Shown: piece by piece, positions 1 to 64,000 of the stretch
How the letters are laid out: every line of letters begins with the position of its first letter
How positions within the stretch are numbered: the first letter of the stretch is position 1
NCBI GenBank assembly: GCA_009777845.1
Contig: WRLD01000012.1
Coordinates: 1-64,000, forward strand
Direction of reading: 5' to 3'
DNA from: Defluviitaleaceae bacterium
GTDB lineage: Bacteria > Bacillota > Clostridia > Lachnospirales > WQUN01
DNA length: 64,000 bases
Made by a program: the position numbers and the translations under genes
Notes under the pieces: generated by a model
The model's database searches: none
What the model saw: only the letters and a program-made list of their open reading frames with translations
What the model was told of the DNA's origin: nothing

Positions 1-2
1 TA

Positions 3-2987
3 GCCGACTACCGCATATCTAACCTATACGGCGAGGACAGACCGCCCACCGAGGAAGACGTGCGTATGCTGCTTCAATACTTGGTGGGCTACAGAATAGA
101 AGACCTTACGTATAGGGAAATTGACGTGGGTATGCCTACTATTGAGGTGGTGTCGGAGATACCTAGTGGGGGGCTTACTGCCCTCTGGATAGACATCGAA
201 TATGTAGCTACGCCAAGTGAGGGGGCGTATATACGTGAGGTGTGGTATACAAGAAAAGGTTATACTGACTATGTATATTTATCAGAAACACACCGAAATG
301 GGCCAAGGGGTACACTGGGTCAAGCGCGAGTTTCTCTCAGAACGGAAGACATTGAACGGAAACTTACATTCCATGTGGAAGATTCCGCAGGGCTAACGGC
401 AACCTATGAAATCGAAGCTATGCCGTACCATATTGATTTAAGCTACGAAATATTCGACCTACCCGAAAGGGAATATGCGTTTTCTGATACTAGGGGTATC
501 CGTTATGTGACTAATCGCCTACATTTTTTCAGTGTATATCACGCTGACCCTGGGGATATAGATATGGACGCTATTGCCCAAGCGTTTGTTTCCGTTGGGG
601 GCGAAATAGAAAGAGTTGACAGCTACGATACGTTTACGATTTATATATCCCCTACGGACGAAGATGGGCTTAATGCTAAGGGCGAGTATTTGTTAGAAAA
701 CTATCCGCATCTATTTAAACGGTATTCTATAGAATACTTGCTTGGTATCGTTTCGGGCAATACAGCCCCTGAAGGGGGTGGTTTCTTTAATTCTAGTGTG
801 ACTACTGGAAGCTCCTTTCGTACAAACGACGACATGTGGGACAGGGGTTATGATTGGGCTTTTCATACTATTGGCTTGCCTTGGGCTTGGTCTGTTTTTG
901 GTGCGCATGTACGCCAAGAGCCGAAAATAGGAATAATAGACGACGGAGTAAACCATGAACACGAGTCTTTACATCTTTTACCAAGCAATATGTTCGTATA
1001 TTCAACAAGGAATCATGGTGATGGCTCACACGGAACGCTTGTAATGAGCATTATCGCCGCCCTTCACAATATAAAGGGGATAATGGTAGGCGCAATCAAT
1101 ATCGAGAGGGAAGCTGTTTATAGCTACAACTCTTACCTGCCCGATGGAGATTCGGGGCAACATACAGACCTTGGTATACTAGCAGGACTTAGGGAGTTAG
1201 TTAGGAGGAAAGATGTCCGTATTATAAATGTTAGTCTAGGTGGTAAAGAGCCTATAGACCCGTTTACTACTACAGAATCGGGGCAACAAATCCCGTCATA
1301 CCCCAATTTCAATGAAAGAATGAATGAAATGATAGCAGAAGGGAAAAATTTTCTCGTTATCACTTCTGCGGGTAATGACGCAATAGAAGCACGGTATAAA
1401 GGTTCATTTTCACTTGTGACAGAGCCTCTTTTGCGTGCTAGGATAATAACCGTAGGTAATTCTACTGAAGATGGGGATATGGCAGACTCTAGCAATTACG
1501 GCATATATGTAGATGTGGTCGCACCAGGTACAGATATTTATGCTTCTTTGCCAAGAGGTAATGTAGGTGTTCGTAGCGGTACGTCTTTATCCGCACCGTA
1601 CGTATCAGGCTTGGCGGCGTTAATATGGGCGGAAAAACCTGAATTAACCCCCGAGCAAGTAAGAAATATAATAATCGGCTCTGCTCGTTCCCACGGTCGC
1701 GCCATAGTAGACAACCGCACCAACATACCCGAGAGCTTCCAAGGTCTAACCTACTACGAAATAAACGTCCCCGCCGCCCTATTCATGGCGCGCGGCATAG
1801 ACCCAAGCCTCTATTTAGGCGACCCTCGCGGTAGGTTCACTACGCCGCGTACTGCCGTATTGGTAGGGCATGTTATCGACCACGAGGGCAACGCCGTAAA
1901 AAACGCGCGTGTACGCCTTTATAACGGCTCTACCGTAGTCTTTGAGGAACGGACAAACGACTACGGCTTTTACCGTATGTTTGATGTCACACCTATCGAG
2001 CTAAGACCGTCCAACCTCCATATGCAAATTGACACACTTACCCATGCGCCGTACACCCTCGAAAACATGACAGTAAACGCGGGCATAAACGAATACACCC
2101 ACGAGCTTAAACACGCCATGCCCGTGACTATTACGCTTATGAACGCTACGACCAGCACGCCCATAGCGAATAGGACAATCACCCTGTCACACAGACACAA
2201 TAGCGAATCGTGGACAAGCAAAACAGACGGACGAGGACAAGCCGAATTTCACGTTTCTATGGTTGCTCCCCCTGTGGTTACAAGAACCTATAACCTCACA
2301 ATAGATGCTCCAGACGTGACAAACACTAGCGCGGGTATTGTTACACTAACCGCGCCGTGGGCTACGCCCACATCTACGCCTAGCCGTAAATCCGTGACGA
2401 TTTACGATATAACAGACGAATTTGTTCGTGAGAATATTCGCACGAGAGTTTTGTCGAATTTGGGTAAACGGTCTAATGACCGCATTTATGAGCATGAGGT
2501 AGCAGAAATGAAGCTCATACATTTTTGCAGTGGTCTTGGAATACAAGACATGCAAGAGCTTTCTGCACTTAAATATTTTACGTCACTGGAGTTTTTATGT
2601 CTTTCGGGCAATAACTTAACGGAAATTGACGCGTCCATCGTTCCGAGCTTAACAACCCTATATGCGTGGAGTAATTATTATCTTACGTCAGTAAATATCA
2701 CAAAAAACGTACATTTAAGGAGCTTGGATTTTTGGAGATGTAGTTTAACCTCGCTAGACGTTTCCAACAATAAGAATTTATCGTATTTAGAGCTTCGCTT
2801 TAACTATATGCAAAGCATAGATGATGTCATTGGCTGGCGTAATACTCGATTAACTGAAGATGGTAGTACCATTTACTTTGACCCACAATCTAGTCGAGTA
2901 CAAAGCCAAGGGCAAAGCCAAGGGCAAAGCGAACCCCCCACCCATTCCCCCGACTTCGACCCATGCCCCAACTTTCCAATACAATAA
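3..2987 (+). CDS. Subtilisin-like (S8) serine protease with leucine-rich repeats, 5' partial
   Basis: The frame is open to the window edge, so the true start lies upstream; the GTG at 60 is only the first internal start codon. An S8 catalytic domain is visible: Asp in IIDDG (nt 939), His in GSHGT (nt 1029), the oxyanion Asn in TSAGND and Ser in GTSLSAPY (nt 1584). After it come a carboxypeptidase-regulatory-like fold (GHVIDHEGNAVKNARV, about nt 1860-1990), a second beta-rich module, then leucine-rich repeats (LEFLCLSGNNLTEID and following units, about nt 2580-2840), and a short QGQS-repeat tail. The 5' end (EEDVRMLLQYLVGY) faintly resembles a dockerin-like helix, which is only a suggestion. 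Family knowledge: such multidomain subtilases are normally exported. Substrate unknown. Confidence 0.9.
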   Translation, partial: ADYRISNLYGEDRPPTEEDVRMLLQYLVGYRIEDLTYREIDVGMPTIEVVSEIPSGGLTALWIDIEYVATPSEGAYIREVWYTRKGYTDYVYLSETHRNGPRGTLGQARVSLRTEDIERKLTFHVEDSAGLTATYEIEAMPYHIDLSYEIFDLPEREYAFSDTRGIRYVTNRLHFFSVYHADPGDIDMDAIAQAFVSVGGEIERVDSYDTFTIYISPTDEDGLNAKGEYLLENYPHLFKRYSIEYLLGIVSGNTAPEGGGFFNSSVTTGSSFRTNDDMWDRGYDWAFHTIGLPWAWSVFGAHVRQEPKIGIIDDGVNHEHESLHLLPSNMFVYSTRNHGDGSHGTLVMSIIAALHNIKGIMVGAINIEREAVYSYNSYLPDGDSGQHTDLGILAGLRELVRRKDVRIINVSLGGKEPIDPFTTTESGQQIPSYPNFNERMNEMIAEGKNFLVITSAGNDAIEARYKGSFSLVTEPLLRARIITVGNSTEDGDMADSSNYGIYVDVVAPGTDIYASLPRGNVGVRSGTSLSAPYVSGLAALIWAEKPELTPEQVRNIIIGSARSHGRAIVDNRTNIPESFQGLTYYEINVPAALFMARGIDPSLYLGDPRGRFTTPRTAVLVGHVIDHEGNAVKNARVRLYNGSTVVFEERTNDYGFYRMFDVTPIELRPSNLHMQIDTLTHAPYTLENMTVNAGINEYTHELKHAMPVTITLMNATTSTPIANRTITLSHRHNSESWTSKTDGRGQAEFHVSMVAPPVVTRTYNLTIDAPDVTNTSAGIVTLTAPWATPTSTPSRKSVTIYDITDEFVRENIRTRVLSNLGKRSNDRIYEHEVAEMKLIHFCSGLGIQDMQELSALKYFTSLEFLCLSGNNLTEIDASIVPSLTTLYAWSNYYLTSVNITKNVHLRSLDFWRCSLTSLDVSNNKNLSYLELRFNYMQSIDDVIGWRNTRLTEDGSTIYFDPQSSRVQSQGQSQGQSEPPTHSPDFDPCPNFPIQ

Positions 2988-3018
2988 CCACAGACCCCAT
3001 ATAAAAAGGAGAATAAAC

Positions 3019-4197
3019 ATGCAAAATTTCCAAATCAAAATCCCGACAAATCTAGTTTTCGGGAAAAACACGCACCACCAAATAGGCGAGCTGATAAAGC
3101 CGTACGCTACCAAGGTTTTACTGCATTATGGCGGCGGCACGGTCAAAAGGCTCGGGCTTTATGACGACACAAAAAAGTCACTGACGGCGGCGGGCATTCC
3201 CTTTGTGGAGCTTGGCGGCGTTATGCCAAATCCGCGGCTTTCGCTTGTGTACGAGGGCATCGAGCTTTGCAAAAAAGAGGGCGTTGACTTTGTGCTGGCA
3301 ATCGGCGGCGGAAGCACGCTGGATTCGGCGAAGGCAATCGCGGTGGGCATGTGCTATGACGGCGATGTTTGGGACATGTTTGACGGCAAGGCGCAAATAA
3401 CGGCGACCCTGCCCGTTGCCATTATCCTTACCATACCCGCCGCAGGCAGCGAAATGTCGCCAAATTCGGTGATTTCTAACGAAAAGCTAGGCAGAAAATG
3501 CGGCATGGGCAGCGATTTAATTCGCCCTGTGGTAAGCATAGTAAACCCCGAATTTTTTACACATTTACCCAAATCACAGCTTGGCAACGGCGTGGCTGAC
3601 ATAATTAGCCATATTTTCGAGCGGTATTTTACGCATACAAAAAACTGCGATATAACGGACGGCTTATGCGAAAGCGTTCTCAAAACGGTAATGAAAAACG
3701 CGCTAATCGCCGCAGAAAATCCCACAAACTACGAAGCGTGGGCGGAAATCGGCTTTGGTGGAATAATCGCGCATAATAACTGGCTCGGCGTGGGGCGCGA
3801 CCAAGACTGGGCGTGCCACGGCATGGAACACGAGCTAAGTGCGTACAACGACGTGGCGCATGGCGCAGGGCTTGCGGTTTTAACGCCAGCATGGATGAAA
3901 TATGTATATAAGGAAAATATAGACATGTTCGTGCAGTTTGCGGTAAACGTAATGGGCGTAGAGGGCAGCTTCCGCGACCCCGAAGCCATTGTACTGGAGG
4001 GCATTTCGCGCCTAGAGCAATTTTACAAAAGGCTGGGGCTGGCACAAAGCCTTTCCGCGCTAAATATCGGCGAGGACGCATTTGAGGAAATGGCAAAAAA
4101 GACCACCGGCGCGTTTTTTGGGAACGAAACAGGGCGCGGCAGCTTTAAAAAGCTGATGTGGCAGGACGTGGTGGAGATTTTTAAGCTGTGTAAATAA
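3019..4197 (+). CDS. Iron-containing alcohol dehydrogenase, butanol dehydrogenase type
   Basis: A 392-residue group III metal-dependent alcohol dehydrogenase, expected to reduce aldehydes to alcohols with NAD(P)H in the cytoplasm. The nucleotide-binding segment AIGGGSTLDSAKAIA is present, as are the metal ligands in GVADIISHIFERYF, DWACHGMEHELS and VAHGAGLAVL. The N-terminus (FQIKIPTNLVFGKN) matches the butanol dehydrogenase branch. I chose the ATG at 3019 because AAAAAGGAG lies about 8 nt upstream; the frame extends upstream to 2860 but that part overlaps the preceding protease gene. It follows the protease gene by about 30 nt on the same strand, with no clear functional link. Length is normal for the family. 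Confidence 0.93.
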   Translation: MQNFQIKIPTNLVFGKNTHHQIGELIKPYATKVLLHYGGGTVKRLGLYDDTKKSLTAAGIPFVELGGVMPNPRLSLVYEGIELCKKEGVDFVLAIGGGSTLDSAKAIAVGMCYDGDVWDMFDGKAQITATLPVAIILTIPAAGSEMSPNSVISNEKLGRKCGMGSDLIRPVVSIVNPEFFTHLPKSQLGNGVADIISHIFERYFTHTKNCDITDGLCESVLKTVMKNALIAAENPTNYEAWAEIGFGGIIAHNNWLGVGRDQDWACHGMEHELSAYNDVAHGAGLAVLTPAWMKYVYKENIDMFVQFAVNVMGVEGSFRDPEAIVLEGISRLEQFYKRLGLAQSLSALNIGEDAFEEMAKKTTGAFFGNETGRGSFKKLMWQDVVEIFKLCK

Positions 4198-4204
4198 GGA
4201 CGGC

Positions 4205-4435
4205 GATTTGGCGGATTTTAAAGGCATGGAACGCGGATTTTCGCGGATTTGGCGGATTTTCGCGGATTCCCACGAACGAATCCGCGTAATCCGTGTAAAT
4301 CCGTAAAATCCGCGTTCTATCTATATATTCTTGTAATGGCTAAATTAAAGACATAGAACGCAGACTACACGGAAAAAATCCGCGTAAATCCGTTAAATCC
4401 GTGTAAATCCGCGTTCTATCACCGTTTACTAAATA
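4205..4435. repeat. Family A GCGGATTT/AATCCGC imperfect repeat array
   Basis: Rightward GCGGATTT units (4213-4267) face leftward AATCCGC units (4278-4318), so the block can fold as one long imperfect hairpin starting GAACGCGG and ending CCGCGTTC. A second, one-sided set follows at 4350-4422. Related arrays fill most gaps in this window. No gene is supported in the stretch. No yybP-ykoY-type riboswitch is apparent before mntP. Confidence 0.85.
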
Positions 4436-4471
4436 TTCGACCGATAAGACAGTAAAAGGACGAGTTGAGGC

Positions 4472-5014
4472 ATGTCAATTATTGGACTATTTTTCTTAGC
4501 CGTTGGGCTTGCTATGGACGCTTTTGCGGTAGCGATAGGTATCGGCTTAAACCTAAACAAAAAAACCCGAAATAAAGCTCTGACCGTAGGGCTTTATTTC
4601 GGTTTTTTTCAAGGCGCTATGCCGCTTATAGGGTATTTTACAGCCAATATTTTTGCAGAAAGCGTAAGCCAGTACAGCGACTGGATTGCGTTCGCCCTCT
4701 TGTTTATAATCGGTGCGAAAATGGTCTGGAGCAGCTTCGAGAAAGACAAGCCTGCCGAGCTTTCCACTAGCCCGTCCCAAATGCTTCTTTTGTCCGTAGC
4801 CACAAGCATTGATGCCTTAGCGGTGGGCGTGTCGTTCGCGCTTGTAAACGTAAATATCTTCTTGGCAGTGCTAGTTATCGGCGTTGTCACCTTTGCTATT
4901 TCCGCCGCAGGCGTGCGGATTGGCAGTATTTTTGGCGAAAAATATAAAACGCAGGCAATGCTTGCAGGTGGGGTGGTGCTTATTGTTATCGGAGTGAGTG
5001 TTTTACTCAACTAG
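4472..5014 (+). CDS. mntP: Manganese efflux pump MntP
   Basis: A 180-residue membrane protein with six predicted hydrophobic segments. It carries the two pseudo-symmetric MntP motifs GLAMDAFAVAIGIGL (N-terminal half) and ATSIDALAVGVSFAL (C-terminal half), whose Asp residues are needed for Mn export in the family. Length is typical. The ATG at 4472 is preceded by AAAGGA about 11 nt upstream and GAGG immediately adjacent, so the start is reasonable though not ideally spaced. It is monocistronic, between a repeat array and a convergent minus-strand gene. Homologues in other bacteria are often under a Mn riboswitch, but only repeat sequence lies upstream here. Confidence 0.95.
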   Translation: MSIIGLFFLAVGLAMDAFAVAIGIGLNLNKKTRNKALTVGLYFGFFQGAMPLIGYFTANIFAESVSQYSDWIAFALLFIIGAKMVWSSFEKDKPAELSTSPSQMLLLSVATSIDALAVGVSFALVNVNIFLAVLVIGVVTFAISAAGVRIGSIFGEKYKTQAMLAGGVVLIVIGVSVLLN

Positions 5015-5027
5015 GGTCACCTACGCT

Positions 5028-5345
5028 CTAAGACTGAAAAATCACCTCGCCTGTATTCATAACGTGCTGAACAAACCCGCTAAGGTCGTTGCTTTCTTCC
5101 AAAAGGTGCGGTTCAATGCTAAGAAAAACTTTATTTCTGCGTATTTTTTGCAATAAAATACGAGTGTCGTACCATTGCTCATCGTCTAAGCCTTGGACGA
5201 TTACGGCTATGTCAATATCGCTGTCTTTGTGAGGGCTTCCGTTTACATACGAGCCAAAAAACACTATTTTGTCTGGGTTTATTAGGCGTTGCACTTCCTT
5301 AGAATAATCAACGGCTATTTCTCTAGCTTTTGTTTTATCCAACAT
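5028..5345 (-). CDS. Minimal nucleotidyltransferase (MNT domain) protein
   Basis: A 105-residue protein with the nucleotidyltransferase core FFGSYVNGSPHKDSDIDI, i.e. GS...G...DSDID with the two metal-binding Asp residues. Proteins of this size are often the antitoxin (MntA) of HEPN/MNT pairs, AMPylating their HEPN toxin. No HEPN gene (R-x4-6-H motif) is seen on either side, so it is an orphan or acts on something else. GGTGGA lies upstream of the ATG. It ends 14 nt from mntP, which runs convergently. A D-family repeat fragment (5351-5400) sits just upstream, so the original partner may have been lost. Confidence 0.85.
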   Translation of the reverse strand: MLDKTKAREIAVDYSKEVQRLINPDKIVFFGSYVNGSPHKDSDIDIAVIVQGLDDEQWYDTRILLQKIRRNKVFLSIEPHLLEESNDLSGFVQHVMNTGEVIFQS

Positions 5346-5415
5346 AAAAATTCCACCGTTTTCTGTTAAGGCTTCGAGGCGATATTCCCACCACAGGAAT
5401 GTTTTAGGGGTGTCC
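5346..5415. repeat. Family D repeat fragment
   Basis: The stretch includes GGCTTCGAGGCGATATTCCC, which recurs at about 5795, 6215, 39740, 45950 and 46080. It lies directly upstream of the minus-strand nucleotidyltransferase gene and downstream of the small membrane protein gene, so part of it may be transcribed as their shared spacer. Confidence 0.7.
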
Positions 5416-5423
5416 CCTACGCT

Positions 5424-5693
5424 CTAACTGTTGCTCATCAATCTCTTTTTTATATATTTCACAAACATTATCAATCTCCCTACCAATAGCTTGATTACTT
5501 TAACCGCGATAAGGAATAATATTATACTCCAGCTTACTAGTATTGCTGAAATTCTCATATTGCTCCTTATACCATCATTTGATACCTGAACATTGACAAA
5601 TGGAATCAAATACGGGTGATGTTCCAAAATATACGATACTATAATACAGGCAATGACTCCGATGGAAATGCCTAATATTTCTCTCACACCCAC
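5424..5693 (-). CDS. Small two-helix membrane protein, unknown function
   Basis: An 89-residue protein not recognised as a known family. It has two hydrophobic segments, about residues 6-24 (LGISIGVIACIIVSYIL) and 50-70 (ILVSWSIILFLIAVKVIKLL), and a basic C-terminus (VKYIKKRLMSNS), consistent with a small inner membrane protein with a cytoplasmic tail. The start is a GTG preceded by GGGGG about 7 nt upstream; a second GTG two codons later is possible. Same strand as the nucleotidyltransferase gene downstream, with an 80-nt gap containing repeat sequence. It could be a fortuitous frame, but its hydrophobic pattern and ribosome binding site support a real gene. Confidence 0.45.
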   Translation of the reverse strand: MGVREILGISIGVIACIIVSYILEHHPYLIPFVNVQVSNDGIRSNMRISAILVSWSIILFLIAVKVIKLLVGRLIMFVKYIKKRLMSNS

Positions 5694-5846
5694 AATATAC
5701 CCCCATACATCTATTTCATGTCACTGTGCCATAATTGTGAAACGCAAATACGCGGATAAAACCCCATGCAAATCCACGTTCTATCCGTTTTCCGTCAAGG
5801 CTTCGAGATGATATTCCCACGACAAACACACGAACGCAGGTTCTTT

Positions 5847-6014
5847 GTAGGGGACGGATTTATCCGTCCCGAGATTACCTCGCTCTGCTCTGGTCGGCGT
5901 GCGGTGTTGTCTAAGAAAACCACTTAGACAATACCTTACTGCCTGCTTAATGGACGTTACCCTCCCCAAATTGACGAACGTGCGTACCTCGGGACGGATA
6001 AATCCGTCCCCTAC
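5847..6014. repeat. Family B palindromic element with a nested family E hairpin
   Basis: Left arm GTAGGGGACGGATTTATCC.. and right arm ..GGATAAATCCGTCCCCTAC are reverse complements, and each arm is also a local palindrome. Standard copies are about 111 bp. This one is 168 bp because a stretch of about 57 bp (5897-5953) carrying GTTGTCTAAG-AAAACCA-CTTAGACAA is inserted in its centre. The same hairpin occurs alone at 46035 and 50951, so this is one repeat nested in another. Confidence 0.85.
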
Positions 6015-6283
6015 AAAAAGGCTATTAAACACGGATTTAGCGGATTTACGCGGATTTACACGGATTACGCGGATAAAAAAACGTGCCAGATAAAATCCGC
6101 GTAAATCCGTTAAATCCGTGTTTGATTTACACATTTTAGTTTCGTGCGTTTGTCGTGGCGACATTCCCACCAAGCAAGGCAGTAAGGTGTTGTCTGCGAC
6201 ACCGACCACAGACCAGTCTATCAAGGCTCCGAGGCGACATTCCCACCAACCTACAGTCGGAGAAAAGGGGCAACGCCCCCCCC
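6015..6283. repeat. Family A array followed by family D repeat
   Basis: Family A units (ACACGGATTTAGCGGATTT and inverted AATCCGTTAAATCCGTGTT) span about 6030-6125. Family D sequence (GGCGACATTCCCACC twice, at 6160 and 6233) leads into a GGGGC-AAC-GCCCC hairpin at 6267-6279, next to the end of the chemotaxis gene. No gene is supported between 5694 and 6283. Confidence 0.8.
6263..6280 (-). terminator. Intrinsic terminator formed by family D repeat
   Basis: On the minus strand, GGGGC-GTT-GCCCC is followed directly by TTTT, immediately after the stop codon of the chemotaxis transducer gene. The same hairpin occurs at the end of murA (45917), so it appears to be a repeat-borne terminator. Confidence 0.6.
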
Positions 6284-7828
6284 CTAAGAGCTTAATTCCA
6301 ACAACACCAACGACTCCTGCACCAGCTTCTCAGAAATTTCCATATTGTCACTGACGGTAGACTGATTTTCGGACACTACCTTGGAAATGGTCGCCATGTT
6401 GTTTACCAAAACATCTACGCTTTCCGCTTGGTTTTGGGACGCGTCGGCGATAGACAGCACGCCCTTACTGCTTGCGATTGCTATCTGAATGGCTTCCTTT
6501 AGGCTTTGGGCGGTTTCTATGGCGGCGTTTCGGCTTTCGGCTATGGCTTGCACAGTGCGGTCTATTAGCTCGGCGGTGTTTTTTGTCGCGTCGGTACTGC
6601 GGGAAGCGAGGTTGCGTACTTCCTCTGCCACTACGGCAAAGCCCTTGCCCGCTTCGCCCGCGCGCGCGGCTTCTACCGCGGCGTTAAGTGCGAGCAGATT
6701 CGTCTGAAACGCTATATTGTCGATTGTTTTTATTATGGTATTTATTTCGCTTGCGATACGGTTTATATTGTCCATAGAGCCGAGAAGCCCCGTCATTCTT
6801 GCGTTTGCGTCCTCAAACATGCCCACCGCCTTGGTGGACTGCTCGCCCGACAGGGTCGTCACCTTGATTGTGTCCTCGATATGCCCAGAAATTTCCTCGA
6901 TGGAACTCTGCAAGCTGTCAAGCGCGTAGGACTGCTCGTCCGCGCCCTGCGATAGCTTTTCGGACACGGATTTTAGCTGCGGCACCATGTCGGAAATTGA
7001 CACGGCGGAGCGTTTTATCACGTCCAAAAGCTGCGCTTGGCTTTCTGTCATTTTTTGGCTTTCGTTCATTTGCGTTTGTACTTCCGATAGAAGATTCTCG
7101 TTTTCCTGCGACGATTGCTTTATTTTTGCTATTAACTGCTCCTGCTCCTGTCGCATGGTTTGCGATTCGAGCATTTTTTCGTTAAGCTCCTCCATGCGCC
7201 TTTTGTCGTCCTCCTCCATAGATTTCATGGCGACAATCATGCGCTCTTGCTCTTTTTCATGCGCTTCACTTTCGGCAACCTGTTGGCGTACTGTTTCCAA
7301 AAGCCCCTCTGTTTCCTTGGTTTTTGCGTTGCTTTCGTCAATAAGGTCTGTGTTCCAGCCAGTGATTTTATAGGAAAGCGCGATTGCGATATTAAATACT
7401 AATAGATTCACAATTAGCGGTTGCAAGGTGTATCTTTCCACTAAATACGAAAAATGTGTCGCCACATATACAAAGTACAAAATGTTTGTGATTATGCACT
7501 GCAAAACGAGTATCTTCTTATTATAATAAATGAGCGACATAATAGCCAAAAGCAAAAACAGCGAAAAGCTCTCAGTAACCGTACCCTTTATAAACGGCAC
7601 AATAAACAGCAAAACGACCTCGCATAGGCTTATTATGTAAATGCGAGTGACAATGGAAAAAATACCCTTCAGCCCGACACAGAGAAAAAGCGTAACAGCT
7701 AAAGTGGCGAGCAACGCAACCAATTCGACATAATTACCTGCCAAGAGATTGCTAAGCGAAAAAACCGACACGATTGAAACAATGGCAATGAGGTTGTTTT
7801 TGAATAAGGCTTCGTATTTGGATTTCAT
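6284..7828 (-). CDS. Methyl-accepting chemotaxis-type transducer with polytopic membrane N-terminus
   Basis: About 514 residues. The N-terminal 180 residues form roughly six hydrophobic helices with no large extracellular sensor domain. Then comes a long Glu/Gln/Lys-rich coiled coil (about 185-290), and a C-terminal signalling domain with the hairpin-tip region [19 protein letters not shown], followed by [13 protein letters not shown]. It should relay a membrane or intracellular signal to CheA/CheW. I chose the ATG at 7828 because AAGGGAGG lies about 9 nt upstream; the in-frame ATG at 7876 has no ribosome binding site and sits in the conserved leader. It lies directly downstream of a tRNA-Arg gene and probably shares its promoter. 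No other che gene is in the window. Confidence 0.92.
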
Positions 7829-7890
7829 TGGGTTGGCCTCCCTTGTGTTTTTGATTCGCCTTCGGCGATTTTTCATGTGCGGGTTTGCAC
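7829..7890 (-). promoter_or_regulatory. Conserved 5' leader with tandem hairpins
   Basis: Reading on the minus strand: GTGC-aaaccc-GCAC, a short A-rich spacer, TCGCC-GAA-GGCGA (7856-7868), CAAAAA, then GGGAGG. The same order recurs before the genes starting at 28864, 31635, 50381 (minus) and 61075 (minus). Function unknown; it could be an RNA regulatory site or a mobile leader repeat. Confidence 0.6.
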
Positions 7891-7909
7891 TGTCATTTGT
7901 AGTATGTAC

Positions 7910-7982
7910 TGCGCTTGGCAGGAATCGAACCTGCGGCCTACCGCTTAGGAGGCGGTTGCTCTATCCCCTGAGCTACAAACGC
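7910..7982 (-). tRNA. tRNA-Arg (anticodon CCT)
   Basis: The minus strand folds as a standard cloverleaf. The acceptor GCGTTTG pairs with CAAGCGC with one G-U. The D arm is GCTC/GAGC. The anticodon stem ACCGC/GCGGT surrounds loop CTCCTAA with anticodon CCT, reading AGG codons. The T arm is GCAGG-TTCGATT-CCTGC. The 3' CCA is not encoded. It lies 82 nt upstream of the chemotaxis transducer start, same strand. Confidence 0.95.
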
Positions 7983-8059
7983 ATAAACGTGCGAACGTAC
8001 GAACGCATAAACACATGGCAAGCTGAACCATAGTTTACAAGCACTTTACAATTTACGTT

Positions 8060-8088
8060 ATTATACTGTCCTTATTTACATATAGCAA
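8060..8088 (-). promoter_or_regulatory. Sigma-A-type promoter of the tRNA-Arg gene
   Basis: On the minus strand, TTGCTA (-35) and a perfect TATAAT (-10) are separated by 17 nt, about 75 nt upstream of the mature tRNA 5' end. It probably also drives the downstream chemotaxis gene by read-through. Confidence 0.65.
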
Positions 8089-8118
8089 GCTATTTAATCA
8101 ATAGACTGTTTTTAATTT

Positions 8119-8419
8119 ATGATAAAGCCTACGCTTTGGCCTAAAGATGTGGTGCTTTTGGACAATTCATCAGTCCACAAATCGAAATTAGTTTTACAAA
8201 CCTTGGAAGAATGCGGAATATCTATTTTTACCGCCATATTCGCCGGATTTTAACCCGATTGAATTGTTTTGGGCGTGGATGAAGTCACTCTTGAGGAAGT
8301 TAAAGGCGAGGACACATGAAAAACTGGAAGAATCCATTGCGTTTGCACTTGATACAGTGAGTTTGGACTTTATTGTCAACTGTTTCAAACATTGTAGTTA
8401 TGCGTCAGATATATGTTAA
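8119..8419 (+). pseudogene. IS630-family transposase remnant (frameshifted C-terminal part)
   Basis: Two frames join to give the C-terminal half of an IS630-type DDE transposase. Frame 1 has PTLWPKDVVLLDNSSVHKSK (the second catalytic Asp region). After a shift near 8220, frame 2 has LPPYSPDFNPIELFWAWMK (the third acidic residue region) and runs to TAA at 8417-8419. The N-terminal half and inverted repeats are not seen. The last 15 nt overlap the convergent 3' end of the minus-strand lipoprotein gene. Confidence 0.8.
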
Positions 8420-10501
8420 GATGCTATAACCTCCATACAACTCACTAAAACTCAGCGGCTCGGGCTTGTTTTCTATAAGCTCGAAAAGAAAGGCTATTGC
8501 TTCATTCCATTCATTTTCGGAAACAGGCTCAAAATTATCTGCCTCTTGGGAAAAAATCCAATGCCGATAATTTGTCGGCTCTACGCCAATTTCTTGCATA
8601 TACAAATGCTCTGCTATAAGACCTACATGTTCATCGTACACCTGATACCCATATTTAAGCTCCATATGTTCGTCTATTGAGAAGGTTTTCCCGTTTCCTA
8701 GGGGGTATTGCTGCGAACGCATAGTAAGCCATACCGTAAACACCTCCCGCTGCTCGTCATATACAATAATCTCTCTTACGCCAGTATCGAAGAAGCAAAA
8801 ATCCATTTTGCCATTGCCAGTCATGTCTACGATATAAAATTGCTTAAAATCAGTATCGCCTATGCTTCTAATATCGCTATAATAGGCGATATTTCCCTCA
8901 TACATATAATCCACAATAGGGATTTCGTCATGCAGAAATTGAAGAAACAAGTTTTTGTCGGAATCCTCTGCGTTGTAGGTATGTTTTTCTTTGGGAAAAT
9001 CTAAATCGTCAAAAGAATACGGAATCCAAAATTCGACATGCTCGCGCATTGCTCCCATGCCGCTCCGATAATGCACTATCCCTCTATTTTCCTGCCAAAC
9101 AATCCGCTCGTAAAATCTAGTTCCGCCCGAGTAATCGCTAAAAAAATGATAAATTCGCCTATTTCCGTCAACCTCAACAAAGCTATGCCACTCATCGTCT
9201 ATTAAGATGTCCTCTGTGCCATATTGATTAGATACGATTGTCCAATTTTCAAGCGGCGAGTCATTAAAATTATTTAATTCGGCAATAACGCCCTCAACGT
9301 GCAGGTCTGCAAGCTCGCCAAAATTTCCGCCGTTAGAGAAAGCAGGCAATCGTTGGCGGTAGATAGTATCTGAGGTCACATAAAACAAGCCTAAATGCAG
9401 TCGGTCAAGCGGCATTACATTAGAGGGGTCGCCGTCCGCTTCTGCAAATAGTTGATTTAAGTATAGGGCGTATAGCTTGCCATTGTTAAGCTCGCTTAAC
9501 AGCACAATATTTAACGCTATGCTTTGTGTAACCTCATCGCCGCTATCACTATTCGGGGCAAACAGCCCTTTATACTGTACGCTCGTTTCGCCTACTGGGA
9601 AAAAGTACGTATTCGTGTCGTTAGCAGTATCAATTCCCATATAGCTTCTATAACGTGGGCTTTCTCGCCATTCATCTAGGGTCAACAGCTCCCCTGTTAC
9701 AATATTTTCCCATAAAATAATATCTAAATTTTCGCCTACATAGAACCAATCCCAATTTGCTGTTCTATCATACCATTTTTCACCAACATAGACGGAATAG
9801 AAATTACCAGTGTAGTAATCCCTTGTCCCTTCGGCGATTCCAGAAGAAACTTCTAAATACAATTCCGCTTCCCCATTGCTGTGTAGCTGTATCCAGTCAC
9901 TGTAAGCACGAAGCTCATTATCTAAGCACTCGCCCAGATAATCAAGAACCATGTCCATGACTTCGGGGGTTACTCTTGGAACAGGAATATCAGCCACAAT
10001 AGCCTGCTTATAAGCATTGTCCAAGCACAACGCAATCGCATTATTCATAAGGTCATCGAAATCATGCGTTTCTTCAATGGAATCGCCCTCTACAAGTCTA
10101 ATTACCGTGTCATTATGAAAATAAATCCGATAAGAGGGCGCTCGATATTGCACTATTTCAGCATATATTAAATTTCCGCCTTGGTCGTAAAACAAAGCGT
10201 ACCCAATACCGCCATCTAATTTTTCATAGTATTCCAGACTGCCCTGTCGATAGACCCTAGCATCACCATCATAAAAGTCCTTATAACCATTGCTACCGCC
10301 AACATTTTCCAGAGAGGAATCGTGCAATCTTTCCTCTATCCATTCTATCCGATTATCAATTTCTTGCGTAATGCTTTCAATACTTTCTGTACCCATTGTT
10401 ATCTCGGTATTGTCGGCAATTTTGGGGCTAGGTGTACAGCTTGTGAGTATGCTTGTGCAGAATACAAGCGTACAGAATAGGGCTGGTAGTTTTCGAATCA
10501 T
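8405..10501 (-). CDS. Large putative lipoprotein, unknown family
   Basis: About 698 residues. A lipoprotein signal peptide with lipobox LTSC at about residue 23 predicts membrane anchoring outside the cell. The mature part is acidic, rich in Tyr and Asp/Glu, with no motif I recognise; the DFCFFDTGVREIIVYDEQ region reads like a beta-propeller or beta-sandwich strand pair. The start ATG at 10501 has AGAAGGAG 8 nt upstream; a GTG at 10510 directly abuts that site and is less likely. Residues about 30-160 resemble the next gene upstream (10536-11084): both have an I-[DN]-[EN]-R-[IV]-E-W-I helix and a later [LV]-I-[KR]-L-E/V-x strand. The C-terminus (GGYSILTYI) runs into an IS630 remnant and may be altered. 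Confidence 0.85.
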   Translation of the reverse strand: MIRKLPALFCTLVFCTSILTSCTPSPKIADNTEITMGTESIESITQEIDNRIEWIEERLHDSSLENVGGSNGYKDFYDGDARVYRQGSLEYYEKLDGGIGYALFYDQGGNLIYAEIVQYRAPSYRIYFHNDTVIRLVEGDSIEETHDFDDLMNNAIALCLDNAYKQAIVADIPVPRVTPEVMDMVLDYLGECLDNELRAYSDWIQLHSNGEAELYLEVSSGIAEGTRDYYTGNFYSVYVGEKWYDRTANWDWFYVGENLDIILWENIVTGELLTLDEWRESPRYRSYMGIDTANDTNTYFFPVGETSVQYKGLFAPNSDSGDEVTQSIALNIVLLSELNNGKLYALYLNQLFAEADGDPSNVMPLDRLHLGLFYVTSDTIYRQRLPAFSNGGNFGELADLHVEGVIAELNNFNDSPLENWTIVSNQYGTEDILIDDEWHSFVEVDGNRRIYHFFSDYSGGTRFYERIVWQENRGIVHYRSGMGAMREHVEFWIPYSFDDLDFPKEKHTYNAEDSDKNLFLQFLHDEIPIVDYMYEGNIAYYSDIRSIGDTDFKQFYIVDMTGNGKMDFCFFDTGVREIIVYDEQREVFTVWLTMRSQQYPLGNGKTFSIDEHMELKYGYQVYDEHVGLIAEHLYMQEIGVEPTNYRHWIFSQEADNFEPVSENEWNEAIAFLFELIENKPEPLSFSELYGGYSILTYI

Positions 10502-10535
10502 GTTAAGCACTCCTTCTAGTTAATCCGCAGTAAGG

Positions 10536-11084
10536 TCACTTTATCAATTCTTTCCATTCATTGTAAGCGGAATCAAGCAATCCGTCTACATTGTCAATAA
10601 GCCAATCGTGTATTTCAGATGTACCCATTTCAACATGAACGGACGAAACATCTTCTAGCTTTATTAGCGAATCCTCATAAAAATACAGATTGAATTGTTT
10701 GTAAATTTCTTCGTTATTTGAGCCAAGCTCGATACCATTTAAGAAAATAAAAACTAGCTTGCCATAGCTATCGTAATAAAAATCCAACTCAAGCACACCT
10801 AAGCCATGATAACCCCTATTGAAATATACAATATCCGAACCATCGAACCACGCCTCAAGCATGATTATTGTATCTGATATATTTTTTTCAAATGCCAATT
10901 CATTTTCTCTAATCCATTCTACCCGCTCGTTTATTTCATCAATCAAGTGGGTACTTGCGGTACCGTGCGGCAAATCCTGCGGAATTAAATACGACCAGCT
11001 GCTTTGAATATGGAGTTGTACAATTACTAACACTAAGATAGTGGGAATAAATGTGTATAGTGTTAGAGGTTTCGTTTTTTTCAT
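10536..11084 (-). CDS. Membrane-anchored paralogue of the adjacent lipoprotein's N-terminal region
   Basis: A 182-residue protein. One N-terminal hydrophobic helix (LYTFIPTILVLVIVQL, residues 9-24) has no lipobox and should act as a signal anchor. The remainder resembles the N-terminal module of the lipoprotein encoded 34 nt downstream: INERVEWIREN against IDNRIEWIEER, a central Gly/Tyr-rich strand region, and LIKLED against VIRLVEG. AAGGAGAG lies upstream of the ATG. The two genes probably form an operon and derive from a duplication. Function unknown. Confidence 0.75.
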   Translation of the reverse strand: MKKTKPLTLYTFIPTILVLVIVQLHIQSSWSYLIPQDLPHGTASTHLIDEINERVEWIRENELAFEKNISDTIIMLEAWFDGSDIVYFNRGYHGLGVLELDFYYDSYGKLVFIFLNGIELGSNNEEIYKQFNLYFYEDSLIKLEDVSSVHVEMGTSEIHDWLIDNVDGLLDSAYNEWKELIK

Positions 11085-11127
11085 ATCAATCTCTCCTTGT
11101 TATTTTGATAGATTTATAATTCCGCTA

Positions 11128-11394
11128 TCAAAAGAAAATCCGCAACTGGAGCTTTACCATGCAGGCACTCAAAACCATACCCACAGGGGTAACTACAGAT
11201 ATATGAATAATATTTCCCCACTCAATGACTTCCGTTGACGATACATAGCTTATTAGGCTTGCCAAAAAAATTAAAGGCACGAGCATTATTAACACAGTCC
11301 AAAAATGAACATAAAACCGTGCGAGCTTACCCTCTCTTTTTCCAAGCATAAACCTAAATAACCATAAATACAGTTTTTTTATCTTGAAAAGCAT
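11128..11394 (-). CDS. Small membrane protein, unknown function
   Basis: An 88-residue protein. It has a basic, aromatic N-terminus (MLFKIKKLYLWLFRF) and two hydrophobic segments at about residues 31-50 and 62-80. No family recognised. AAGGGG lies about 10 nt before the ATG. It is downstream of the 102-residue gene and upstream of the paralogue pair, all on the minus strand with gaps of 34-44 nt, so an operon of four small genes is likely. Confidence 0.55.
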   Translation of the reverse strand: MLFKIKKLYLWLFRFMLGKREGKLARFYVHFWTVLIMLVPLIFLASLISYVSSTEVIEWGNIIHISVVTPVGMVLSACMVKLQLRIFF

Positions 11395-11428
11395 ATTTTT
11401 TGCCCCTTAAAGTAAAGCTATCTACAAG

Positions 11429-11737
11429 TCATTCAAATACGTCCTTGGTTTCGACCTCAAAGCCCAAAGCCATTACATACGCGATAAAAGCCTTTCTTCC
11501 TAATACACGTAGCCACACCACCGCTTTTTTGTTTAAGCTCGTGTTATATTCGATTTTCACATCAATCCTCCTGTTTTTGAATTGTATTATTTTTATAATG
11601 CGTTCACTGGGAATTGTTTCGAGATTGGAAAGAAACAAATGATTAACTTCTATACCTCTTTTGCCAACCGTTGCAACACACCCCGAACAAATTCCGGAGC
11701 TAAATTCGTCACGTAATGCGCATATGAATTTTTTCAA
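11429..11737 (-). CDS. Hypothetical 102-residue protein
   Basis: Not recognised. The TTG start is supported by AAGGAGG 8 nt upstream. The N-terminal half contains CSGC (about residues 17-20), which could be a redox or metal site. The C-terminal half is basic and amphipathic (KIEYNTSLNKKAVVWLRVLG). No membrane segment. It begins 22 nt after the recQ stop, so it is probably co-transcribed with recQ and the small genes downstream. Confidence 0.6.
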   Translation of the reverse strand: MKKFICALRDEFSSGICSGCVATVGKRGIEVNHLFLSNLETIPSERIIKIIQFKNRRIDVKIEYNTSLNKKAVVWLRVLGRKAFIAYVMALGFEVETKDVFE

Positions 11738-11759
11738 GACGACACCTCCTTATAAAATA

Positions 11760-13937
11760 TCACTTAACCCCCAAAATCCCCAAAGCATGTACAAAAATCA
11801 ACCTTTGCGCATCTTGATTATATTTATTTACGCTAACATTCTCACCGCGAATAACGCATTCCTCGGTGGAAATGCCGAGATTTAAGCCTTCTTCGGTAGG
11901 GCTTCTGTGGTTTTTGCCGTTGATTTCAATATTTTCCATGTAGCCCTGCGACACAAGCCACTCGTTAATTCGTTGACCTGTAGTTTTTGTATAGCCGCTT
12001 TCCAATAGCGCGCAATTGAGAATATCCGCAACCATTGTTACGGTTACGGCCTCTGCGGAAGGTTCTATCGTTGACCCATCGAATGTTTTCGGCGTACCCA
12101 AATCACCCTCGCCCGCGCCATTTTTCCCAACAAACTCCGCAATAACACCCAAAAAACGCTCGCCGTAACGCTCTAGCTTCACCTGCCCTACGCCAGACAC
12201 GTCCAAAAGCTCGTCCCTCGTGACGGGAGTTTTCATGCACATATCAATCAGCGTGCTGTCGTGGAACACAACAAACGCAGGCACGTTCTGTTCGTTTGCG
12301 ATAGCAAGCCGTAGCTCGCGTAGCTGCGAAAGCAACTGACTGTCAACATTTTTTAATACAGTTTGTTTTTTCGCTTGTGCCTTGGTGGCGTGTTCCTCGT
12401 GGTTCAATTTCATGGTAACGACCGCACCGTCACGTAAGACCTCATTTGCACGTACGCCTAGCCTGATAACAGGATATTCGCCGTCGGTTTTTGACAAATA
12501 ATCGGATAATATCAGAAAATTGATAATGTCGCGTAGCTGGGATTCGCTTTTTTCGCTAATTCCATATGTTGACAGCTTGTCCAGCCCAAAGCGTAGCAGC
12601 TTCGCATTTTTACTGCCGCGCAGAGTATCAATCAGCATATTAGAGCCGTAACGCTCTTTCATTCGCACAACGCACGACAGGATTTTTTTCGCGTCAACGG
12701 TTATGTCCGTCAATTCAAAATCGGCGTTGCAATTTCCGCAATTTTCGCAATTTTCCGATGCGGTTTCGCCAAAATACCGCAGAATACAGCCACGCAAGCA
12801 ATCGTTGGTTTTACAGTAGGAAGTTATTTCCCTCAATCGTTTTCGCTCGCGTTCCTTGAGTGCCGCCTCGGTTTCTTTGTCGGAATATTCCACGTCCTTG
12901 GAGTTCTCGATTAACCATAAATTGGTACGCACATCTTTTCCGCTGTACAAGAGCAAGCAGTCGGCAGGCTCGCCGTCGCGCCCTGCGCGCCCTGCTTCTT
13001 GGTAATAACTCTCAATGTCCTTGGGCATGTTGTAATGCGCCACAAAGGACACGTTCGATTTGTCAATGCCCATGCCGAATGCGTTTGTCGCGACCATAAT
13101 TTGCACGCGGTCGTACAAAAAATCGTCTTGATTTTCGTGTCGTTCCTTGTCAGAAAGCCCCGCATGATAACGTGAAGCGTTGTAGCCGCTTAATTTCAAA
13201 TGCTCGCAAACGTCCTCAACCGCGGCGCGCGTGGAACAATAAACAATGCCGCTGTGTTCCTTCCTATGTTCCAAAAATGACGACAGCGCGGCGAGCTTGT
13301 CCTTTGGCCTTTTCACCTCAAAATACAAATTTGGGCGGTCAAAGCCCGCAACTAGCACCGTAGGCTCGTTTAACGCAAGCAGATTGACTATGTCGCTGCG
13401 AACCCGCGGAGTCGCCGTTGCAGTAAATGCCGACAAAAGCGGCCGTTTGGGTAAATTTTCGACAAATTCGGGAATTTTAGCATAGCTCGGCCGAAAATCC
13501 TGCCCCCACTGCGAAATGCAATGCGCCTCGTCAACCGTAAGCATGGATATTTCCGCATTTTGTGCAAAAAAAAGAAACTCCGCCGTAAGTAGGCGTTCTG
13601 GGGCTATGTAAATAAGTTTGTACAATCCGTTACTTGCATTTTGCAACGCTTTGTCTATTTGCCGCTCCGTGAGCGACGAATTGATATACGCCGCCGCAAC
13701 CCCTAGCTGTGTCAGCGCGTTCACCTGGTCCTTCATCAGCGAAATAAGCGGCGACACGACAATTGTCACGCCGCTACTCATCAACGCAGGGATTTGGAAG
13801 CATATGGATTTTCCCGCGCCCGTAGGCATAATTCCAAGCGTGTCCCTGCCCGCAAGAATTGCATCGACCAATTCTTGCTGCCCGTTGCGGAAGGTGTCGT
13901 ACCCGAAATATTTTTTTAGTGTTTCGTGTGTTGTCAT
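11760..13937 (-). CDS. recQ: ATP-dependent DNA helicase RecQ
   Basis: A 725-residue helicase for recombination and fork repair. Helicase motifs are clear: Walker A MPTGAGKS (about residues 37-44), DEAH followed by CISQWGQDFR, SAFTATATP, and the second RecA domain with GIVYCSTRAAV and the QEAGRAGRDG motif. A zinc-binding cluster of four Cys (CLRGCILRYF..CENCGNC) leads into the winged-helix RQC region. An HRDC domain is at about residues 515-595 (LRELRLAIANEQNVPAFVVF). The ATG has only a weak upstream site (GGTGA). Full length for Bacillota RecQ. Confidence 0.97.
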   Translation of the reverse strand: MTTHETLKKYFGYDTFRNGQQELVDAILAGRDTLGIMPTGAGKSICFQIPALMSSGVTIVVSPLISLMKDQVNALTQLGVAAAYINSSLTERQIDKALQNASNGLYKLIYIAPERLLTAEFLFFAQNAEISMLTVDEAHCISQWGQDFRPSYAKIPEFVENLPKRPLLSAFTATATPRVRSDIVNLLALNEPTVLVAGFDRPNLYFEVKRPKDKLAALSSFLEHRKEHSGIVYCSTRAAVEDVCEHLKLSGYNASRYHAGLSDKERHENQDDFLYDRVQIMVATNAFGMGIDKSNVSFVAHYNMPKDIESYYQEAGRAGRDGEPADCLLLYSGKDVRTNLWLIENSKDVEYSDKETEAALKERERKRLREITSYCKTNDCLRGCILRYFGETASENCENCGNCNADFELTDITVDAKKILSCVVRMKERYGSNMLIDTLRGSKNAKLLRFGLDKLSTYGISEKSESQLRDIINFLILSDYLSKTDGEYPVIRLGVRANEVLRDGAVVTMKLNHEEHATKAQAKKQTVLKNVDSQLLSQLRELRLAIANEQNVPAFVVFHDSTLIDMCMKTPVTRDELLDVSGVGQVKLERYGERFLGVIAEFVGKNGAGEGDLGTPKTFDGSTIEPSAEAVTVTMVADILNCALLESGYTKTTGQRINEWLVSQGYMENIEINGKNHRSPTEEGLNLGISTEECVIRGENVSVNKYNQDAQRLIFVHALGILGVK

Positions 13938-14039
13938 TTGTTTTCACCGGTTTCTGTTTGATTTAACGCTAATCGCCTTTACCGATTTGCTTTTCTGCTT
14001 GCAATACTAGCTGGCTTTACTATAGTCTGGTTTTATTTT

Positions 14040-14378
14040 TCATGGCTTTTTATTCGCGAACACAGCATTAAGCACGCTTAAAACAATAGCCGCAAAAAAA
14101 GCGGTAGCAAACCCCGATACGTAAAAACCTGAAACCAACGCAGATACTAACATCAGCATTAAGGCGTTAATCACTAAGTAAAACAGCCCTAACGTCAGAA
14201 ATGTAATCGGCAGTGCGATAATCTGCAATACTGGCTTAATTGTGGCGTTTACTAGACCCATAACGATTGCGGCTGCTATGGCTGTTAGGGCGTTGTTTAT
14301 TATTATTCCGTCGAATAAAAATGACAGTACATATAGGAATATCGCGCTTATTGTCCAGTGGATTAGAAGTTTTTTCAT
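14040..14378 (-). CDS. YvlD / phage-holin-superfamily-IV membrane protein
   Basis: A 112-residue protein with four hydrophobic helices and the family signature GLVNATIKPVLQIIALPITFLT split by a turn. This family is chromosomal in many Bacillota (YvlD) and is named after mycobacteriophage holins by similarity only; a stress or envelope role is likely. No phage genes are nearby. It follows recQ's promoter region on the same strand but is separated by 100 nt, so it is probably monocistronic. Confidence 0.85.
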   Translation of the reverse strand: MKKLLIHWTISAIFLYVLSFLFDGIIINNALTAIAAAIVMGLVNATIKPVLQIIALPITFLTLGLFYLVINALMLMLVSALVSGFYVSGFATAFFAAIVLSVLNAVFANKKP

Positions 14379-14550
14379 GGTGGGGGTTCCTCGCTTAGTT
14401 GGGCTTGGTTTGTTCTGTCTTGGTTGTTTTGTTTAGTGTTATGGTTGTTTTTTAGTGTGTCGTTAAGGATTATATCACGATAATCTAGTTATCACCAGTT
14501 GTAGATTCATCAGCTAATGTAAACCGCAAATGAAAATGTCACACTGTAGA

Positions 14551-14643
14551 TTATGCTACAATACCTATTCCGTCACAAACGCATTGAGCTTGGGTAGGCG
14601 GAATGATTAGCTCGACTAGATTTATTGCGTTTGAACGTGTCAT
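14551..14643 (-). CDS. Possible 30-residue peptide
   Basis: A short frame beginning MTRSNAINLVELIIPP with GAGAGGAAT upstream of the ATG. It is hydrophobic in the middle, with two Cys near the end. No family recognised, and nothing beyond the ribosome binding site supports it. It lies in an otherwise decayed intergenic stretch. Confidence 0.2.
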   Translation of the reverse strand: MTRSNAINLVELIIPPTQAQCVCDGIGIVA

Positions 14644-15054
14644 GTAATTCCTCTCGCTTGGTCAGTGTACGGTGTTGTCAATACCTTATTGCGTGCTTGT
14701 TGGAAATGAAGTATACAACGCCATGTTTGGATTGAATTGATTTAATTGCAAGCAATCCACAGCAAAAAGGAAGAAACAAAAATTTACTAGATTGTGAATC
14801 CAATTTGTGATAAAGTGAGTTGCAACTTAAAAATCGTTACACATTTATTATGTCAAAAATGCTTGAGTAAAAAATGAAAGAGCCGAAATGCAATTCAAGG
14901 CTCGTGTTAGAAGCAAATATTTTCAGAGGATTTATAAACCTTAGTCATTGACCTAAATGGAGGTACTCGCATAGGCGGCGAAATTCAACAAGCCGCACCA
15001 AGGAAAGGCACAGTAGCCGCTCCTCACGACAAACGCACGAAGCCAAAATGTGCA

Positions 15055-15182
15055 AATCAAACACGGATTTAGCGGATTCGCGCGGATTTCCACGGATTTT
15101 ATCGGACTGAACGGATTTTCGTGGATTTTCCCACGAGCCAATCCGCGTAATCTGTGAAAATCCGTTAAATCCGTGTTTAATC
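15055..15182. repeat. Family A inverted array
   Basis: Starts AAACACGGATTTAGCGG and ends with the inverted form CCGTTAAATCCGTGTTT, with about five GGATTT units on each side. It is near the middle of the 14.4-15.4 kb gap. Confidence 0.85.
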
Positions 15183-15391
15183 GCTTTTAAAGCTGAAGAA
15201 GCCACACGCTTTTGTCGTTCATTCGTTTGTCGTGTGCAAATTCGTGTGCAAATTCCTATAACCTATTGACATAGGACTGTGATATTGTGAAAATGAGAGA
15301 ACTAACCGCCGAGGATTTTAAGCGAGCGAAAGAATTACACGAACACGAATAAATACAAAGGAGCATCAATAAAGCTAAGGAGGGCATAACC

Positions 15392-16099
15392 ATGCTAACC
15401 AGTATTTTTTACTACAACGTCTACAAGCCGTACATTGTCGGCGACCCTGCCAACCGTGACGGCAAAACCGCCGCGCGAAAGGAACGCATTTCGCAGGGCA
15501 ACGAGCCAGCAGGGCGTGTTTTTGTACTTAACAAGGCGCTACGCAGCGAGATTGTTGACTATATACAAAATGTGTCGCATGGCGTGACCGACCTACGCAA
15601 CGCCACAAAACGCGCCGCCGCCGAAATGGAAAATTTTAACGGAACGGTCTACAAGGACGGCTACGAGGAAGCGTTGGAAAAAATGGCTGATAACCTAGCG
15701 GCATTTGCACAATACTATAATAACTCGTCAGAATTTATGCAGAAACAGCAGCACAGCGCAGGCCTGCGTTCGTATTCTGGCGAGGTTAGCGAAAACGTCA
15801 ACAGCAACCGTGCGCGATTGGAAATGCTTGGCATTAGCCTTTCGCCCGAGGGTACAATGCTCTTTGACCGCGAGCGTGTGTCTGCTATGAGCCGCGAGGA
15901 AATGAACGTAGCCATAGGCGAAAATATCGGTATTTTTGACGGTATTCGCTCGTATACCCAACAGCTTATGACCGAGCCGCTAGTAGACCATATGCGCTTC
16001 CGCGGCCTTAGCTTCCATTATAACTACCAAATGGGTACAATGGAAACAGAGGGCTACAGCCTAATAGAAGCAGGAATCATAGTGGATAGGTTAGTTTAG
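15392..16099 (+). CDS. Flagellar-cluster protein resembling the FliD C-terminal region
   Basis: A 235-residue soluble protein. A helical segment (ALRSEIVDYIQNVSHGV, about residues 50-66) and the later stretch LEMLGISLSPEGTMLFD resemble the C-terminal helix and LGI-x-D/E-x-G-x-L-x-FD motif of the filament cap protein FliD, but the N-terminal FliD part is absent and the length is about half. The strong GGAGG site lies 8 nt before the ATG. It is 11 nt upstream of fliQ, so it is clearly co-transcribed with the export genes. It may be a filament-capping, chaperone or export-substrate protein specific to this group; the FliD link is an inference from pattern only. Confidence 0.7.
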   Translation: MLTSIFYYNVYKPYIVGDPANRDGKTAARKERISQGNEPAGRVFVLNKALRSEIVDYIQNVSHGVTDLRNATKRAAAEMENFNGTVYKDGYEEALEKMADNLAAFAQYYNNSSEFMQKQQHSAGLRSYSGEVSENVNSNRARLEMLGISLSPEGTMLFDRERVSAMSREEMNVAIGENIGIFDGIRSYTQQLMTEPLVDHMRFRGLSFHYNYQMGTMETEGYSLIEAGIIVDRLV

Positions 16100-16110
16100 G
16101 AGGTTTTTAA

Positions 16111-16392
16111 ATGACACCCGAAATGGTACTAGACCTTGTGAGAGCAGGGATTCTCACCGTGGTAATGGTAGCCGCGCCGCCGCTCTTGACGGGGCTTACG
16201 GCAGGGCTTGCTATGGCTATTTTCCAAACGGTGACAAGCATACAGGAACAAACGCTTGCTTTTATACCCAAGATTTTGGCGGTGTTGCTTGCGCTTGTGC
16301 TTTTTGGGCCGTTTATGATGAGCCGATTGGTTTCGTTTTTTACTGGTATTGCCGACAACTTTAATTACTTTATCCACCCCATTGTACAATAA
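16111..16392 (+). CDS. fliQ: Flagellar biosynthesis protein FliQ
   Basis: A 93-residue inner membrane protein of the flagellar type III export gate, with two hydrophobic helices. The diagnostic segment SIQEQTLAFIPKILAVL is present. AGGAGG lies upstream of the ATG, 11 nt after the preceding gene. In the export gate FliQ packs around FliP and FliR. fliP, which normally precedes fliQ, is not here. Confidence 0.96.
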   Translation: MTPEMVLDLVRAGILTVVMVAAPPLLTGLTAGLAMAIFQTVTSIQEQTLAFIPKILAVLLALVLFGPFMMSRLVSFFTGIADNFNYFIHPIVQ

Positions 16393-16405
16393 AGGGGTCT
16401 AAGCC

Positions 16406-17239
16406 ATGGAACCAGAAATGATGGGACTACTCCCCCTAATAATCGACTTTTTTAACAATATAGACGTGCTTATGCTTATTTTGGTGCGAGTATCGGGGTT
16501 TTTGATTTTTTTGCCCATATTGTCTAGTATGAATATTCCGCTCCAGTTTCGGCTCTTTTTTGCGTTTGTTGTGTCGGTCGCCATTTTTTCGTCGGGCAAT
16601 GTTACCTCGGCTACCTACCACGACTCGCCCGCAGGGCTGATTATGCTGATTATCGCCGAGCTAATCACAGGCGCGTTGATGGGCTACGCCTTGTATTTTA
16701 TGTTTAACGTGATTTTGTTCGCAGGACAGCTAATCGACTTTAGCGTGGGCTTTTCTATGGTAAACGTGCTTGACCCCATACAACAAATCCAAGTGCCTAT
16801 TATGGGTAACGTCATGTACCTTTTAGCTAGCGCGTTGCTTATCGCTACGGGCGGGCTTAACGAGCTTTTAAAGACATTCTTTTATTCGTACAAGGCAATC
16901 CCGATTGGCACTGCTTTTATTCTAGGAAATAAGGACCTTGCGTGGTATGCTATGATGGCAATCGGCACGTTTCTTTTGCTCGCTATGCGTATAGCCCTGC
17001 CTGTGGTGGGTGCATTGCTTTTAGTAACCGTTTGCTTGGGCATTGTGGTAAAGGCATCGCCGCAAATGAACGTGTTCGTGGTAGGTATGCCGCTCAAGGT
17101 TTTCCTTGGGCTTATTTTAATTTCTACGGTTATGCTACCGAGCTTTAATGCGATTTATGAGCAGGTTTTTAATGCCGCCGAGCTTCATATGACTAATATG
17201 CTGGAGGGAATGGCTATAAATGGAACTGCTTCGCCTTAA
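16406..17239 (+). CDS. fliR: Flagellar biosynthesis protein FliR
   Basis: A 277-residue polytopic membrane protein with about six hydrophobic helices, part of the export gate with FliP and FliQ. Recognisable features are the N-terminal LILVRVSGFLIFLPIL, the conserved LIDFSVGFSMVNVLDP loop and the C-terminal GMPLKVFLGL. AAAGGGG precedes the ATG; its end overlaps the start of flhB by 20 nt, indicating translational coupling. Confidence 0.96.
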   Translation: MEPEMMGLLPLIIDFFNNIDVLMLILVRVSGFLIFLPILSSMNIPLQFRLFFAFVVSVAIFSSGNVTSATYHDSPAGLIMLIIAELITGALMGYALYFMFNVILFAGQLIDFSVGFSMVNVLDPIQQIQVPIMGNVMYLLASALLIATGGLNELLKTFFYSYKAIPIGTAFILGNKDLAWYAMMAIGTFLLLAMRIALPVVGALLLVTVCLGIVVKASPQMNVFVVGMPLKVFLGLILISTVMLPSFNAIYEQVFNAAELHMTNMLEGMAINGTASP

Positions 17240-18326
17240 TCTTAGCTTTTTTGATGATAGCGAAAAAACAGAACCCGCCACGGCGAAAAAACGCAGCAAG
17301 GCGCGTAGCGAGGGGCAGGTCGTAAAAAGCCAGGAGGCTTCTACCGCGGCTATGCTTATTTTTGGCTTTTTCGCGCTTTCGGCCTTTGCAGGCGGGATTC
17401 GTAGGAATATGCTGGATTTATTTACATACCATAGCTATTTGTTTACTCCGTATATGCTAGATACTATCGACCAGGTAGATATTGCGCGCCGTATATCGTG
17501 GCTTCTTTCGCGAGTTATTTGGATTGCCGCGCCTATGTTTTTGGTAACGGTTATTTTGGGTCTTGTGCTAAATATCTATCAGGTCGGCTGGCACCCTACG
17601 ACAAAGCCCATGAAGATAAAATTTTCCAAGATGAATCCGCTGAAAGGCTTTAAACGGCTTTTTTCGTTGCAATCACTTGTAAATTTTATAAAAAGCCTGC
17701 TAAAGCTGTTTTTTGTGGGCGCGGTGGTGTATAGTATACTTTCGGGCGAAATAGAAACGCTTCCCTCGCTTCTTGGCATGTCGTTTATTGCGGTTATTTC
17801 GTATTTTGCCAAGCTAGTTATCAAGCTCGGTATTTCTGTAGGCGTACTCTTTATCCTAATCGCCATCTTCGACTACGCCTACACAAAATGGAAGCACGAA
17901 AAGGACATAAAAATGTCGAAGCACGAGGTAAAAGAGGAATGGAAGCAAATGGAGGGCGACCCGAAAGTTAAAGCCAAAATAAAGCAAAAAATGCGCGAGG
18001 CTTCCATGCGCCGTATGATGAAAAACGTACCAAACGCTGACGTAATTATCACAAACCCCACGCACTATGCCGTAGCGTTGAAATACGACATACAGGGCGC
18101 GGGCGGCGCGCCAGTGCTTGTGGGCAAGGGCGTGGACTTTATGGCAAAGAGAATCCGCGAGGCAGGCATAGAAAACGACATTCCCATAGTAGAAAATCCG
18201 CCGCTTGCGCGTACGCTCTACGCCGAGGTGGAAATCGACCAAGAAATACCGGAAGAATTATATGTAGCCGTAGCAGAAATCATGGCGTATGTATTCAAAT
18301 TAAAAGGCCGTGTCGCGAATGAGTAA
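17220..18326 (+). CDS. flhB: Flagellar export switch protein FlhB
   Basis: A 368-residue protein with an N-terminal EKTEPATAKKRSKARSEGQV signature, four hydrophobic helices and a C-terminal cytoplasmic domain. The autocleavage motif NPTH is present at about residue 279 (ITNPTHYAVAL), so specificity switching between hook and filament substrates should work. GGAGGG lies about 11 nt before the ATG, inside fliR. The gene ends in an 8-nt overlap with the next gene. flhA, which usually follows, is absent. Confidence 0.96.
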   Translation: MELLRLNLSFFDDSEKTEPATAKKRSKARSEGQVVKSQEASTAAMLIFGFFALSAFAGGIRRNMLDLFTYHSYLFTPYMLDTIDQVDIARRISWLLSRVIWIAAPMFLVTVILGLVLNIYQVGWHPTTKPMKIKFSKMNPLKGFKRLFSLQSLVNFIKSLLKLFFVGAVVYSILSGEIETLPSLLGMSFIAVISYFAKLVIKLGISVGVLFILIAIFDYAYTKWKHEKDIKMSKHEVKEEWKQMEGDPKVKAKIKQKMREASMRRMMKNVPNADVIITNPTHYAVALKYDIQGAGGAPVLVGKGVDFMAKRIREAGIENDIPIVENPPLARTLYAEVEIDQEIPEELYVAVAEIMAYVFKLKGRVANE

Positions 18327-19392
18327 ATATTTGATTTTCTTGAACGTAGTTTTTATAATTCTGTGCGGAATTACCCTTTTACTGGGCAGCTCTGAATTTT
18401 TTGCGTTGGCGTATATTATTGTATATATAATAGTAGTAGTACGCACGCTTATGACCCCTGGCAGACGAAAAACGCGGCGGTATCTGAACCTAGCCTACAC
18501 CGCGATTCTAGTCGTACAGCTCACTATGCTAAACTCCATTGTTCTAAGCAATGTCGAACACCTGCACATGCACGAGGACATTCTGCGGCGCGTGGTAGGC
18601 ATTGTTTTCATTTTCATGCCAATGCTCGTAAACCGCCATGTAGCCTCGGTAAGGTACACGCACTATTACATTCCGCCAGTGGGCGAAACCGCGGCAGTAG
18701 GCATTTCGGAGCTAATGAACACCGCCTCGGGGTTAAAACGCGCCACAGGCTTTATAAACGAGTCGCGCCAAAAGCTAAGCATAGACAACCTTGTATCGCT
18801 AGCCCACGACATGACTCGCCACGATTCGTTCCATTACGTAAACAGCCGAAGCCTCACGGACGAATATTTTCAGCTTGCGCGCGCCAGTCTTGACGACCCA
18901 AATATTTACATTATCATTTCCAAAACAGGAAGCCCTGCCTCGGAATTTATTTCCGTATTCACGCGAAAGCAGTACAACCACGCCTCCATTTCCTTTGACA
19001 AAGCACTAAAAACGACAATAAGCTACAACGGCGGCGAAAAGGTCTACCCCCCAGGCCTAAACATGGAAATCTTGGAATTTTTTAGAAAATCCCCCGACTC
19101 CAAAATCATGGTCTACAGCCTGCCCTGCACAGCAGAACAAAAAAAACAAATGCTAGACAGAATAGCAAAAATCAACCGCGAGGGCAGCGCGTACAACATA
19201 CTAGGCCTACTAATGAGCAACCGCCTGCACAAGCCAAACATCATGTACTGCTCCCAGTTTGTCTACAACATGCTAGACGATGTAGGACTCGCCTACTTTG
19301 AAAAAGCAGGCGGAAAAATAAGCCCCACAGACCTGGTGGAGCTAGATTATTTTAGACGGCTACGGTTTGAGCTAGAAATTACGTTCGCGTAG
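18319..19392 (+). CDS. Membrane protein with YiiX/NlpC-P60-like papain-fold domain
   Basis: About 357 residues. Two or three N-terminal hydrophobic segments (residues 1-90) are followed by a soluble domain. That domain has a His in KQYNHASISFD and a Cys in MYCSQFVYN, in the His-before-Cys order of permuted papain-fold (YiiX/YebB-like) hydrolases that act on amide bonds of lipids or peptidoglycan. The start ATG at 18319 overlaps the flhB stop (ATGAGTAA), so it is coupled to the flagellar operon. A role in wall remodelling around the flagellar base is an inference. The 3' flank leads into the type I toxin locus. Confidence 0.75.
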   Translation: MSKYLIFLNVVFIILCGITLLLGSSEFFALAYIIVYIIVVVRTLMTPGRRKTRRYLNLAYTAILVVQLTMLNSIVLSNVEHLHMHEDILRRVVGIVFIFMPMLVNRHVASVRYTHYYIPPVGETAAVGISELMNTASGLKRATGFINESRQKLSIDNLVSLAHDMTRHDSFHYVNSRSLTDEYFQLARASLDDPNIYIIISKTGSPASEFISVFTRKQYNHASISFDKALKTTISYNGGEKVYPPGLNMEILEFFRKSPDSKIMVYSLPCTAEQKKQMLDRIAKINREGSAYNILGLLMSNRLHKPNIMYCSQFVYNMLDDVGLAYFEKAGGKISPTDLVELDYFRRLRFELEITFA

Positions 19393-19420
19393 GGCGGTTT
19401 TTTTGACTTTAAAATAACGC

Positions 19421-19448
19421 TTGAATTTTTCTGATTTATGGGTATAAT
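19421..19448 (+). promoter_or_regulatory. Candidate antisense-RNA promoter
   Basis: TTGAAT and TATAAT are separated by 16 nt. Transcription would start near 19455 and run antisense to the 3' untranslated region of the toxin gene on the other strand, as RatA does to txpA. Part of the -10 coincides with the complement of the toxin terminator's T-tract, so chance is possible. Confidence 0.5.
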
Positions 19449-19482
19449 AAAAGCAAGCCACCTGCTGATACAGGTGACTTGC
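19441..19482 (-). terminator. Intrinsic terminator of the toxin mRNA
   Basis: On the minus strand, GCAAGTCACCTG and CAGGTGGCTTGC pair over 12 bp (one G-U) around loop TATCAG, followed by TTTTATTAT. The plus-strand version has a C-A mismatch in place of the G-U, so the structure is better on the toxin strand. Confidence 0.7.
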
Positions 19483-19525
19483 GTAGAACTCAGTCGTTTC
19501 GGCTGGTTCACGGGTTTTTTTGGAA
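19455..19525 (+). ncRNA. Candidate antitoxin RNA (antisense to toxin 3' UTR)
   Basis: The predicted transcript would begin after the promoter at 19421-19448 and contain two hairpins. The second, GAAC..CAGTCG-TTT-CGGCTG..GTTC with one bulged T, is followed after 5 nt by a run of seven T, which may terminate it. An alternative 3' end is the U-tract hairpin at 19737-19766. It is fully complementary to the toxin mRNA 3' region. Confidence 0.45.
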
Positions 19526-19543
19526 CTTAAATTAAATTAGCCG

Positions 19544-19699
19544 TTACCTTTGCCTAGGACGGCTATTTTTGCGTTTTTTGCGATGCGTGCGTTGTTTTTT
19601 GCTGTGGCAGGTGCATTTGTAATAACGGTAAGCTAGATATAACCCTGCTATTTGTGTTGCTAGCTGTATCAGCAGAGACACCCATTCATATACGCTCAT
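19544..19699 (-). CDS. Small hydrophobic-basic peptide, candidate type I toxin
   Basis: A 51-residue peptide: a hydrophobic helix at residues 3-24 (VYEWVSLLIQLATQIAGLYL), then a Tyr/Cys segment YRYYKCTCH and a very basic tail (KKQRTHRKKRKNSRPRQR). The start MSVYEWVSLL resembles Bacillota holin-like and TxpA-type toxins that insert in the membrane. It has its own promoter (19849-19876), a long structured leader, a strong terminator (19441-19482) and a possible antisense RNA at the 3' end. The best Shine-Dalgarno (AAGGGGG, 19813-19807) is 107 nt upstream of the ATG, but folding the intervening hairpin brings it to 8 nt. The toxin identity is inferred from architecture. Confidence 0.7.
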   Translation of the reverse strand: MSVYEWVSLLIQLATQIAGLYLAYRYYKCTCHSKKQRTHRKKRKNSRPRQR

Positions 19700-19702
19700 A
19701 TA

Positions 19703-19801
19703 GTCAATTCCACTATTTACTTAGGCTGTCCAAGGTAAAAAATCGGCGGCTTCAAGCCGATTTTTTGCCGCAGGAGAGCCTTAGTAAATAGCGGAATTGA
19801 C
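19703..19801 (-). promoter_or_regulatory. 99-nt leader hairpin between Shine-Dalgarno and AUG
   Basis: Outer arms 19703-19727 and 19777-19801 pair over 25 positions with two mismatches. A nested hairpin, AAAAAATCGGC/GCCGATTTTTT (19737-19766), looks like a bidirectional intrinsic terminator. The stem base abuts the Shine-Dalgarno side and, 3 nt away, the AUG. It may attenuate transcription or act as a translational switch. Confidence 0.75.
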
Positions 19802-19848
19802 ACTCACCCCCTTCTCGGGAGTGAACCAGCCATCCAGACTGCCTGCAT

Positions 19849-19876
19849 AGTATAACATAAAGCGACAGAAACACAA
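19849..19876 (-). promoter_or_regulatory. Sigma-A-type promoter of the toxin gene
   Basis: On the minus strand, TTGTGT (-35) and TATACT (-10) are 16 nt apart; the start is expected near 19842. The mRNA 5' end contains GGCTGGTTCAC, the exact complement of GTGAACCAGCC in the 3' UTR (19501-19511), so a 5'-3' long-range interaction is possible. Confidence 0.6.
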
Positions 19877-19914
19877 CATAGTCAAAAAAAATTTTATTCA
19901 CATTACATTTCCCC

Positions 19915-20045
19915 TAAAGTTTTATTTAAGTTCTGCCGATATTAAATATAAGCGGAGGGGGGTACATATGCCTAGCCCGCTTTCTTAGCAACAAAAGGGA
20001 ACACATTATACGGGGACGACATTCCCCACACAAGGAGTGAAGAAA
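19915..20045 (+). promoter_or_regulatory. SigD-type flagellin promoter and leader
   Basis: TAAA (19915-19918), 16 nt, then GCCGATAT (19935-19942) is a close match to the Bacillus SigD/FliA consensus. The leader of about 95 nt has several GGA motifs, possible CsrA sites: in GCGGAGGGG, in AAGGGAAC, in the stem GGGGA/TCCCC and in the flagellin AAGGAG. A six-residue minigene (19968-19988, MPSPLS) sits 7 nt after a very strong GGAGGGG site. Confidence 0.75.
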
Positions 20046-21446
20046 ATGTCAAACATGGTAGTACGTACAAACGTCTATGCGCTAAATGCACACAGAAACA
20101 TGAAAAACGTAGGCCTTCAACAAAAGCAAGCATCTAACCGTCTTTCTAGCGGTTACAGAATCAATTCTGCCGCTGACGATGCCGCTGGCCTTGCAATTAG
20201 CGAAAACATGCGCGCACAAATCCGCGGTCTAGACCAAGCTAGCCGTAACGCGCAAGACGGCCAAGCAATGCTTCTTACCACCGAGGGTGGCTTGGAAGAA
20301 ATCGGAAACATGCTACAACGTGTGCGCGAGCTTATGGTTCAAGCTCCAAACGACACAAACACACAAAACCAAAGAGAGCTGATTAAACAAGAAATCGCTC
20401 AGCTTGGTAAAGAAATCCTTTCCATGCAAAACCGCGTTGAGTTCAACACAAACCGCGTTCTCTCTATGGCTCCTGGTATGACAACCTCTGTTATATCAGC
20501 CGCATCTCAAATGTTCGGCGGCGCACAAAACATGGAAATGATGGGCGCTATGCTCAAAGAGCAACAAACAAGACTACTCGCCGCTATTAACCTCTTTAGC
20601 GAGCTTGCCGCAGGAAGCTCTGTTGCATCTAAGGGTGCAGCATTTGATGCTCTCCAATGGGTAAACACTGCTCTTGTAACTTCTCATTATGGCGTACCGA
20701 TTACTGCAGGTAACCCAACTGTAGCATTCACAGCACCTACAGCTTTATCTGTCGCAGGCGTAGCAGGACTATCAACAATTGCATCGTCAACAGCAGCAAC
20801 TGGAGCAACTGGAGTAGCAGCAACAACATCAACAGCATCAATCACTTTATCTGCAGGTCAGATTCTTGGAAAACTGCAATCAGCACTCAACGATGTAAAT
20901 ACCGCTATTACCTCATTATCGTCTGTAGATGGTGGCAAAATGCGTACCGCATTCAGAACCGCTCAAGGCGATGTCCGCACCTATGTAAACACAGCTTCTA
21001 CAGCTAACAACATCGCATTCTTCCAAGTAGGTGCTAACGCTTCTCAAGGCATTAGCTTCGACTTTGAAGCCGTAGGTCGTGCAGTAGGCGCAGCAGGCTA
21101 CACAGTAAGCCTATTGTCTTCCGTAATGGCAGCTCCCGGCGCAGGTAACGGTATCGGAAACGGTGTACGCATCAGCCCATTCATCTCTGCACTTGACGAC
21201 TCGATTAACGACATCAGCAAAATCCGCGCTAACCTCGGTGCTGTACAAAACCGTATGGACTACACAATGCGTAGCTTGGATATTTCCAGCGAAAACTTAC
21301 AAGACTCCGAAAGTCGCGTAAGAAACGCAGACGTAGCGAAAGAAATGATGAAATTCACCATGACCAACGTACTACAACAAGCTGCTATTTCCATGCTTTC
21401 ACAAGCAAATCAGCTTCCAAACAACCTTATGCAACTACTCCGCTAG
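20046..21446 (+). CDS. Flagellin
   Basis: A 466-residue filament subunit. The N-terminal D0/D1 region has the usual KQASNRLSSGYRINSAADD and GLAISENMRAQIRGL, and the C-terminal D1/D0 region has NADVAKEMMKFTMTNVLQQA and ends in LPNNLMQLLR. The central part (about 175-380) is Ala/Thr/Ser-rich and variable. I chose the ATG at 20046 because AAGGAG lies 8 nt upstream; the GTG at 20037 overlaps that site. It is transcribed from a SigD-type promoter as a single gene ending in a strong terminator. Exported through the FliPQR/FlhAB gate, part of which is encoded just upstream. Confidence 0.97.
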   Translation: MSNMVVRTNVYALNAHRNMKNVGLQQKQASNRLSSGYRINSAADDAAGLAISENMRAQIRGLDQASRNAQDGQAMLLTTEGGLEEIGNMLQRVRELMVQAPNDTNTQNQRELIKQEIAQLGKEILSMQNRVEFNTNRVLSMAPGMTTSVISAASQMFGGAQNMEMMGAMLKEQQTRLLAAINLFSELAAGSSVASKGAAFDALQWVNTALVTSHYGVPITAGNPTVAFTAPTALSVAGVAGLSTIASSTAATGATGVAATTSTASITLSAGQILGKLQSALNDVNTAITSLSSVDGGKMRTAFRTAQGDVRTYVNTASTANNIAFFQVGANASQGISFDFEAVGRAVGAAGYTVSLLSSVMAAPGAGNGIGNGVRISPFISALDDSINDISKIRANLGAVQNRMDYTMRSLDISSENLQDSESRVRNADVAKEMMKFTMTNVLQQAAISMLSQANQLPNNLMQLLR

Positions 21447-21566
21447 GAGCATTGCTCCTTTTCACCGACCTTACGGTGGTGGGAATATCGGCACGAAGCC
21501 TTATGGCTTCGTGATGGAGCTACTCCGCTAATTGCGGCTTCGCCGAATTTCGGCGATATAAGGAAA
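21447..21566. repeat. Flagellin 3' spacer with family D-like sequence and a duplicated gene end
   Basis: The last 17 nt of flagellin (21429-21445, ATG..CTACTCCGCTA) recur at 21514-21530 with two mismatches. They flank a family D-like segment (GGTGGGAATATCGGCACGAAGCC). No gene is seen. Confidence 0.55.
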
Positions 21567-21602
21567 CCCCCTGCGAGAGAAATCTCGCAGGGGGTTTTGG
21601 TT
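21567..21602 (+). terminator. Flagellin terminator
   Basis: A perfect 12-bp stem CCCCCTGCGAGA / TCTCGCAGGGGG around GAAA, followed by TTTTGGTTTT. This is a canonical rho-independent terminator. Confidence 0.9.
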
Positions 21603-21704
21603 TTGTGGGTTTTAGTATAATCTCCCTCCCCCCACTTTACATTTCCACAAAAAAATAGTAATATTTTGTCTGTAAAAAAATAACCAAAACATTGGAGCGT
21701 GTTT

Positions 21705-22769
21705 ATGAGAATTTATAACTTTTCGGCGGGGCCTGCTACCCTGCCGCTGTCCGTGCTGGAACGCGCGGCAAGGGAAATGACAGAATACGGTAACGCGGGA
21801 ATGTCCATAATGGAAATGAGCCACCGCGCACAGCCGTACGAGGGTATTCACAATGACGTGATTAGCCTGCTTCGCGAGCTGTTATATGTGCCGAGCAACT
21901 ACAAAATACTGCTGTTGCAGGGCGGCGCGTCACAGCAATTTGCGATGATTCCTATGAACCTGTCAAAGAATGGCAAGGCGCAGTTTGTGATTACGGGCGA
22001 ATGGTCGGGCAGGGCCTACAAGGAAGCCGCAAGAGTGCTAGACGCAAGCGTTTTGGCTTCGTCAGAGGAAATAAATTTTTCCGCCATTCCAGAAATTCCT
22101 GTGGAAAAAATTTCCCCAGATGCGGACTATGTACACATCTGCACAAATAACACGATTTGTGGAACTCGCTTTAGGGAAATTCCCGATACGGGAAAAATTC
22201 CCCTCGTCGGCGATATGTCGTCGGGAATTTTGTCCGAGATAGTTGATGTAAGCAAATATGGGCTAATTTACGCAGGGGCGCAAAAAAATATCGGCCCCGC
22301 AGGGCTTACCGTTGTTATTATCCGCGACGATTTGGTGGAAAATGGCAACACCGACCTGCCCGCGTTTCTTCAATACAGAACACACGCAGGGGCAAATTCC
22401 CTGTACAACACGCCGCCGACCTACGCCATTTACATGACCAAGCTATGCTTGGAATGGCTAAAGGAGCAGGGCGGCGTAGAGAATATGCAGAAAATCAACG
22501 AAGCCAAGGCGCAAATTTTGTACGAGTTCCTTGACGAATCGCTCATATTTAGAGGAATTGCCGACAATTCCCACCGTTCGCTTATGAATGTGCCGTTTAC
22601 CACTGGCGACGAGGCGAAGGACAAGCAATTTGTAAAGGAAGCCGCCGCCGCAGGCTTCGCAAACCTAAGCGGACACCGCCTAGTAGGCGGCTTGCGCGCA
22701 AGCATCTACAACGCCATGCCCACCGAGGGCGTGGAAGCGTTGGTTGAGTTTATGAAAAAATTTCAGTAA
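21705..22769 (+). CDS. serC: Phosphoserine aminotransferase
   Basis: A 354-residue PLP enzyme converting 3-phosphohydroxypyruvate and glutamate to phosphoserine. The N-terminus FSAGPATLP is diagnostic, GNAGMSIMEMSHR follows, and the PLP Lys is in YAGAQKNIGPAG at about residue 195. The ATG at 21705 is 7 nt after GGAG; a GTG two codons upstream is less well placed. It lies upstream of serA, separated by a 240-nt gap filled with a repeat array, and likely shares the operon. No serB homologue is seen in the window. Confidence 0.97.
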   Translation: MRIYNFSAGPATLPLSVLERAAREMTEYGNAGMSIMEMSHRAQPYEGIHNDVISLLRELLYVPSNYKILLLQGGASQQFAMIPMNLSKNGKAQFVITGEWSGRAYKEAARVLDASVLASSEEINFSAIPEIPVEKISPDADYVHICTNNTICGTRFREIPDTGKIPLVGDMSSGILSEIVDVSKYGLIYAGAQKNIGPAGLTVVIIRDDLVENGNTDLPAFLQYRTHAGANSLYNTPPTYAIYMTKLCLEWLKEQGGVENMQKINEAKAQILYEFLDESLIFRGIADNSHRSLMNVPFTTGDEAKDKQFVKEAAAAGFANLSGHRLVGGLRASIYNAMPTEGVEALVEFMKKFQ

Positions 22770-22781
22770 TATTAAAAGATA

Positions 22782-22978
22782 ATGGAACGCGGATTTTCGC
22801 GGATTTAACGGATTTTCGCGGATTTTTTCTCGCTTGCATTAAAAGCTAACGTGACACTGATTTACGCAGATTTCACGGATTTAAAGGCGCACCCGAAAGA
22901 ATCCGCGAAAATCCGCCAAATCCGCGGAAATCCGCGTTCCATGCCTTTAAAATTCACTAAATCCGCGTTCCATAAATA
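22782..22978. repeat. Family A inverted array between serC and serA
   Basis: GGAACGCGGATTTTCGCGG at the left faces CCGCGGAAATCCGCGTTCC at about 22929-22950, with a partial extra copy ending at 22976. The transcript between serC and serA would fold into a long imperfect hairpin. Confidence 0.85.
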
Positions 22979-23008
22979 TACAAAAAAAATTAAGGGGTGG
23001 AATAAAAC

Positions 23009-24169
23009 ATGTACAAAATTTTAACCAAAAACAAAATAGCCAGCTGCGGCTTGGAACAGCTTCCAGCGGACAAATTCACCGTTTCCGACAGCGAAGCATC
23101 ACCAGATGCAATTCTCCTGCGTTCGTATGTTTTGCCTGAGGAGGAGCTTACCGACGGCTTAAAAGCCATAGGCAGAGCAGGCGCAGGCGTAAACAATATT
23201 CCTGTAGATGCGTGCGCGAAAAAGGGAATAGTTGTATTTAATACCCCGGGCGCGAACGCAAACGGCGTAAAGGAAATGGTTATCGCAGGGCTTTTGCTTG
23301 CTTCGCGCGACATTTTTGGCGGAATCAACTGGGTACAAGGGCTTGCAGGCGAAACAGGCGTAGCAAAAACGGTAGAAAAAGGAAAGGCAGAGTTTGGCGG
23401 GCCTGAAATTCAAGGCAAAACCATAGGCGTAATAGGGCTTGGCGCGATAGGCGTACTAGTCGCTAACGCTTGCTGTGCCTTGGGAATGTCCGTAATCGGC
23501 TATGACCCTTATGTCACCGTTGATGCGGCGTGGAAGCTGTCACGCGGTGTAAAAAAAGCGCCCAACCTAGACCTGCTCTTGTCGGAATGTGACTATCTTT
23601 CACTGCATATTCCAGTAACCAACGACACAAAGGGCATGTTCAATAAGGACATGTTTGCTAAATGCAAAAAAGGCTTACGCCTAGTAAATACAGCGCGCGC
23701 GGAGCTTGTGGACGACGATTCCATTTTGCAAGCACTCGCGGACGGCACAGTCGCCTGTTACGTGACAGACTTCCCCACGGAAAGAATGTTGGGGCATAAA
23801 AAAATTGTCACAATTCCGCACCTCGGCGCATCTACCCCCGAATCGGAGGACAACTGCGCCACCATGGCGGCAAAGGAAATTCGCAGATATTTAACTTATG
23901 GAAATATCAAAAATTCCGTAAATTTCCCCGATTGCGAATTGCCGTATACTGGCAAAAAAAGAATTTGTGTAATCCACAAAAATTTGCCGAACGTAATAAA
24001 CGCCGTCACAAATTTGCTAGGCAAACGCTCGACCAATATCGCCGACATGCTTATGAAAAGCAGGGGCGAGTACGCCTACGCCATTCTTGACGTAGACTGC
24101 ACAAATTTGGATAACGTGGCGGAGGAAATACAGAAAATGGATAACATCATTAACGTAAGGGTGATATAA
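23009..24169 (+). CDS. serA: D-3-phosphoglycerate dehydrogenase
   Basis: A 386-residue NAD-dependent enzyme for the first step of serine synthesis. The nucleotide-binding motif GVIGLGAIGVLVAN is at about residues 138-150. The catalytic Arg/Glu/His set is represented by VNTARAELVDD and PHLGASTPESEDNC. The C-terminal 70 residues form an ACT-like domain (ICVIHKNLPNVINAVTNLLG) expected to bind serine. It is the short type lacking the extra intervening domain. GGGGTGG precedes the ATG. The next gene starts immediately after the stop codon. Confidence 0.96.
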   Translation: MYKILTKNKIASCGLEQLPADKFTVSDSEASPDAILLRSYVLPEEELTDGLKAIGRAGAGVNNIPVDACAKKGIVVFNTPGANANGVKEMVIAGLLLASRDIFGGINWVQGLAGETGVAKTVEKGKAEFGGPEIQGKTIGVIGLGAIGVLVANACCALGMSVIGYDPYVTVDAAWKLSRGVKKAPNLDLLLSECDYLSLHIPVTNDTKGMFNKDMFAKCKKGLRLVNTARAELVDDDSILQALADGTVACYVTDFPTERMLGHKKIVTIPHLGASTPESEDNCATMAAKEIRRYLTYGNIKNSVNFPDCELPYTGKKRICVIHKNLPNVINAVTNLLGKRSTNIADMLMKSRGEYAYAILDVDCTNLDNVAEEIQKMDNIINVRVI

Positions 24170-25432
24170 ATGGGTGTGACAATTAAGGCATTTAAAGCGG
24201 TACGGCCAAGACCCGAGCTTGCCTCTGCTGTGGCGGCTCTGCCCTACGATGTAATGAACGCGGCGGAAGCGCGCGAAATGGCAGAGGGCAATCCGCACTC
24301 GTTTTTGCGTGTGGACAAGGCGGAAATCGAGCTGCCGCCAAGCACAGACCCATACAGCCCAGAGGTGTACCAAAAAGCGAACGAAAACCTGCAAACGCTA
24401 ATAAAAACAGCAATGCTCCAAGACCAACAGCCCAATTTGTATATATATCGCCTAACGGGCTACGGGCAGGTTCAAACAGGGCTTGCGGCATGTGTAAGTG
24501 CGGACGAATACGAGCGCGGCCTTATAAAACGCCACGAATTTACCCGCCCCGAAAAGGAACAGGACAGAATAAATCACATGCTTGCTTGTGAAGCGCATAC
24601 TGGGCCTATTTTCCTAGCGTACAGGCGCGAGCGCGCAGGCGAGGCGAACGACCCTGCCGCGATTATGGCAGAATACACAAAAAACGCGCCCGAATACAGC
24701 TTTACCGCAGACGACGGCGTAAAGCACGAGCTGTGGGTAATCGACAAGCTACAAGTGCAAAATCAGCTAGTTGAAGCGTTTGGGCAAATACCTGCGTTGT
24801 ATATCGCGGACGGCCATCACCGCAACGCAACCGCCGCAAAAGTAGCAAAAATGCGTGACGAGCGCGGCGAGCATGATTTTTATTTGGCGGTAATTTTTCC
24901 GCATGACGAGCTTGCGATTTTGGATTACAACCGTGTGATTACTGACTTGAACGGCGCGAGCGAGGCGGAGTTTTTGGACAAGCTAGGCGCGGACTGGCTT
25001 ATTGAAAGCGGCTGTGCCGCTTGTCGTTGCGGCGGCTCAATGTGCGGCTCGCAAATAAAGCCCTCCAAAAAATTTGAAGTAGGCATGTATCTAACAGACA
25101 CATGGTACCGCCTAACCCTAAAGAATCCGCCAGCCTCCGCCGACCCCATACAAAGCCTAGACTGCTCCGTGTTGCAGAACACGTTACTTGCGCCGATTTT
25201 GGGCATAAACGACCCTCGCGCGGATAAGCGTATAGACTTTGTGGGCGGTATCCGCGGGCTTGGCGAGCTGGAAAAGCGCGTAGACAGCGGAGAAATGGCT
25301 GTTGCGTTTGCGTTGTTTCCCACGTCTATGGACGAGCTTATGGCGGTGGCAGATGCCGACCAGATTATGCCGCCTAAGTCTACCTGGTTTGAGCCAAAGC
25401 TGAGAAGCGGTTTATTGGTGCATTTGTTTTGA
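24170..25432 (+). CDS. DUF1015 family protein of the serine operon
   Basis: A 420-residue soluble protein of the DUF1015 family, recognisable from FKAVRPRPELASAVAALPYD near the N-terminus, RVDKAEIELPP and the conserved ADGHHRNATAA at about residues 205-215. Members are often next to serA in Clostridia, so a role tied to serine or phosphoserine metabolism is likely, but the reaction is not known to me. The ATG directly follows the serA stop, with AAGGGTG upstream, so it is coupled. Its stop codon overlaps the TTG start of the next gene. Confidence 0.88.
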   Translation: MGVTIKAFKAVRPRPELASAVAALPYDVMNAAEAREMAEGNPHSFLRVDKAEIELPPSTDPYSPEVYQKANENLQTLIKTAMLQDQQPNLYIYRLTGYGQVQTGLAACVSADEYERGLIKRHEFTRPEKEQDRINHMLACEAHTGPIFLAYRRERAGEANDPAAIMAEYTKNAPEYSFTADDGVKHELWVIDKLQVQNQLVEAFGQIPALYIADGHHRNATAAKVAKMRDERGEHDFYLAVIFPHDELAILDYNRVITDLNGASEAEFLDKLGADWLIESGCAACRCGGSMCGSQIKPSKKFEVGMYLTDTWYRLTLKNPPASADPIQSLDCSVLQNTLLAPILGINDPRADKRIDFVGGIRGLGELEKRVDSGEMAVAFALFPTSMDELMAVADADQIMPPKSTWFEPKLRSGLLVHLF

Positions 25433-27273
25433 GGAAACCGTTTTTCGCCAGACTTATTTTCCTATCTGTACTAGACCTCTTGTTCGGGTGGTTTAGCTGG
25501 CTAGTTTCTGTTTTTGTGTTCACATATTTATTTGTGCTGGATTATTCCATTATTCACGCGGTAAACAATCGCGTATGGGTCATTTTTCTGGCAAATATAG
25601 TTTTTTTTGCCATTTGCGGCGTGTATAAAAGTCTTTGGGAACACCCCGGCATAGGTACAATGCTCCGCATAACCACTGCCGTGGCGTGTTCCTCTTTTTC
25701 TGTTTATGTTTCGCTTAGACTACTCCTTGGCTATTGGGTAAATCCTGGGCTTGGCGTTATGGCGTTTTATTTTATGCTTACGCTTGTGCTTGTTCCGCGT
25801 ATCTATAAGCGCGTTTTTGGCGTTTTGTTCCAGTATTCACGCAGATTTAGCAAGAATAAAAAAGCCGAGCGCGAAACAATACGCACGCTAATTGTAGGCG
25901 CGGGCGACAGCGCCTCGACACTGCTTTTGCACCCTAGTCAGCAAGGCTCGCGCCCGCGTAAATTTCTAGGCGTGGTGGACAACGACACACGCAAGCACGG
26001 CTATTCCCTGCATGGCGTTCGCGTTCTCGGCGGCGATAGCAAAATTCCACAGCTGGTAAGAGATTTGGACATTCACGAAATTTTAGTGGCTATTCCCTCT
26101 ATGACAAACGAGGATTTACGCCGAATAGTGCGCCTTACGCCGATTAACCGCTGTAAGGTGCGGCTTCTCACTGGGCTTTCCTCCGACAAGGCATCGGAAA
26201 TGATGCGCGACATAAACATCAGTGACCTGCTCGGCCGCCCCGAGGCCGCGCCAAGCACAGGCGAAATAAAGGCGTGGCTAAGCAAAAAAACCGCGCTAGT
26301 GACTGGCGGCGGCGGCTCGATTGGAAGCGAAATATGCCGTCAGCTAATTCAGGCGGACATAGAAAAGGTAATTATTTATGATATTTCTGAAAATAACGCA
26401 TACAACTTAAAAGAGGAGTTAATAATCAAGTTTAACCAAGCAGGGCGGTACAAGACCGCTGTGCGAATAGGCTCGGTGCAGGACGAGGCGCGGCTTAATG
26501 AGGTTTTTGAGGAATTTAAGCCCTCGGTTGTTTTCCATGCGGCGGCGTACAAGCATGTGCCTTTAATGGAGGAATGTCCGCGGCTTGCGATTGACAATAA
26601 CGTAATCGGCACGTATCTTACCGCAAAGGCCGCCATACGCTTTGGCGTGGAGCGGTTTGTGATGATTTCTACCGACAAGGCGGTGAACCCCACGAATGTG
26701 ATGGGGGCAAGTAAGCGTATTGCGGAGCTTGTTACCTTAGGTATGAATGGGGCAACTACGGAATTTGTATGCGTACGTTTTGGCAACGTATTAGATTCAA
26801 ATGGCAGTGTAATACCAAAATTTAGGCGGCAAATAGAGGCAGGCGGGCCTGTGACTGTGACACACCCCGAGATTATTCGCTATTTTATGACAATCACGGA
26901 AGCCTCGCGCCTAGTGCTGGAAGCAGGCGCAATGGCGGCGGGCGGCGAGATATTTATTCTCGACATGGGCGAGCAGGTAAAAATCGTAGACTTGGCGGAA
27001 AACCTAATACGAATGGCAGGCTTGACCCCGAAGGTAGATATACAAATAGAATTTACGGGCTTGCGGCCTGGCGAGAAGCTGTACGAGGAGCTTTTGCTTA
27101 ACGAGGAGGGCTTGGCAAAAACCGACAACAAGAAAATATTTGTGGTAAAGCCGCGTGTGTGCGAAAAATTTGACGAGCTAGTCGGCAAAATAGAAACAGG
27201 GGAAATAGGCGGCGTGTACGAATTTATAAAACATTTTGTGCCAGAATATGTGAGTGATGTTGAGTATGAATAA
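25429..27273 (+). CDS. Membrane nucleotide-sugar 4,6-dehydratase (CapD/WbpM/PglF type)
   Basis: A 614-residue protein. Four N-terminal membrane helices (about 5-125) and a CoA-binding-like Rossmann domain (TLIVGAGDSASTLL) are followed by the catalytic short-chain dehydrogenase domain, with ALVTGGGGSIGSEICRQL, HAAAYKHVPLME and the altered active site ISTDKAVNPTNVMGASKR typical of long-chain UDP-GlcNAc 4,6-dehydratases. The expected product is a UDP-4-keto-6-deoxy amino sugar. The TTG start overlaps the stop of the previous gene (TTGA), with no strong site upstream, so re-initiation is likely. It is followed by an epimerase/reductase and a phosphoglycosyltransferase, as in O-antigen and flagellin-glycan loci. 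Confidence 0.93.
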   Translation: MRKPFFARLIFLSVLDLLFGWFSWLVSVFVFTYLFVLDYSIIHAVNNRVWVIFLANIVFFAICGVYKSLWEHPGIGTMLRITTAVACSSFSVYVSLRLLLGYWVNPGLGVMAFYFMLTLVLVPRIYKRVFGVLFQYSRRFSKNKKAERETIRTLIVGAGDSASTLLLHPSQQGSRPRKFLGVVDNDTRKHGYSLHGVRVLGGDSKIPQLVRDLDIHEILVAIPSMTNEDLRRIVRLTPINRCKVRLLTGLSSDKASEMMRDINISDLLGRPEAAPSTGEIKAWLSKKTALVTGGGGSIGSEICRQLIQADIEKVIIYDISENNAYNLKEELIIKFNQAGRYKTAVRIGSVQDEARLNEVFEEFKPSVVFHAAAYKHVPLMEECPRLAIDNNVIGTYLTAKAAIRFGVERFVMISTDKAVNPTNVMGASKRIAELVTLGMNGATTEFVCVRFGNVLDSNGSVIPKFRRQIEAGGPVTVTHPEIIRYFMTITEASRLVLEAGAMAAGGEIFILDMGEQVKIVDLAENLIRMAGLTPKVDIQIEFTGLRPGEKLYEELLLNEEGLAKTDNKKIFVVKPRVCEKFDELVGKIETGEIGGVYEFIKHFVPEYVSDVEYE

Positions 27274-28153
27274 GGGACAGTGCAGGGTGCTTGTTTTTGG
27301 TGAGGGTAGCTATATTGGGCGGAGCTTTGTGAGGTTTGCTGCGGCAAGGTCTGATGTGGAAAATTCTGGCACTGGTTTTGAGGTGTCGGGCCTTAGCTCT
27401 CGCGGCGATAGTTGGAAAGGCGTTGATTTTTCCAGTTTTGATACGGTTTTGTTTTGTGCAGGAATCGCGCATGTTTCGCCTAAAAAAGTGCCGCGTGATG
27501 TGTATTTTGCTGTAAATTGCGATTTGGCGGTAGAAGTAGCCAAAAAAGCGAAAAGGGACGGTGTGGGGCAGTTTGTTTTTTTAAGTACAATGGCGGCGGC
27601 TTCGCCGCTTGTGACTTCGGCGGACTTTGGTGGGAATGTCGTCACGAGGGGTAGTTCGGCGGTGAATTTTTACGGTCAAAGCAAATACGAAGCCGAAAAA
27701 CAGTTGCAAGCCCTAGAAAGCGGCAATTTCAAGATTTGCATAGTACGTCCGCCGATGGTTTACGGTGCAGGCTGTAAGGGCAATTTCCCAAGGCTAGTAA
27801 GGCTCGCCAAGCATACGCCGATTTTTCCCGATGTGCCAAACAAGCGCAGCATGATTTTTATAGACAATTTGTGTGCGTTTTTGTTGCGGCTTATTGAAAA
27901 TGGGAGCAGGGGCGTGTACCTGCCCCAAAATAGGGAATGGGTAAATACTACGGAGCTAGTGGTGTTGATTAGGCAAGCGTTGGGAAAAAAGACATATACT
28001 ACCAAGATTTTTAACTGGCTGATTAGGCTTTTTATGGGCTTGCCAGTAGTAAATAAGCTGTTCGGAAGCCTTGTATATGCTCGGGATAATGATGATTTTT
28101 TGTGTGGGGAGGTTGAATTTGGGGAGAGCGTGAGGGCTTCCTTAATGGATTAA
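27266..28153 (+). CDS. NAD-dependent epimerase/dehydratase (sugar 4-ketoreductase-like)
   Basis: A 295-residue short-chain dehydrogenase of the extended type. It has VLVFGEGSYIGRSF (nucleotide binding), a FLSTMAA strand and the catalytic NFYGQSKYEAEKQL (Tyr-x3-Lys), then VRPPMVYGAG. The ATG at 27266 overlaps the preceding stop (ATGAATAA); GTG and ATG codons three or four positions earlier are alternatives. Placed between a 4,6-dehydratase and a sugar-1-phosphate transferase, it probably reduces the 4-keto intermediate to an N-acetyl-quinovosamine- or fucosamine-like sugar, by analogy with WbpV or FnlB. That assignment is inference from context. Confidence 0.88.
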   Translation: MNKGQCRVLVFGEGSYIGRSFVRFAAARSDVENSGTGFEVSGLSSRGDSWKGVDFSSFDTVLFCAGIAHVSPKKVPRDVYFAVNCDLAVEVAKKAKRDGVGQFVFLSTMAAASPLVTSADFGGNVVTRGSSAVNFYGQSKYEAEKQLQALESGNFKICIVRPPMVYGAGCKGNFPRLVRLAKHTPIFPDVPNKRSMIFIDNLCAFLLRLIENGSRGVYLPQNREWVNTTELVVLIRQALGKKTYTTKIFNWLIRLFMGLPVVNKLFGSLVYARDNDDFLCGEVEFGESVRASLMD

Positions 28154-28201
28154 AATCCGTTAAATCCGCGTTCCATAAATCTCGTGTAAGGAGCTTAGCC
28201 A

Positions 28202-28795
28202 TTGAAAACCTACGGATTCAAACGCACATTTGACCTGCTCGCGGTGATTTTATCCGCGCCTATTTGGTTGCCAGTGTTTTTGCTGTTGGCATTTATTGTA
28301 AAAGCCACCTCGCGCGGCTCTGTATTTTTCCTGCAAAAACGATACGGAACAAACAAGCAATTTTTTACCATTTACAAGTTCCGTAGCATGTACACCACCG
28401 CGCCAAAGGACGTGCCAACGCATTTGTTACAAAATCCGCACGCCTTTATTACGCCAGTGGGTCGTTTTTTGCGAAAATCGAGCCTTGACGAATTGCCGCA
28501 ACTGCTTAATATATTAAAGGGTGAGCTGTCGCTAGTCGGGCCTCGCCCTGCGCTGTGGAACCAGGACGACCTAATCGCCGAGCGCGAAAAATACGGCGCG
28601 AACAGCGTACCAGTGGGGCTTACTGGCTTGGCACAAATAAGCGGACGCGACGAGCTTCCCATAGAAAAAAAGGCCGCGCTAGACGGCTTATACGCACAGA
28701 AAATCAGTTTTTTGTTGGATATAAAAATAATCCTTTTGACGTTGGCGTATTCCGTTGTTGGGCGCGGCGTGAGGGAAGGGCAGCATCGCACTTGA
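28202..28795 (+). CDS. Undecaprenyl-phosphate sugar-1-phosphate transferase (PglC-like)
   Basis: A 197-residue monotopic phosphoglycosyltransferase. An N-terminal membrane-entry helix (FDLLAVILSAPIWLPVFLLL) is followed by FRSMYTTAP, the catalytic-type motif LRKSSLDELPQLLNIL, LSLVGPRPA and VGLTGLAQISGRDELP. It should transfer a sugar-1-phosphate from the UDP-sugar made by the two genes upstream to undecaprenyl phosphate, starting a glycan repeat unit. The TTG start has AAGGAG 9 nt upstream. No glycosyltransferases or flippase follow, so the rest of the pathway is elsewhere. Confidence 0.95.
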   Translation: MKTYGFKRTFDLLAVILSAPIWLPVFLLLAFIVKATSRGSVFFLQKRYGTNKQFFTIYKFRSMYTTAPKDVPTHLLQNPHAFITPVGRFLRKSSLDELPQLLNILKGELSLVGPRPALWNQDDLIAEREKYGANSVPVGLTGLAQISGRDELPIEKKAALDGLYAQKISFLLDIKIILLTLAYSVVGRGVREGQHRT

Positions 28796-28863
28796 TAAAT
28801 CGCCGTAGGCGAGTCAAAAAAAGGGAAGGTCAGTAAGTTTTTAAAAAGGAGGGGGGCTAATAA
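28796..28863 (+). promoter_or_regulatory. Conserved 5' leader with TCGCC hairpin
   Basis: TCGCC-GTA-GGCGA at 28800-28812, followed by GTCAAAAAAAGG and, 30 nt on, AGGAGGGGGG. It begins at the end of the sugar transferase gene. It is the least conserved of the five leader copies because of the extra spacer. Confidence 0.5.
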
Positions 28864-29259
28864 ATGCTAGTAAAAAACAATTTAGACGAATTAGACACAA
28901 TTTTTAATGAGCTTGACACACTTTGCGAAAGGTTAAATATCCCCGCAGAAGCGCGGAATAACCTATGCTTGTGCATGGACGAGGTTTTTTCTAATATAGT
29001 AAAATACGCCTATGACGATGGGGGCGAGCACGAAATTCAAATTACCTTTGACTTTGAAGCCCCAAGGTTTACGATAACAATAAGCGACGGCGGCAAGCCG
29101 TTTAATCCGCTAGATGCCGAGGAGCCAGACCTTTCGCCCGATTTAATGGAACGCGAAATAGGCGGGCTAGGCCTGTTTATTGTTTCCAACATTATGGACG
29201 ATATAGAATATAGCCGTGTTGATGATACTAATAGGTTGAAGATGTTGAAAAATATATAG
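28864..29259 (+). CDS. RsbW/SpoIIAB-like anti-sigma ATP-binding protein
   Basis: A 131-residue GHKL-fold protein. The N box is CMDEVFSNIVKYAY, the G1 box ISDGGKPFNPL, and the lid/G2 region GGLGLFIVSNIMDDIEYS; all are intact, so ATP binding and serine-kinase activity on a STAS partner are expected. Family members hold a sigma factor or other effector until a dephosphorylated STAS protein displaces it. No sigma gene is adjacent. Another very similar copy is at 43268, and STAS genes are at 32769, 37121 and 37455. Confidence 0.9.
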   Translation: MLVKNNLDELDTIFNELDTLCERLNIPAEARNNLCLCMDEVFSNIVKYAYDDGGEHEIQITFDFEAPRFTITISDGGKPFNPLDAEEPDLSPDLMEREIGGLGLFIVSNIMDDIEYSRVDDTNRLKMLKNI

Positions 29260-29385
29260 GGCGTGGATTTTAAGGGCATGGAACGCGGATTTTCGCGGAT
29301 TTGGCGGATTTACGCGGATTCGTTCGAGGTTTAATACATGTAAAGGCACGGAACACGCACGAACGGCAAAATCTGCACGTTTTAT

Positions 29386-29496
29386 GTAGGGGACGGATTT
29401 ATCCGTCCCGAGATTGCCTCGCTCTGCGTTAATGGACGTTGCCCTCGCCGAAATGACGAACGTGCATACCTCGGGACGGATAAATCCGTCCCCTAC
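29386..29496. repeat. Family B palindromic element
   Basis: 111 bp. The arms GTAGGGGACGGATTTATCC and GGATAAATCCGTCCCCTAC bracket a less conserved core (GCGTTAATGGACGTTGCCC). It is flanked by family A units on both sides (29273-29325 and 29545-29610). Confidence 0.9.
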
Positions 29497-29613
29497 GAAA
29501 ACCCATGAAAATCCACCAAACCCATATATAATATAACGCCCGAAAAAAATCCGCATAATCCGTGTAAATCCGCGTTCCATTGCCTTTAAAATCCGCAAAA
29601 TCCGCGTTCATCG

Positions 29614-29761
29614 CCTGCTGTGCCACGCTCCCTCTGTGCCTCTGTGCCTCTGTGTGAAAATCTTTTTGATAAATAATGAACGTAGGTAAAGCGTATAACT
29701 TCCATTCTCTAGTTAAAAGATTTTTTCACACAGAGGCACAGAGGGAACGAGGCACAGCAGA
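29614..29761. repeat. Family C inverted-repeat element
   Basis: About 148 bp with terminal inverted repeats CTGCTGTGCC..CCTCTGTGCCTCTGTG and the reverse complement ..GAGGCACAGCAG, around a conserved AT-rich core TTTTTGATAAATAATGAACG. Other copies are at 32468, 40636 and 61469. It is MITE-like in structure, but no transposase is associated. Confidence 0.8.
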
Positions 29762-29929
29762 AGCGAGAACGAATCCGAAAAAATCCACCAAACCCATATA
29801 TAATATAACGCCCGAAAAAATCCGCGAAAATCCGCCAAATCCGCGAAAATCCGCGTTCCATAAATCGCTCCACAAAGAAGCTGTCCATACAAAGCACCAC
29901 AAAAATATATAAATAAAAGGAGAAATCAC

Positions 29930-31582
29930 ATGAAAAACCAAAGACCAAACCAAAGAACACCTCGCACACTACTTGCATTATTACTAACGCTACTGCTAAT
30001 TCTACCCTCAATTTCCGCTTGCACAAAAGACAGAACGCAAGACCAAGCACAAGCACAAAACCAAGTACAAACCCAAGTACAAACCCAAGCACAAGGCAAT
30101 TCCCAAACACAAGACCAAGCCCAACCCCAAACCCCACAGCTCCAAACCCAAGCCCCCCAAACCCCACCGAAATACATATTCATGTTTATCGGCGACGGCA
30201 TGGGCTTACCACAAGTAACCGCCTACGCAAACTTTATGGGTACAATAGACTACGATTTCACAGGTACACAAAAAGACCCAACCCCCGAAAATCCGCCTAT
30301 TCCGCTGTTTCCGTCCTTTGTACACTTCCCTGCCACCGGCTTGACCGCCACGCAGGACGCGTCTAAGTTTATTACCGATTCGGCTTCGGCGGCCACGGCG
30401 ATTGCCTCGGGCGTTAAGGCACTTGACGGCTCGCTTGGCGTAGACCCCTTCGGCGAGCCGTATCCGTCGATTGCCACAATATTGCAGGAACAAAAGGGCT
30501 ATAAAATAGGCATTATCACAAGCGTGTCGCTCGACCACGCCACGCCCGCCGCCTATTATGCGCATAGAATGACAAGGCGGAATTATTATGATATAGCCCT
30601 AGACCTTGTGGCGAGCGGCTTCGATTATTTCGGCGGCGGCGGCTTGAAACAGCCCTACGGCGAGGACGGCGCGCCAAGCATATGGCAGCTCGCAGAGGAA
30701 GCGGGCTACACCGTGGCAGACACCTATGAAGCAATCGCGGCACTAACCGCCGATAGCGGCAAAATTATTGCTATTTCCCCCGAGCTGGACGACGATTTCG
30801 GCGATGCGGCTCTGCCGTATGCCATCGACCAGTACGGCGACCTAAAGCTCGCCGACTTTGTACGCACTGGCATAGACGTATTAACCAACGACACAGGCTT
30901 TTTTATGCTCGTAGAGGGCGGCAAAATCGACTGGGCTTGCCACGCCAATGACGCGGCGACCGCTATTTGGGAAATACGCGAGCTAGACGCGGCTGTGGCT
31001 GTAGCCTTAGAATTTCAAGAAAAATACCCCGAGGAAACACTAATAATAGTCACAGGCGACCACGAAACAGGCGGCTTGTCCAACGGCTACAATTTAACCG
31101 CCTACGACACTTTTCTGTCAGTATTAGCCAACCAGCATGTATCGCTTACGCGTTTCTCGTCCTATTATGTCGCAGAATGGCGTGAAGCTCAAACGCCCTT
31201 CGAGCAAGCAATGTGGGACGTAGAGGGGCTATATGGGCTTACCTTGCCTACGAATGAAAGCCGCTATGCCGAGCCAGCGATTTTGCTTACCGAGCGAGAA
31301 GTAGAAAAGCTACGCGCCGCCTACGAATTAAGTATGCTGCCCTATGCCGAGCGCGACAACCAATCGGAGGCATATTTGGCAGAATATGCCGCAAACCAGT
31401 ACGAGCCGTTTCAGCTTGCCATTACACGCATTTTGGCAAATAGGGCGGGGCTTGGGTGGTCTACTACTTCACACTCCGCGCTTCCTGTGCCTGTGTACGC
31501 TACAGGCGTAGGCGCAGACCATTTTGCAGGGTTTTATGATAATACGGATATATTTCATAAAATAATGAAGTTGACAGAGTAA
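29930..31582 (+). CDS. Lipoprotein alkaline phosphatase
   Basis: A 550-residue PhoA-superfamily enzyme releasing phosphate from monoesters outside the cell. A signal peptide with lipobox SISAC ends at about residue 27. Then comes a Gln/Thr/Pro-rich linker (residues 32-80). Catalytic elements: metal Asp in IGDGMGLPQ, nucleophile Ser in ITDSASAATA, EGGKIDWACHANDA and the His pair region TGDHETGGLS. AAAGGAG precedes the ATG. The low-complexity linker probably spaces the enzyme from the membrane. No Pho-box-like regulation was identified. Confidence 0.95.
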   Translation: MKNQRPNQRTPRTLLALLLTLLLILPSISACTKDRTQDQAQAQNQVQTQVQTQAQGNSQTQDQAQPQTPQLQTQAPQTPPKYIFMFIGDGMGLPQVTAYANFMGTIDYDFTGTQKDPTPENPPIPLFPSFVHFPATGLTATQDASKFITDSASAATAIASGVKALDGSLGVDPFGEPYPSIATILQEQKGYKIGIITSVSLDHATPAAYYAHRMTRRNYYDIALDLVASGFDYFGGGGLKQPYGEDGAPSIWQLAEEAGYTVADTYEAIAALTADSGKIIAISPELDDDFGDAALPYAIDQYGDLKLADFVRTGIDVLTNDTGFFMLVEGGKIDWACHANDAATAIWEIRELDAAVAVALEFQEKYPEETLIIVTGDHETGGLSNGYNLTAYDTFLSVLANQHVSLTRFSSYYVAEWREAQTPFEQAMWDVEGLYGLTLPTNESRYAEPAILLTEREVEKLRAAYELSMLPYAERDNQSEAYLAEYAANQYEPFQLAITRILANRAGLGWSTTSHSALPVPVYATGVGADHFAGFYDNTDIFHKIMKLTE

Positions 31583-31634
31583 ATTCGCACATTAAAAATC
31601 GCCGAAGGCGAGCCAAAAAAATGGAGGAATAGAA
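31583..31634 (+). promoter_or_regulatory. Conserved 5' leader with TCGCC hairpin
   Basis: TTCGCACATTAAAAA, then TCGCC-GAA-GGCGA (31599-31611), a CAAAAAAA run and GGAGG before the ATG. The hairpin core and spacing match the copy before the VWA lipoprotein gene at 61075. Confidence 0.6.
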
Positions 31635-32336
31635 ATGAATTACAAAATAACTCAAGGCACGGCGTTTCCGCTGGTAGAAATTACCCTTTCGCAGGGAGAG
31701 GAAATACAAATAGAACGCGGAAGCATGGTACACCATAGCGGCGATATTACGCTAGAGGGCAAGATGAACAGCGGCGGCGGCGGAGGGCTTGGCGGGCTTG
31801 TAAAGGCTGTCGGGCGTTCGCTTGTTAGCGGCGAGAGCTTTTTTATCACTCGCGCAACGGGTCAACGCGATGGCGCGGTTATTGCTATAGCCCCTGCGTT
31901 GCCTGGCGCGGTGCGTGAGCTAAGGCTAGGCGAAAGCCAGTGGCGTATTCGTGACGGCGCGTTTTTGGCGTGTGACGGAGCGGTGTCCTACGAAATAAAG
32001 CGGCAGTCCATAGGCAAGGCCCTATTTGGCGGCACTGGCGGCTTCTTTATCATGGAATCGCGCGGTACTGGCAGTATGCTAGTGAACAGCTACGGCGATT
32101 TGCAGGAAATAGAGCTGGACGGCACGCGAAAATATATAGTAGACAATACCCACGTAGTCGCGTGGAGTGCTTCGTTGGATTACGATATTCGGGTAGCCTC
32201 GGGTACATTTGGCTTTACTACAGGCGAGGGGCTAGTAAACGAATTTCACGGCAAGGGTACAATTCTGATTCAGACTAGAAATATACAGTCATTGGCGACA
32301 TCAATGATTCCGTATTTGCCGAAAAGTGGGAGCTAG
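31635..32336 (+). CDS. AIM24/TIGR00266 family protein
   Basis: A 233-residue beta-rich protein of the TIGR00266/AIM24 family: IQIERGSMVHHSGDITLEGK near the start, a glycine-rich stretch (NSGGGGGLGGLVKAVGRSL) and SFFITRATG, then GTGSMLVNSYGD and a C-terminal GEGLVNEFHGKGTILIQTRN. Biochemical role not established; bacterial members are cytoplasmic or membrane-associated. Length is normal. It is preceded by the shared leader element and followed by a repeat-filled gap. Confidence 0.9.
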   Translation: MNYKITQGTAFPLVEITLSQGEEIQIERGSMVHHSGDITLEGKMNSGGGGGLGGLVKAVGRSLVSGESFFITRATGQRDGAVIAIAPALPGAVRELRLGESQWRIRDGAFLACDGAVSYEIKRQSIGKALFGGTGGFFIMESRGTGSMLVNSYGDLQEIELDGTRKYIVDNTHVVAWSASLDYDIRVASGTFGFTTGEGLVNEFHGKGTILIQTRNIQSLATSMIPYLPKSGS

Positions 32337-32768
32337 TGCGAAAAAGAGGAACACGGATTTAAAAGATTATGGAACGCGGATTTACGCGGATTTAACGGAT
32401 TTTCGCGGATTCGTTCGGACGTGTTTTTAAATCCGTGTAATTAAAAACTAACGTACTGCTCGTATTTCTGCTGTGCCTCTCGCCCTCTGTGCCTCTGTGC
32501 CTCTGTGTGAAAAAATCTTTTTGACAAATAAAAAACCTAGGTAAAGTGTAAAGCCTCGTTCTCTAGTTTAAAAGATTTTTTCACACAGTAGTTCGCACAG
32601 AGGCACAAGCAGAGGGAACGTGGCATAGCAGGCAATGAAACGCAGATTTAACGGATTTTAAAAAACACCCTCGAAAAAAATCCGCGAAAATCCGCCAAAT
32701 CCGCGAAAATCCGCGTTCCATGCCTTTAAAACTCCGTGTCCCATGCTTTAAAGAAATGAGGTAATTCC
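32337..32768. repeat. Repeat-filled gap: families A and C
   Basis: A family A half-array (32365-32412), a family C element (32468-32631) and inverted family A units (32640-32720) leading into GGAATTCC-like sequence before the next gene. No gene is supported. Confidence 0.8.
32468..32631. repeat. Family C inverted-repeat element
   Basis: About 164 bp, with ends CTGCTGTGCC and GGCATAGCAG. Core TTTTTGACAAATAAAAAACC. The right arm carries an extra GTAGTTCG insertion compared with the copy at 61469. Confidence 0.8.
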
Positions 32769-34289
32769 ATGGAAAAGTTAAATTTTGTAAGCACACTAAC
32801 CAACGACACCCTAACCCTAACCATAGGCGGCAAGGTAGACTCCGACAATGCGGCGGAGCTAACCGACTACTGCGTTACGGCATGTGAAGCCGCGCATAAG
32901 AACCTAGTCTTTGACCTAGAAAGCCTAGAATATATATCCAGTGCGGGTCTACGCGTGTTATTGGCTATGCTCAAAAAAGAGCCGAATCCAGTAAAAGCCA
33001 TAAACGTAAGCCAAGAGGTGTACGAGGTTTTAGAAGTGACTGGCTTCGCACAAATGCTTGAAGCAAGCCGCGCCAGACGTATTGTGTCCATTGACGGCTG
33101 TGTTAAAATAGGGCAGGGCGGACAGGGAGCGGTCTACCGCCTAGACAAGGACACCATTATCAAGGTGTTTCGCCCAGAAATGCCGCTCGCGGAAATAGAA
33201 AAGGAACGCAGCTACGCGCAGCAAGCCTTTATGCTTGGCTTGCCTACCGCTATTTCCTATGATGTGGTAAAATGCGGCGATAGTCTAGGGCTAGTGTTTG
33301 AAATGCTCAACGCCGACACGGTGGCCGCGCTTATAAATAAAGAACCCGAAAAATTGGAATACTACGCCAAGGAATACGCAAAAATGGCAAAAAAGGCGCA
33401 TACCGTTGACGTTACAGGCACAGGCTTTCCAAGCGCGAAGGAAAAATGCCGCGAGGGCTTTAAGCGTGCGTTGCAAAAGGGCAATATTTCACAGGAGCAG
33501 GCGGACGGCTGTATTCGCATAGTCGAAAGCCTGCCCGAGCGCGCGAGCTTTGTCCACAGCGACCTAAACGCCAACAACGTAATGTTGCAAAACGGCGAAA
33601 TGCTGCTTATCGACATGGGTACGGCAGGCTTTGGACACCCCATTATAGATGTCGCAAGCATTTACATGACTTCAGGCTTCCCTGGCAAGGCAGGCGCAAG
33701 AATAGACGAGCATGTCGACGGCTTGTCCAACGCCATGTCGCCCGAGCAGTCCTTGCGCGTATGGGAAATATTTATGCAGGAATATTTTGAAACACTCGAC
33801 AAGGAAACACTAAATGCTTTAGAATACGACTGTGAAACATTTATGTTTCTTAGCCTTGCGTTAATCGGCTGCGGCGGTATAGAAATGGGTCTGGCGGAGG
33901 GCATAGTAACAATGACAAGGGCTACGTGCGAGGCGATTTTCTTTCCCGAGCTAGAGGAACGGTATGAAAAGCTCAACTACACGCTATGGGGCGACGCACA
34001 AGCAAGGGCAAATAAGCCCAAGCCCGAAAGGAGAGGACTTTTAGACAAGCTATTAAATAGGAATAAAAAAACAGAAATAACAGAAATTACACTAGATACA
34101 AAAATAAAATATATCGTAGCAAACCAAAACGCGGCGGCTATACTGGAGCGCGTACTGCCTGGGTTTACAGAAAGCCCGCAGTTGAAGCTCGCGTACGGTA
34201 TGACGTTGCGTGCAATCCAGAAATTTCCGCAGGCTAATATATCCATGGAACAGCTTGAGGAAATAGGTCGGGAGTTTGCGAAGCTATAG
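32769..34289 (+). CDS. STAS domain fused to an APH/choline-kinase-like kinase
   Basis: A 506-residue soluble fusion. Residues 1-105 are a STAS domain with LEYISSAGLRVLL, the conserved phosphorylatable region. Residues 113-400 are a small-molecule-type kinase: glycine loop IGQGGQGAVYRLD, ATP Lys in TIIKVFRP, catalytic loop FVHSDLNANNVML (His-x-Asp-x4-Asn) and LIDMGTAG. The C-terminal 70 residues (AILERVLPGFTESP) are a separate helical module. GAGG precedes the ATG. It links partner switching to a phosphotransferase, perhaps letting an anti-sigma-like kinase control the enzyme. Substrate unknown. Confidence 0.88.
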   Translation: MEKLNFVSTLTNDTLTLTIGGKVDSDNAAELTDYCVTACEAAHKNLVFDLESLEYISSAGLRVLLAMLKKEPNPVKAINVSQEVYEVLEVTGFAQMLEASRARRIVSIDGCVKIGQGGQGAVYRLDKDTIIKVFRPEMPLAEIEKERSYAQQAFMLGLPTAISYDVVKCGDSLGLVFEMLNADTVAALINKEPEKLEYYAKEYAKMAKKAHTVDVTGTGFPSAKEKCREGFKRALQKGNISQEQADGCIRIVESLPERASFVHSDLNANNVMLQNGEMLLIDMGTAGFGHPIIDVASIYMTSGFPGKAGARIDEHVDGLSNAMSPEQSLRVWEIFMQEYFETLDKETLNALEYDCETFMFLSLALIGCGGIEMGLAEGIVTMTRATCEAIFFPELEERYEKLNYTLWGDAQARANKPKPERRGLLDKLLNRNKKTEITEITLDTKIKYIVANQNAAAILERVLPGFTESPQLKLAYGMTLRAIQKFPQANISMEQLEEIGREFAKL

Positions 34290-34308
34290 AGTGAATATTA
34301 ACGGAATT

Positions 34309-34419
34309 GTAGGGGAGGGGCTTGCCCCTCCCGAGGTACGCAGGTAATATATGCGAGGTAGGCTAGTGTCCATTAACGCAGAGCGAGGTAGCCTCGGGAC
34401 GGTCAAGACCGTCCCCTAC
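34309..34419. repeat. Family B variant with two different arms
   Basis: 111 bp. The left arm contains GGAGGGGCTTGCCCCTCC and the right arm GGGACGGTCAAGACCGTCCC. Each is still a perfect local palindrome although the arms differ from each other and from the usual GGACGGATTTATCCGTCC. Confidence 0.85.
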
Positions 34420-34439
34420 ACAGACCTTGCAATATAACA

Positions 34440-34615
34440 ACAACGATGTAACACGGATTTAAGAGATTCAAGGGCTTCACACGGATTAAACGGATTTTCA
34501 CGGATTACGCGGATTGGCTCGTGGTAAAGTTTACGAAAATCCACGAAAATCCGCTAAGCCCGAAAGAATCCGCGTAAATCTGCGTAAATCCGCCAAATCC
34601 GTGTTTAATCAACTA
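34440..34615. repeat. Family A inverted array
   Basis: Rightward units from AACACGGATTTAAGAG (34449) face leftward units ending CCAAATCCGTGTTTAAT (34590-34610). It fills the rest of the gap before the 247-residue lipoprotein gene. Confidence 0.85.
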
Positions 34616-34664
34616 ATACACCACGGCTATATAGTGAACAACAACAAAAAAAAGGAGTTGCAGT

Positions 34665-35408
34665 ATGAAAAAGATGTACAGATTAGAAAGACTATTACTG
34701 GCGTTGCTTATGGTGCTTATGGTAGCAATGCTTGCCGCCTGTGGAAAAAAGGACGAACAGCCCACAGAAGCCCCCGAAGTCACCACGGAAACCACCGCCG
34801 ACCCAGCCGCAGACCCCACCACCGACCCCGACCAGCAACCAACAATAATTCTTGAAAACCCACCATCAACCCCATTCTTCGACATTCTTATGAGCGACAC
34901 ATACCACTTTACATGCACAACAGATGTCATAGATGTGGAGGTTTTTGCTAAGGACGGCATGGTCGCTGTTTCGGCTACACAGCGTAACGGCGATACCTCG
35001 CGAATGATTTTCCGTGACGGCAGAAACCACGGCATAAGCGATGCCGACCGAGTTATGATGATTGTGCAGGACGAAGCCCCGAGCTTTGTATTTTCCTCCA
35101 GTCAGGTAAGCTATTTAGTAAGCGGCGAAGCCGAATTTAACGGAAAAATTTTACCCTACGACCAATATATTGACTCAACTGGCCTAATAACATGGCTCTT
35201 TGTAGACGTAGAAAGCGGCGAGCTTGCAGGCCTGCGTAGATTTGCAGATAGCGGAACAGAGGATTTGGCGTTCCTATCGCTAGACCAAAACGTGCCAGAC
35301 AACGCATTCGACCTGCCCGAGGACTACGAGGTAATCAATTTTGCCGAGCTTGACCTTGACGGGCTTGACCTCGAAGGGCTTGAATTTGGCGAGCTTGAGC
35401 TTAACTAG
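34665..35408 (+). CDS. Putative lipoprotein, unknown family
   Basis: A 247-residue protein with a signal peptide and lipobox MLAAC at about residue 27. A Thr/Asp/Pro-rich acidic linker (PTEAPEVTTETTADPAADP) is followed by a beta-rich domain containing FRDGRNHGISDADRV and ending in an unusual acidic Leu repeat (LDLDGLDLEGLEFGELELN). AAAGGAG lies 7 nt before the ATG. It is 23 nt upstream of the Xaa-His dipeptidase lipoprotein gene, so the two are probably co-transcribed. Function not recognised. Confidence 0.85.
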   Translation: MKKMYRLERLLLALLMVLMVAMLAACGKKDEQPTEAPEVTTETTADPAADPTTDPDQQPTIILENPPSTPFFDILMSDTYHFTCTTDVIDVEVFAKDGMVAVSATQRNGDTSRMIFRDGRNHGISDADRVMMIVQDEAPSFVFSSSQVSYLVSGEAEFNGKILPYDQYIDSTGLITWLFVDVESGELAGLRRFADSGTEDLAFLSLDQNVPDNAFDLPEDYEVINFAELDLDGLDLEGLEFGELELN

Positions 35409-35431
35409 CTTGAAATTAAGGAGTGATTATT

Positions 35432-37105
35432 ATGAGTAAAGGCTGTCTACCTACGGTTATCACCGTTATGCTATTAGCTGTACTAGCCCTAGCCCTTTTT
35501 GCAAGCTGTACAAAGCGTAATCCCACCAACGACACACCAAACGAAACCCCAAGCACACCGATTGCCGACACAACCCCCGACACACCCACCACACAAACCG
35601 ACACACCCACAGAAACCCCCACCGACACCCCCACAGAACCCCCCGAGGAAATCATACTCACCCCACTGCCCGAAAACAACGTAGCGGAAAGCGCGTTTGA
35701 GCATTTCAAGGAGCTGTCCAAAATACCGCGCGCATCTGGCAATATGCAGGCGATTAGTGACTATTTGGCAGACTTCGCAGTGCAACAGGGCTTAGAGGTT
35801 GTGCAGGACACCGCGTTAAACATTTTCATCAAAAAAGCAGGTACTACTGGGCGCGAAAACGAGCCGCCAGTTATTCTGCAAGCGCATATGGACATGGTCG
35901 CCCAAAAAAACCAAGATGTAGAGCATGATTTTTCTACAGACCCGATTATCGCCGTTATGGAGGGCGACTGGGTAACGTCTAGCAAAAAAACAACGCTAGG
36001 CGCGGACAATGGCGTGGGCTTGTCTATTATTCTTGCTATATTGGAAGCTACTGACATTTCCCACCCGCCCATAGAAGCCGTAATCACCACAGACGAGGAG
36101 GTCGGCATGACTGGCGCGGCGGCGTTTGACGTTTCCTTGCTTACAGGCACGCGCTTTATTAACCTAGACATGGAGGAGGAGGGCGTGCTTACCGTAAGCT
36201 GTGCAGGCTCTGCCGATGTGGAGCTGTCCGCGCCCGTGGAATATATGCCGCTTCCAGACGGCTTTGCTTCGTATGCAGTAGAAGTAAAAGGGCTTGTGGG
36301 CGGTCATTCTGGCGTAGATATTCACAGAGGGCGCGCAAACGCGAACGTGCTAATGGCACAAGCCCTAAACCGAATCGGCGCGGAATTTTATTTATCGTCC
36401 ATAGACGGCGGCACGGCGCGTAACGCGATTCCGCGTGAATGTACGGCGGTGATTGCCTTTAACGAGGACGATTTTGACACGGTTAATTCCGCTATAAAGC
36501 AAGCCGAGGCGGCGTTTCTTACCATTTTTGCCGAATACGGCGAGGACAGCATGTCTATTTCGCTTGTACCGCAGGACAGCGGCGAGGTTATGACTGCCGA
36601 ATCCACCGCGCGTGTGTTAAATACCATTATGCAAATCCCCAACGGCGTTATTTACATGAGCGCGGACATAGCTGGGCTTGTGCAAACGTCAAGCAATTTG
36701 GGCGTAATCACCACCTCGGCGGACACGGTAAGCATGTCGATATATCCGCGCAGCTCCGTGCCGTCGGAGCTAGACGCGACACTGGAACAAATGCAAGCAA
36801 CGGCGGCATTGCTAGGCGTGCAAATGGACGTAGGCACACAAACTCCGCCATGGCCGTACAAGCAGGATTCGCCGCTTCGTGTTAAAATGGTGGCAGTCCA
36901 CCGTGCCATGTACGGCTGGGAGCCGTCCGTAGAGGCTGTTCATGCAGGGTTGGAATGTGCGTTGTTTTCTGGTAAAATGCCTAATGCCGACTTTATTTCG
37001 ATTGGGCCGAATATCGAAGCAGGACACAGCCCAGACGAGAGATTTTCGTATTCGTCATATGTACGGTTTTGCGAATTTTTAGTTAGGGTGTTGTACGAAC
37101 TATAA
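35432..37105 (+). CDS. Lipoprotein Xaa-His dipeptidase (PepD, M20 family)
   Basis: About 557 residues. A signal peptide with lipobox LFASC (about residues 20-24) and a Thr/Pro-rich linker precede an M20 metallopeptidase of the aminoacyl-histidine dipeptidase type. Ligand regions visible: LQAHMDMVAQK, LGADNGVGLS, TTDEEVGMTGA and the conserved INLDMEEEG. The C-terminal HAGLECALFSGKMPNADFIS and GHSPDERFS complete the zinc site. PepD is normally cytosolic, so an exported, lipid-anchored form is unusual and suggests extracellular peptide scavenging. The ATG at 35432 has AAGGAG 8 nt upstream; a GTG at 35423 overlaps that site. Confidence 0.93.
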   Translation: MSKGCLPTVITVMLLAVLALALFASCTKRNPTNDTPNETPSTPIADTTPDTPTTQTDTPTETPTDTPTEPPEEIILTPLPENNVAESAFEHFKELSKIPRASGNMQAISDYLADFAVQQGLEVVQDTALNIFIKKAGTTGRENEPPVILQAHMDMVAQKNQDVEHDFSTDPIIAVMEGDWVTSSKKTTLGADNGVGLSIILAILEATDISHPPIEAVITTDEEVGMTGAAAFDVSLLTGTRFINLDMEEEGVLTVSCAGSADVELSAPVEYMPLPDGFASYAVEVKGLVGGHSGVDIHRGRANANVLMAQALNRIGAEFYLSSIDGGTARNAIPRECTAVIAFNEDDFDTVNSAIKQAEAAFLTIFAEYGEDSMSISLVPQDSGEVMTAESTARVLNTIMQIPNGVIYMSADIAGLVQTSSNLGVITTSADTVSMSIYPRSSVPSELDATLEQMQATAALLGVQMDVGTQTPPWPYKQDSPLRVKMVAVHRAMYGWEPSVEAVHAGLECALFSGKMPNADFISIGPNIEAGHSPDERFSYSSYVRFCEFLVRVLYEL

Positions 37106-37120
37106 AATAGGAGGGTTATC

Positions 37121-37432
37121 ATGGACGATTTTACCATGACACTGGACAAATCTCACGCCGCAGGCCGCAAATTCAATTTAAGGGGGCGAATATCCGCCAA
37201 CGAGGCAAATATTCTTCAACACAAGCTAGAGCATGAATTTTTAGGAAGCTGCCCGAATATGGTTCTTAATATGCGGCAGGTCACATTCATAGGCTCTGGC
37301 GGGCTTAGGGTTCTCTTGATGTTCTACAAGAAAGCAAAGGCAGGCGGCGGCAGCTTTTACTTAGAAAGCCCGTCCGAAAACGTAGTAAATGTTTTAGGCA
37401 TGACGGCGTTAGACCAAATGCTATTAAGATAA
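37121..37432 (+). CDS. STAS-domain anti-sigma antagonist-like protein
   Basis: A 103-residue single STAS domain. The signature region reads FIGSGGLRVLLMFYKKAK, with a Ser in the usual phosphorylation segment but a GSGG variant instead of the SSAG seen in the next gene. AGGAGGG precedes the ATG. First gene of a STAS-STAS-MATE/ATPase-acetyltransferase cluster with 22-nt and 1-nt-overlap junctions. It should switch a GHKL-type kinase such as those at 28864, 43268 or the MATE fusion. Confidence 0.88.
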   Translation: MDDFTMTLDKSHAAGRKFNLRGRISANEANILQHKLEHEFLGSCPNMVLNMRQVTFIGSGGLRVLLMFYKKAKAGGGSFYLESPSENVVNVLGMTALDQMLLR

Positions 37433-37454
37433 CTATTAAAAAAGGAGAATAAAA

Positions 37455-37754
37455 ATGACAATTACCCAAAAAGCAGAAAACGGTACTTTAATTCTTACAC
37501 TAGAGGGCAGACTAGATACTGCTACCTCGCCACAGCTACAGGACACGCTTCTTCCAGTATTCGGCGAAAATAAGGACGTAGTCCTGGACTTTTCCAAGCT
37601 CGCCTATGTATCGTCGGCAGGGCTTAGAGTATTGCTCATGGGACAAAAGGAAGCGCAGGGCAAGGGCGCAAGCATGAAGCTAAGTAACGTATCAAGCGAC
37701 ATTATGGAAGTATTCGAGATGACTGGCTTTTCGGATATATTGTCCTTTGCATAA
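37455..37754 (+). CDS. STAS-domain anti-sigma antagonist (RsbV/SpoIIAA-like)
   Basis: A 99-residue STAS protein: LILTLEGRLDTATSPQLQDTL split around a turn, then LAYVSSAGLRVLLMGQKEA with the conserved Ser pair, and FEMTGFSDILSFA at the end. AAAGGAG precedes the ATG. Its stop overlaps the start of the MATE-ATPase gene by one base (TAATG), so the two are translated together and may be a cognate pair. Confidence 0.93.
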   Translation: MTITQKAENGTLILTLEGRLDTATSPQLQDTLLPVFGENKDVVLDFSKLAYVSSAGLRVLLMGQKEAQGKGASMKLSNVSSDIMEVFEMTGFSDILSFA

Positions 37755-39505
37755 TGGAGGACAATGGAAGTTTTATAAGGTCAATAATACGCAAGCAAGG
37801 CACGCTTAACATACTGGCGTTGCTCGTGTCGGTCGTAGGGCCTATTGTGTGCACTAGCCTTACAGGCGCGTATTTTGGTCGTGATGGGCTTGCGATTATG
37901 GCGTTATGCTCGCCGCTGTTTTTGGCGGCATCGTTTTTTGGCTCGCTTCCTAGCGGCGCGCAGATTTTATGCTCTGGCTTTATCGCCAAGGACGAGCTGG
38001 ACAACGTAGACAAGGTATACAGCGCGACCTTGGTCGTCACCTTTGCCGTGGCGGTGGCTGTTTCTGCTGTGCTTTTGGTGTTAAAAATCCCCCTGCTTAC
38101 ACTCGTGGCAGGGGAAATAAGCCCCGAGCTGTCGGTGTATTACACGTACTTTGTGTCATATGCCTTTGTTACTATGTTTGCTTATATTCCGCTGTATTTC
38201 AGTAAGGTGGTAGGCAGACCCGAAATCGGGCTGTTGATGACCGTTACCATGTCGGCGGTGTCTATTGTGGCGAGCTTGTTACTTATCCGCGTTTTGGGCA
38301 TTTCTGCCATTGCGTTGGGGCAAGCTATCGGCACGCTTGTGGGGCTGGCGGCTTCCATGCTACGGCTACGCAAGTATTTCACATTCAAAATGCCTAGGTT
38401 TAAGCAGCTGTACCTTTTGCCAATGCTTGCCGCCAGTAGCCCTCTTGGGCTGTCGCGCCTGTATATGCTCATACGTACAATTTTGCTAAACGCATTGTTC
38501 CTAAGCCTAGGCGGAAGCGGCGCGCTGGCGGTGTATGGCGTGGTGGCTATGCTACAGCGGTTTACAACGGCGGCGGTCAACGGCGTTTCGCAGACCCTCG
38601 TACCGCTAGTAGGCGTTTTCCACGAGGAGCAGGACACCACAAGCATAAAGCAGACCATGAAATCCGTGCTAATCTACGGCAATTCGCTGTTGCTTGCTAT
38701 CGGCATTGTGCTTTGCGTATTCCGTTATCAAATTGCGGCGGCGTTTGGGCTTACTGACGATAAGGCGTTGTTTGCGTATGCCATGCCGTTTTATGCGGTG
38801 TATATCGTGCTGTTGCTTAACGCGTCTGTGCTGTCCTCGTATTACAACGCCACCAGGCATATGTTTTTGGCTAATATCATACCGTTTTTGCAGGAGCTTG
38901 CGCTTATTTGTGCAGGTGCGTATACCCTAGCGGCGGTTTTTGGCATAAACCAAATATGGGCGGCGTTCCCTATTTCCAGCGCGGGTACGCTAGTGGTGCT
39001 ATTTGCCGCGTTGCTTGCAGTCAAGCACAAAAACAGGGCGCTTACTATTCCGTTACTGCAAAATAGCCGATTGGAGCGTGACGGGCGGTATATTTCCTTC
39101 TCTGTAGATAGCCAAATAGAGCAAGCAAGCGTAGCCGCCGAGCGAATCAGCGCGTTTTGTGAGGAAAACGGCGTTTCGCCTAAGCAGGCAATGCAAATAT
39201 CAATGTCGCTTGAGGAGCTAATTGTACTAATTATTAACCACAATAAGCGTAATAATTTCTCAATATCGGTGCGTTTATTTTTGCTGTATCCGCTTGAGGA
39301 AAAAACCGATAGGGACGGCACAATTATTCTGCGTATACGTAACGCAGGCGACAGCTTTAACGCCATAGAATATTATGAAAAAAATATAGCTGATGACATT
39401 GAAAAAAGCATAGAGCTTATGGGCATGAAATACATAGTCCAGGCCGCGAATGTCATTTACTACAGACAAACCTTTGGAGTGAATAGCCTTGTCGTGTTAC
39501 TATGA
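37754..39505 (+). CDS. MATE-family transporter fused to a C-terminal RsbW-like ATPase domain
   Basis: A 583-residue fusion. Residues 1-440 form about twelve hydrophobic helices with MATE features (LTGAYFGRDGLAIMALCSPL, FGSLPSGAQILCSGF, and a second half starting SSPLGLSRLYMLIRTILL). Residues 455-583 resemble an anti-sigma GHKL domain, with QISMSLEELIVLIINHNK as the N box and IRNAGDSFNAIEYYEKN at G1. The G1 Asp is replaced by Asn and the lid motif GLGL by MGMK, so it may bind but not hydrolyse ATP. Gene order STAS-STAS-fusion suggests that partner switching regulates transport. No separate ribosome binding site; coupled by TAATG. Confidence 0.85.
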   Translation: MEDNGSFIRSIIRKQGTLNILALLVSVVGPIVCTSLTGAYFGRDGLAIMALCSPLFLAASFFGSLPSGAQILCSGFIAKDELDNVDKVYSATLVVTFAVAVAVSAVLLVLKIPLLTLVAGEISPELSVYYTYFVSYAFVTMFAYIPLYFSKVVGRPEIGLLMTVTMSAVSIVASLLLIRVLGISAIALGQAIGTLVGLAASMLRLRKYFTFKMPRFKQLYLLPMLAASSPLGLSRLYMLIRTILLNALFLSLGGSGALAVYGVVAMLQRFTTAAVNGVSQTLVPLVGVFHEEQDTTSIKQTMKSVLIYGNSLLLAIGIVLCVFRYQIAAAFGLTDDKALFAYAMPFYAVYIVLLLNASVLSSYYNATRHMFLANIIPFLQELALICAGAYTLAAVFGINQIWAAFPISSAGTLVVLFAALLAVKHKNRALTIPLLQNSRLERDGRYISFSVDSQIEQASVAAERISAFCEENGVSPKQAMQISMSLEELIVLIINHNKRNNFSISVRLFLLYPLEEKTDRDGTIILRIRNAGDSFNAIEYYEKNIADDIEKSIELMGMKYIVQAANVIYYRQTFGVNSLVVLL

Positions 39506-40577
39506 GAAGCCCTTTTGTATAAGAGCCGCCGCCGACGGCGATTTCGAGCGTATAGCAGACTGCTTTGCACAGGTACGCGGACGTAACAACTATGTTGCAA
39601 ATATGTACGAGCCTGATTTTTTGCGGAACAGCGGCAAATATGAGCTGTTTGTGGCGGTGAGTGAGGGCGAGCTGGCTGGAGCTATGGGAATAACTCGGGA
39701 TTTGTTTTGTCCTGATTCGTCTTGTGATAGGACGCTGTTAGGGCTTCGAGGCGATATTCCCACCATAGGTCAGTCGGAGAAAAGGGGCAACGCCCCTAAT
39801 GTTATGTGTTTGTTGTCTGTTATGCCGTCCTTTTTGGGGAAGGGCGTAGCCAGTGCGTTGCTTGAGCATGTACGCGACACCCTGCGTGGGCGTGACGTAC
39901 CTGCCGTCAAGGCAAAGGTAGTCACAGACAGCGCCGCCGTACAGCATATTCTGGAAAAGCTAGGCTTTACGCCCACAGGCCTACTGCTCGGCGTAAAGGA
40001 CGGCATAAACAAGCCCATTCCCACTAATGACAAAAACTCACTAGCCGTATATGTCGCAAATAAAGCGGTGAAAGATGTCGGCGTGCTGTATATACCCGTT
40101 GGGCTTCATGCTATGGCGGAGGGGGTGTATGGAGAGCTTGGTGTGGTGGTTTGTTGTATGGCGGAGGCAAGCTCCCCCTGTAGGGGACGGACTTGTCCGT
40201 CCCGAGTTCCGCAGGATTGCAGTGTAGAAGCAAGCACTCCCCACGATATGCAGGGCGGTCAATCCCCCTCCCTACAACAAAACTTTGACGAACACAACAA
40301 AGTCCTATATACTCAAATTCTACACTTCGACGATTCCACGCTTTCCGCACTAGAACGTGACGGCGCGACCTCCATTGTCCTACTTAACATAAACCACCCA
40401 TCAGCCATAACAGGCTTTAACGCGCTACAAAACGCAGGCTACAAATTCTGCGGCTTCGACCCGCTAGGTAGCACCTGCGAGAATGTTATATTTTACAAGG
40501 GGCTTGCTACCTTGGCAGAGATTAAAAAAACGGACAGACTAGAAGCAACAATGAAACGCGTATTTAACGAATTTTAA
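39489..40577 (+). CDS. GNAT acetyltransferase carrying two in-frame repeat insertions
   Basis: A 362-residue protein. The GNAT core includes FCIRAAADGDFERIADCF, FVAVSEGELAGAMGI and the acetyl-CoA loop MPSFLGKGVASALLEHV. A second, C-terminal domain (about 185-362) is not recognised. Two segments are translated repeats: residues about 83-103 (GLRGDIPTIGQSEKRGNAP) come from family D, and about 228-260 (SSPCRGRTCPSRVPQDCS) from a family B arm plus flank. Both preserve the frame. The TTG start lies inside the end of the MATE gene (17-nt overlap) with TTTGGAG about 10 nt upstream. Acceptor unknown; the fold may tolerate the loops. Confidence 0.8.
   Translation: MSCYYEKPFCIRAAADGDFERIADCFAQVRGRNNYVANMYEPDFLRNSGKYELFVAVSEGELAGAMGITRDLFCPDSSCDRTLLGLRGDIPTIGQSEKRGNAPNVMCLLSVMPSFLGKGVASALLEHVRDTLRGRDVPAVKAKVVTDSAAVQHILEKLGFTPTGLLLGVKDGINKPIPTNDKNSLAVYVANKAVKDVGVLYIPVGLHAMAEGVYGELGVVVCCMAEASSPCRGRTCPSRVPQDCSVEASTPHDMQGGQSPSLQQNFDEHNKVLYTQILHFDDSTLSALERDGATSIVLLNINHPSAITGFNALQNAGYKFCGFDPLGSTCENVIFYKGLATLAEIKKTDRLEATMKRVFNEF
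39735..39797. repeat. Family D element inside the acetyltransferase gene
   Basis: GGGCTTCGAGGCGATATTCC, then CAGTCGGAGAAAAGGGGC-AAC-GCCCC, matches the intergenic copy at 6215-6280. It is read through in frame just before the conserved acetyl-CoA-binding strand. In this orientation the A-tract precedes the hairpin, so it would not terminate the gene's own transcript. Confidence 0.8.
40180..40206. repeat. Single family B arm inside the acetyltransferase gene
   Basis: GTAGGGGACGGACTTGTCCG with TCCCGAG following; the palindrome centre is ACTTGT instead of ATTTAT. Only the left arm is present, and the reading frame is kept. Confidence 0.8.
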
Positions 40578-40635
40578 AGGCATGGAACGCGGATTTCCGC
40601 GGATTTAACGGATTTTCGCGGATTCGTTCGTGCTT

Positions 40636-40800
40636 CTGCTGTGCCTCTCGCCCTCTGCTTTGTGCCTCTGTGCGAACTCCTGTGTGAAAACCTTTTTGAC
40701 AAATAATAAACTTAGGTAAAGTGTAGAGCTTCTTTATTTAGGTTAAAAGATTTTCACACAGGAGTTCGCACAGAGGCACAGAGGGAGCGAGGCAGGTCAG
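40636..40800. repeat. Family C inverted-repeat element
   Basis: About 165 bp; the left end is CTGCTGTGCC, and both arms carry the extra GGAGTTCGCACAGAGG variant or its complement. Matching changes on both arms preserve pairing. Confidence 0.8.
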
Positions 40801-40997
40801 AGGTACGGACGTAAAAAAGTGTGTTATAACACGGATTTAACGGATTTACGCAGATTTCACGGATTTTGTCCACGCAAATGACTAAACGGCGATATATTTT
40901 ACCACAAGCCAATCCGCCAAATCCGCGAAAATCCGTTAAATCCGTGTTCAATAAATCATTTGTTAAACCACGAATTAAAGGAACTTGCAGGTTTTTT

Positions 40998-41108
40998 GTA
41001 GGGGACGGATTTATCCGTCCCGAGGTACACACGTTCGTCAATTCGAGGAGGGCAACGTCCATTAAAGCAGAACGAGGTAATCTCGGGACGGATAAATCCG
41101 TCCCCTAC
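40998..41108. repeat. Family B palindromic element
   Basis: 111 bp standard copy, flanked left by GCAGGTTTTTT as in the 61.6-62.6 kb cluster. Confidence 0.9.
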
Positions 41109-41180
41109 AACCACCCTGCGACAAACGCACGAAGCGAAAATCCGCGTTCCAATATTCTTACTAAATAAGGAGTTTTAACC

Positions 41181-43271
41181 ATGAAGCGTTCCATTTTCAA
41201 AAAAATCCAGAAGCAGGTGCTAATAAGCTCTATCGTGGCGGCGTTGGCGGTATGCTTGGCGGCGGTAGCGTGTATTGTCGTTATGCGTGACAGCTTGGTT
41301 ACCACTAGCGGCGAGCTAGGCTCGGCGGCGGCTAGGGATAGCAGAGATGCCCTAGAAACACAAATGGAGCGCGCTCTTATGACACTCGCGGACAACCGCG
41401 CCACCATAAGCGACCAAAAGCTAACCGCCGTAGTGAGAATGATAGACGGAATAGCCTATAATTCGAGCGAGGTCGTGTCAAATCCACATAACTATCTGCC
41501 GCGCTCGGTGGACTTTCCAAACGCCGACAACGCAGGTATTACCGTGGCACAGCTTAGGCTTGCCGAGGGCGTACATCTTTCGGAGGTGCAAGCCACGGCA
41601 GGGCTAATGGGCAATTTGTCCGAGCTTCTTATTTCTGAGCATGACGCGCTAGACTATGTACGTTCTGTATATCTCGGCACAGAGGACGGCGTATCGCTTT
41701 CCGCGGACGGGGATTCCGATAAAAAAACTAATGTGTTCGACCCGCGTACGCGCGGCTGGTATCAGTCTGCCAAGGAAACGGGCGGACTAATATGGACGGA
41801 CGTTTTCGCCGATGCTACGGGGCGCGGGCTTACGATTACCTGCGCCAAGCCGTTTTATGACGAAAACGGAATATACGGCGTGGCGGGCGTAGGCATGTTA
41901 TTAGAATTTCTTAACGAAATAGTCGTGGAAACCACGGTAGGGGAAACAGGCTACGCGTTTATCACAAACGAGCATGGGGAAATGATAATATCCGACACCG
42001 TAACCATAGACGAGAACAACGCAGTTATTAGCAGAAATGTGGCGGAATTTCTGCCGCAGGACACAGTGACGGATATGCTAAACGGCGGCACCAATATTAG
42101 GCAGGTAGAAATAGACGGCGAGCTTTATTTGATTTCGTACGCGCCGCTTTCGGCGTTGCCGTGGAGTCTGGCGGTAGTTATGAGTGCAGACGAGGTAATC
42201 GCCCCTGCGTTGAGCAGTGAGAATAACATTATCGGCATGACTAGAAAGGCAGTAGTGGGCATAGATAGAGTTATTTTGTTCGCGCTGGGCGTATTTGTGG
42301 CGGCGTTGCTGCTTACCCTGTACGGAAGTGCGATTTTGGGGCGTAGGCTGTCGGCAGGGCTTGCCAAGCCTATAATAGAGCTAAGCGAGGGCGCAGGAAT
42401 AATCGGCGCAGGCGACCTAGAGCATAAGCTAGACATCAAAACAGGCGACGAATTGGAAGCAATGGCGTGTGCATTTAACACAATGATAACAAATATCAAG
42501 GTAATCACCGCCGAAAAGGAACGCATAGGCGCGGAGCTAGACGTAGCCACACAAATTCAAGCGAGTATGCTTCCCTCCATTTTTCCGCCGTATCCCGACC
42601 ATGACGAGTTTGACCTTTTTGCTTCCATGCAGCCTGCAAAGGAAGTAGGCGGCGATTTCTATGACTTCTTCCTTGTTGACGAAAATACCCTAGCCGTAGT
42701 AATGGCGGACGTGTCTGGCAAGGGCGTACCCGCCGCGCTGTTTATGGTGATTGCCAAAACGCTAATCAAAAACAACGCGCAATCGGGCAAAAGCCCCAAG
42801 GAAGTATTTGAGTCAGTAAATAACATTTTGTGCGAAAATAACGATGCCAATATGTTTGTTACGGCGATTTTGGGCTATCTGGACATTCCCACAGGCAAAT
42901 TTACGTTCGTGAACGCAGGGCATAATCCGCCGCTGCTGCGTAGCGGAAAGGCTGGCTTTGACTGGCTGAAAACAAGGCCGGGCTTTATTCTCGCAGGCAT
43001 GGAAGGCATGTCATACACACAGCACGAGGTACTATTGCAGCCAAATGACGAGCTATTCCTATACACGGACGGCGTAACCGAGGCGATGAACAACGAGAAA
43101 GACTTGTTTTCCGACCCGCGCCTATTGGAAACAGCAAACAACCATTTAGACCTGCATCTTAGCGAGTTTACCAATTTAATTAAAAAGGAAATAGACGACT
43201 TCGCCGAGGGCGCGGAGCAAGCCGACGATATTACTATGCTATCGTTGCGGTATACAGGGGGTGGCAAATGA
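41181..43271 (+). CDS. Membrane-bound RsbU/SpoIIE-like PP2C phosphatase with Cache and HAMP
   Basis: A 696-residue receptor phosphatase. A first membrane helix (residues 13-35) and an extracellular double-Cache sensor (RTRGWYQSAKETGGLIWTDV, about 190-210) are followed by a second helix (about 360-385), a HAMP linker (LAKPIIELSEGAGII), and a C-terminal PP2C-type domain with QIQASMLPSIFPP, AKEVGGDFYDFF, MADVSGKGVPAALFM and FVNAGHNPPLL. It should dephosphorylate a STAS protein when the sensor binds an extracellular small molecule. AAGGAG precedes the ATG. Overlaps the next gene by 4 nt (ATGA). Confidence 0.95.
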   Translation: MKRSIFKKIQKQVLISSIVAALAVCLAAVACIVVMRDSLVTTSGELGSAAARDSRDALETQMERALMTLADNRATISDQKLTAVVRMIDGIAYNSSEVVSNPHNYLPRSVDFPNADNAGITVAQLRLAEGVHLSEVQATAGLMGNLSELLISEHDALDYVRSVYLGTEDGVSLSADGDSDKKTNVFDPRTRGWYQSAKETGGLIWTDVFADATGRGLTITCAKPFYDENGIYGVAGVGMLLEFLNEIVVETTVGETGYAFITNEHGEMIISDTVTIDENNAVISRNVAEFLPQDTVTDMLNGGTNIRQVEIDGELYLISYAPLSALPWSLAVVMSADEVIAPALSSENNIIGMTRKAVVGIDRVILFALGVFVAALLLTLYGSAILGRRLSAGLAKPIIELSEGAGIIGAGDLEHKLDIKTGDELEAMACAFNTMITNIKVITAEKERIGAELDVATQIQASMLPSIFPPYPDHDEFDLFASMQPAKEVGGDFYDFFLVDENTLAVVMADVSGKGVPAALFMVIAKTLIKNNAQSGKSPKEVFESVNNILCENNDANMFVTAILGYLDIPTGKFTFVNAGHNPPLLRSGKAGFDWLKTRPGFILAGMEGMSYTQHEVLLQPNDELFLYTDGVTEAMNNEKDLFSDPRLLETANNHLDLHLSEFTNLIKKEIDDFAEGAEQADDITMLSLRYTGGGK

Positions 43272-43660
43272 AAGAACTAATAATCGGAGCCAAGCTAGAA
43301 AACATGGAGCGTGTCATGGCGTTCGTGGAAGCGGAAATCGCGGACTGTCCGCAGGAAATTAAAAACAAGCTCGCGATTGTTGTGGACGAGATTTTTTCCA
43401 ATATCGCCAAGTACGCCTATTATCCCCAAAGCGGCGATGCGGTCGTGCGTATGTCGGTGGGCGACGAGATTGTTATTGAGTTTGCGGACAGCGGCGCGCC
43501 CTACAACCCACTAGAAAAAGCCGACCCCGATATAACGGCAAGCGCGAGCGACCGCGAAATCGGCGGGCTAGGTGTCTTTATGGTAAAGAGGATTATGGAC
43601 GAGGTGAGGTACGAGTATCGGGACGGGCAGAATGTTTTGGTTTTGCGGAAAAAAATTTAA
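43268..43660 (+). CDS. RsbW-like anti-sigma ATP-binding protein
   Basis: A 130-residue GHKL protein with intact N box VVDEIFSNIAKYAY, G1 box FADSGAPYNPLEKADPD and lid GGLGVFMVKRIMDEVRYEY. Very similar to the protein at 28864. The ATGA overlap with the phosphatase gene makes it the cognate opposing kinase: phosphatase and kinase would act on the same STAS target, which is not in this operon but may be one of the STAS proteins at 37121/37455. Confidence 0.92.
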   Translation: MKELIIGAKLENMERVMAFVEAEIADCPQEIKNKLAIVVDEIFSNIAKYAYYPQSGDAVVRMSVGDEIVIEFADSGAPYNPLEKADPDITASASDREIGGLGVFMVKRIMDEVRYEYRDGQNVLVLRKKI

Positions 43661-43672
43661 TGGTGATTTCGA

Positions 43673-44527
43673 TTAAAGCTGGTTTTTAAACCACGTTTCC
43701 TGCCGTTTTGCATAATTCCTAGTAGCCTGTTGAATTTTGGCAATCGCTTCCTCCTGGGTAAGCTCGCCGTCTATCAATTGTACCGTTTCTTTATAGCCTA
43801 TTCCTTGCATTGACGCAAGCCCCTTGCCGTATCCTTTTTCCAACAAGCCACGCACTTCTTCTACAAGCCCTGCCTCAAACATTCTAATAGTGCGTGCGTT
43901 TATACGCTCATATAGTTGTTTTCGTTCCATAGAAAGCAGAATAAGCTCGGTATCGTAGACAAGTTTTTTTTCCCTTTGCTCGGCGTTATGCTCCGAAAAT
44001 AGCTTGCCTGTGAGCTGGCAATACGCCAACGCCCGCGCCACGCGCTTTATATTGTTGGGGTGCAGAGTGGCGGCGTAGGCAGGGTCGGCGGCGGCGAGCT
44101 TGTTATGCACAAGCTCCGCGCCGTAAAGCCGAGCCTCGTCCTCTAGCCTTTGGCGGAGTGCGGCTTCCTGCGTATGCGCGGTATTTGAAAACTGCGCGCC
44201 GTAGATGACGGCGTTTATATAAAAGCCTGTTCCGCCTGCCAAAATGGGGGCTTTTTTGCGTGCGAAAATTTCCTCGATAAGGTCATAGGCACGCGCTTGA
44301 AATTCTGCGGCGGAAAAGCTCTGGTCTGGCTCGATTATACTAAGCATATGGTGCGGAATACCTGCCATTTCCTCCTGTGTCGGCTTGGCTGTGCCGATGT
44401 CCATGCCCTTGTAAACCTGCATAGAATCGGCGGAAATTACCTCGCCGTCTATTTTTTTTGCCAGCTCGATTGCGGCGGCGGTTTTTCCGCTTGCGGTCGC
44501 GCCTGCTATTACATAGAGCTTTTTCAT
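43673..44527 (-). CDS. miaA: tRNA dimethylallyltransferase MiaA
   Basis: A 284-residue enzyme adding an isopentenyl group to A37 of tRNAs reading U-starting codons. N-terminal P-loop IAGATASGKTAAA, then ISADSMQVYKGMDIGTAKPT, GGTGFYINAVIYG and PNNIKRVARALAYC. The C-terminal QATRNYAKRQETWFKN is typical. It is slightly shorter than the usual 300-315 residues. GAGGAAG precedes the ATG. Convergent with the signalling operon and divergent from murA, with an 87-nt shared promoter region. Confidence 0.96.
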   Translation of the reverse strand: MKKLYVIAGATASGKTAAAIELAKKIDGEVISADSMQVYKGMDIGTAKPTQEEMAGIPHHMLSIIEPDQSFSAAEFQARAYDLIEEIFARKKAPILAGGTGFYINAVIYGAQFSNTAHTQEAALRQRLEDEARLYGAELVHNKLAAADPAYAATLHPNNIKRVARALAYCQLTGKLFSEHNAEQREKKLVYDTELILLSMERKQLYERINARTIRMFEAGLVEEVRGLLEKGYGKGLASMQGIGYKETVQLIDGELTQEEAIAKIQQATRNYAKRQETWFKNQL

Positions 44528-44614
44528 TTTTTACCACTTCCTCGAAAATTCACGTTTACAGCCTGTGATACATATATTACCACATGTCTTTTATCTTGGG
44601 GAGATGTTAAGGCT

Positions 44615-45991
44615 ATGCGTCAGTACAAAATTTTAGGTGGGCAGCGATTGTCGGGCGAAATCGCAATCGGCGGCGCAAAAAACGCCGTTTTGCCGATTAT
44701 TGCCGCCGCCTGCCTAAACCAAAGCGAGGTTTATATACACAATTGTCCGCGCATTTCCGATGTGTTAGATTCTGTGGAAATTTTGGAATGTATCGGCTGT
44801 AGCGTCGAGTTTTTGGGAAATACGCTGAAAATAAGCTCCAGCGCGGGCTTAAAGTACGATGTTCCCGATGAATGTGCAACAAAAATGCGTTCCTCGATTT
44901 TGTTCCTGGGCGCGTTACTTTCGAGGGAAAAGCGAGCAAATCTCGCGCTTCCAGGCGGTTGCAGTATAGGCGAAAGAGCCATAGACCTGCATTTGCACGG
45001 CCTCGAATTGATGGGCGCGAAAATTACCAGAACCGAGGAAAAGCTGTTTTGCGAAACAGAGGGGCTAAGGGGCGCGAAAATCAATCTGGCGTTTGCGAGC
45101 GTAGGCGCGACAGAAAATCTGATGATTGCCGCCGTGAAAGCAAGGGGCGAAACAATTATCGAAAACGCCGCACGCGAGCCGGAAATCGTAGACCTTGCCA
45201 GATTCCTAAAAACGCTAGGCGCGAATATTCGCGGCGCGGGAACAAAAACGATTGTAATAAAAGGCGTAGACCGCCTTAATTCCCATGCCTCGCACGAAAC
45301 CATGCCCGACAGAATAGTGGCGGGTACGTATCTTCTCGCGGCGGCAATGACAGGCGGCGAAATCACGCTCGCGAACGTAAGACCCTTTGACCTCGCGCCG
45401 TTTGCGTCCTACCTCACGGAAATGGGGTGCAAGCTATACCCCGACGACAATTGCGTGTCGCTGGCCGCGCCAAAACGCCTTCTCGCCGTGCCGCGAATAA
45501 CGACCAAGGTTCACCCAGGCTTTCCCACCGATATGCAGGCGCAATTTGTCGCCGCGCTGTCTATCGCGGACGGCCAGAGCGAGGTCACGGAAACCATTTT
45601 TGAGGAACGCTACAAGCACGTACAGGAGCTACGCAAAATGGGCGCGGACATTCGTCTAACCGCCGACAAAAAAACCTTCATAACCAAGGGCGTGGAACGC
45701 CTGCACGGCGCGACAGTAACGGCGCATGACCTACGCTGCGGCGCGGCGTTGGTGCTTGCAGGGCTTGCCGCCGAGGGCGAAACGCTCGTAAAAGATGCGC
45801 AGTATGTAGAGCGTGGATATGCTAGCTTGGAGAGTGATTTAAGGTCGTTGGGCACGGAGATTTGTTTGGTTGGCGCGGGGGGAGAGGCGGTTTTTGGTGG
45901 GGGGGCTTTGGTGGGAGGGGCATCGCCCCTTTTCTCCGACTGTTCCTTGGTGGGAATGTCGCCGCGAAGCCTTGACAGCTTTCGCGTATAA
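44615..45991 (+). CDS. murA: UDP-N-acetylglucosamine 1-carboxyvinyltransferase with repeat-derived tail
   Basis: A 458-residue enzyme for the first committed step of peptidoglycan synthesis. Substrate-binding Lys in [10 protein letters not shown], catalytic Cys in [26 protein letters not shown] and [17 protein letters not shown] are all present. MurA is normally about 418 residues; here the last 35-40 (from about [12 protein letters not shown] to DSFRV) are encoded by a family D repeat, and the natural end is probably near [12 protein letters not shown] chose the ATG at 44615 from MurA alignment; GGGGAG lies about 12 nt upstream. The frame extends further upstream but overlaps miaA on the other strand. 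Confidence 0.95.
45917..45934 (+). terminator. Family D hairpin terminator inside the murA 3' end
   Basis: GGGGC-ATC-GCCCC followed by TTTT, within the last 25 codons of murA. If it terminates efficiently, part of the murA transcripts would lack a stop codon. Confidence 0.5.
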
Positions 45992-46607
45992 GGTTGCGGT
46001 TAATCGTGGGGGGAGGTTTGGGTCGGCGTGTGGTGTTGTCTGGGAAAACGACTTAGGCAATACTTTACTGCTTGCTTGGTGGGAATGTCGCCTCGAAGCC
46101 TTAGGGAGGTTGTTCCTGTTCTTTGAGTGGTTGGTGGTGGGGGTGTTGCTACGGCAAACGCATGAAGCTAAAATGTGTGAATCAAACACGAATTTGGCGG
46201 ATTTAAGAGATTCAAGGGATTCACACGGATTTAACGGATTTTCACGGATTTTATCTAGCGTGTCTTTTTATCCGCGTAATCCGTGTAAACCCGTTAAATC
46301 CGTGTTTGATAGCCTTTTGTAGGGGACGGATTTATCCGTCCCGAGGTACGCACGTTCGTCAATTCGGGGACGGGCAACGTCCATTAAAGCAGAGCGAGGT
46401 AATCTCGGGACGGATAAATCCGTCCCCTACATTTAGGCGGATTCACGCAGATTTATGCGGATTCTTGCACGAACGAATCCGCATAAATCCGTGAAAATCC
46501 GCTGAATCCGTGTTTAATTCACACATTTCGGCTTCGTGCGTTTGTCGTGTAGCTTGACTGACTATAAGTCGCCGATAATTCGCCGAAGCTACCAAGCCGC
46601 TTTTGTA
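45992..46607. repeat. Repeat-filled gap: families E, D, A, B, A
   Basis: A family E hairpin (46033-46075), family D (46078-46105), a family A inverted array (46180-46310), a family B element (46319-46430) and a second family A array (46434-46520). The final part resembles the spacer at 15040 (CACATTT..GCTTCGTGCGTTTGTCGTG). No gene is supported. Confidence 0.8.
46319..46430. repeat. Family B palindromic element
   Basis: 112 bp standard copy, with core GTACGCACGTTCGTCAATTC. Confidence 0.9.
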
Positions 46608-47543
46608 TCAGTCATTCCCGCCCCCACGCACCAACGGCAGCCCACTATCAAACCCCCAGAACCCCTCTGCTTGCTTAACAAAAAAGTGAACATACGCCAA
46701 CCCGAGAACAACAACCAACGTACACAGCACGCCGCCCTCTACACCAAACGCGCCGCCGGTAAGCCACTTTGAGCCTGTAAGCTCGATTATTGCAAGGGAA
46801 GCAAAGCTCGAACCGCTTACGGGCATACCGTAAATAATGCCCGTAAACAAATTCCATGTGATGTGAAGGCCTATGGGTGCCCACAGCCTGCCAGTTTTCG
46901 CGAATAGATAGGAAAATAGTACGCCAAAAAGCGCGATATTGATAACTGGGAGCAACGCGATGTTATGGTTAAATAGGTGTATTAGCCCGAAGATTGCAGA
47001 CGGCACAAGTACAATAAGCCACTTGTTGCGTGTGGTTTTTAGTACGGTCATCATTGCGCCCCGCGTGAGAATTTCCTCGTAAATCCCCACGGAAAGGAAA
47101 ATGACGAACACATTCCAAACGGCGGGAGTGAAGATATTAGCGAGGTTAAGCTCTGTCAGCTGTGCCGCGCCTACCGCCAACAGGATAAGAACCACTAGCG
47201 ATGCTACGGCGATACCAAAAAGCAAGCCGAAGCCCATTTGCTTGAGGAATCCTGCCTTGTATAGCCCAATTTGTACAAACGGCCGATTATAGACAAGTTT
47301 GAACATCAACCACAGAAGCCCAATCATAAGCGCGCCTGCGAGTACGCGAAATAATGCCGTGCCAAAAACGGCGGCGAGAATTTGGTTGCCAAGGTCGGGG
47401 CTTCCGCCGATTTTTACCGCTAAAGAAGCGATAGCCTGTGTCAGCTCGGCTACACAAAACCAAGACGCATAATAAATTGCCATTATCAAGGCAAGCGCCC
47501 ACCCTGCGCGGATTTCGCCGTGCTTGTTTTTAAACAGTATCAT
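46608..47543 (-). CDS. CPBP-family intramembrane protease (Abi)
   Basis: About 311 residues with seven or eight hydrophobic helices. CPBP motifs are present: GIYEEILTRGAMM (Glu-Glu), FGLIHLFNHN (His) and the last helix APIGLHITWNLF (His). Family members cleave or process membrane peptides or lipids; the CAAX/bacteriocin-immunity name is historical. I chose the ATG at 47543, with GAGG 7 nt upstream; it begins 2 nt after the stop of the upstream regulator gene, so it is coupled to it. Confidence 0.9.
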   Translation of the reverse strand: MILFKNKHGEIRAGWALALIMAIYYASWFCVAELTQAIASLAVKIGGSPDLGNQILAAVFGTALFRVLAGALMIGLLWLMFKLVYNRPFVQIGLYKAGFLKQMGFGLLFGIAVASLVVLILLAVGAAQLTELNLANIFTPAVWNVFVIFLSVGIYEEILTRGAMMTVLKTTRNKWLIVLVPSAIFGLIHLFNHNIALLPVINIALFGVLFSYLFAKTGRLWAPIGLHITWNLFTGIIYGMPVSGSSFASLAIIELTGSKWLTGGAFGVEGGVLCTLVVVLGLAYVHFFVKQAEGFWGFDSGLPLVRGGGND

Positions 47544-47545
47544 TT

Positions 47546-48865
47546 TTAAACCTCGCAATCAAAATAATCAAACACGTCGCCGCCGTCATTTCGCCTAATT
47601 GCGGCGGCGATAAACGCCTTTGTGGTGTCCAGCGATTCGGCAAAATCGGAAACATAGCCGCCGCCCGCGCTTTTTAGCTCCTTTAGCTTATAAAACAGCG
47701 CGTCCTGCGACACAGCGGTAATCGCATCCATTTCGCTGGCAAAGTCGAAAATGCCCTTTCTGAGATAGGCGTACGCCTCGTCCACAGATTTTACCGCCAT
47801 CAGCTTGGACAGTGCCAGCGAGTCTATGTTCATTTTTTCAAGGCTGTTTGCCCTTGATGTCGCGGCAATATTTAAACCAACAATGACACCTAGTATTATT
47901 TTGTTGATTAGCCCCTGCTTTAAATCCTTGCGAGCCTTGAATACCTCGAATATCTCGTCCAGCATTTTGGTGGCGGTTTCCGTATCGCCGTCCATGGTCG
48001 CCTCAATCAGCCGCTGTTCCTTGTGCTTGGGGTAGGCGTATTCTATGTCGCTTGTGCCTAGGCAGTCGGCGTGGATAACGCTATTGTAGCCGAATACGTG
48101 CGTGGCGTTGCAGGCGCGGGCGGCTTCCTTGCGGCAAACGGCCAGGTCGCCTGTTTTCATTCTCATTCGGCTTATTCCGATTGAAAACATGGCGTTTGTT
48201 TCCTTTAGCAAGCTAAGGCGCAGCTCGTTTGCTATGGAAACGGCTTGCTCCTTGCTAGGCGATTTATCCAGTATTAGGCAGAAGCTGTCCCTATCGTAGG
48301 GCAACACATATGTGATTTTTAGCTCTGTAGCGGCTTTTTTTAGGGCTTTTAGGGTTTCCTCGCGGTATGCGTCCACGGCGATGTTGAAAATGACGTACCC
48401 TGGTTCCCATAAAAACGAGCGTGACAATAAAACCGCCGCGTCCTCGCTAGGCATAAAGTGGTTGCCTAGCAGGAATCGCAGGGTTTGCTCCCTTATTTCC
48501 TCAGAATCGGACACAGCCTCGGGCGGAATGGCAGTCATGCAATTTTTCAAGGCGGAATCAACGCTTTTTATAAGCGTAACACGCGTAATGCTCGACAAAA
48601 TGGGCGATATACGCAAGTCGCCGCCCACGATAATCAGCTTTACACGCGGAAAAAATATGTCCGTGGCTTTTAGCGTAAGCAGGGCTTCATTGTCAATTAA
48701 ATTTGCCGCGCATAGTACAATGTGTACCTTTTCTCGTGTCAACAAATAGACCATTTCGGACAGGCTGTCGCACTCCGGCAGGGCTGTAAATCCGCGCTTA
48801 CTTACCTGCGACCGCCACGCCGCGCCCTCGGCCTTGTCCTGGTTGGCTACAAGAACACCTAGCAT
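47546..48865 (-). CDS. Pseudo-receiver regulator related to YesN-type response regulators
   Basis: About 439 residues. The N-terminal 110 residues look like a receiver fold (LGVLVANQDKAEG, then VHIVLCAANLIDNE and VTLIKSVDSAL), but the phospho-acceptor Asp is missing from the expected strand (LCAA). The middle (about 170-280) contains the DSFCLILDKS and MFSIGISRMRMKTGDLAVC segments found between receiver and AraC-type helix-turn-helix in YesN-like proteins. No AraC helix-turn-helix follows; the C-terminus is helical. It may act by protein contacts rather than DNA binding. GAGGGGGG lies upstream of the ATG at 48865. Same strand as the ATPase-like gene 11 nt upstream. Confidence 0.65.
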   Translation of the reverse strand: MLGVLVANQDKAEGAAWRSQVSKRGFTALPECDSLSEMVYLLTREKVHIVLCAANLIDNEALLTLKATDIFFPRVKLIIVGGDLRISPILSSITRVTLIKSVDSALKNCMTAIPPEAVSDSEEIREQTLRFLLGNHFMPSEDAAVLLSRSFLWEPGYVIFNIAVDAYREETLKALKKAATELKITYVLPYDRDSFCLILDKSPSKEQAVSIANELRLSLLKETNAMFSIGISRMRMKTGDLAVCRKEAARACNATHVFGYNSVIHADCLGTSDIEYAYPKHKEQRLIEATMDGDTETATKMLDEIFEVFKARKDLKQGLINKIILGVIVGLNIAATSRANSLEKMNIDSLALSKLMAVKSVDEAYAYLRKGIFDFASEMDAITAVSQDALFYKLKELKSAGGGYVSDFAESLDTTKAFIAAAIRRNDGGDVFDYFDCEV

Positions 48866-48876
48866 GTTATCCCCCC

Positions 48877-49434
48877 TCAAAATTCCGCAGTTACAATCAT
48901 TTCTACCTTATTATTCCTCACGCCGATGACTACGTCCTTAGCAATGCTTGCGATTATGGATTTTTCCAGTTCGTCCCATTGCTCCTGCTTGGCGTGCGTG
49001 TTCATCTCGTCTTGATATTCCGTAAACGAGAAAAAGGATATTAGCCCCATACTGTCATAATATGGAACAAGCCCTTGGTCGTACGTAGCATCATTCAAGA
49101 CAAGCGTTTCAAAAACATCGGTAATTTTGCCAAAGAATCCCTTAGCCGCTTCATTTTTTCCGCTACTGGAAAGGGATAGCATTTTTTCCTTTTGCTCGCC
49201 GTTTACAAAGGTGTCTACCTTTAGGTTTAGCGTAAAGGTATTTCCCTTGCTTTCGACAAAAAATTCATACTCTATGCCCGAAAACAAACGCACGGTAAGC
49301 CCTAGCATTTCCTCCGCAAGCAAGCGTAGCTTGTCCGTGTGGGCGTGCTGTAGTCCGCAGAAATTGCCGATTTTTTCGACCTCGGACAAGATTCCTGCGA
49401 TTCCGTTTTTTTCGGTATAAATGTCAGATACCAT
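48877..49434 (-). CDS. Degenerate anti-sigma-type GHKL-like protein
   Basis: About 185 residues. The N-terminal HTDKLRLLAEEMLGLTVRLF resembles the RsbW N-box helix, but the Asn that coordinates Mg-ATP is absent. A Gly-rich lid is also not evident; KGFFGKITDVFETL follows. The C-terminal 40 residues (DELEKSIIASIAKDVVIGVR) are helical. It is probably a non-catalytic binding partner. ATG at 49434 chosen because GAGGG lies 8 nt upstream; GTG at 49443 is an alternative. In an operon with the pseudo-receiver and CPBP genes downstream. Confidence 0.65.
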   Translation of the reverse strand: MVSDIYTEKNGIAGILSEVEKIGNFCGLQHAHTDKLRLLAEEMLGLTVRLFSGIEYEFFVESKGNTFTLNLKVDTFVNGEQKEKMLSLSSSGKNEAAKGFFGKITDVFETLVLNDATYDQGLVPYYDSMGLISFFSFTEYQDEMNTHAKQEQWDELEKSIIASIAKDVVIGVRNNKVEMIVTAEF

Positions 49435-49454
49435 GTTTTTCACCCTCTAATCCT

Positions 49455-50381
49455 TTATCTTACAGGAAAATCAAAAAAAGTGTCGGGATATGGCTCGTCG
49501 TCAAGGGTATAATGCCACCATTCCTCGTCATAAATCCTAAAGCCTGCGTCCACCATTGCATTCTTGAGAATTAGGCGGTTGCTTGCTTGTTCCTCGGTGA
49601 TAAGGTCGGTTTCGTGATGTGAAGCAAGCCCAAAAAAGTCGAACGGCGTACCCATGTCCACCTCTTTGCCCGTCAACAGCTCAACAAGGGTCAAGTCGAT
49701 TGTGCTTCCCCGCGAATGTCCCGAACGCTCGGCTATGTAGCCATCGGGGATAATGCGGTCTTTGGCTATATCTGGATAAAAATATTCCTTTGTGGCAACA
49801 TCGTCTGGGTCTGCCGCCCAACGCACAAAATGGTCAACCGCGCCCTGCGGCCTGTACGTGTCAAACACCTTGATTGCGTAGCCCTGCGCCTGTAGCTCTG
49901 CGTTGACTTGTTTTAGTGCCTCGGCGGCGGGTTCGGTGATAATGGCGCGCGGCGCGAGATAGTCGTCAACACGCGCCCCAACAAAGTTATACGTGCTGAA
50001 GTAGCGGATTTCGAGGATAGCGTCGGGGACTGCATCTGTTACGTAAACGAAGCCTTCTGGTAGGGGGGTGGGGGTGGTTTGTTGTGATTGTTCTGGTTGC
50101 GTTGTTTGTGTTGTTTGTTCTGTTTGTCCTGTTTGTGTGGTTTGTCCTGTTTGTTCCGTTTGTTCTGATTGTTCAGATTGCGTTGTTTGTTCTGTTTGTG
50201 CCGCTTGTTCTGATTGCGTTGTTTGTTCCGTTTGTACCGCTTGTTCTGTTTGTGGTGATTGTGCCACTTGCGACACTTGTTCCGTTTGTGGCGTACAGCT
50301 TGCGAATAACAAGAGCATAACAGCTAAGGCAGCCGTTAGCTTGATACCCATTGTTACAATGCTTCTTTTTTGTTTACTCAT
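49455..50381 (-). CDS. Lipoprotein D-Ala-D-Ala dipeptidase (VanX/DdpX-like)
   Basis: About 308 residues. Signal peptide and lipobox LLFASC (about residues 24-29), then a long Gln/Thr/Glu-repeat linker (about 35-95), then an M15D dipeptidase with SGHSRGSTIDLT (zinc His/Asp) and EEWWHYTLDDE (catalytic Glu and zinc His). It should hydrolyse D-Ala-D-Ala outside the membrane. No vanH or vanA is nearby, so wall-dipeptide recycling is more likely than glycopeptide resistance. I chose the ATG at 50381 because GCAGGAGG lies upstream; an in-frame ATG at 50471 is inside the shared leader. Confidence 0.92.
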   Translation of the reverse strand: MSKQKRSIVTMGIKLTAALAVMLLLFASCTPQTEQVSQVAQSPQTEQAVQTEQTTQSEQAAQTEQTTQSEQSEQTEQTGQTTQTGQTEQTTQTTQPEQSQQTTPTPLPEGFVYVTDAVPDAILEIRYFSTYNFVGARVDDYLAPRAIITEPAAEALKQVNAELQAQGYAIKVFDTYRPQGAVDHFVRWAADPDDVATKEYFYPDIAKDRIIPDGYIAERSGHSRGSTIDLTLVELLTGKEVDMGTPFDFFGLASHHETDLITEEQASNRLILKNAMVDAGFRIYDEEWWHYTLDDEPYPDTFFDFPVR

Positions 50382-50471
50382 TTTGTTCCTCCTGCTTTTT
50401 TGATTTTTTGATTCGCGCTTGGCGATGATTCGCCCTCGGCGATTTTTCTTTGCATGTGTGACTTTACACAC
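50382..50471 (-). promoter_or_regulatory. Conserved 5' leader with doubled TCGCC-type hairpin
   Basis: On the minus strand: GTGTG-taaagt-CACAC, AAAAA, TCGCC-GAG-GGCGA (50430-50442), a second TCGCC-AAG-CGCGA copy (50413-50425), AAAAAATCAAAAAAG, then AGGAGG. The duplicated hairpin is unique to this copy. Confidence 0.6.
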
Positions 50472-50599
50472 TGTACACTATCGTTATCTTCCACACTGTA
50501 CTGTACCATATTGTAATGTATTGTAGCAAGCCCTGTATAAAAATAAACGCGACAAACACATGGACGGCAAAAGCGTGTAATTTCTTCGGCTTAAAAAGG

Positions 50600-50710
50600 T
50601 GATTAAACGCAGATTTAGCGGATTCACGCAGATTTACGCGGATTTTCCCACGAGCCAATCCGCGTAAATCCGCTAAATCTATGTTTAATTTACACATTTT
50701 GGCTCCATGT
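50600..50710. repeat. Family A inverted array
   Basis: AACGCAGATTTAGCGGATTC faces CGCTAAATCTATGTTTAAT across a GATTTTCCCACGAGCCAATC centre. The rest of the 50472-50770 stretch shows nothing coding. Confidence 0.8.
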
Positions 50711-50777
50711 ACTTGTCGTGTAAAAATAAAAAGCAGGCCTACAAGCCTACGGTGAAAATATTTAGAATTATAGCAAT

Positions 50778-50806
50778 TTGAATAATACATGATGCTAGTG
50801 TATAAT
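50778..50806 (+). promoter_or_regulatory. Strong sigma-A-type promoter
   Basis: TTGAAT and a perfect TATAAT, 17 nt apart. The downstream transcript would include a 32-residue frame (50827) and possibly the lipoprotein gene at 51092. Confidence 0.6.
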
Positions 50807-50826
50807 GTTGGCAAGGGGTAGTGCAA

Positions 50827-50925
50827 ATGCCACTGACACTAATACCAATTTACAACCTAAATACAGCTAATAAACTTGTCTTTTTACCGCAATACTTCGT
50901 CGCAAAAAACCTTGCGTACTCCTAG
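50827..50925 (+). CDS. Possible 32-residue peptide or 5' gene remnant
   Basis: A short frame MPLTLIPIYNLNTANKLVFL.., ending AKNLAYS. It is supported by a strong promoter 20 nt upstream and AAGGGGT before the ATG. No family recognised. A family E repeat begins soon after the stop codon, so it may be the start of a gene cut off by repeat insertion. Confidence 0.35.
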   Translation: MPLTLIPIYNLNTANKLVFLPQYFVAKNLAYS

Positions 50926-50939
50926 CACGCATCGATTTT

Positions 50940-51003
50940 TGGTCAGCGTGCGACATTGCCTAAGAAAACCACTTAAACAACACCTTACTACCTGCTTATC
51001 CCA
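50940..51003. repeat. Family E hairpin element
   Basis: TTGCCTAAGAAAACCACTTA with AACAACACCTTACTACCTGC following; a stem of about 10 bp around AAAACCA. Related copies are nested at 5911 and free at 46033. Confidence 0.7.
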
Positions 51004-51091
51004 CGCCTTGCACCAAAAATCCGCACAATCCCAGTACCGTTTTCAACTTAAACAACCATAGTATATTTTTACGTCAATAGGAGTTAGGTCT

Positions 51092-51739
51092 ATGAAAAAA
51101 ATCTTAATTCTGAAACTTATGCTGTTACTTGTCGTTTCCTGCACTCCAGTCAAAAACACAACCACCACAGAGAATAGCGAATATCCGCCGTCCTTACAAG
51201 CAGAACTACCTACATTTGACCCATTAGAGCCTACAGGGTGGGACGTATTGCACGATGTAATAGACTTAGAGCAGGCTAGAGAATTTATTTTTAACAAGGG
51301 TAAAAATATTGTCCACGAGGTAGATTCCTTTATTGCAGGGTTTGACCTAGGCATGACGTTAGACGAAGCTGTTTTGAATTTCCAAAATGAAGAATATACT
51401 GAAAATATCATAGATAATGCGGGTTTTACTAGCAAAGAAGTTACGTTCGGCGGCATAACATTGACGTTTTGGGACATTGGCTTTGACGATGAATGGATTA
51501 TAATGGCTATAGACGTATTTGGCACAGAGCTTGAAACAGCGAGAGGGCTTCGTGTGGGTGATACGGCAGAAAAGGTGTTTGACTTGTATGGGACACCAGT
51601 AGCTGTCGTTGATGCGGATAATCCGTGGCTTCCAAACGCTTGGCAATATCGCAGGGAACTGGGAGATATATACATTACCTGCAATATTACGGTAGTCGAT
51701 GGTGTCGTTCAGCGAATCCGATTTAATGGGTTTCCTTGA
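51092..51739 (+). CDS. Putative lipoprotein, unknown family
   Basis: A 215-residue protein with signal peptide and lipobox LVVSC at about residue 17. The mature part has two similar stretches, FDLGMTLDEAVLNFQN and RGLRVGDTAEKVFDLYGTP, the G-[LM]-x-[LV]-[GT]-x-[TS]-x-[ED]-x-[VA] pattern seen in periplasmic and lipoprotein domains of the SmpA/BLIP-like type. GGAG lies upstream of the ATG. It is 58 nt upstream of a GH9 gene on the same strand. Function not known. Confidence 0.8.
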   Translation: MKKILILKLMLLLVVSCTPVKNTTTTENSEYPPSLQAELPTFDPLEPTGWDVLHDVIDLEQAREFIFNKGKNIVHEVDSFIAGFDLGMTLDEAVLNFQNEEYTENIIDNAGFTSKEVTFGGITLTFWDIGFDDEWIIMAIDVFGTELETARGLRVGDTAEKVFDLYGTPVAVVDADNPWLPNAWQYRRELGDIYITCNITVVDGVVQRIRFNGFP

Positions 51740-51797
51740 GAATATAGATGTATAGCTATAAAAGAAATTCTACACAAGTATAGACAGGAGCATATAT

Positions 51798-53333
51798 ATG
51801 AAAATCCACATAAACCAACTAGGCTATAAAGCCAACTCCACCCCCAAAAAAGCCATTATCCCACAATCCACCCCCACCACCTCCCCCCTCACCTTTGAAA
51901 TAATCTGCACAAAAACAAACAAGCCCGTATTCCGCGGAGAGTGCGGCGAGGCCATCTACGACACCGCCTCCGCCTCCATGGTACGAGTCGCGGATTTTTC
52001 CGATTTTAACGAACACGGCGAATTTTTCGTAAGGGCTGGCTCTGACACCTCTTATACGTTTGCGATTAACGACGAGCCGTACAAGGGCTTGCGCGCCGCG
52101 CTTTTGGAGATGTTTAATTACCAAAAATGCGGCGTGGCGATAGATTGCGGCGTTTGGTCGCACCCGCCGTGTCACGACTCACTAGCCACGGTTTACGGCA
52201 CTGACAGAAGGCTGGACGTTTCGGGCGGTTGGCATGACGCTGGCGATTATGGGCGGTATATTGTCCCTGCGGCAAAGGCGGTCGCGGATTTATTATTGGC
52301 GCATGAACTCGCCCCCGACAAAAATTTACTGGAAACGGTCTGGTTTGAAATAGAATGGTTCTTGAAAATGCAATGCAAAAAAACTGGCGGTGTGTATCAC
52401 AAGGTTAGTTGCAGGTCGTTTAACGCAATGCACGAAAAGCCGCACGAGGAAAAGGGCGAGCTGGTTATTTCTCCCATGTCGCTGACAGCTACTGCCAATT
52501 TTGTCGCGACAATGGCTATGGCGGCGCGTTTTTATCCCGAACGCAGGGAGCGGCTGCTTTCCGCCGCGTGGCGCGCGTGGCTTTGGTGCAGAGAAAACAG
52601 CGGTATGCGCGGGTTTGTGAACCCACCGGGAATTTCCACTGGCCCATACGGCGACAAAAACCCCAACGACGAGCTATTCTGGGCGGCTTGCGAATTATTC
52701 GGCGCGACTGGAAGCGAAAAAGTGCATGGTTATGCCAAAAATAGAATATACTTAGGCTTAGGGTGGGCGAACGTAGGCACCTACGGCATAATCGCCTATT
52801 TACGCAACCCGAACGCTTCGTCCGCAATCGCGGCAAAAATGAAAAGCAGGCTATGGCTCGAATGTGAACGAATAATGAAAAATTTCGCGCGCGAACCTTA
52901 CGGAACCTCGCTGAATAACTTCTTTAGGTGGGGTAGCAACCTCGATGTGGCAAACAACGCAATGCACCTATTGCTATACGACCGCCTCGTGGAGCGGCGC
53001 GCCGATTACAGGAACGCCGCCATGGAGCATATGCACTATTTGCTGGGAAGAAACCCGCTGTCGAAAAGCTATATATCGGGCTTCGGCACGGATTCGTTGC
53101 AAAATCCGCACCTGCGAACGACCGTAGCGGCAGGCGCGACATTCCCAGGGCTTGTGACAGGCGGCCCAAACGCAAACGCCATAAGAACAAACGATGCCGC
53201 ATGGAAAAAGCATTGCTTGGGCAAGCCGCCGTCCATGTGCTATGTAGACGATTCGGATAGCTATTCCACCAACGAAATAACCATTTATTGGAATAGCCCC
53301 GTTTACTTTTTGGCTTCGGTTTTGGGTATGTAA
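51798..53333 (+). CDS. Glycoside hydrolase family 9 enzyme, apparently cytoplasmic
   Basis: A 511-residue protein. An N-terminal Ig-like cellulase domain (MKIHINQLGYKANSTPKKAI) is followed by the GH9 catalytic domain. Seen are SGGWHDAGDYGRYIVPA (catalytic Asp, about residue 148), HYLLGRNPLSKSYISGFG and the acid Glu in DSYSTNEITIYWNSP (about residue 493). There is no signal peptide, membrane helix, dockerin or carbohydrate-binding module, so it probably cleaves imported cello-oligosaccharides or related beta-glucans. CAGGAG precedes the ATG. An MscS channel gene follows after 10 nt. Confidence 0.93.
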   Translation: MKIHINQLGYKANSTPKKAIIPQSTPTTSPLTFEIICTKTNKPVFRGECGEAIYDTASASMVRVADFSDFNEHGEFFVRAGSDTSYTFAINDEPYKGLRAALLEMFNYQKCGVAIDCGVWSHPPCHDSLATVYGTDRRLDVSGGWHDAGDYGRYIVPAAKAVADLLLAHELAPDKNLLETVWFEIEWFLKMQCKKTGGVYHKVSCRSFNAMHEKPHEEKGELVISPMSLTATANFVATMAMAARFYPERRERLLSAAWRAWLWCRENSGMRGFVNPPGISTGPYGDKNPNDELFWAACELFGATGSEKVHGYAKNRIYLGLGWANVGTYGIIAYLRNPNASSAIAAKMKSRLWLECERIMKNFAREPYGTSLNNFFRWGSNLDVANNAMHLLLYDRLVERRADYRNAAMEHMHYLLGRNPLSKSYISGFGTDSLQNPHLRTTVAAGATFPGLVTGGPNANAIRTNDAAWKKHCLGKPPSMCYVDDSDSYSTNEITIYWNSPVYFLASVLGM

Positions 53334-53343
53334 GGAGTAGATT

Positions 53344-54171
53344 ATGCTGGAAAACTTATTCCACAGCCCCGATTTTATATGGGAAACAGCTCGATTTATC
53401 GTCAAAATATTCATTACGCTAATTGTCGCAAAGGCATTTGGCTTATTTTGGCAACGTAGCTTTACCTCGCGTACGATTCACGCGAAATTTCTAAAAAATG
53501 TAGCCTCTGCCATTATATGGGTCGTGGGGGTTGCGTTTGCGTTAGGTTCGTTTTCGCGGTTTCAGGACATCGCCACGCCCATTTTCGCAGGCTCGGGAAT
53601 CGCCGCGCTTACCATTGGCCTTGCCGCGCAGGAATCGCTCGGAAATGCGTTTAATGGGCTGTTTATTTCCGTTTTTAAGCCATTTGAAGTAGGCGACAGG
53701 GTACACCTTGTAGGCGCGAACATAACGGGCTTTATCGAGGACATTACACTGCGGCACACGGTTTTGCGGACATTTATGAACAGCCGAATAATTATCCCCA
53801 ACTCCGTGATGAACAAGGAGCTAATCGAAAATTCCAATTTTTGTAACCCTCGCGCCTCGTCCTTTGTGGACGTAATCGTGTCGTACAGCTCCGACATCGC
53901 AAGGGCAAGCGAAATAATCGCCCACGCCATAGGCGAACACCCCGATTTTGTGGACACACGCACACCCGAGCAAATGAAAACCACGCCCAAAGTCCCCGTG
54001 TTTTTGCGCGCGTTGGGAATTTACGGCGCGGAGCTAAGAGCAAGCATGTGGACGGAAACAATAGGCAACAATTTTGCCGCCTGTAGCGGCGCAAGGAAAA
54101 CAATTCTTGCGGAATTTGAACGGCATGGGATTAAGATTGCGGAGTGGGGCGTGAAGCCGCAGATGCCGTAA
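53344..54171 (+). CDS. Small-conductance mechanosensitive channel (MscS family)
   Basis: A 275-residue protein with two or three N-terminal helices. The pore-lining helix region is AGSGIAALTIGLAAQESLGN, followed by the beta domain KPFEVGDRVHLVG, ITLRHTVLRTFMNSRIIIPN and a C-terminal alpha/beta part. It should release solutes on hypo-osmotic shock. AAGGAG precedes the ATG. It ends 5 nt from the convergent regulator gene. Confidence 0.95.
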   Translation: MLENLFHSPDFIWETARFIVKIFITLIVAKAFGLFWQRSFTSRTIHAKFLKNVASAIIWVVGVAFALGSFSRFQDIATPIFAGSGIAALTIGLAAQESLGNAFNGLFISVFKPFEVGDRVHLVGANITGFIEDITLRHTVLRTFMNSRIIIPNSVMNKELIENSNFCNPRASSFVDVIVSYSSDIARASEIIAHAIGEHPDFVDTRTPEQMKTTPKVPVFLRALGIYGAELRASMWTETIGNNFAACSGARKTILAEFERHGIKIAEWGVKPQMP

Positions 54172-54176
54172 GTAGC

Positions 54177-54941
54177 CTACTCCGCAATCCCAATAACCAG
54201 CCCCACAGTACGCAGCCCCTCGGGCTGTGCAATCTGCTTAGGTGCAAACGCCTTATTAAGCGATTCCAGATAAACGCCGTTTTTGTAGTCGCGCCTAAGC
54301 CGTTTGCAATATGCCTCGCCCTCGTACACAAATATGCCTACGTTGTCTGGCTCTACCCTTGGCACGGCTTTGACAAACACAATGTCCTTGTCGCAGATTT
54401 TTGGCTCCATGCTGTCGCCCTCTATTCGTATACAAAAATCCGCGTGTTCGCTGACCTGTGTCGCCATAAAGCTCATTTCCTCGTAGTCGTGGCTTGTGTC
54501 CGACAAATAACTGCCAAGCCCTGCGCTTGTGCGTTGCTCGTAGACCCTTAGCACAATCCATTTATCGTCAATTATGGGCTTTTTTACCGTATCTGGGCGC
54601 GTGTTCAAAAAGCCTACGCGCTCGACCTCTTTTTCCAAAACGAGGTCAATCATTTCCTTGCCGTGAGTGTCTAGCTGACGGTATTTTTTTATGTGCAGGT
54701 TCTCCGCCTCGCTCAAATTGGCTATTTCCTCGGCTTTTTTGCGGTTGTCGCTTACGCCAAGCAAATAGTCAATGCTAACGCCGTAATACCGCGAAAACAA
54801 CTGCAAAACCTCGGAATTAGGCATACGGAAGCCCGATTCATAGTTGGCGTACGTGCTGTAATTTACTGGCAGCTTTGTCACTAGGTCGCGCTTAGACATT
54901 CCGTTTTCCTTGCGTAACGCGCGTAATCGGTCGGCTATCAT
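54177..54941 (-). CDS. XRE helix-turn-helix regulator with S24 peptidase domain
   Basis: A 254-residue LexA/CI-like repressor. The N-terminal helix-turn-helix is at residues 5-60 (LRALRKENGMSKRDLVTKLP). The C-terminal S24 domain has the Ala-Gly cleavage region TSAGLGSYL, nucleophile Ser in IEGDSMEPKI (about residue 178) and general-base Lys in EAYCKRLRR (about residue 213), so RecA-stimulated self-cleavage is possible. AGGAG lies upstream of the ATG. No phage structural or lysis genes are nearby, so it may control stress genes or a small element. The stop of a small upstream frame overlaps its start. Confidence 0.92.
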   Translation of the reverse strand: MIADRLRALRKENGMSKRDLVTKLPVNYSTYANYESGFRMPNSEVLQLFSRYYGVSIDYLLGVSDNRKKAEEIANLSEAENLHIKKYRQLDTHGKEMIDLVLEKEVERVGFLNTRPDTVKKPIIDDKWIVLRVYEQRTSAGLGSYLSDTSHDYEEMSFMATQVSEHADFCIRIEGDSMEPKICDKDIVFVKAVPRVEPDNVGIFVYEGEAYCKRLRRDYKNGVYLESLNKAFAPKQIAQPEGLRTVGLVIGIAE

Positions 54942-55105
54942 GGTGTGGCACTCCTATCTATGCACTTTTTTGTGCCTAACATTGCTCCACGTCTAAATTG
55001 TTCTACATAAAGCGTTTCATTTGCGTTCAGCTCAAATTGGAACGCAGATGTAATTATATCAATATGCTCCTCGCTTTTAAAGTCCCGCATTTCAATTATT
55101 TTCAT
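54938..55105 (-). CDS. Small 55-residue protein coupled to the S24 regulator
   Basis: Too short for easy recognition: MKIIEMRDFKSEEHIDIITS.., ending in KKCIDRSATP. It is charged with no membrane segment. Its TGA stop overlaps the regulator's ATG (ATGA), a typical coupling junction, and the regulator's AGGAG lies inside it. The upstream ribosome binding site for this frame is weak and repeat-derived, so it could be a leader or remnant rather than an independent gene. Confidence 0.4.
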   Translation of the reverse strand: MKIIEMRDFKSEEHIDIITSAFQFELNANETLYVEQFRRGAMLGTKKCIDRSATP

Positions 55106-55109
55106 ACCA

Positions 55110-55503
55110 TTCAATGAATCCGCAGAGAGTAGCCGTCAAATATAGTCATAAATAAAAGCAACGATAATACACAATAAATAAAAGCCCTCTGTGAAAAATG
55201 GAGCGGGGTATTTGTGAAGAATAGAACACGGATTTGCGCGGATTTTGCGGATTGGCTCTTGGGAAAATCCGTGTAAATCTGCGTAAATCCGTTAAATCTG
55301 CGTCTTATTACCTTTAAATCCGCGTAAATCCGACAAATCCACGAAAATTCGCGCTCCATGCCCTTATACGTAACAATCAACAAAGCATGAACATTCCCCT
55401 CATTGTAACGGTTAGTCCCCTATCGGCATAAGATGTTTGGCATAAAGCCATAAAGCCGAGGGCGTTGAAACGACAGCGCCCCCTAGCCATAGGAGGAAAC
55501 AAA
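55110..55503. repeat. Gap with a family A inverted array
   Basis: Family A units occupy 55222-55365 (AACACGGATTTGCGCGG facing several AATCCG units ending CGCGCTCCATGCC). The remainder (55370-55490) has no recognised feature beyond a possible promoter region for the next gene. Confidence 0.7.
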
Positions 55504-57462
55504 ATGAAAACAGGTTTTTTAACGGTAAAAACCATGTCAACGGACGGAAAGCCCATTGCTGGCACAAAAATCACAGTTTTGGGCGGCGATGAGGTACTGT
55601 ACGAGCTAGCTACGGACAAACAAGGAGTAATGGAAAAGGTGGCGCTAGAAGCGCCGTCCAAGGAATTTACGCTAGACATGGACAGCGACGAGTTTCCATA
55701 TTCTGTCTGCAATGTGCGCGCGGAGGCGGCGGGCTACACAACCGTAACCGTACACGACGTGGCTATTTTTGATACAGAAACTAGCATACTGCCCATTTCC
55801 ATGCCCGTCGCCGCTGACGAGCAGAGCCAGAATATTCACGTTCCGCTGCACAATCTTGTTTCCAAGGAGCCGCGCAGAATGGAGGGCGGCACGGCTTCCG
55901 CTACGCACCAAAAGGAGGTCGTAATCCCCGAGCTTATAACCGTTCACCTCGGCCACCCCAACACCAACGCGAAAAAGGTCACCGTTCCATTCCTACAATA
56001 TATAAAAAACTGCGCAAGCCACGAGATTTATCCCACATGGTCGCCCGCCTCGTTGGAGGCAAATATTTATTGCATAATCTCATTCGCGCTTAACCGCATT
56101 TACACTGGCTGGTATCGCAGCCGCGGGCATGATTTTGATGTGACAAACAGCACTCAGTTCGACCAAGCGTATGCGGACGGCGGCCACACCTATGGGGCAA
56201 TCGACCGAATGGTTGATATGATTATTAACAGGTACCTTCGCCGCGAGGGTCATATTGAGCCGCATTTTGCGGAATATTGTGACGGACGGACGGCAGACTG
56301 CCAGGGTCTGAAGCAATGGGAAAGCCTCGCGCTTGCCGAGCAGGGCAAGGACGCGCTGCAAATTCTGCACAATTTTTATCCCAAGGACGTGCAAATCGTG
56401 GAAACAAAGGCACGCACGCGTAGGGCAACGCCGCACAGAGAAGCCGCAAGCCATAAGCCCGCCCCCGAATGTAGCTGCTCGCATGTTCTGCCGTACCCCG
56501 GTTTTCTGATTAGGGTCAACGCGCGCGGCGACTTTGTCGCGCAAATTCAACGGTGCTTAAACGCCGTCAACAATGCGGGCTTGAGGGTAGACGGCATTTT
56601 CGGCCCGCGTACACATGCCGCGGTTATTAGCTTCCAGCGGCAGCATGGGCTTAGTGTGGACGGCATAGTCGGCCCGATTACGTGGGGGCATTTGATGCGG
56701 CTGTGCGGCTGTGGGGTTGTGGGGGCTGAGAATGGGTGTGGTTGTGCTTGTGGGGTTGTGCGTGGGTATGAACAGGGACACGGACACATGCCTGTGAATG
56801 AAGCTGCACATGAACACGCACATGCCCTAGTACACGTACCCGAACATGAAGTCACGCATGGACACACTCATGCCCCTGCACATGAGGTTATGCGTGAACA
56901 CACCCACGTCACACATATGCCTACCCATGAGAATGAAGCCGTACACGTACCCACACATGAAGCCACGCATGGACACACACACGCCCCTGCACACATGCCC
57001 TCACATGAATCCACACACGGACACACTCACGCCCCCCTTCACATGCCCTCACACGAAGCCACGCATGGACACGCACATGAGGCTATGCGTGAACACACCC
57101 ACGTCACACATATGCCTACCCATGAGCATGAAGCCATACACGGACACACACATGAAGCCACGCATGGACACACTCACGTCACACATATGCCCACCCATGA
57201 GCATGAAGCCACACACGGACACACACATGAAACCACCCACGAACACCCACCAAGAATCACCCCCCACCCACTAGAATTTGTGCCTAATTTCCCTATCGTA
57301 AACAACGCAGGGACGGAGTTTACCCAAAAAACCATCGGCAATATCGAGCGTGTAGACGTTGGCACTTTTTACGAGAAAGCCGAACTAACCGAAACAGAAA
57401 AGCACCTAAATTTGCACAACCTGCTTCTGTATCTCTTAGTACGTGAAATGAAAAAGCAGTAG
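55504..57462 (+). CDS. Peptidoglycan-binding SpoIID-like protein with a His-rich repeat region
   Basis: A 652-residue protein with no signal peptide. In order: a carboxypeptidase-regulatory-like N-terminus (TVKTMSTDGKPIAGTKITVL); a SpoIID-like domain (YIKNCASHEIYPTWSPASLE, ISFALNRIYTGWYRSRG, about 175-300); a peptidoglycan-binding domain (IRVNARGDFVAQIQRCLNAV and SFQRQHGLSVDGIVGPITWG, about 335-400); a His-rich repeat region (about 426-585) built from EATHGHTHAP and HVTHMPTHEHE units; and a short C-terminal helix. AGGAGG lies 7 nt before the ATG. Likely acts at the spore or cell wall; the His region should bind Zn, Ni or Cu. Confidence 0.88.
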   Translation: MKTGFLTVKTMSTDGKPIAGTKITVLGGDEVLYELATDKQGVMEKVALEAPSKEFTLDMDSDEFPYSVCNVRAEAAGYTTVTVHDVAIFDTETSILPISMPVAADEQSQNIHVPLHNLVSKEPRRMEGGTASATHQKEVVIPELITVHLGHPNTNAKKVTVPFLQYIKNCASHEIYPTWSPASLEANIYCIISFALNRIYTGWYRSRGHDFDVTNSTQFDQAYADGGHTYGAIDRMVDMIINRYLRREGHIEPHFAEYCDGRTADCQGLKQWESLALAEQGKDALQILHNFYPKDVQIVETKARTRRATPHREAASHKPAPECSCSHVLPYPGFLIRVNARGDFVAQIQRCLNAVNNAGLRVDGIFGPRTHAAVISFQRQHGLSVDGIVGPITWGHLMRLCGCGVVGAENGCGCACGVVRGYEQGHGHMPVNEAAHEHAHALVHVPEHEVTHGHTHAPAHEVMREHTHVTHMPTHENEAVHVPTHEATHGHTHAPAHMPSHESTHGHTHAPLHMPSHEATHGHAHEAMREHTHVTHMPTHEHEAIHGHTHEATHGHTHVTHMPTHEHEATHGHTHETTHEHPPRITPHPLEFVPNFPIVNNAGTEFTQKTIGNIERVDVGTFYEKAELTETEKHLNLHNLLLYLLVREMKKQ

Positions 57463-57541
57463 GAGGCATAGCCCCTTTATCCGATAGCCGTTGATGCTTT
57501 GCGTTTAACGCAAACTATCAGCTTGGTCGGCGTACGGTGTT

Positions 57542-57653
57542 GTAGGGGGCGGATTTATCCGCCCCGAGGTACGCACGTTCGTCAATTCGGAACGGATAAC
57601 GTCCTATCAATTTGGTGTGTGGAAACCTCGGGGCGGATAAATCCGCCCCCTAC
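57542..57653. repeat. Family B variant with GGGGCGG arms
   Basis: 112 bp. Arms read GTAGGGGGCGGATTTATCCG and CGGATAAATCCGCCCCCTAC; the A-to-G change is matched by T-to-C within each palindrome and across arms. Confidence 0.9.
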
Positions 57654-57780
57654 GAAACCTTGCAAATTCCCTTAGCCAGTAGCGTAACAAATGATTTATG
57701 GAACGCGGATTTAACGGATTTTCACGGATTTTTTCAGACGTGTTTTTAAATCCGTGTAATCGTGGTCGGCGCGCGGTGTT

Positions 57781-57808
57781 GTAGGGGGCGGATAAATCCG
57801 CCCCCTAC
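57781..57808. repeat. Solo family B palindrome
   Basis: 28-bp palindrome GTAGGGGGCGG-ATAAAT-CCGCCCCCTAC, consistent with deletion of the core between two arms. Confidence 0.85.
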
Positions 57809-57892
57809 AAAGAACCGTGTGGGTTTTGCCGTTCGTGCATTTGCCGTTCGTGCATTTGCCGTCCGCGCGTTTGCAGTGGGGGGGCAACGCCC

Positions 57893-58249
57893 CTACCTCC
57901 GCAAATACCTAGCTCTATCCAGCGCGTCCTTTATCTCCAACGAGCGGTCGCCTGCAAGGCTCTCTAAGTGATGTACAAGCTCATGGTGAAGCACTTCTTT
58001 TAGCTTCTCGCGGAAAACGCGCGGACTAACACGCCCATAAACCGCCAAAAGCGAGCCGTAATGAATCGTTACATATCTGCCCAAGCCGCGCGGCTGTACG
58101 TGATATTGACCCAAGATATACAAGCCGTCGTCGTCAATAATCGTTTGCTCGGTAAGCGTGTAGCCGCCATTTAAGCCATCGAAAATAGCCTGCGGCAATT
58201 CACAGGCTATTTCGTCTAATACAATTTGTGCTTCTTCAAAGGTTAGCAA
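57893..58249 (-). CDS. Zincin-like metallopeptidase family protein (PF06262 type)
   Basis: A 118-residue protein with the metal-binding motif VLHHELVHHLE (HExxH) and a later Glu in RSLEIKD, the pattern of the small PF06262 family. Catalytic activity in the family is unproven. The TTG start has AAAGGA 8 nt upstream. It is 26 nt downstream of the 58-residue partner of the toxin-like gene on the same strand, so the three may be co-transcribed. The stop codon lies at the edge of a family D-like hairpin. Confidence 0.85.
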   Translation of the reverse strand: MLTFEEAQIVLDEIACELPQAIFDGLNGGYTLTEQTIIDDDGLYILGQYHVQPRGLGRYVTIHYGSLLAVYGRVSPRVFREKLKEVLHHELVHHLESLAGDRSLEIKDALDRARYLRR

Positions 58250-58275
58250 ATTGACCGTCCTTTATCAGACCTGCC

Positions 58276-58452
58276 TTAGAGAGCGTATTCCTCTAGCACA
58301 TGCTGGTTTAGCTCTTGGCTTTGACAGGCTTCGGCAATTTCGCCCGCAATTTTTACTTTAAGCCCTATTTCTTCCCATTCATCTTGGGTTAAACCGAGTT
58401 TAGGCTTTAGACTGCTCCATGTGGTTAGAGATTTTACATACGCGTTATTCAT
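58276..58452 (-). CDS. 58-residue partner of the RelE/HigB-like toxin (candidate antitoxin)
   Basis: A small acidic protein: MNNAYVKSLTTWSSLKPKLG.., then LTQDEWEEIGLKVKIAGEI and a C-terminal helix ending NQHVLEEYAL. Its ATG overlaps the toxin-like gene's stop by 8 nt (ATGAATAA). No XRE helix-turn-helix is apparent, although HigB-type toxins usually pair with XRE-domain HigA. It may be a shortened or different antitoxin lacking DNA binding. Confidence 0.6.
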   Translation of the reverse strand: MNNAYVKSLTTWSSLKPKLGLTQDEWEEIGLKVKIAGEIAEACQSQELNQHVLEEYAL

Positions 58453-58813
58453 TCAACTCACTCCTTGAAAGAAAATCCCTTTGATTCCTTTTTGCCTGTT
58501 CAATTTCTTTTGCAGGGGTTTTATTTGTCTTTTTAATGAAATGGTGAAGCAAAACCACCTTACCCTTTTGCCAGTGAAAAAAGAAAATCCTGTCATTTAT
58601 TGGTCGCAGCTCCCAAATATCCCCATCTATGTGCTTAACATACGGCTCTCCTATTTTCGCCCCATGTTCCTCTAAGATATTAAAATATTGGGCAATCTTC
58701 TTTAGCTTTACGCGCTCATTTTTGATTGCTTGTGCGTTTTTGCTAAGTTTTATAATATATTCCTCTATGGGGCTTACACCCTTGCTGTCGCGGTAAAATA
58801 TCAATTCAAACAA
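58445..58813 (-). CDS. RelE/HigB-like toxin (Gp49/DUF891 family)
   Basis: A 122-residue protein. FELIFYRDSKGVSPIEEYI at the N-terminus and HIDGDIWELRPINDRIFFFH in the middle, then VVLLHHFIKKTNKTP with the usual basic end (EIEQAKRNQRDFL), match phage Gp49-like/HigB mRNA interferases that cut ribosome-bound mRNA. TTG start with GGGGGA about 9 nt upstream. Toxin-first order and an 8-nt overlap with the partner gene follow the HigBA layout. Confidence 0.85.
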   Translation of the reverse strand: MFELIFYRDSKGVSPIEEYIIKLSKNAQAIKNERVKLKKIAQYFNILEEHGAKIGEPYVKHIDGDIWELRPINDRIFFFHWQKGKVVLLHHFIKKTNKTPAKEIEQAKRNQRDFLSRSELNE

Positions 58814-58876
58814 AATAAATTATCCCCCATTTCATAAGTATTATAGCTTGTTAGTTATAATACCGCAACGCCGTCC

Positions 58877-61075
58877 TCACCTTCCCCTATCATACCCCTC
58901 CACCATCTCCAAAAACCCACGCCGATGTCCATGCTCGTCACTTCCTATACTATCATTCGCCATAGAAATAACAAGCGGAATTGTCGCTGTTCTATTGTGT
59001 TCCGAGCTACGCAGTATATGGCCGAACGCCGCCACTGCCGCCGCAAAGGTAAATTCGCTTGTGTTGCTTGTCAAAATTCGTTCCGTGCCTGCGGGGACTT
59101 CCACCAGACGGCTTGTCGCCTCGCCTGGGTTATGGTAGCGAATACGCACGTTAAACAAATCGCCGACCGCCCTTTCGCGTAGCTTTAGCTCGAACATGAT
59201 TACGAGGTCAGAGCCTACGCCCACCTCGCCCGCGTCGCGGCTGTCGTCGTCAAAATGGCGGTTGTCCATGGTGCGGTTTTCGTAGCCGATTAGGCGGTAG
59301 GATTCCACCCTGTCGGCGTTAAACACTATTTGCGAGCGTACTTCTTCGGCAATCACAAACAAATTTGACGTTAATTCTTCCACAAATATTTTTCGGGCGG
59401 CACGCAAATTGTCAATGTAATGATACGCTCCATTTCCGTTTCGCGCAACTGTTTCCATTGTCGAGCTAGTGTAATTTCCTACGCCAACGCCCAAAATTGT
59501 CATGTGAATGCCCTTGCCGCGCTGCTCGTTCATCATGCGCTCCAGCTGCTCCACCGAGGACACGCCCACGTTAAAATCGCCGTCCGTGGCAAGAATTATG
59601 CGGTTATTCATTTCGCTGTTAAAATTCTTGTTGGCAAGCTCGTACGCCTTTGTAATGCCCGGGCCGCCCGCTGTGCTTCCATTTGCTTCCAAGGAATTGA
59701 TAGCGTTCATTATTTTTTCATATTCGTTGCCGCGAACGGAATCAAGCAAAACCTCCGCGCTTCCTGCGTACGTAACCACGGAAACAATATCACGCGCGTT
59801 TAGGGTTTCCACCAAAACGCCAAACGCTTCCTTTAAAAGAGGCAGTCTGTTGGCAGGCGACATAGAGCCTGAGGTGTCAATCAAAAACGTAAGATTGTTG
59901 CCAGGCAGCTCGTCGCGGCTTATGTCCTGCGCCTTTACCCGCACAAAGGCAAGGTGTCTGTCCGCGTTAAACGGCGACCGCCCAACCTCTGTATACACCG
60001 CGAACGGCGAGCCTGTAGCCTGCAAAGGGGTATCGTAAGTAAAATAGTTAAGCATTTCCGCCACGCGAACAGCATCAGACGGCGGCCGCGAGCCGCTACT
60101 GATGTACCGCGAAATCGTGCCGTACGAAGCCGTGTCAATCTGTAGCGTAAACGAAACGGCGGTTTCCTCCGCGGTAGAAACAACCGCATTTTCTACAATG
60201 GGAATGTAGCGTTCGGTGTTGTGGAAAAATTGCTCTTGTTCCCTGTTGTGGTAGGGCGGTGCTTCCATTATGCCGAAGTCGGCGCGTGAGGCGTAGTCGT
60301 AGGAGAACTCCAATTCAATTGACGGTGCGGAGGGTGCGGCAGGGGCAGGGGGTGCCATTAGTATGGGGGATTCGCCGTCTGCTTGGTCTGGTGGGGGTGA
60401 CATGGGTATATATGAATCACCTTGTGGTGGGGCTTCCATGGGAACGACATCAGAAGCGGAGGACGGATATGATGTGGGTGCGGGTGTAGGCATGGGGGAG
60501 GGTGTGGCGGTAGTGTAGGACGGTGTGGTAGCGGTGTTGGGGGAAAGGCTAGGCTCGCGGCTAGAGGAGGTCATTGTACCGTTGGTTTCGGCTCTTGTTA
60601 CAATGCCTGCACTCTCTATACCAGTTTCGGTTACGGTTTCAGTTGTGGTTGTGGTGTCGGTTGTAGTTGTAGTTGTAGTTTTGGGTTCGGTTTCATCTTC
60701 GGGCAAGGGGCGTATACATATTTCGAGGTCATCGTTATCAAGTATGTTATTGTCGGTTTCGCTGTCCATGGGTATGATGTTGCTTATTTCGTTGTACGCG
60801 GTTTCGTTGCCGTCCTCTATAGCTAGGGCTAACGGCATTTCATTGAGTTCAACCTCGCCAACAGCAAGCGAGGGTTCAGAGGTCGAGGCTTGCCCCTGTC
60901 CGCCAGATAAATCCCCACTCGGAGCTACAGCCTCGCCGCTACTTTCTGTTTGCATACTAGATTGACCAACAGCGCCCTGCGGCTCTTGTGTAGTTTCATT
61001 TTGGCTACTACATGCCCCAAACGGCACTAATAGCACAAAAAGCAGCATTACAAAATACATTCTTGTCGCTTTCAT
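58877..61075 (-). CDS. VWA-domain lipoprotein (YfbK-like)
   Basis: A 732-residue protein. Signal peptide and lipobox PFGAC at about residue 22, then a long low-complexity region rich in Thr, Pro, Ser and Glu (about 25-250). A YfbK-type N-terminal domain (LQIDTASYGTISRYI, about 320-365) is followed by a VWA domain with an intact MIDAS (FLIDTSGSMSP, a Thr in NGSTAGGPG and LATDGDFNVG) and a C-terminal domain that ends normally (ILRSSEHNRTATIPLV). It is expected to bind a metal-dependent protein ligand at the cell surface. AGGAGG lies upstream of the ATG. Preceded by the shared leader element. Confidence 0.92.
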   Translation of the reverse strand: MKATRMYFVMLLFVLLVPFGACSSQNETTQEPQGAVGQSSMQTESSGEAVAPSGDLSGGQGQASTSEPSLAVGEVELNEMPLALAIEDGNETAYNEISNIIPMDSETDNNILDNDDLEICIRPLPEDETEPKTTTTTTTDTTTTTETVTETGIESAGIVTRAETNGTMTSSSREPSLSPNTATTPSYTTATPSPMPTPAPTSYPSSASDVVPMEAPPQGDSYIPMSPPPDQADGESPILMAPPAPAAPSAPSIELEFSYDYASRADFGIMEAPPYHNREQEQFFHNTERYIPIVENAVVSTAEETAVSFTLQIDTASYGTISRYISSGSRPPSDAVRVAEMLNYFTYDTPLQATGSPFAVYTEVGRSPFNADRHLAFVRVKAQDISRDELPGNNLTFLIDTSGSMSPANRLPLLKEAFGVLVETLNARDIVSVVTYAGSAEVLLDSVRGNEYEKIMNAINSLEANGSTAGGPGITKAYELANKNFNSEMNNRIILATDGDFNVGVSSVEQLERMMNEQRGKGIHMTILGVGVGNYTSSTMETVARNGNGAYHYIDNLRAARKIFVEELTSNLFVIAEEVRSQIVFNADRVESYRLIGYENRTMDNRHFDDDSRDAGEVGVGSDLVIMFELKLRERAVGDLFNVRIRYHNPGEATSRLVEVPAGTERILTSNTSEFTFAAAVAAFGHILRSSEHNRTATIPLVISMANDSIGSDEHGHRRGFLEMVEGYDRGR

Positions 61076-61131
61076 AATTTTCCTCCTGTTTTTAGCTCGC
61101 CCTCGGCGATTTTTAATGTGCAGTTTTGCAC
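61076..61131 (-). promoter_or_regulatory. Conserved 5' leader with tandem hairpins (best copy)
   Basis: On the minus strand: GTGC-aaaact-GCAC (61118-61131), ATTAAAAA, TCGCC-GAG-GGCGA (61097-61109), GCTAAAAACA, then GGAGG 6 nt before the ATG. It is nearly identical in order and spacing to the copies at 7829 and 31583. Confidence 0.65.
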
Positions 61132-61199
61132 GACTTTAGTGCTTCACACATATAAACCGTAAAGGGGAGGGAAACATTACAGGTGTAATTAAAAAAAGT

Positions 61200-61460
61200 T
61201 GGAACGCAGGTTTTAAAGGCACGGCACGCGGATTTACGCGGATTTAACGGATTTTCGCGGATTCGTTCTCGCTTTTATTAAAAATTAACGGAACTCGGAT
61301 TACGTGGATTTTTATTTTCACGGATTTTAAAGGCAATTGAACGCGGATTTCGCGGATTTTGTCCGCGTAAACTACTAAACGGCGATATATTTTCTCGCGA
61401 GCCAATCCGCACAATCCGCGTAAATCCGTTAAATCCGTGTTATAACACACTTTTTTACGT
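61200..61460. repeat. Family A arrays
   Basis: Two nested half-arrays (61212-61262 and 61300-61350) and an inverted return set (61403-61445, ending GTTAAATCCGTGTTATAAC). The phrase AACGGCGATATATTTT also occurs in the 40.9 kb array. Confidence 0.8.
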
Positions 61461-61468
61461 CCGTACTT

Positions 61469-61622
61469 CTGCTGTGCCTCTCGCCCTCTGTGCCTCTGTG
61501 CCTCTGTGCCTCTGTGTGAAAATCTTTTTGACAAATAAAAAAACTTAGGTAAAGTGTAAAGCCTCGTTCTCTAGTTTAAAAGAATTTTCACACAGAGGCA
61601 CAGAGGGAGCGTGGCACAGCAG
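61469..61622. repeat. Family C inverted-repeat element
   Basis: About 154 bp. Left end CTGCTGTGCC with three GCCTCTGTG units, core TTTTTGACAAATAAAAAAAC, right end GAGGGAGCGTGGCACAGCAG. This is the cleanest copy. Confidence 0.8.
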
Positions 61623-61676
61623 GCATTGAACACGGATTTAAATATTGCGTTTGTTGTGGGGATTTGCAGGTTTTTT

Positions 61677-62600
61677 GTAGGGGACGGATTTATCCGTCCC
61701 GAGATACGCACGTTCTACAATTCGGGGCAGGTAACGTCCATTAACGCAGAGCGTGACAACCTCGGGACGGATAAATCCGTCCCCTACAAAAACCGTTACC
61801 GTGTCCGTTGATACGCAAATTGCGTGGTTTTTTATTTACGCAGATTTTAAAGGCATAGAACGCAGATTTAAATATTGTGTTTGTTGTGGATATTTGCAGG
61901 TTTTTTGTAGGGGACGGATTTATCCGTCCCGAGGTACGCACGTTCGCCAATTCGTGGCAGATAACGCCCATTAACGCAGAGCTAGGCAACCTCGGGACGG
62001 ATAAATCCGTCCCCTACTGCGTTCGTTAATTTGGGGTGGAGTGGTGCGTGGGTAGGGTAAATGGCGGTACGAATTGTAGGGGACGGATTTATCCGTCCCG
62101 AGGTACGCACGTTCGTCAATTCGTGGCAGGTAAACGTCCATTAACGCAGAGCGTGGCAAACTCGGGACGGATAAATCCGTCCCCTACGTCCGTCACGGTA
62201 TTCATGCGTTCGTTAATTTGGAGTGGTACGTGGGTAGGGTAAATGGCGGTACGAATTGTAGGGGACGGATTTATCCGTCCCGAGGTACGCACGTTCGTCA
62301 ATTCGGGGCAGGTAACGTCCATTAACGCAGAGCGTGGTAACCTCGGGACGGATAAATCCGTCCCCTACAAAAACCGTTACAGTGTCCGTTGATACGCAAA
62401 TTGCGTGGTTTTTTATTTACGCGGATTTTAAAGGCAATGAAACGCGGATTTAAATATTGCGTTTGTTGTGGGGATTTGCAGGTTTTTTGTAGGGGACGGA
62501 TTTATCCGTCCCGACCCCTGCGCGTTCGCCAATTTGCGGCGAGTTACGTCCTGTCAATTTGGTGCGTGACAACCTCGGGACGGATAAATCCGTCCCCTAC
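61677..62600. repeat. Cluster of five family B elements
   Basis: Copies at 61677-61787, 61907-62017, 62076-62187, 62258-62368 and 62489-62600, each 111-112 bp. The spacers are also related: 61788-61906 matches 62369-62488, and 62024-62075 matches 62211-62257. The cluster therefore grew by segmental duplication of spacer plus element. It contains no supported gene. The last copy provides the stop codon of the next gene. Confidence 0.9.
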
Positions 62601-63652
62601 AAAAACCTACCTGCCAACGCAACCAACTCCTGCTCGTCACTAGCGGTAGTAAGCACAAGCTGTAAGCCGTCTAAGTCAAAGAACAAGATACTGTGCGTGC
62701 TTTCGCTACGCATAAAGGCTGGGCGTTCGTTAATCAAAATCTGCCTAAACTCTCCGCCAGTGCTGTCATAAATGGGTTCACCTGCAAGCACAGCTATGCT
62801 GTTCCCCAAATCGCTCTCTAGGTGAAAAATGGTTATCTCGCCGTCATAGTCCGTGCTGATTATTTTCCAGCCCTCGGGCAAGGCGTAGCCAAGAAGCATA
62901 ATATCCCAAGTTTCCTGCGGTTCGGCGTGTGTTTCGGGCTGTTCGGCGTGCGGCTCTGGCGGTTGCTCGGCTTGCGGCTCTAGCTGTATCTCCTGCGGCG
63001 GCTCTGATTGCGGCTCTATTTCTGCGTGCCTTTCTTCCTCGCCTACCTCGCCCAACATCTCGCGAGCCGCGCCTATTTCGTACACCTCGTCCACTTCGGA
63101 TAACACCCCGCGAGCCAAGTCCATTTCATACACCTCGTCCGCCTCAACCAACACCTCACGAGCCGCACCAATTTCATACACCTCGTCCGCCTCCGCTACC
63201 CGCATTTCTTCCATCACCATATCATCTACCACCACATTACCATCTACCACCACATTATCCCCCACCAAAGAATTATCCACAACCAAAGGCACACTCATAT
63301 CCTGCATATCCTGCTCCCTATTCCTAAAGAAGCTAGTAAAATCAAAAAGCGTATTAGCCAAATAAAGCACAAGCAAAATAGAGGCCACCATTAGCCCACG
63401 AGAAGCCAAGCCCCTAGTAAGCCCGCGTTTTTCGCTTGCTCGTTCACGCAATAACGCCACCTGCATTTTTCCGTTAAGCAATTGCTCGTCAAAGCCCTCA
63501 GGAAAGCCCTCCGCGGCCTCGTCCGCCTCACGCAAAAGCTGCGCCTCACGCAAAAGCTGCGCTTCACGCAAAAGCTCCTCGCCCTCCGCCTTCGCATATT
63601 CCACGGCGAGCGATTTCAATAATTTTTCGTCTGGATAATGCTTCATTATCAC
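62597..63652 (-). CDS. Membrane anti-sigma factor-like protein with DUF4367-like C-terminus
   Basis: A 351-residue protein. A cytoplasmic N-terminus with a repeated LLREAQ unit (about 25-45) leads to one membrane helix (GLMVASILLVLYLANTLF, about 85-103). Then comes a Glu-rich low-complexity region with a threefold [EV]-D-E-V-Y-E-[IM] unit (about 150-215) and a C-terminal domain (LPEGWKIISTDYDGEITIFH) of the DUF4367 type. The GTG at 63652 overlaps the sigma gene stop (GTGA), and AAGGA lies 6 nt upstream; ATG at 63646 is an alternative. Its TAG stop is the TAG of a family B end (GTAGGGG). Likely the cognate anti-sigma factor. Confidence 0.8.
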   Translation of the reverse strand: MIMKHYPDEKLLKSLAVEYAKAEGEELLREAQLLREAQLLREADEAAEGFPEGFDEQLLNGKMQVALLRERASEKRGLTRGLASRGLMVASILLVLYLANTLFDFTSFFRNREQDMQDMSVPLVVDNSLVGDNVVVDGNVVVDDMVMEEMRVAEADEVYEIGAAREVLVEADEVYEMDLARGVLSEVDEVYEIGAAREMLGEVGEEERHAEIEPQSEPPQEIQLEPQAEQPPEPHAEQPETHAEPQETWDIMLLGYALPEGWKIISTDYDGEITIFHLESDLGNSIAVLAGEPIYDSTGGEFRQILINERPAFMRSESTHSILFFDLDGLQLVLTTASDEQELVALAGRFL

Positions 63653-64000
63653 TCGCCGTCCTTTCCGAAGTTTTTCGCCATGCCAAGCAGCCTTTTCTTA
63701 GCCCTATGCAAACGAACAGTGACGTTATTCTCGGTCGTGTTCAGAATTTGGGCTATTTCCTTATGCGGCAAATCGTGGGCGTATTTTAACAAAAACACTG
63801 CGCGCATTTCCTCGCTTAGTCGGTCAACCATTTCCACCGCGCGCGCCGCCTCGTCCCGCTCGGAAACGGCTTCCTCCAGATTGAAGCTGTCCGCGCGCTC
63901 GTGTTCGCTGTCTAGCGGAATTTGCACGAGCTTGTTTTTTTTGTTATACAAATCAATGGCGGTATTTTTTACAATTGTTACCAAAAATGATGCCGTCTGC
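63649..64000 (-). CDS. ECF sigma factor, 5' partial
   Basis: The frame is open to the window end, so the N-terminus is missing. Visible parts are the end of region 2 (TASFLVTIVKNTAIDLYNKK) and region 4 with LSEEMRAVFLLKYAHDLPHK and the helix-turn-helix EIAQILNTTENNVTVRLHRA. Region 4 binds the -35 element. It ends in a 4-nt overlap with the anti-sigma-like gene, the usual ECF operon layout. The regulon cannot be read from this window. Confidence 0.92.
   Translation of the reverse strand, partial: QTASFLVTIVKNTAIDLYNKKNKLVQIPLDSEHERADSFNLEEAVSERDEAARAVEMVDRLSEEMRAVFLLKYAHDLPHKEIAQILNTTENNVTVRLHRAKKRLLGMAKNFGKDGE

Follow-up and report, generated by a model that had tools for sequence, protein, structure and literature searches.

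The dispersed palindromic element D of a Defluviitaleaceae bacterium (Lachnospirales) probably represents a terminator-like repeat whose stop-free form is tolerated by protein genes as a translated insert. It was found in the window, which is the whole stretch of 64,000 nucleotides analysed here, on contig C12 of a genome of 2.98 Mb (67 contigs, 96.65% complete, probably a MAG). The nearest named relative, judged by TsaD with 64% identity, is the MAG Defluviitaleaceae bacterium Emb289P1bin119, and we take termite guts to be the source of MAGs of this kind.

The open reading frame carrying D in the window is located at positions 39489-40577 of the plus strand and encodes a GNAT acetyltransferase of 362 amino acid residues with a TTG start, the true start being uncertain. 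It matches the Pfam profile Acetyltransf_1 with 33.5 bits (gathering score 20.7). Residues 45-160 align with profile positions 29-116, leaving a surplus of about 28 residues, and the match spans the D element. The preliminary description of this DNA had claimed that D lies in frame in the gene, just before the acetyl-CoA-binding strand. Both claims are borne out: the element (39735-39797, plus strand, with a 60-nt core at 39737-39796) corresponds to residues 83-103 of the open frame, with the peptide GLRGDIPTIGQSEKRGNAPNV, and the position before the strand holds because D ends directly ahead of VMCLLSVMPSFLGKGVASALL, which aligns with solved GNAT structures. Among 115 other genomes no orthologue of this reading frame was detected at E<=1e-8; just two weak GNAT matches were seen within the genus, and none in the genome contig collection or in plasmids. 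An AlphaFold2 model of the reading frame alone was uninformative (mean pLDDT 31).

The copies of D terminate with GCCCC and begin near AAGGCTTCG, the exact 5' end being uncertain. The element is predicted to form three separate hairpins in place of the terminal inverted repeats that, with a target-site duplication, characterize a MITE. In the GNAT copy the terminal hairpin GGGGC-AAC-GCCCC occupies 39784-39796 (plus strand), and in other copies it is kept by compensatory changes. Comparison of the copies also reveals a hypervariable pentanucleotide, N5, which is TAGGT at 39766-39770 on the same strand. The preceding 5' segment (39716-39734, plus strand) is weakly conserved; other copies have a T run together with CTAGnAAGC here, whereas the segment is degenerate in the GNAT copy. 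A second D1 copy (45917-45976, minus strand) lies at the C-terminus of an EPSP-synthase-type reading frame (44615-45988, plus strand), the last codons of which lie within or beside D. A third D1 copy (6220-6279, plus strand) is non-genic and separated by 7 nt from the 3' end of the reading frame 6287-7876 (minus strand), and a D-related copy (27598-27647, minus strand) lies in a called reading frame of weak coding score, 27257-28150.

At E<=0.001 the D segment of the GNAT reading frame matches at least 51 sites of the genome, 40 of the 167 first-look candidates having been scored, and a covariance model of D, for which no more than 150 candidates were scored, gives at least 149 matches over the whole genome; the true number is probably higher. 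A detailed survey covered 754,185 nt, comprising the window and 80 stretches picked around repeat matches, or about one quarter of the genome; our own dicodon caller assigned 599 genes to it, making up 76% of the DNA. In this survey, 213 D copies were located with a nucleotide profile built up from the copy in the window. Of these, 62 lie within called genes, and 51, distributed over 36 genes, are internal, with at least 30 residues on either side. The preliminary description had proposed a search for other proteins with a translated repeat; for D, internal copies are found in 36 of 599 genes.

The copies fall into subfamilies, of which D1 is recognized by the signature GGCTTCGAGGCGAY... and D2 by GGCTCGTGACGAY... 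The share found in genes differs greatly between these two: 54/100 for D1 and 1/59 for D2 (P=3e-13), with 0/10 for D3 and 7/44 for unclassified copies. By a stricter motif count the values are 48/81, 2/47 and 4/12 for D1, D2 and D3, respectively. The peptide encoded by D1 in genes is mostly a single 19-residue form in one orientation and a single 20-residue form in the other; the internal D1 copies tabulated for their peptides, 15 and 30 by orientation, include a few in other frames.

The use of reading frames is strongly biased. The core can be read in 56 of the in-gene copies; one frame is used by 37 of the 41 opposed to their gene and by 13 of the 15 in the same orientation. When internal copies are counted per gene and compared with the frequency of open frames among copies outside genes, one frame accounts for 24/27 in the opposite orientation (P=4e-7) and 8/10 in the same orientation (P=0.02); against the openness within in-gene copies, the opposite-orientation value still gives P=3e-4. 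Among tandem D copies, spacings divisible by three make up 10 of 13 within genes versus 14 of 51 outside (P=0.003). A stop-making TAn loop occurs in 0/20 in-gene opposed copies versus 9/24 non-genic D1 copies (P=0.002), counting only copies that fit the hairpin pattern. Since they are free of this loop, the in-gene opposed copies look like survivors of selection for read-through. The D2 copies outside genes also have open frames, yet are nearly absent from genes, so that openness alone cannot explain the difference between D1 and D2.

The hosts of D include TsaD, IspG, IspH, MnmE, topoisomerase III and EPSP synthase. In the TsaD host, query residues 129-170 stand opposite three residues of the known structure (PDB code 6n9a). 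The preliminary description had taken the inserted segments to be missing from orthologues, and this was checked on TsaD instead of the GNAT protein: the D peptide is present in 0/22 orthologues, congeners included, these 22 being the ones that a search motif recovered from the 29 loci tried. In one congener (G003, locus L099) this TsaD loop carries an insert that is unrelated to D and longer than 50 residues. The topoisomerase III host shows a break of 25 residues between the adjacent chain positions 391 and 392, the main alignment gap of the IspG host consists of 18 extra residues at the D peptide, and in the MnmE and EPSP synthase hosts the alignment resumes on either side of D. IspH, amidohydrolase, GCS2 and OGG each have a single Pfam match running through D, as does the GNAT reading frame of the window. 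In PurL, D with a nested hairpin lies ahead of the amidotransferase domain. Where the insertion sites are visible, they are loops or linkers. Two further hosts, Orn/DAP decarboxylase and M20 peptidase, were not counted among the interrupted folds, since their Pfam matches could be discontinuous even without D. Split genes were sought with Pfam at all 10 D copies tightly placed between same-strand genes (neighbours within 60 nt), and none was found; one neighbouring gene had no Pfam match. At L218:3097-4404 a single reading frame comprises IspD and RNase H with a D array between them, and the repeat may have joined two genes.

Outside genes the location of D is also highly specific. Of 151 non-genic copies, 128 have a 3' end as their closest gene boundary, and 121 of these 128 are opposed to the gene. 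Within 80 nt of a 3' end there are 96 opposed copies versus 4 in the same orientation, and 77/151 non-genic copies lie within 40 nt of a 3' end versus 21% of random non-genic placements. Read from the gene, a non-genic copy has the form GGGGC-nnn-GCCCC-TTTT with the hairpin facing the gene, and many copies supply or touch the stop codon (distances 0, 1 and -8). This opposed arrangement at 3' ends, often in contact with the stop codon, is the reason for describing D as terminator-like. The T run following the hairpin is short, only four T. With D1 and D2 taken together it is broken more often in opposed genes than at 3' ends (P=0.002); for D1 alone the value is P=0.18.

The pentanucleotide N5 behaves differently in dispersed and tandem copies. 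In 27 dispersed D1 pairs with 39 identical core positions, which are not independent because they represent few core types, N5 differs at 3.85 of 5 positions (about 3.33 at random) and the 20 nt upstream differ at 13.5/20. The core of the GNAT copy is shared with five other copies, each having a different pentamer. In nine tandem pairs N5 differs at 1.6 of 5 positions on average (0 to 4). N5 is therefore random between dispersed copies and similar in tandems, and it seems to be inherited in local duplication and not on dispersal. A guide role of N5, with the pentamer either matching the flanking DNA as its copy or complementing it, was also considered; the best z value, 3.9 in 1108 tests, was borderline, and there was no convincing fixed offset. 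A global stem between the 5' T run and the 3' sequence AAAAGGGG was dropped, because the 5' segment varies as described between copies of identical core and the T run at the TsaD copy consists of host codons.

The variable site of D also accommodates other repeats. One of them, nested there at L071:7338-7430 and L072:6236-6328, is a perfect hairpin (GTTGATGTTTTGCG...CGCAAAACATCAAC) about 33 nt long, which itself occurs in frame in several genes (L212, L230, L260, L266 and L269). Another repeat, AGGCAGTAAGGTGTTGTC...GACAACACC, breaks D at this site at L054:4447-4550 and, in the window, at 6153 and 46074-46103. The L054 copy has ACCAAGA on either side, which could be a target duplication.

In the search with the covariance model, at least 149 D-like matches in the source genome compare with at least 12 in congener G006, at least 110 weak matches in congener G002 and 0-1 in the other congeners. 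Ten D-like loci were inspected in each of G006 and G002, and most of them are outside long reading frames. The element in G002 is diverged and has another central hairpin. Ten loci of this genome (L210, L233, L235, L237, L239, L241, L243, L245, L247 and L248) carry the D-related element; its 5' segment is conserved and similar to TTTTTTATATGCTAGGAAACTG, and by eye its central hairpin is variable and apparently covarying. A DNA search of 146 genomes detected D only in the source genome (G000) and G006, with one short match in G107, which belongs to another family. D was not found in phages, plasmids or IMG/VR contigs, and in Rfam searches over eight sources, the window included, RNase P and tRNA were the sole families to reach the gathering score.

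The GNAT gene contains a second insert of a different type, repeat B. It is an in-frame composite of 132 nt, or 44 codons, with approximate boundaries at 40150-40281 (plus strand), and its ends are imperfect inverted repeats. Three REP-like hairpins with a GTA(G) tag were read by eye at 40156-40180, 40180-40204 and 40251-40275, the last one reversed. The arm at 40180-40204 (plus strand) combines a GTAG tag with a GGGACGGA/TCCGTCCC hairpin of -15.4 kcal/mol. The preliminary description had B at 40180-40206 in frame, adding about 30 residues; the frame is correct, and the length has to be replaced by that of the 44-codon composite. The tagged-hairpin pattern has 245 matches in the 754 kb, frequently as inverted pairs, of which just 2/245 lie within called genes, and for this reason the insert in the GNAT gene is an exceptional REP cluster. 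The earlier view that repeats are tolerated in frame within coding genes is well supported for D and is weaker for B, which is in frame here. The other repeats counted by pattern avoid genes as well, with 0 to 4 in-gene copies each out of 19 to 156, the exception being the nested hairpin of D, about 33 nt long, for which 12 of 28 half-sites are in genes. The large families outside genes include AATCCGCGAAAATCC (156). Overall, 15-mers occurring six or more times cover approximately 7.4% of the 754 kb, almost all of it outside genes.

These arrangements allow us to propose how D may persist. Outside genes it would park behind stop codons, where it resembles a mobile intrinsic terminator, because its hairpin and T run face the gene just behind the stop codon; both the terminator activity and the mobility are putative. 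Within reading frames, the anatomy of D1 is such that the host would be translated straight through it, with a peptide of about 20 residues added to the protein. The ribosome trailing the polymerase could keep the D hairpin from ending transcription inside the gene. The GNAT gene of the window would be one such D1 host.

The in-frame location might in principle be due to chance in spurious reading frames or pseudogenes, given that on average about four of the six D1 frames are open. This is hardly credible, since the hosts are conserved domain proteins matched on either side of the insert and only two of the six frames are mostly used, a bias that exceeds openness. It is also quite improbable that D is excised from the transcript, or passed over during translation, in the manner of a mini-intron or bypass element that leaves the proteins normal. 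Such a mechanism would suit a structured element within conserved, probably essential enzymes. However, skipped DNA needs neither a particular frame nor the absence of stops, whereas in-gene D is frame-biased beyond openness, shows the stop-making loop in none of 20 opposed copies and has tandem spacings mostly in threes.

Another explanation regards D as an immobile site of early origin, kept under constraint by some function such as termination or binding, in which the variable 5' flank and N5 reflect age. The conserved core beside a variable flank and N5, the compensatory changes in the pairs of the terminal hairpin and the single orientation at gene 3' ends would all agree with this. We consider it unlikely, because none of the 22 orthologues recovered for TsaD, those of congeners among them, has the D copies of the host, and copy number differs sharply between congeners (149 here, 0-12 in eight others, and 110 weak matches in G002, all of them lower bounds). 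The preferred reading, a terminator-like repeat with a tolerated stop-free form, could be extended to a more specific scheme, which we offer only as a tentative possibility. D might be a mobile stop-and-terminate module, placed behind genes in one orientation, that has split into the stop-carrying 3'-end form D2 and the stop-free form D1; D1 would spread into protein interiors and even join neighbouring proteins, as with the D array linking IspD and RNase H, and N5 would be rewritten at each dispersal. Under this scheme the unrelated pentamers in otherwise identical copies would point to an undescribed copying mechanism.

It is useful to compare D with known systems. Rickettsia palindromic elements (RPEs) were reportedly described by Ogata et al. 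in 2000 and 2002. D resembles them as a dispersed palindromic repeat with many in-frame copies in unrelated metabolic genes (51 internal copies in 36 genes), a conserved peptide and retained host domains. The proposal of the preliminary description, that an RPE-like repeat is tolerated in frame in another lineage, gains support for D from these 36 genes and from the absence of the peptide in 22 TsaD orthologues. RPEs are about 150 bp in length and are described as the case of unusually high frequency (PMC10969869), and they carry the tetranucleotide CGTC as a tag at one end (PMC3733652). D, in contrast, occurs in Bacillota and not Alphaproteobacteria, measures about 60-82 nt, shows no CGTC tag, is used in both orientations, contains the hypervariable 5-mer and, outside genes, lies at gene 3' ends in one orientation. 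D1 is like RPEs in its mode of life; the missing end tag and the different length and lineage are the reasons for not filing it among them.

The B arms, with a GTAG tag, a hairpin and frequent inverted pairs, resemble the GTAG REP/BIME elements (PMC3733652), and the order of tag and palindrome at high copy number is found in the 245 matches of B. Unlike these systems, the 96.65%-complete genome has no match to the RAYT-type transposase Y1_Tnp (PF01797), which may be lost or located in a gap, and the GTAG tag is absent from D. RU (ERIC-type) repeats of 103-168 bp with reading frames are found in genes (Delihas 2007, PMC2759123). D would be similar as a small, putatively mobile repeat translated within annotated genes, but its hosts and length differ. 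The pneumococcal SPRITE, a dispersed repeat resembling a Rho-independent terminator, is likened to D by name alone (PMC10969869). Within the accessible literature on in-frame repeats in Clostridia and termite-gut bacteria and on palindromic elements in genes, most subscription journals being outside its scope, D was not recognized.

The coexistence in one genome of the gene-invading D1 and the nearly gene-avoiding D2 makes testable an old question, namely what lets a selfish repeat live in proteins. The invasion of working genes by in-frame repeats has, to our knowledge, been known mainly in Rickettsia, whose members are obligate intracellular bacteria, and D would represent a second case, in a gut-type lineage of Bacillota with a 3.0-Mb genome. 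Its copies amount to many natural insertion experiments in conserved enzymes such as TsaD, IspG, IspH and topoisomerase III, marking permissive sites in these proteins.

Follow-up and report, generated by a model that had tools for sequence, protein, structure and literature searches.

A family of ~45-nt hairpin elements placed in sense before Shine–Dalgarno sequences in a Defluviitaleaceae genome: a candidate translational leader

A hairpin element of ~45 nt is carried in ~75 copies by the 2.98-Mb gut-bacterial genome (G000) to which the window (the whole 64,000-nt stretch of DNA analysed; G000:C12) belongs, and it is read here, with moderate confidence, as a dispersed leader that has been repeatedly copied to sites before a Shine–Dalgarno sequence (SD) and that acts in the mRNA at translation initiation. 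Its copying, its strict retention in sense at ribosome-binding sites (RBSs) and the maintenance of its pairing across sister species point together to an RNA-level leader kept for an effect on translation.

Copies in the window and in the genome

The element is described by three helices: P1, a 3-bp closing helix (GRY/GYC); P2 (GTGY/GCAC); and P3 (TCGCC-NAA-GGCGA), which has A-rich flanks. A first-pass annotation of the window had reported five such leaders before five genes, all in sense, and these are present in the sequence, with the Pfam assignments of the genes given in Table 1. Its further statement that the hairpins keep pairing holds in full for TCGCC-N3-GGCGA, which is perfect in all five, and in part for GTGC/GCAC: P2 pairs in the copies before 7828, 61075 and, shifted, 50381, and has one pair broken in those before 31635 (GAGT...GCAC) and 28864 (GGGC...GCAC). 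The copy before 50381 also carries an extra imperfect TCGCC-like hairpin at 50413-50425. P3 lies 21-27 nt from the start codon in three of the window copies and 48-51 nt from it in the other two, and the copy at 28771 adjoins a pseudo-SD (GGGAAGG), the true SD lying ~30 nt further downstream. Two upstream ORFs, 28202-28795 and 29930-31582, end within the 28771 and 31570 copies, respectively. A loose P3 pattern gave 17 matches in the window versus 2.6 expected.

Table 1. Element copies in the window and the genes downstream of them (CM, covariance model).
Feature	Coordinates	Strand	Start codon	P3	CM match	Pfam
Element copy before VWA-domain gene	61087..61138	-	61075	61097-61109	G000:C12, 57 bits
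Element copy before MCP gene	7846..7897	-	7828	7856-7868	70 bits
Element copy before HATPase_c_2 gene	28771..28822	+	28864	28800-28812	56 bits
Element copy before AIM24 gene	31570..31621	+	31635	31599-31611	72 bits
Element copy before Peptidase_M15/VanX-like gene	50420..50476	-	50381	50430-50442	42 bits
VWA lipoprotein-like gene, downstream of 61087 copy	58877..61075	-				VWA
MCP-domain gene, downstream of 7846 copy	6284..7828	-				MCPsignal
HATPase_c_2 (anti-sigma-like) gene, downstream of 28771 copy	28864..29259	+				HATPase_c_2
AIM24 gene, downstream of 31570 copy	31635..32336	+				AIM24
Peptidase_M15 (VanX-like) gene, downstream of 50420 copy	49455..50381	-				Peptidase_M15

Several other repeats were seen in the window. 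A repeat array with a nine-nt period lies within the Peptidase_M15/VanX-like gene (50041-50298). Intergenic repeats of the AATCCGCGTAAATCCG type are abundant and occur in both orientations (for example, 4217-4278, 22773-22834, 29269-29330 and 61203-61254), as does an intergenic family around the palindrome GGGACGGATTTATCCGTCCC (for example, 40996-41109, 46317-46430, 61675-61860 and 62074-62187). An 80-nt MITE-like repeat with complementary ends (TGTGAAAAAATCTTTT...AAAAGATTTTTTCACA) is found four times (29651-29730, 32506-32585, 40681-40760 and 61514-61593).

Genome-wide, the exact core AAATCGCCGNNGGCGA is present in 54 copies versus 0 for the reversed control, and 53 of the 54 were aligned. 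The covariance-model search that the first-pass annotation had proposed gave ~75-80 copies, namely 76-77 with model R1 (E < 0.002, genome) and 80 with the three-helix model R2 (E <= 0.05), and matches in relatives were confined to the genus of the window (38 family genomes and 295 order genomes searched). The consensus reads GRYAGTGYAAANTCGCACATGAAAAATCGCCGAAGGCGAGYCAAAAAA, followed by an SD and then by ATG. Tandem copies lie directly 5' of the SD at L081, L095 and L213, while at L019, L033 and L092/L094 the element was probably copied along with its gene. At L033 (G000:C26:18265-20677), each of three small genes in a row, alike at their N-termini, has its own element copy.

Position relative to genes and ribosome-binding sites

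All 73 G000 copies tested have, downstream and in sense, an SD with the start codon of an open reading frame (65 of the 73 when strictly defined), as compared with 3 of 73 RBS-proximal in an opposite-strand control (0 when strict) and 15% of random window positions (2.7% when strict). Hits equally common in random positions and orientations had been named beforehand as the outcome that would speak against a shared leader; what was found is sense orientation and RBS proximity in every copy, with none of the 73 at neutral sites such as those downstream of genes. Among the genome copies, the gap between the end of P3 and the start codon is mostly 19-27 nt.

In 29 of the 73 copies, an upstream ORF of 100 codons or more terminates within the element, and in 8 more its stop codon is found no further than 60 nt upstream. 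Several leader copies have a TATAAT-like box immediately 5' of the element, and in some copies putative -10 boxes are located 20-60 nt upstream of P3; where the TATAAT-like box is present, its place upstream implies that the element is transcribed. Based on the upstream stop codons, the tight RBS position and these 5' boxes, the element very probably belongs to the mRNA, in many cases as an intercistronic segment.

These observations bear on a DNA-level reading, by which the element would be an alternative-sigma promoter or a transcription-factor operator. Its support comes from GTGTAAAG...GCCGAA, which we take to be loosely like a sigma-28 promoter with the wrong spacing, and from the putative -10 boxes found in some copies. 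Yet the start codon follows at a tightly kept distance, paired changes preserve the pairing of the hairpin, and the TATAAT-like box is upstream of an element that would thus be transcribed; moreover, the 29 copies that contain an upstream stop codon are, for that reason, not promoters. We regard a DNA-level site as highly improbable, and a sigma-28-like promoter was rejected on its spacing, on the RBS-constrained position and on the many copies that contain the upstream stop.

A short upstream ORF (MKNRRRR...) serving as a leader peptide is suggested by the consensus CACATGAAAAATCGCCGAAGGCGA, which can be read as ATG AAA AAT CGC CGA AGG CGA, but many copies have ATA, ATT or ACG in place of ATG, and the frame is lost in sister-species copies (CACATGCTAAATGGCC). 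The leader peptide was rejected because its start codon is not conserved, and we consider it extremely improbable.

Pfam analysis of the downstream genes revealed no common function. They encode enzymes such as arginyl-tRNA synthetase (argS), alanyl-tRNA synthetase (alaS), phosphoglucose isomerase (pgi), glutamine synthetase III, DAP epimerase, EPSP synthase (aroA), germination protease (gpr) and a TypA-like GTPase (typA), together with SASP, YabP, FapA, FliS, MCP, two sigma factors, MazE-, HicB- and HsdS-like proteins and others.

RNA structure of the element

The RNAalifold consensus of the first alignment contained P3 only, and single folds added P2 and a short P1. Over 81 copies, including those of the sister species, 80% of cells pair, a count that, like the other pair counts given here, rests partly on an alignment built with a P3-fitted model. 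The covariation score was 0.140, versus 0.101 ± 0.007 for shuffled alignments (0 of 500 reach it) and at most 0.052 for slid controls. P3 cells are paired in 99% of cases; four copies show a C-G to G-C change and one copy a U-A to C-G change, and since P3 hardly varies within G000 the covariation there is weak. For P2 and P1 the paired fractions are 69% and 63%, respectively, and the first hairpin is kept in about 60-70% of copies; the middle pair of P1 is associated across copies (A-U versus G-C; Fisher p = 0.0015). P3 is the firm core, and P1 and P2 occur in many copies but are dispensable.

Predicted openness of the SD and start region was 0.56 with the element and 0.49 with the element deleted (p = 0.003), which is a small effect, and it did not differ significantly between element genes and the other genes of the window (p = 0.11). 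P3 was predicted to be paired in 89% of copies. A region slightly more open in the presence of the element is unlike the behaviour of an SD-sequestering switch, and in these folding predictions the element does not look like one. The leader had not been recognised as a known riboswitch at first pass, and Rfam agrees: the window gave tRNA only at the gathering threshold, while one copy searched with permissive filters gave scores at chance level. The post-transcriptional role that had been suggested is in turn supported by the strict sense orientation, the SD-adjacent position, the intra-operonic copies and the paired changes, all of which argue for action at the RNA level.

Spread among relatives

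Two sister Defluviitaleaceae MAGs, G006 and G004 (contig records WQRQ01 and WRGY01; isolates Co191P1bin4 and Nt197P1bin3), which, from their isolate names and a text search, appear to be among the termite-gut MAGs of PMC7024585, carry a variant of the element, with TGGCC-NAA-GGCCA or a related form, that likewise sits immediately 5' of SDs. G006 has about 20 variant copies in 1.16 Mb, in which P1 and P2 are mostly absent. The remaining genus members gave zero or single weak matches, and G003 and G005, searched de novo for a different leader, yielded nothing comparable.

When G000 genes were compared with those of G003-G006, the element was absent from the relative in 24 of 25 gene/relative comparisons, the sole shared case being aroA (EPSP synthase) in G006, where the site may be shared. 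At L022, the frame of the overlapping upstream gene continues through the element (...DIFGTNSHIQNRRRRAKKQGGFK*) where the G006 gene ends in ...FQNIIGGSQ*; at L038, a stop inside the element shortens the upstream protein (...LTRELV* versus ...LVEMGYRP*). Both are insertions, which interrupt an overlapping upstream gene at its 3' end. The 24 comparisons lacking the element and the two interrupted gene ends point to recent spread, and the element, judged from these sequences, would be an RBS-proximal RNA leader of recent spread rather than a metabolite riboswitch passed on by descent.

A vertically inherited cis-regulatory RNA for one pathway, be it a riboswitch or a ribosomal-protein-type leader, would account for conserved hairpins that precede SDs and show paired changes, and for an aroA site that may be common to G000 and G006. 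It is nevertheless strongly disfavoured, given the unrelated functions of the downstream genes, the comparisons without the element, the lack of an Rfam match and some mid-operon copies that leave no room for a switching domain. Of the two alternatives offered by the first-pass annotation, a regulon or a spreading repeat, spread is borne out by the many copies, the mostly empty orthologous sites and the confinement to one genus, whereas a regulon under a single factor gains no support from the downstream genes, which have no common function.

No Y1 transposase (PF01797; controls positive) and no RVT_1 reverse transcriptase (PF00078) were found in the genome, which is ~97% complete, so that a gene of either family may have been missed. 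IS200/IS605-derived or REP mobility was rejected on the absence of a Y1 (TnpA/RAYT) transposase from this genome, and LINE-like retroposition, which the 5' loss in some copies and the 3' A-run had suggested, on the absence of RVT_1 and of a sharp truncation point. Terminal inverted repeats and target duplications were not seen at the copies, and phages, plasmids and viral contigs gave no element match.

The main rival to a leader acting on translation is a selfish miniature element without function, which would insert in a fixed orientation 5' of A/G-rich SD-like targets, with genic copies purged and the hairpins serving mobility. It would explain the empty orthologous sites in relatives, the genus-restricted subfamilies that were each amplified on their own, the tandem copies directly before an SD, the pseudo-SD next to the 28771 copy and the presence of copies at essential genes with no obvious common function. 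Against it stand the failure to find a Y1 transposase or RVT_1 in the genome, the lack of visible terminal inverted repeats or target duplications, the lack of a phage, plasmid or viral match, and the absence of all 73 copies from neutral sites such as those 3' of genes, in which the BOX/RUP/SPRITE repeats of pneumococci are concentrated (PMC3049150). We hold the selfish element to be doubtful.

In the genome-wide scan, matches in unrelated phyla (L234, L237, L241 and L242) look like chance, ~7 chance matches being estimated in 257 Gb for a pattern this informative. The scan, of 84,980 genomes, also led via L235, L236, L239 and L240 to a separate leader RNA of ~70 nt in rumen/abomasum Clostridiales. 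It is present in 14-28 copies in each of G054, G055 and G056 (L244-L273) before the SDs of diverse genes, with some copies in tandem (L261 and L264), and it has no match in Rfam. Its 8-bp outer helix covaries strongly, with seven of the eight pairs changed on both sides, and its AAATCGCC/GGCGATTT hairpin is invariant. Like the present element, it is multi-copy, lies before SDs and combines an outer hairpin that covaries with a near-invariant AAATCGCC-NNN-GGCGA hairpin 3' of it, but it has a longer loop (30 nt) and an 8-bp P2. Run on the present element, its model recovers nothing past the shared 13-nt hairpin, so that homology of the two is at most a possibility.

Proposed action and known parallels

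If the element is a leader acting at translation initiation, the transcribed P3 and the A-rich sequence on either side of it, assisted by P2 and P1 in many copies, would form a compact unit 5' of the SD, and this unit would keep the SD single-stranded and/or bind an RNA-binding protein or the 30S subunit, by which translation would be tuned. Copies would be kept only in sense at the RBS if they are useful or tolerated only there, and the family would have been amplified separately in each species. More tentatively, the element may be a mobile translational-control module, that is, a tiny RNA that spreads into RBSs in sense and builds a regulon from unrelated, even essential, genes, with a hairpin that is pair-changed in the sister species. 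Small repeats in bacteria are commonly regarded as intergenic parasites that the host tolerates, whereas the present family occupies only sense, SD-proximal sites, at ~75 genes. Should the element alter translation, a mobile RNA part could quickly build a bacterial post-transcriptional network, for which the sister species would provide a natural comparison.

Many mRNAs with a common SD-adjacent site are also the feature of CsrA/Rsm-type regulons, in which the hallmark of CsrA is a GGA in a hairpin loop; unlike them, the present element has a hairpin loop without GGA, and its copies share far more sequence. GGA motifs are associated with CsrA (PMC4679880). The pneumococcal BOX, RUP and SPRITE repeats, judged parasitic and enriched downstream of genes, resemble the present family in being small interspersed stem-loop repeats that were amplified within a lineage and are transcribed with neighbouring genes, but every present copy tested is in sense and RBS-proximal (PMC3049150). 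The TAACTGA repeats of Beggiatoaceae, for which a translational role has been proposed, number 169 sets in one genome, mostly forward and just upstream of start codons, and precede functionally unrelated genes, some of them essential, with a patchy taxonomic spread (MacGregor 2015, PMC4679880). The present element likewise lies forward, just before the starts of unrelated and in part essential genes, and is patchy in its spread; TAACTGA, however, is a 7-nt direct repeat with no structure that in most cases stands in for the SD, whereas the present element is a 45-nt hairpin with the SD retained, with paired changes and with empty sites (PMC4679880).
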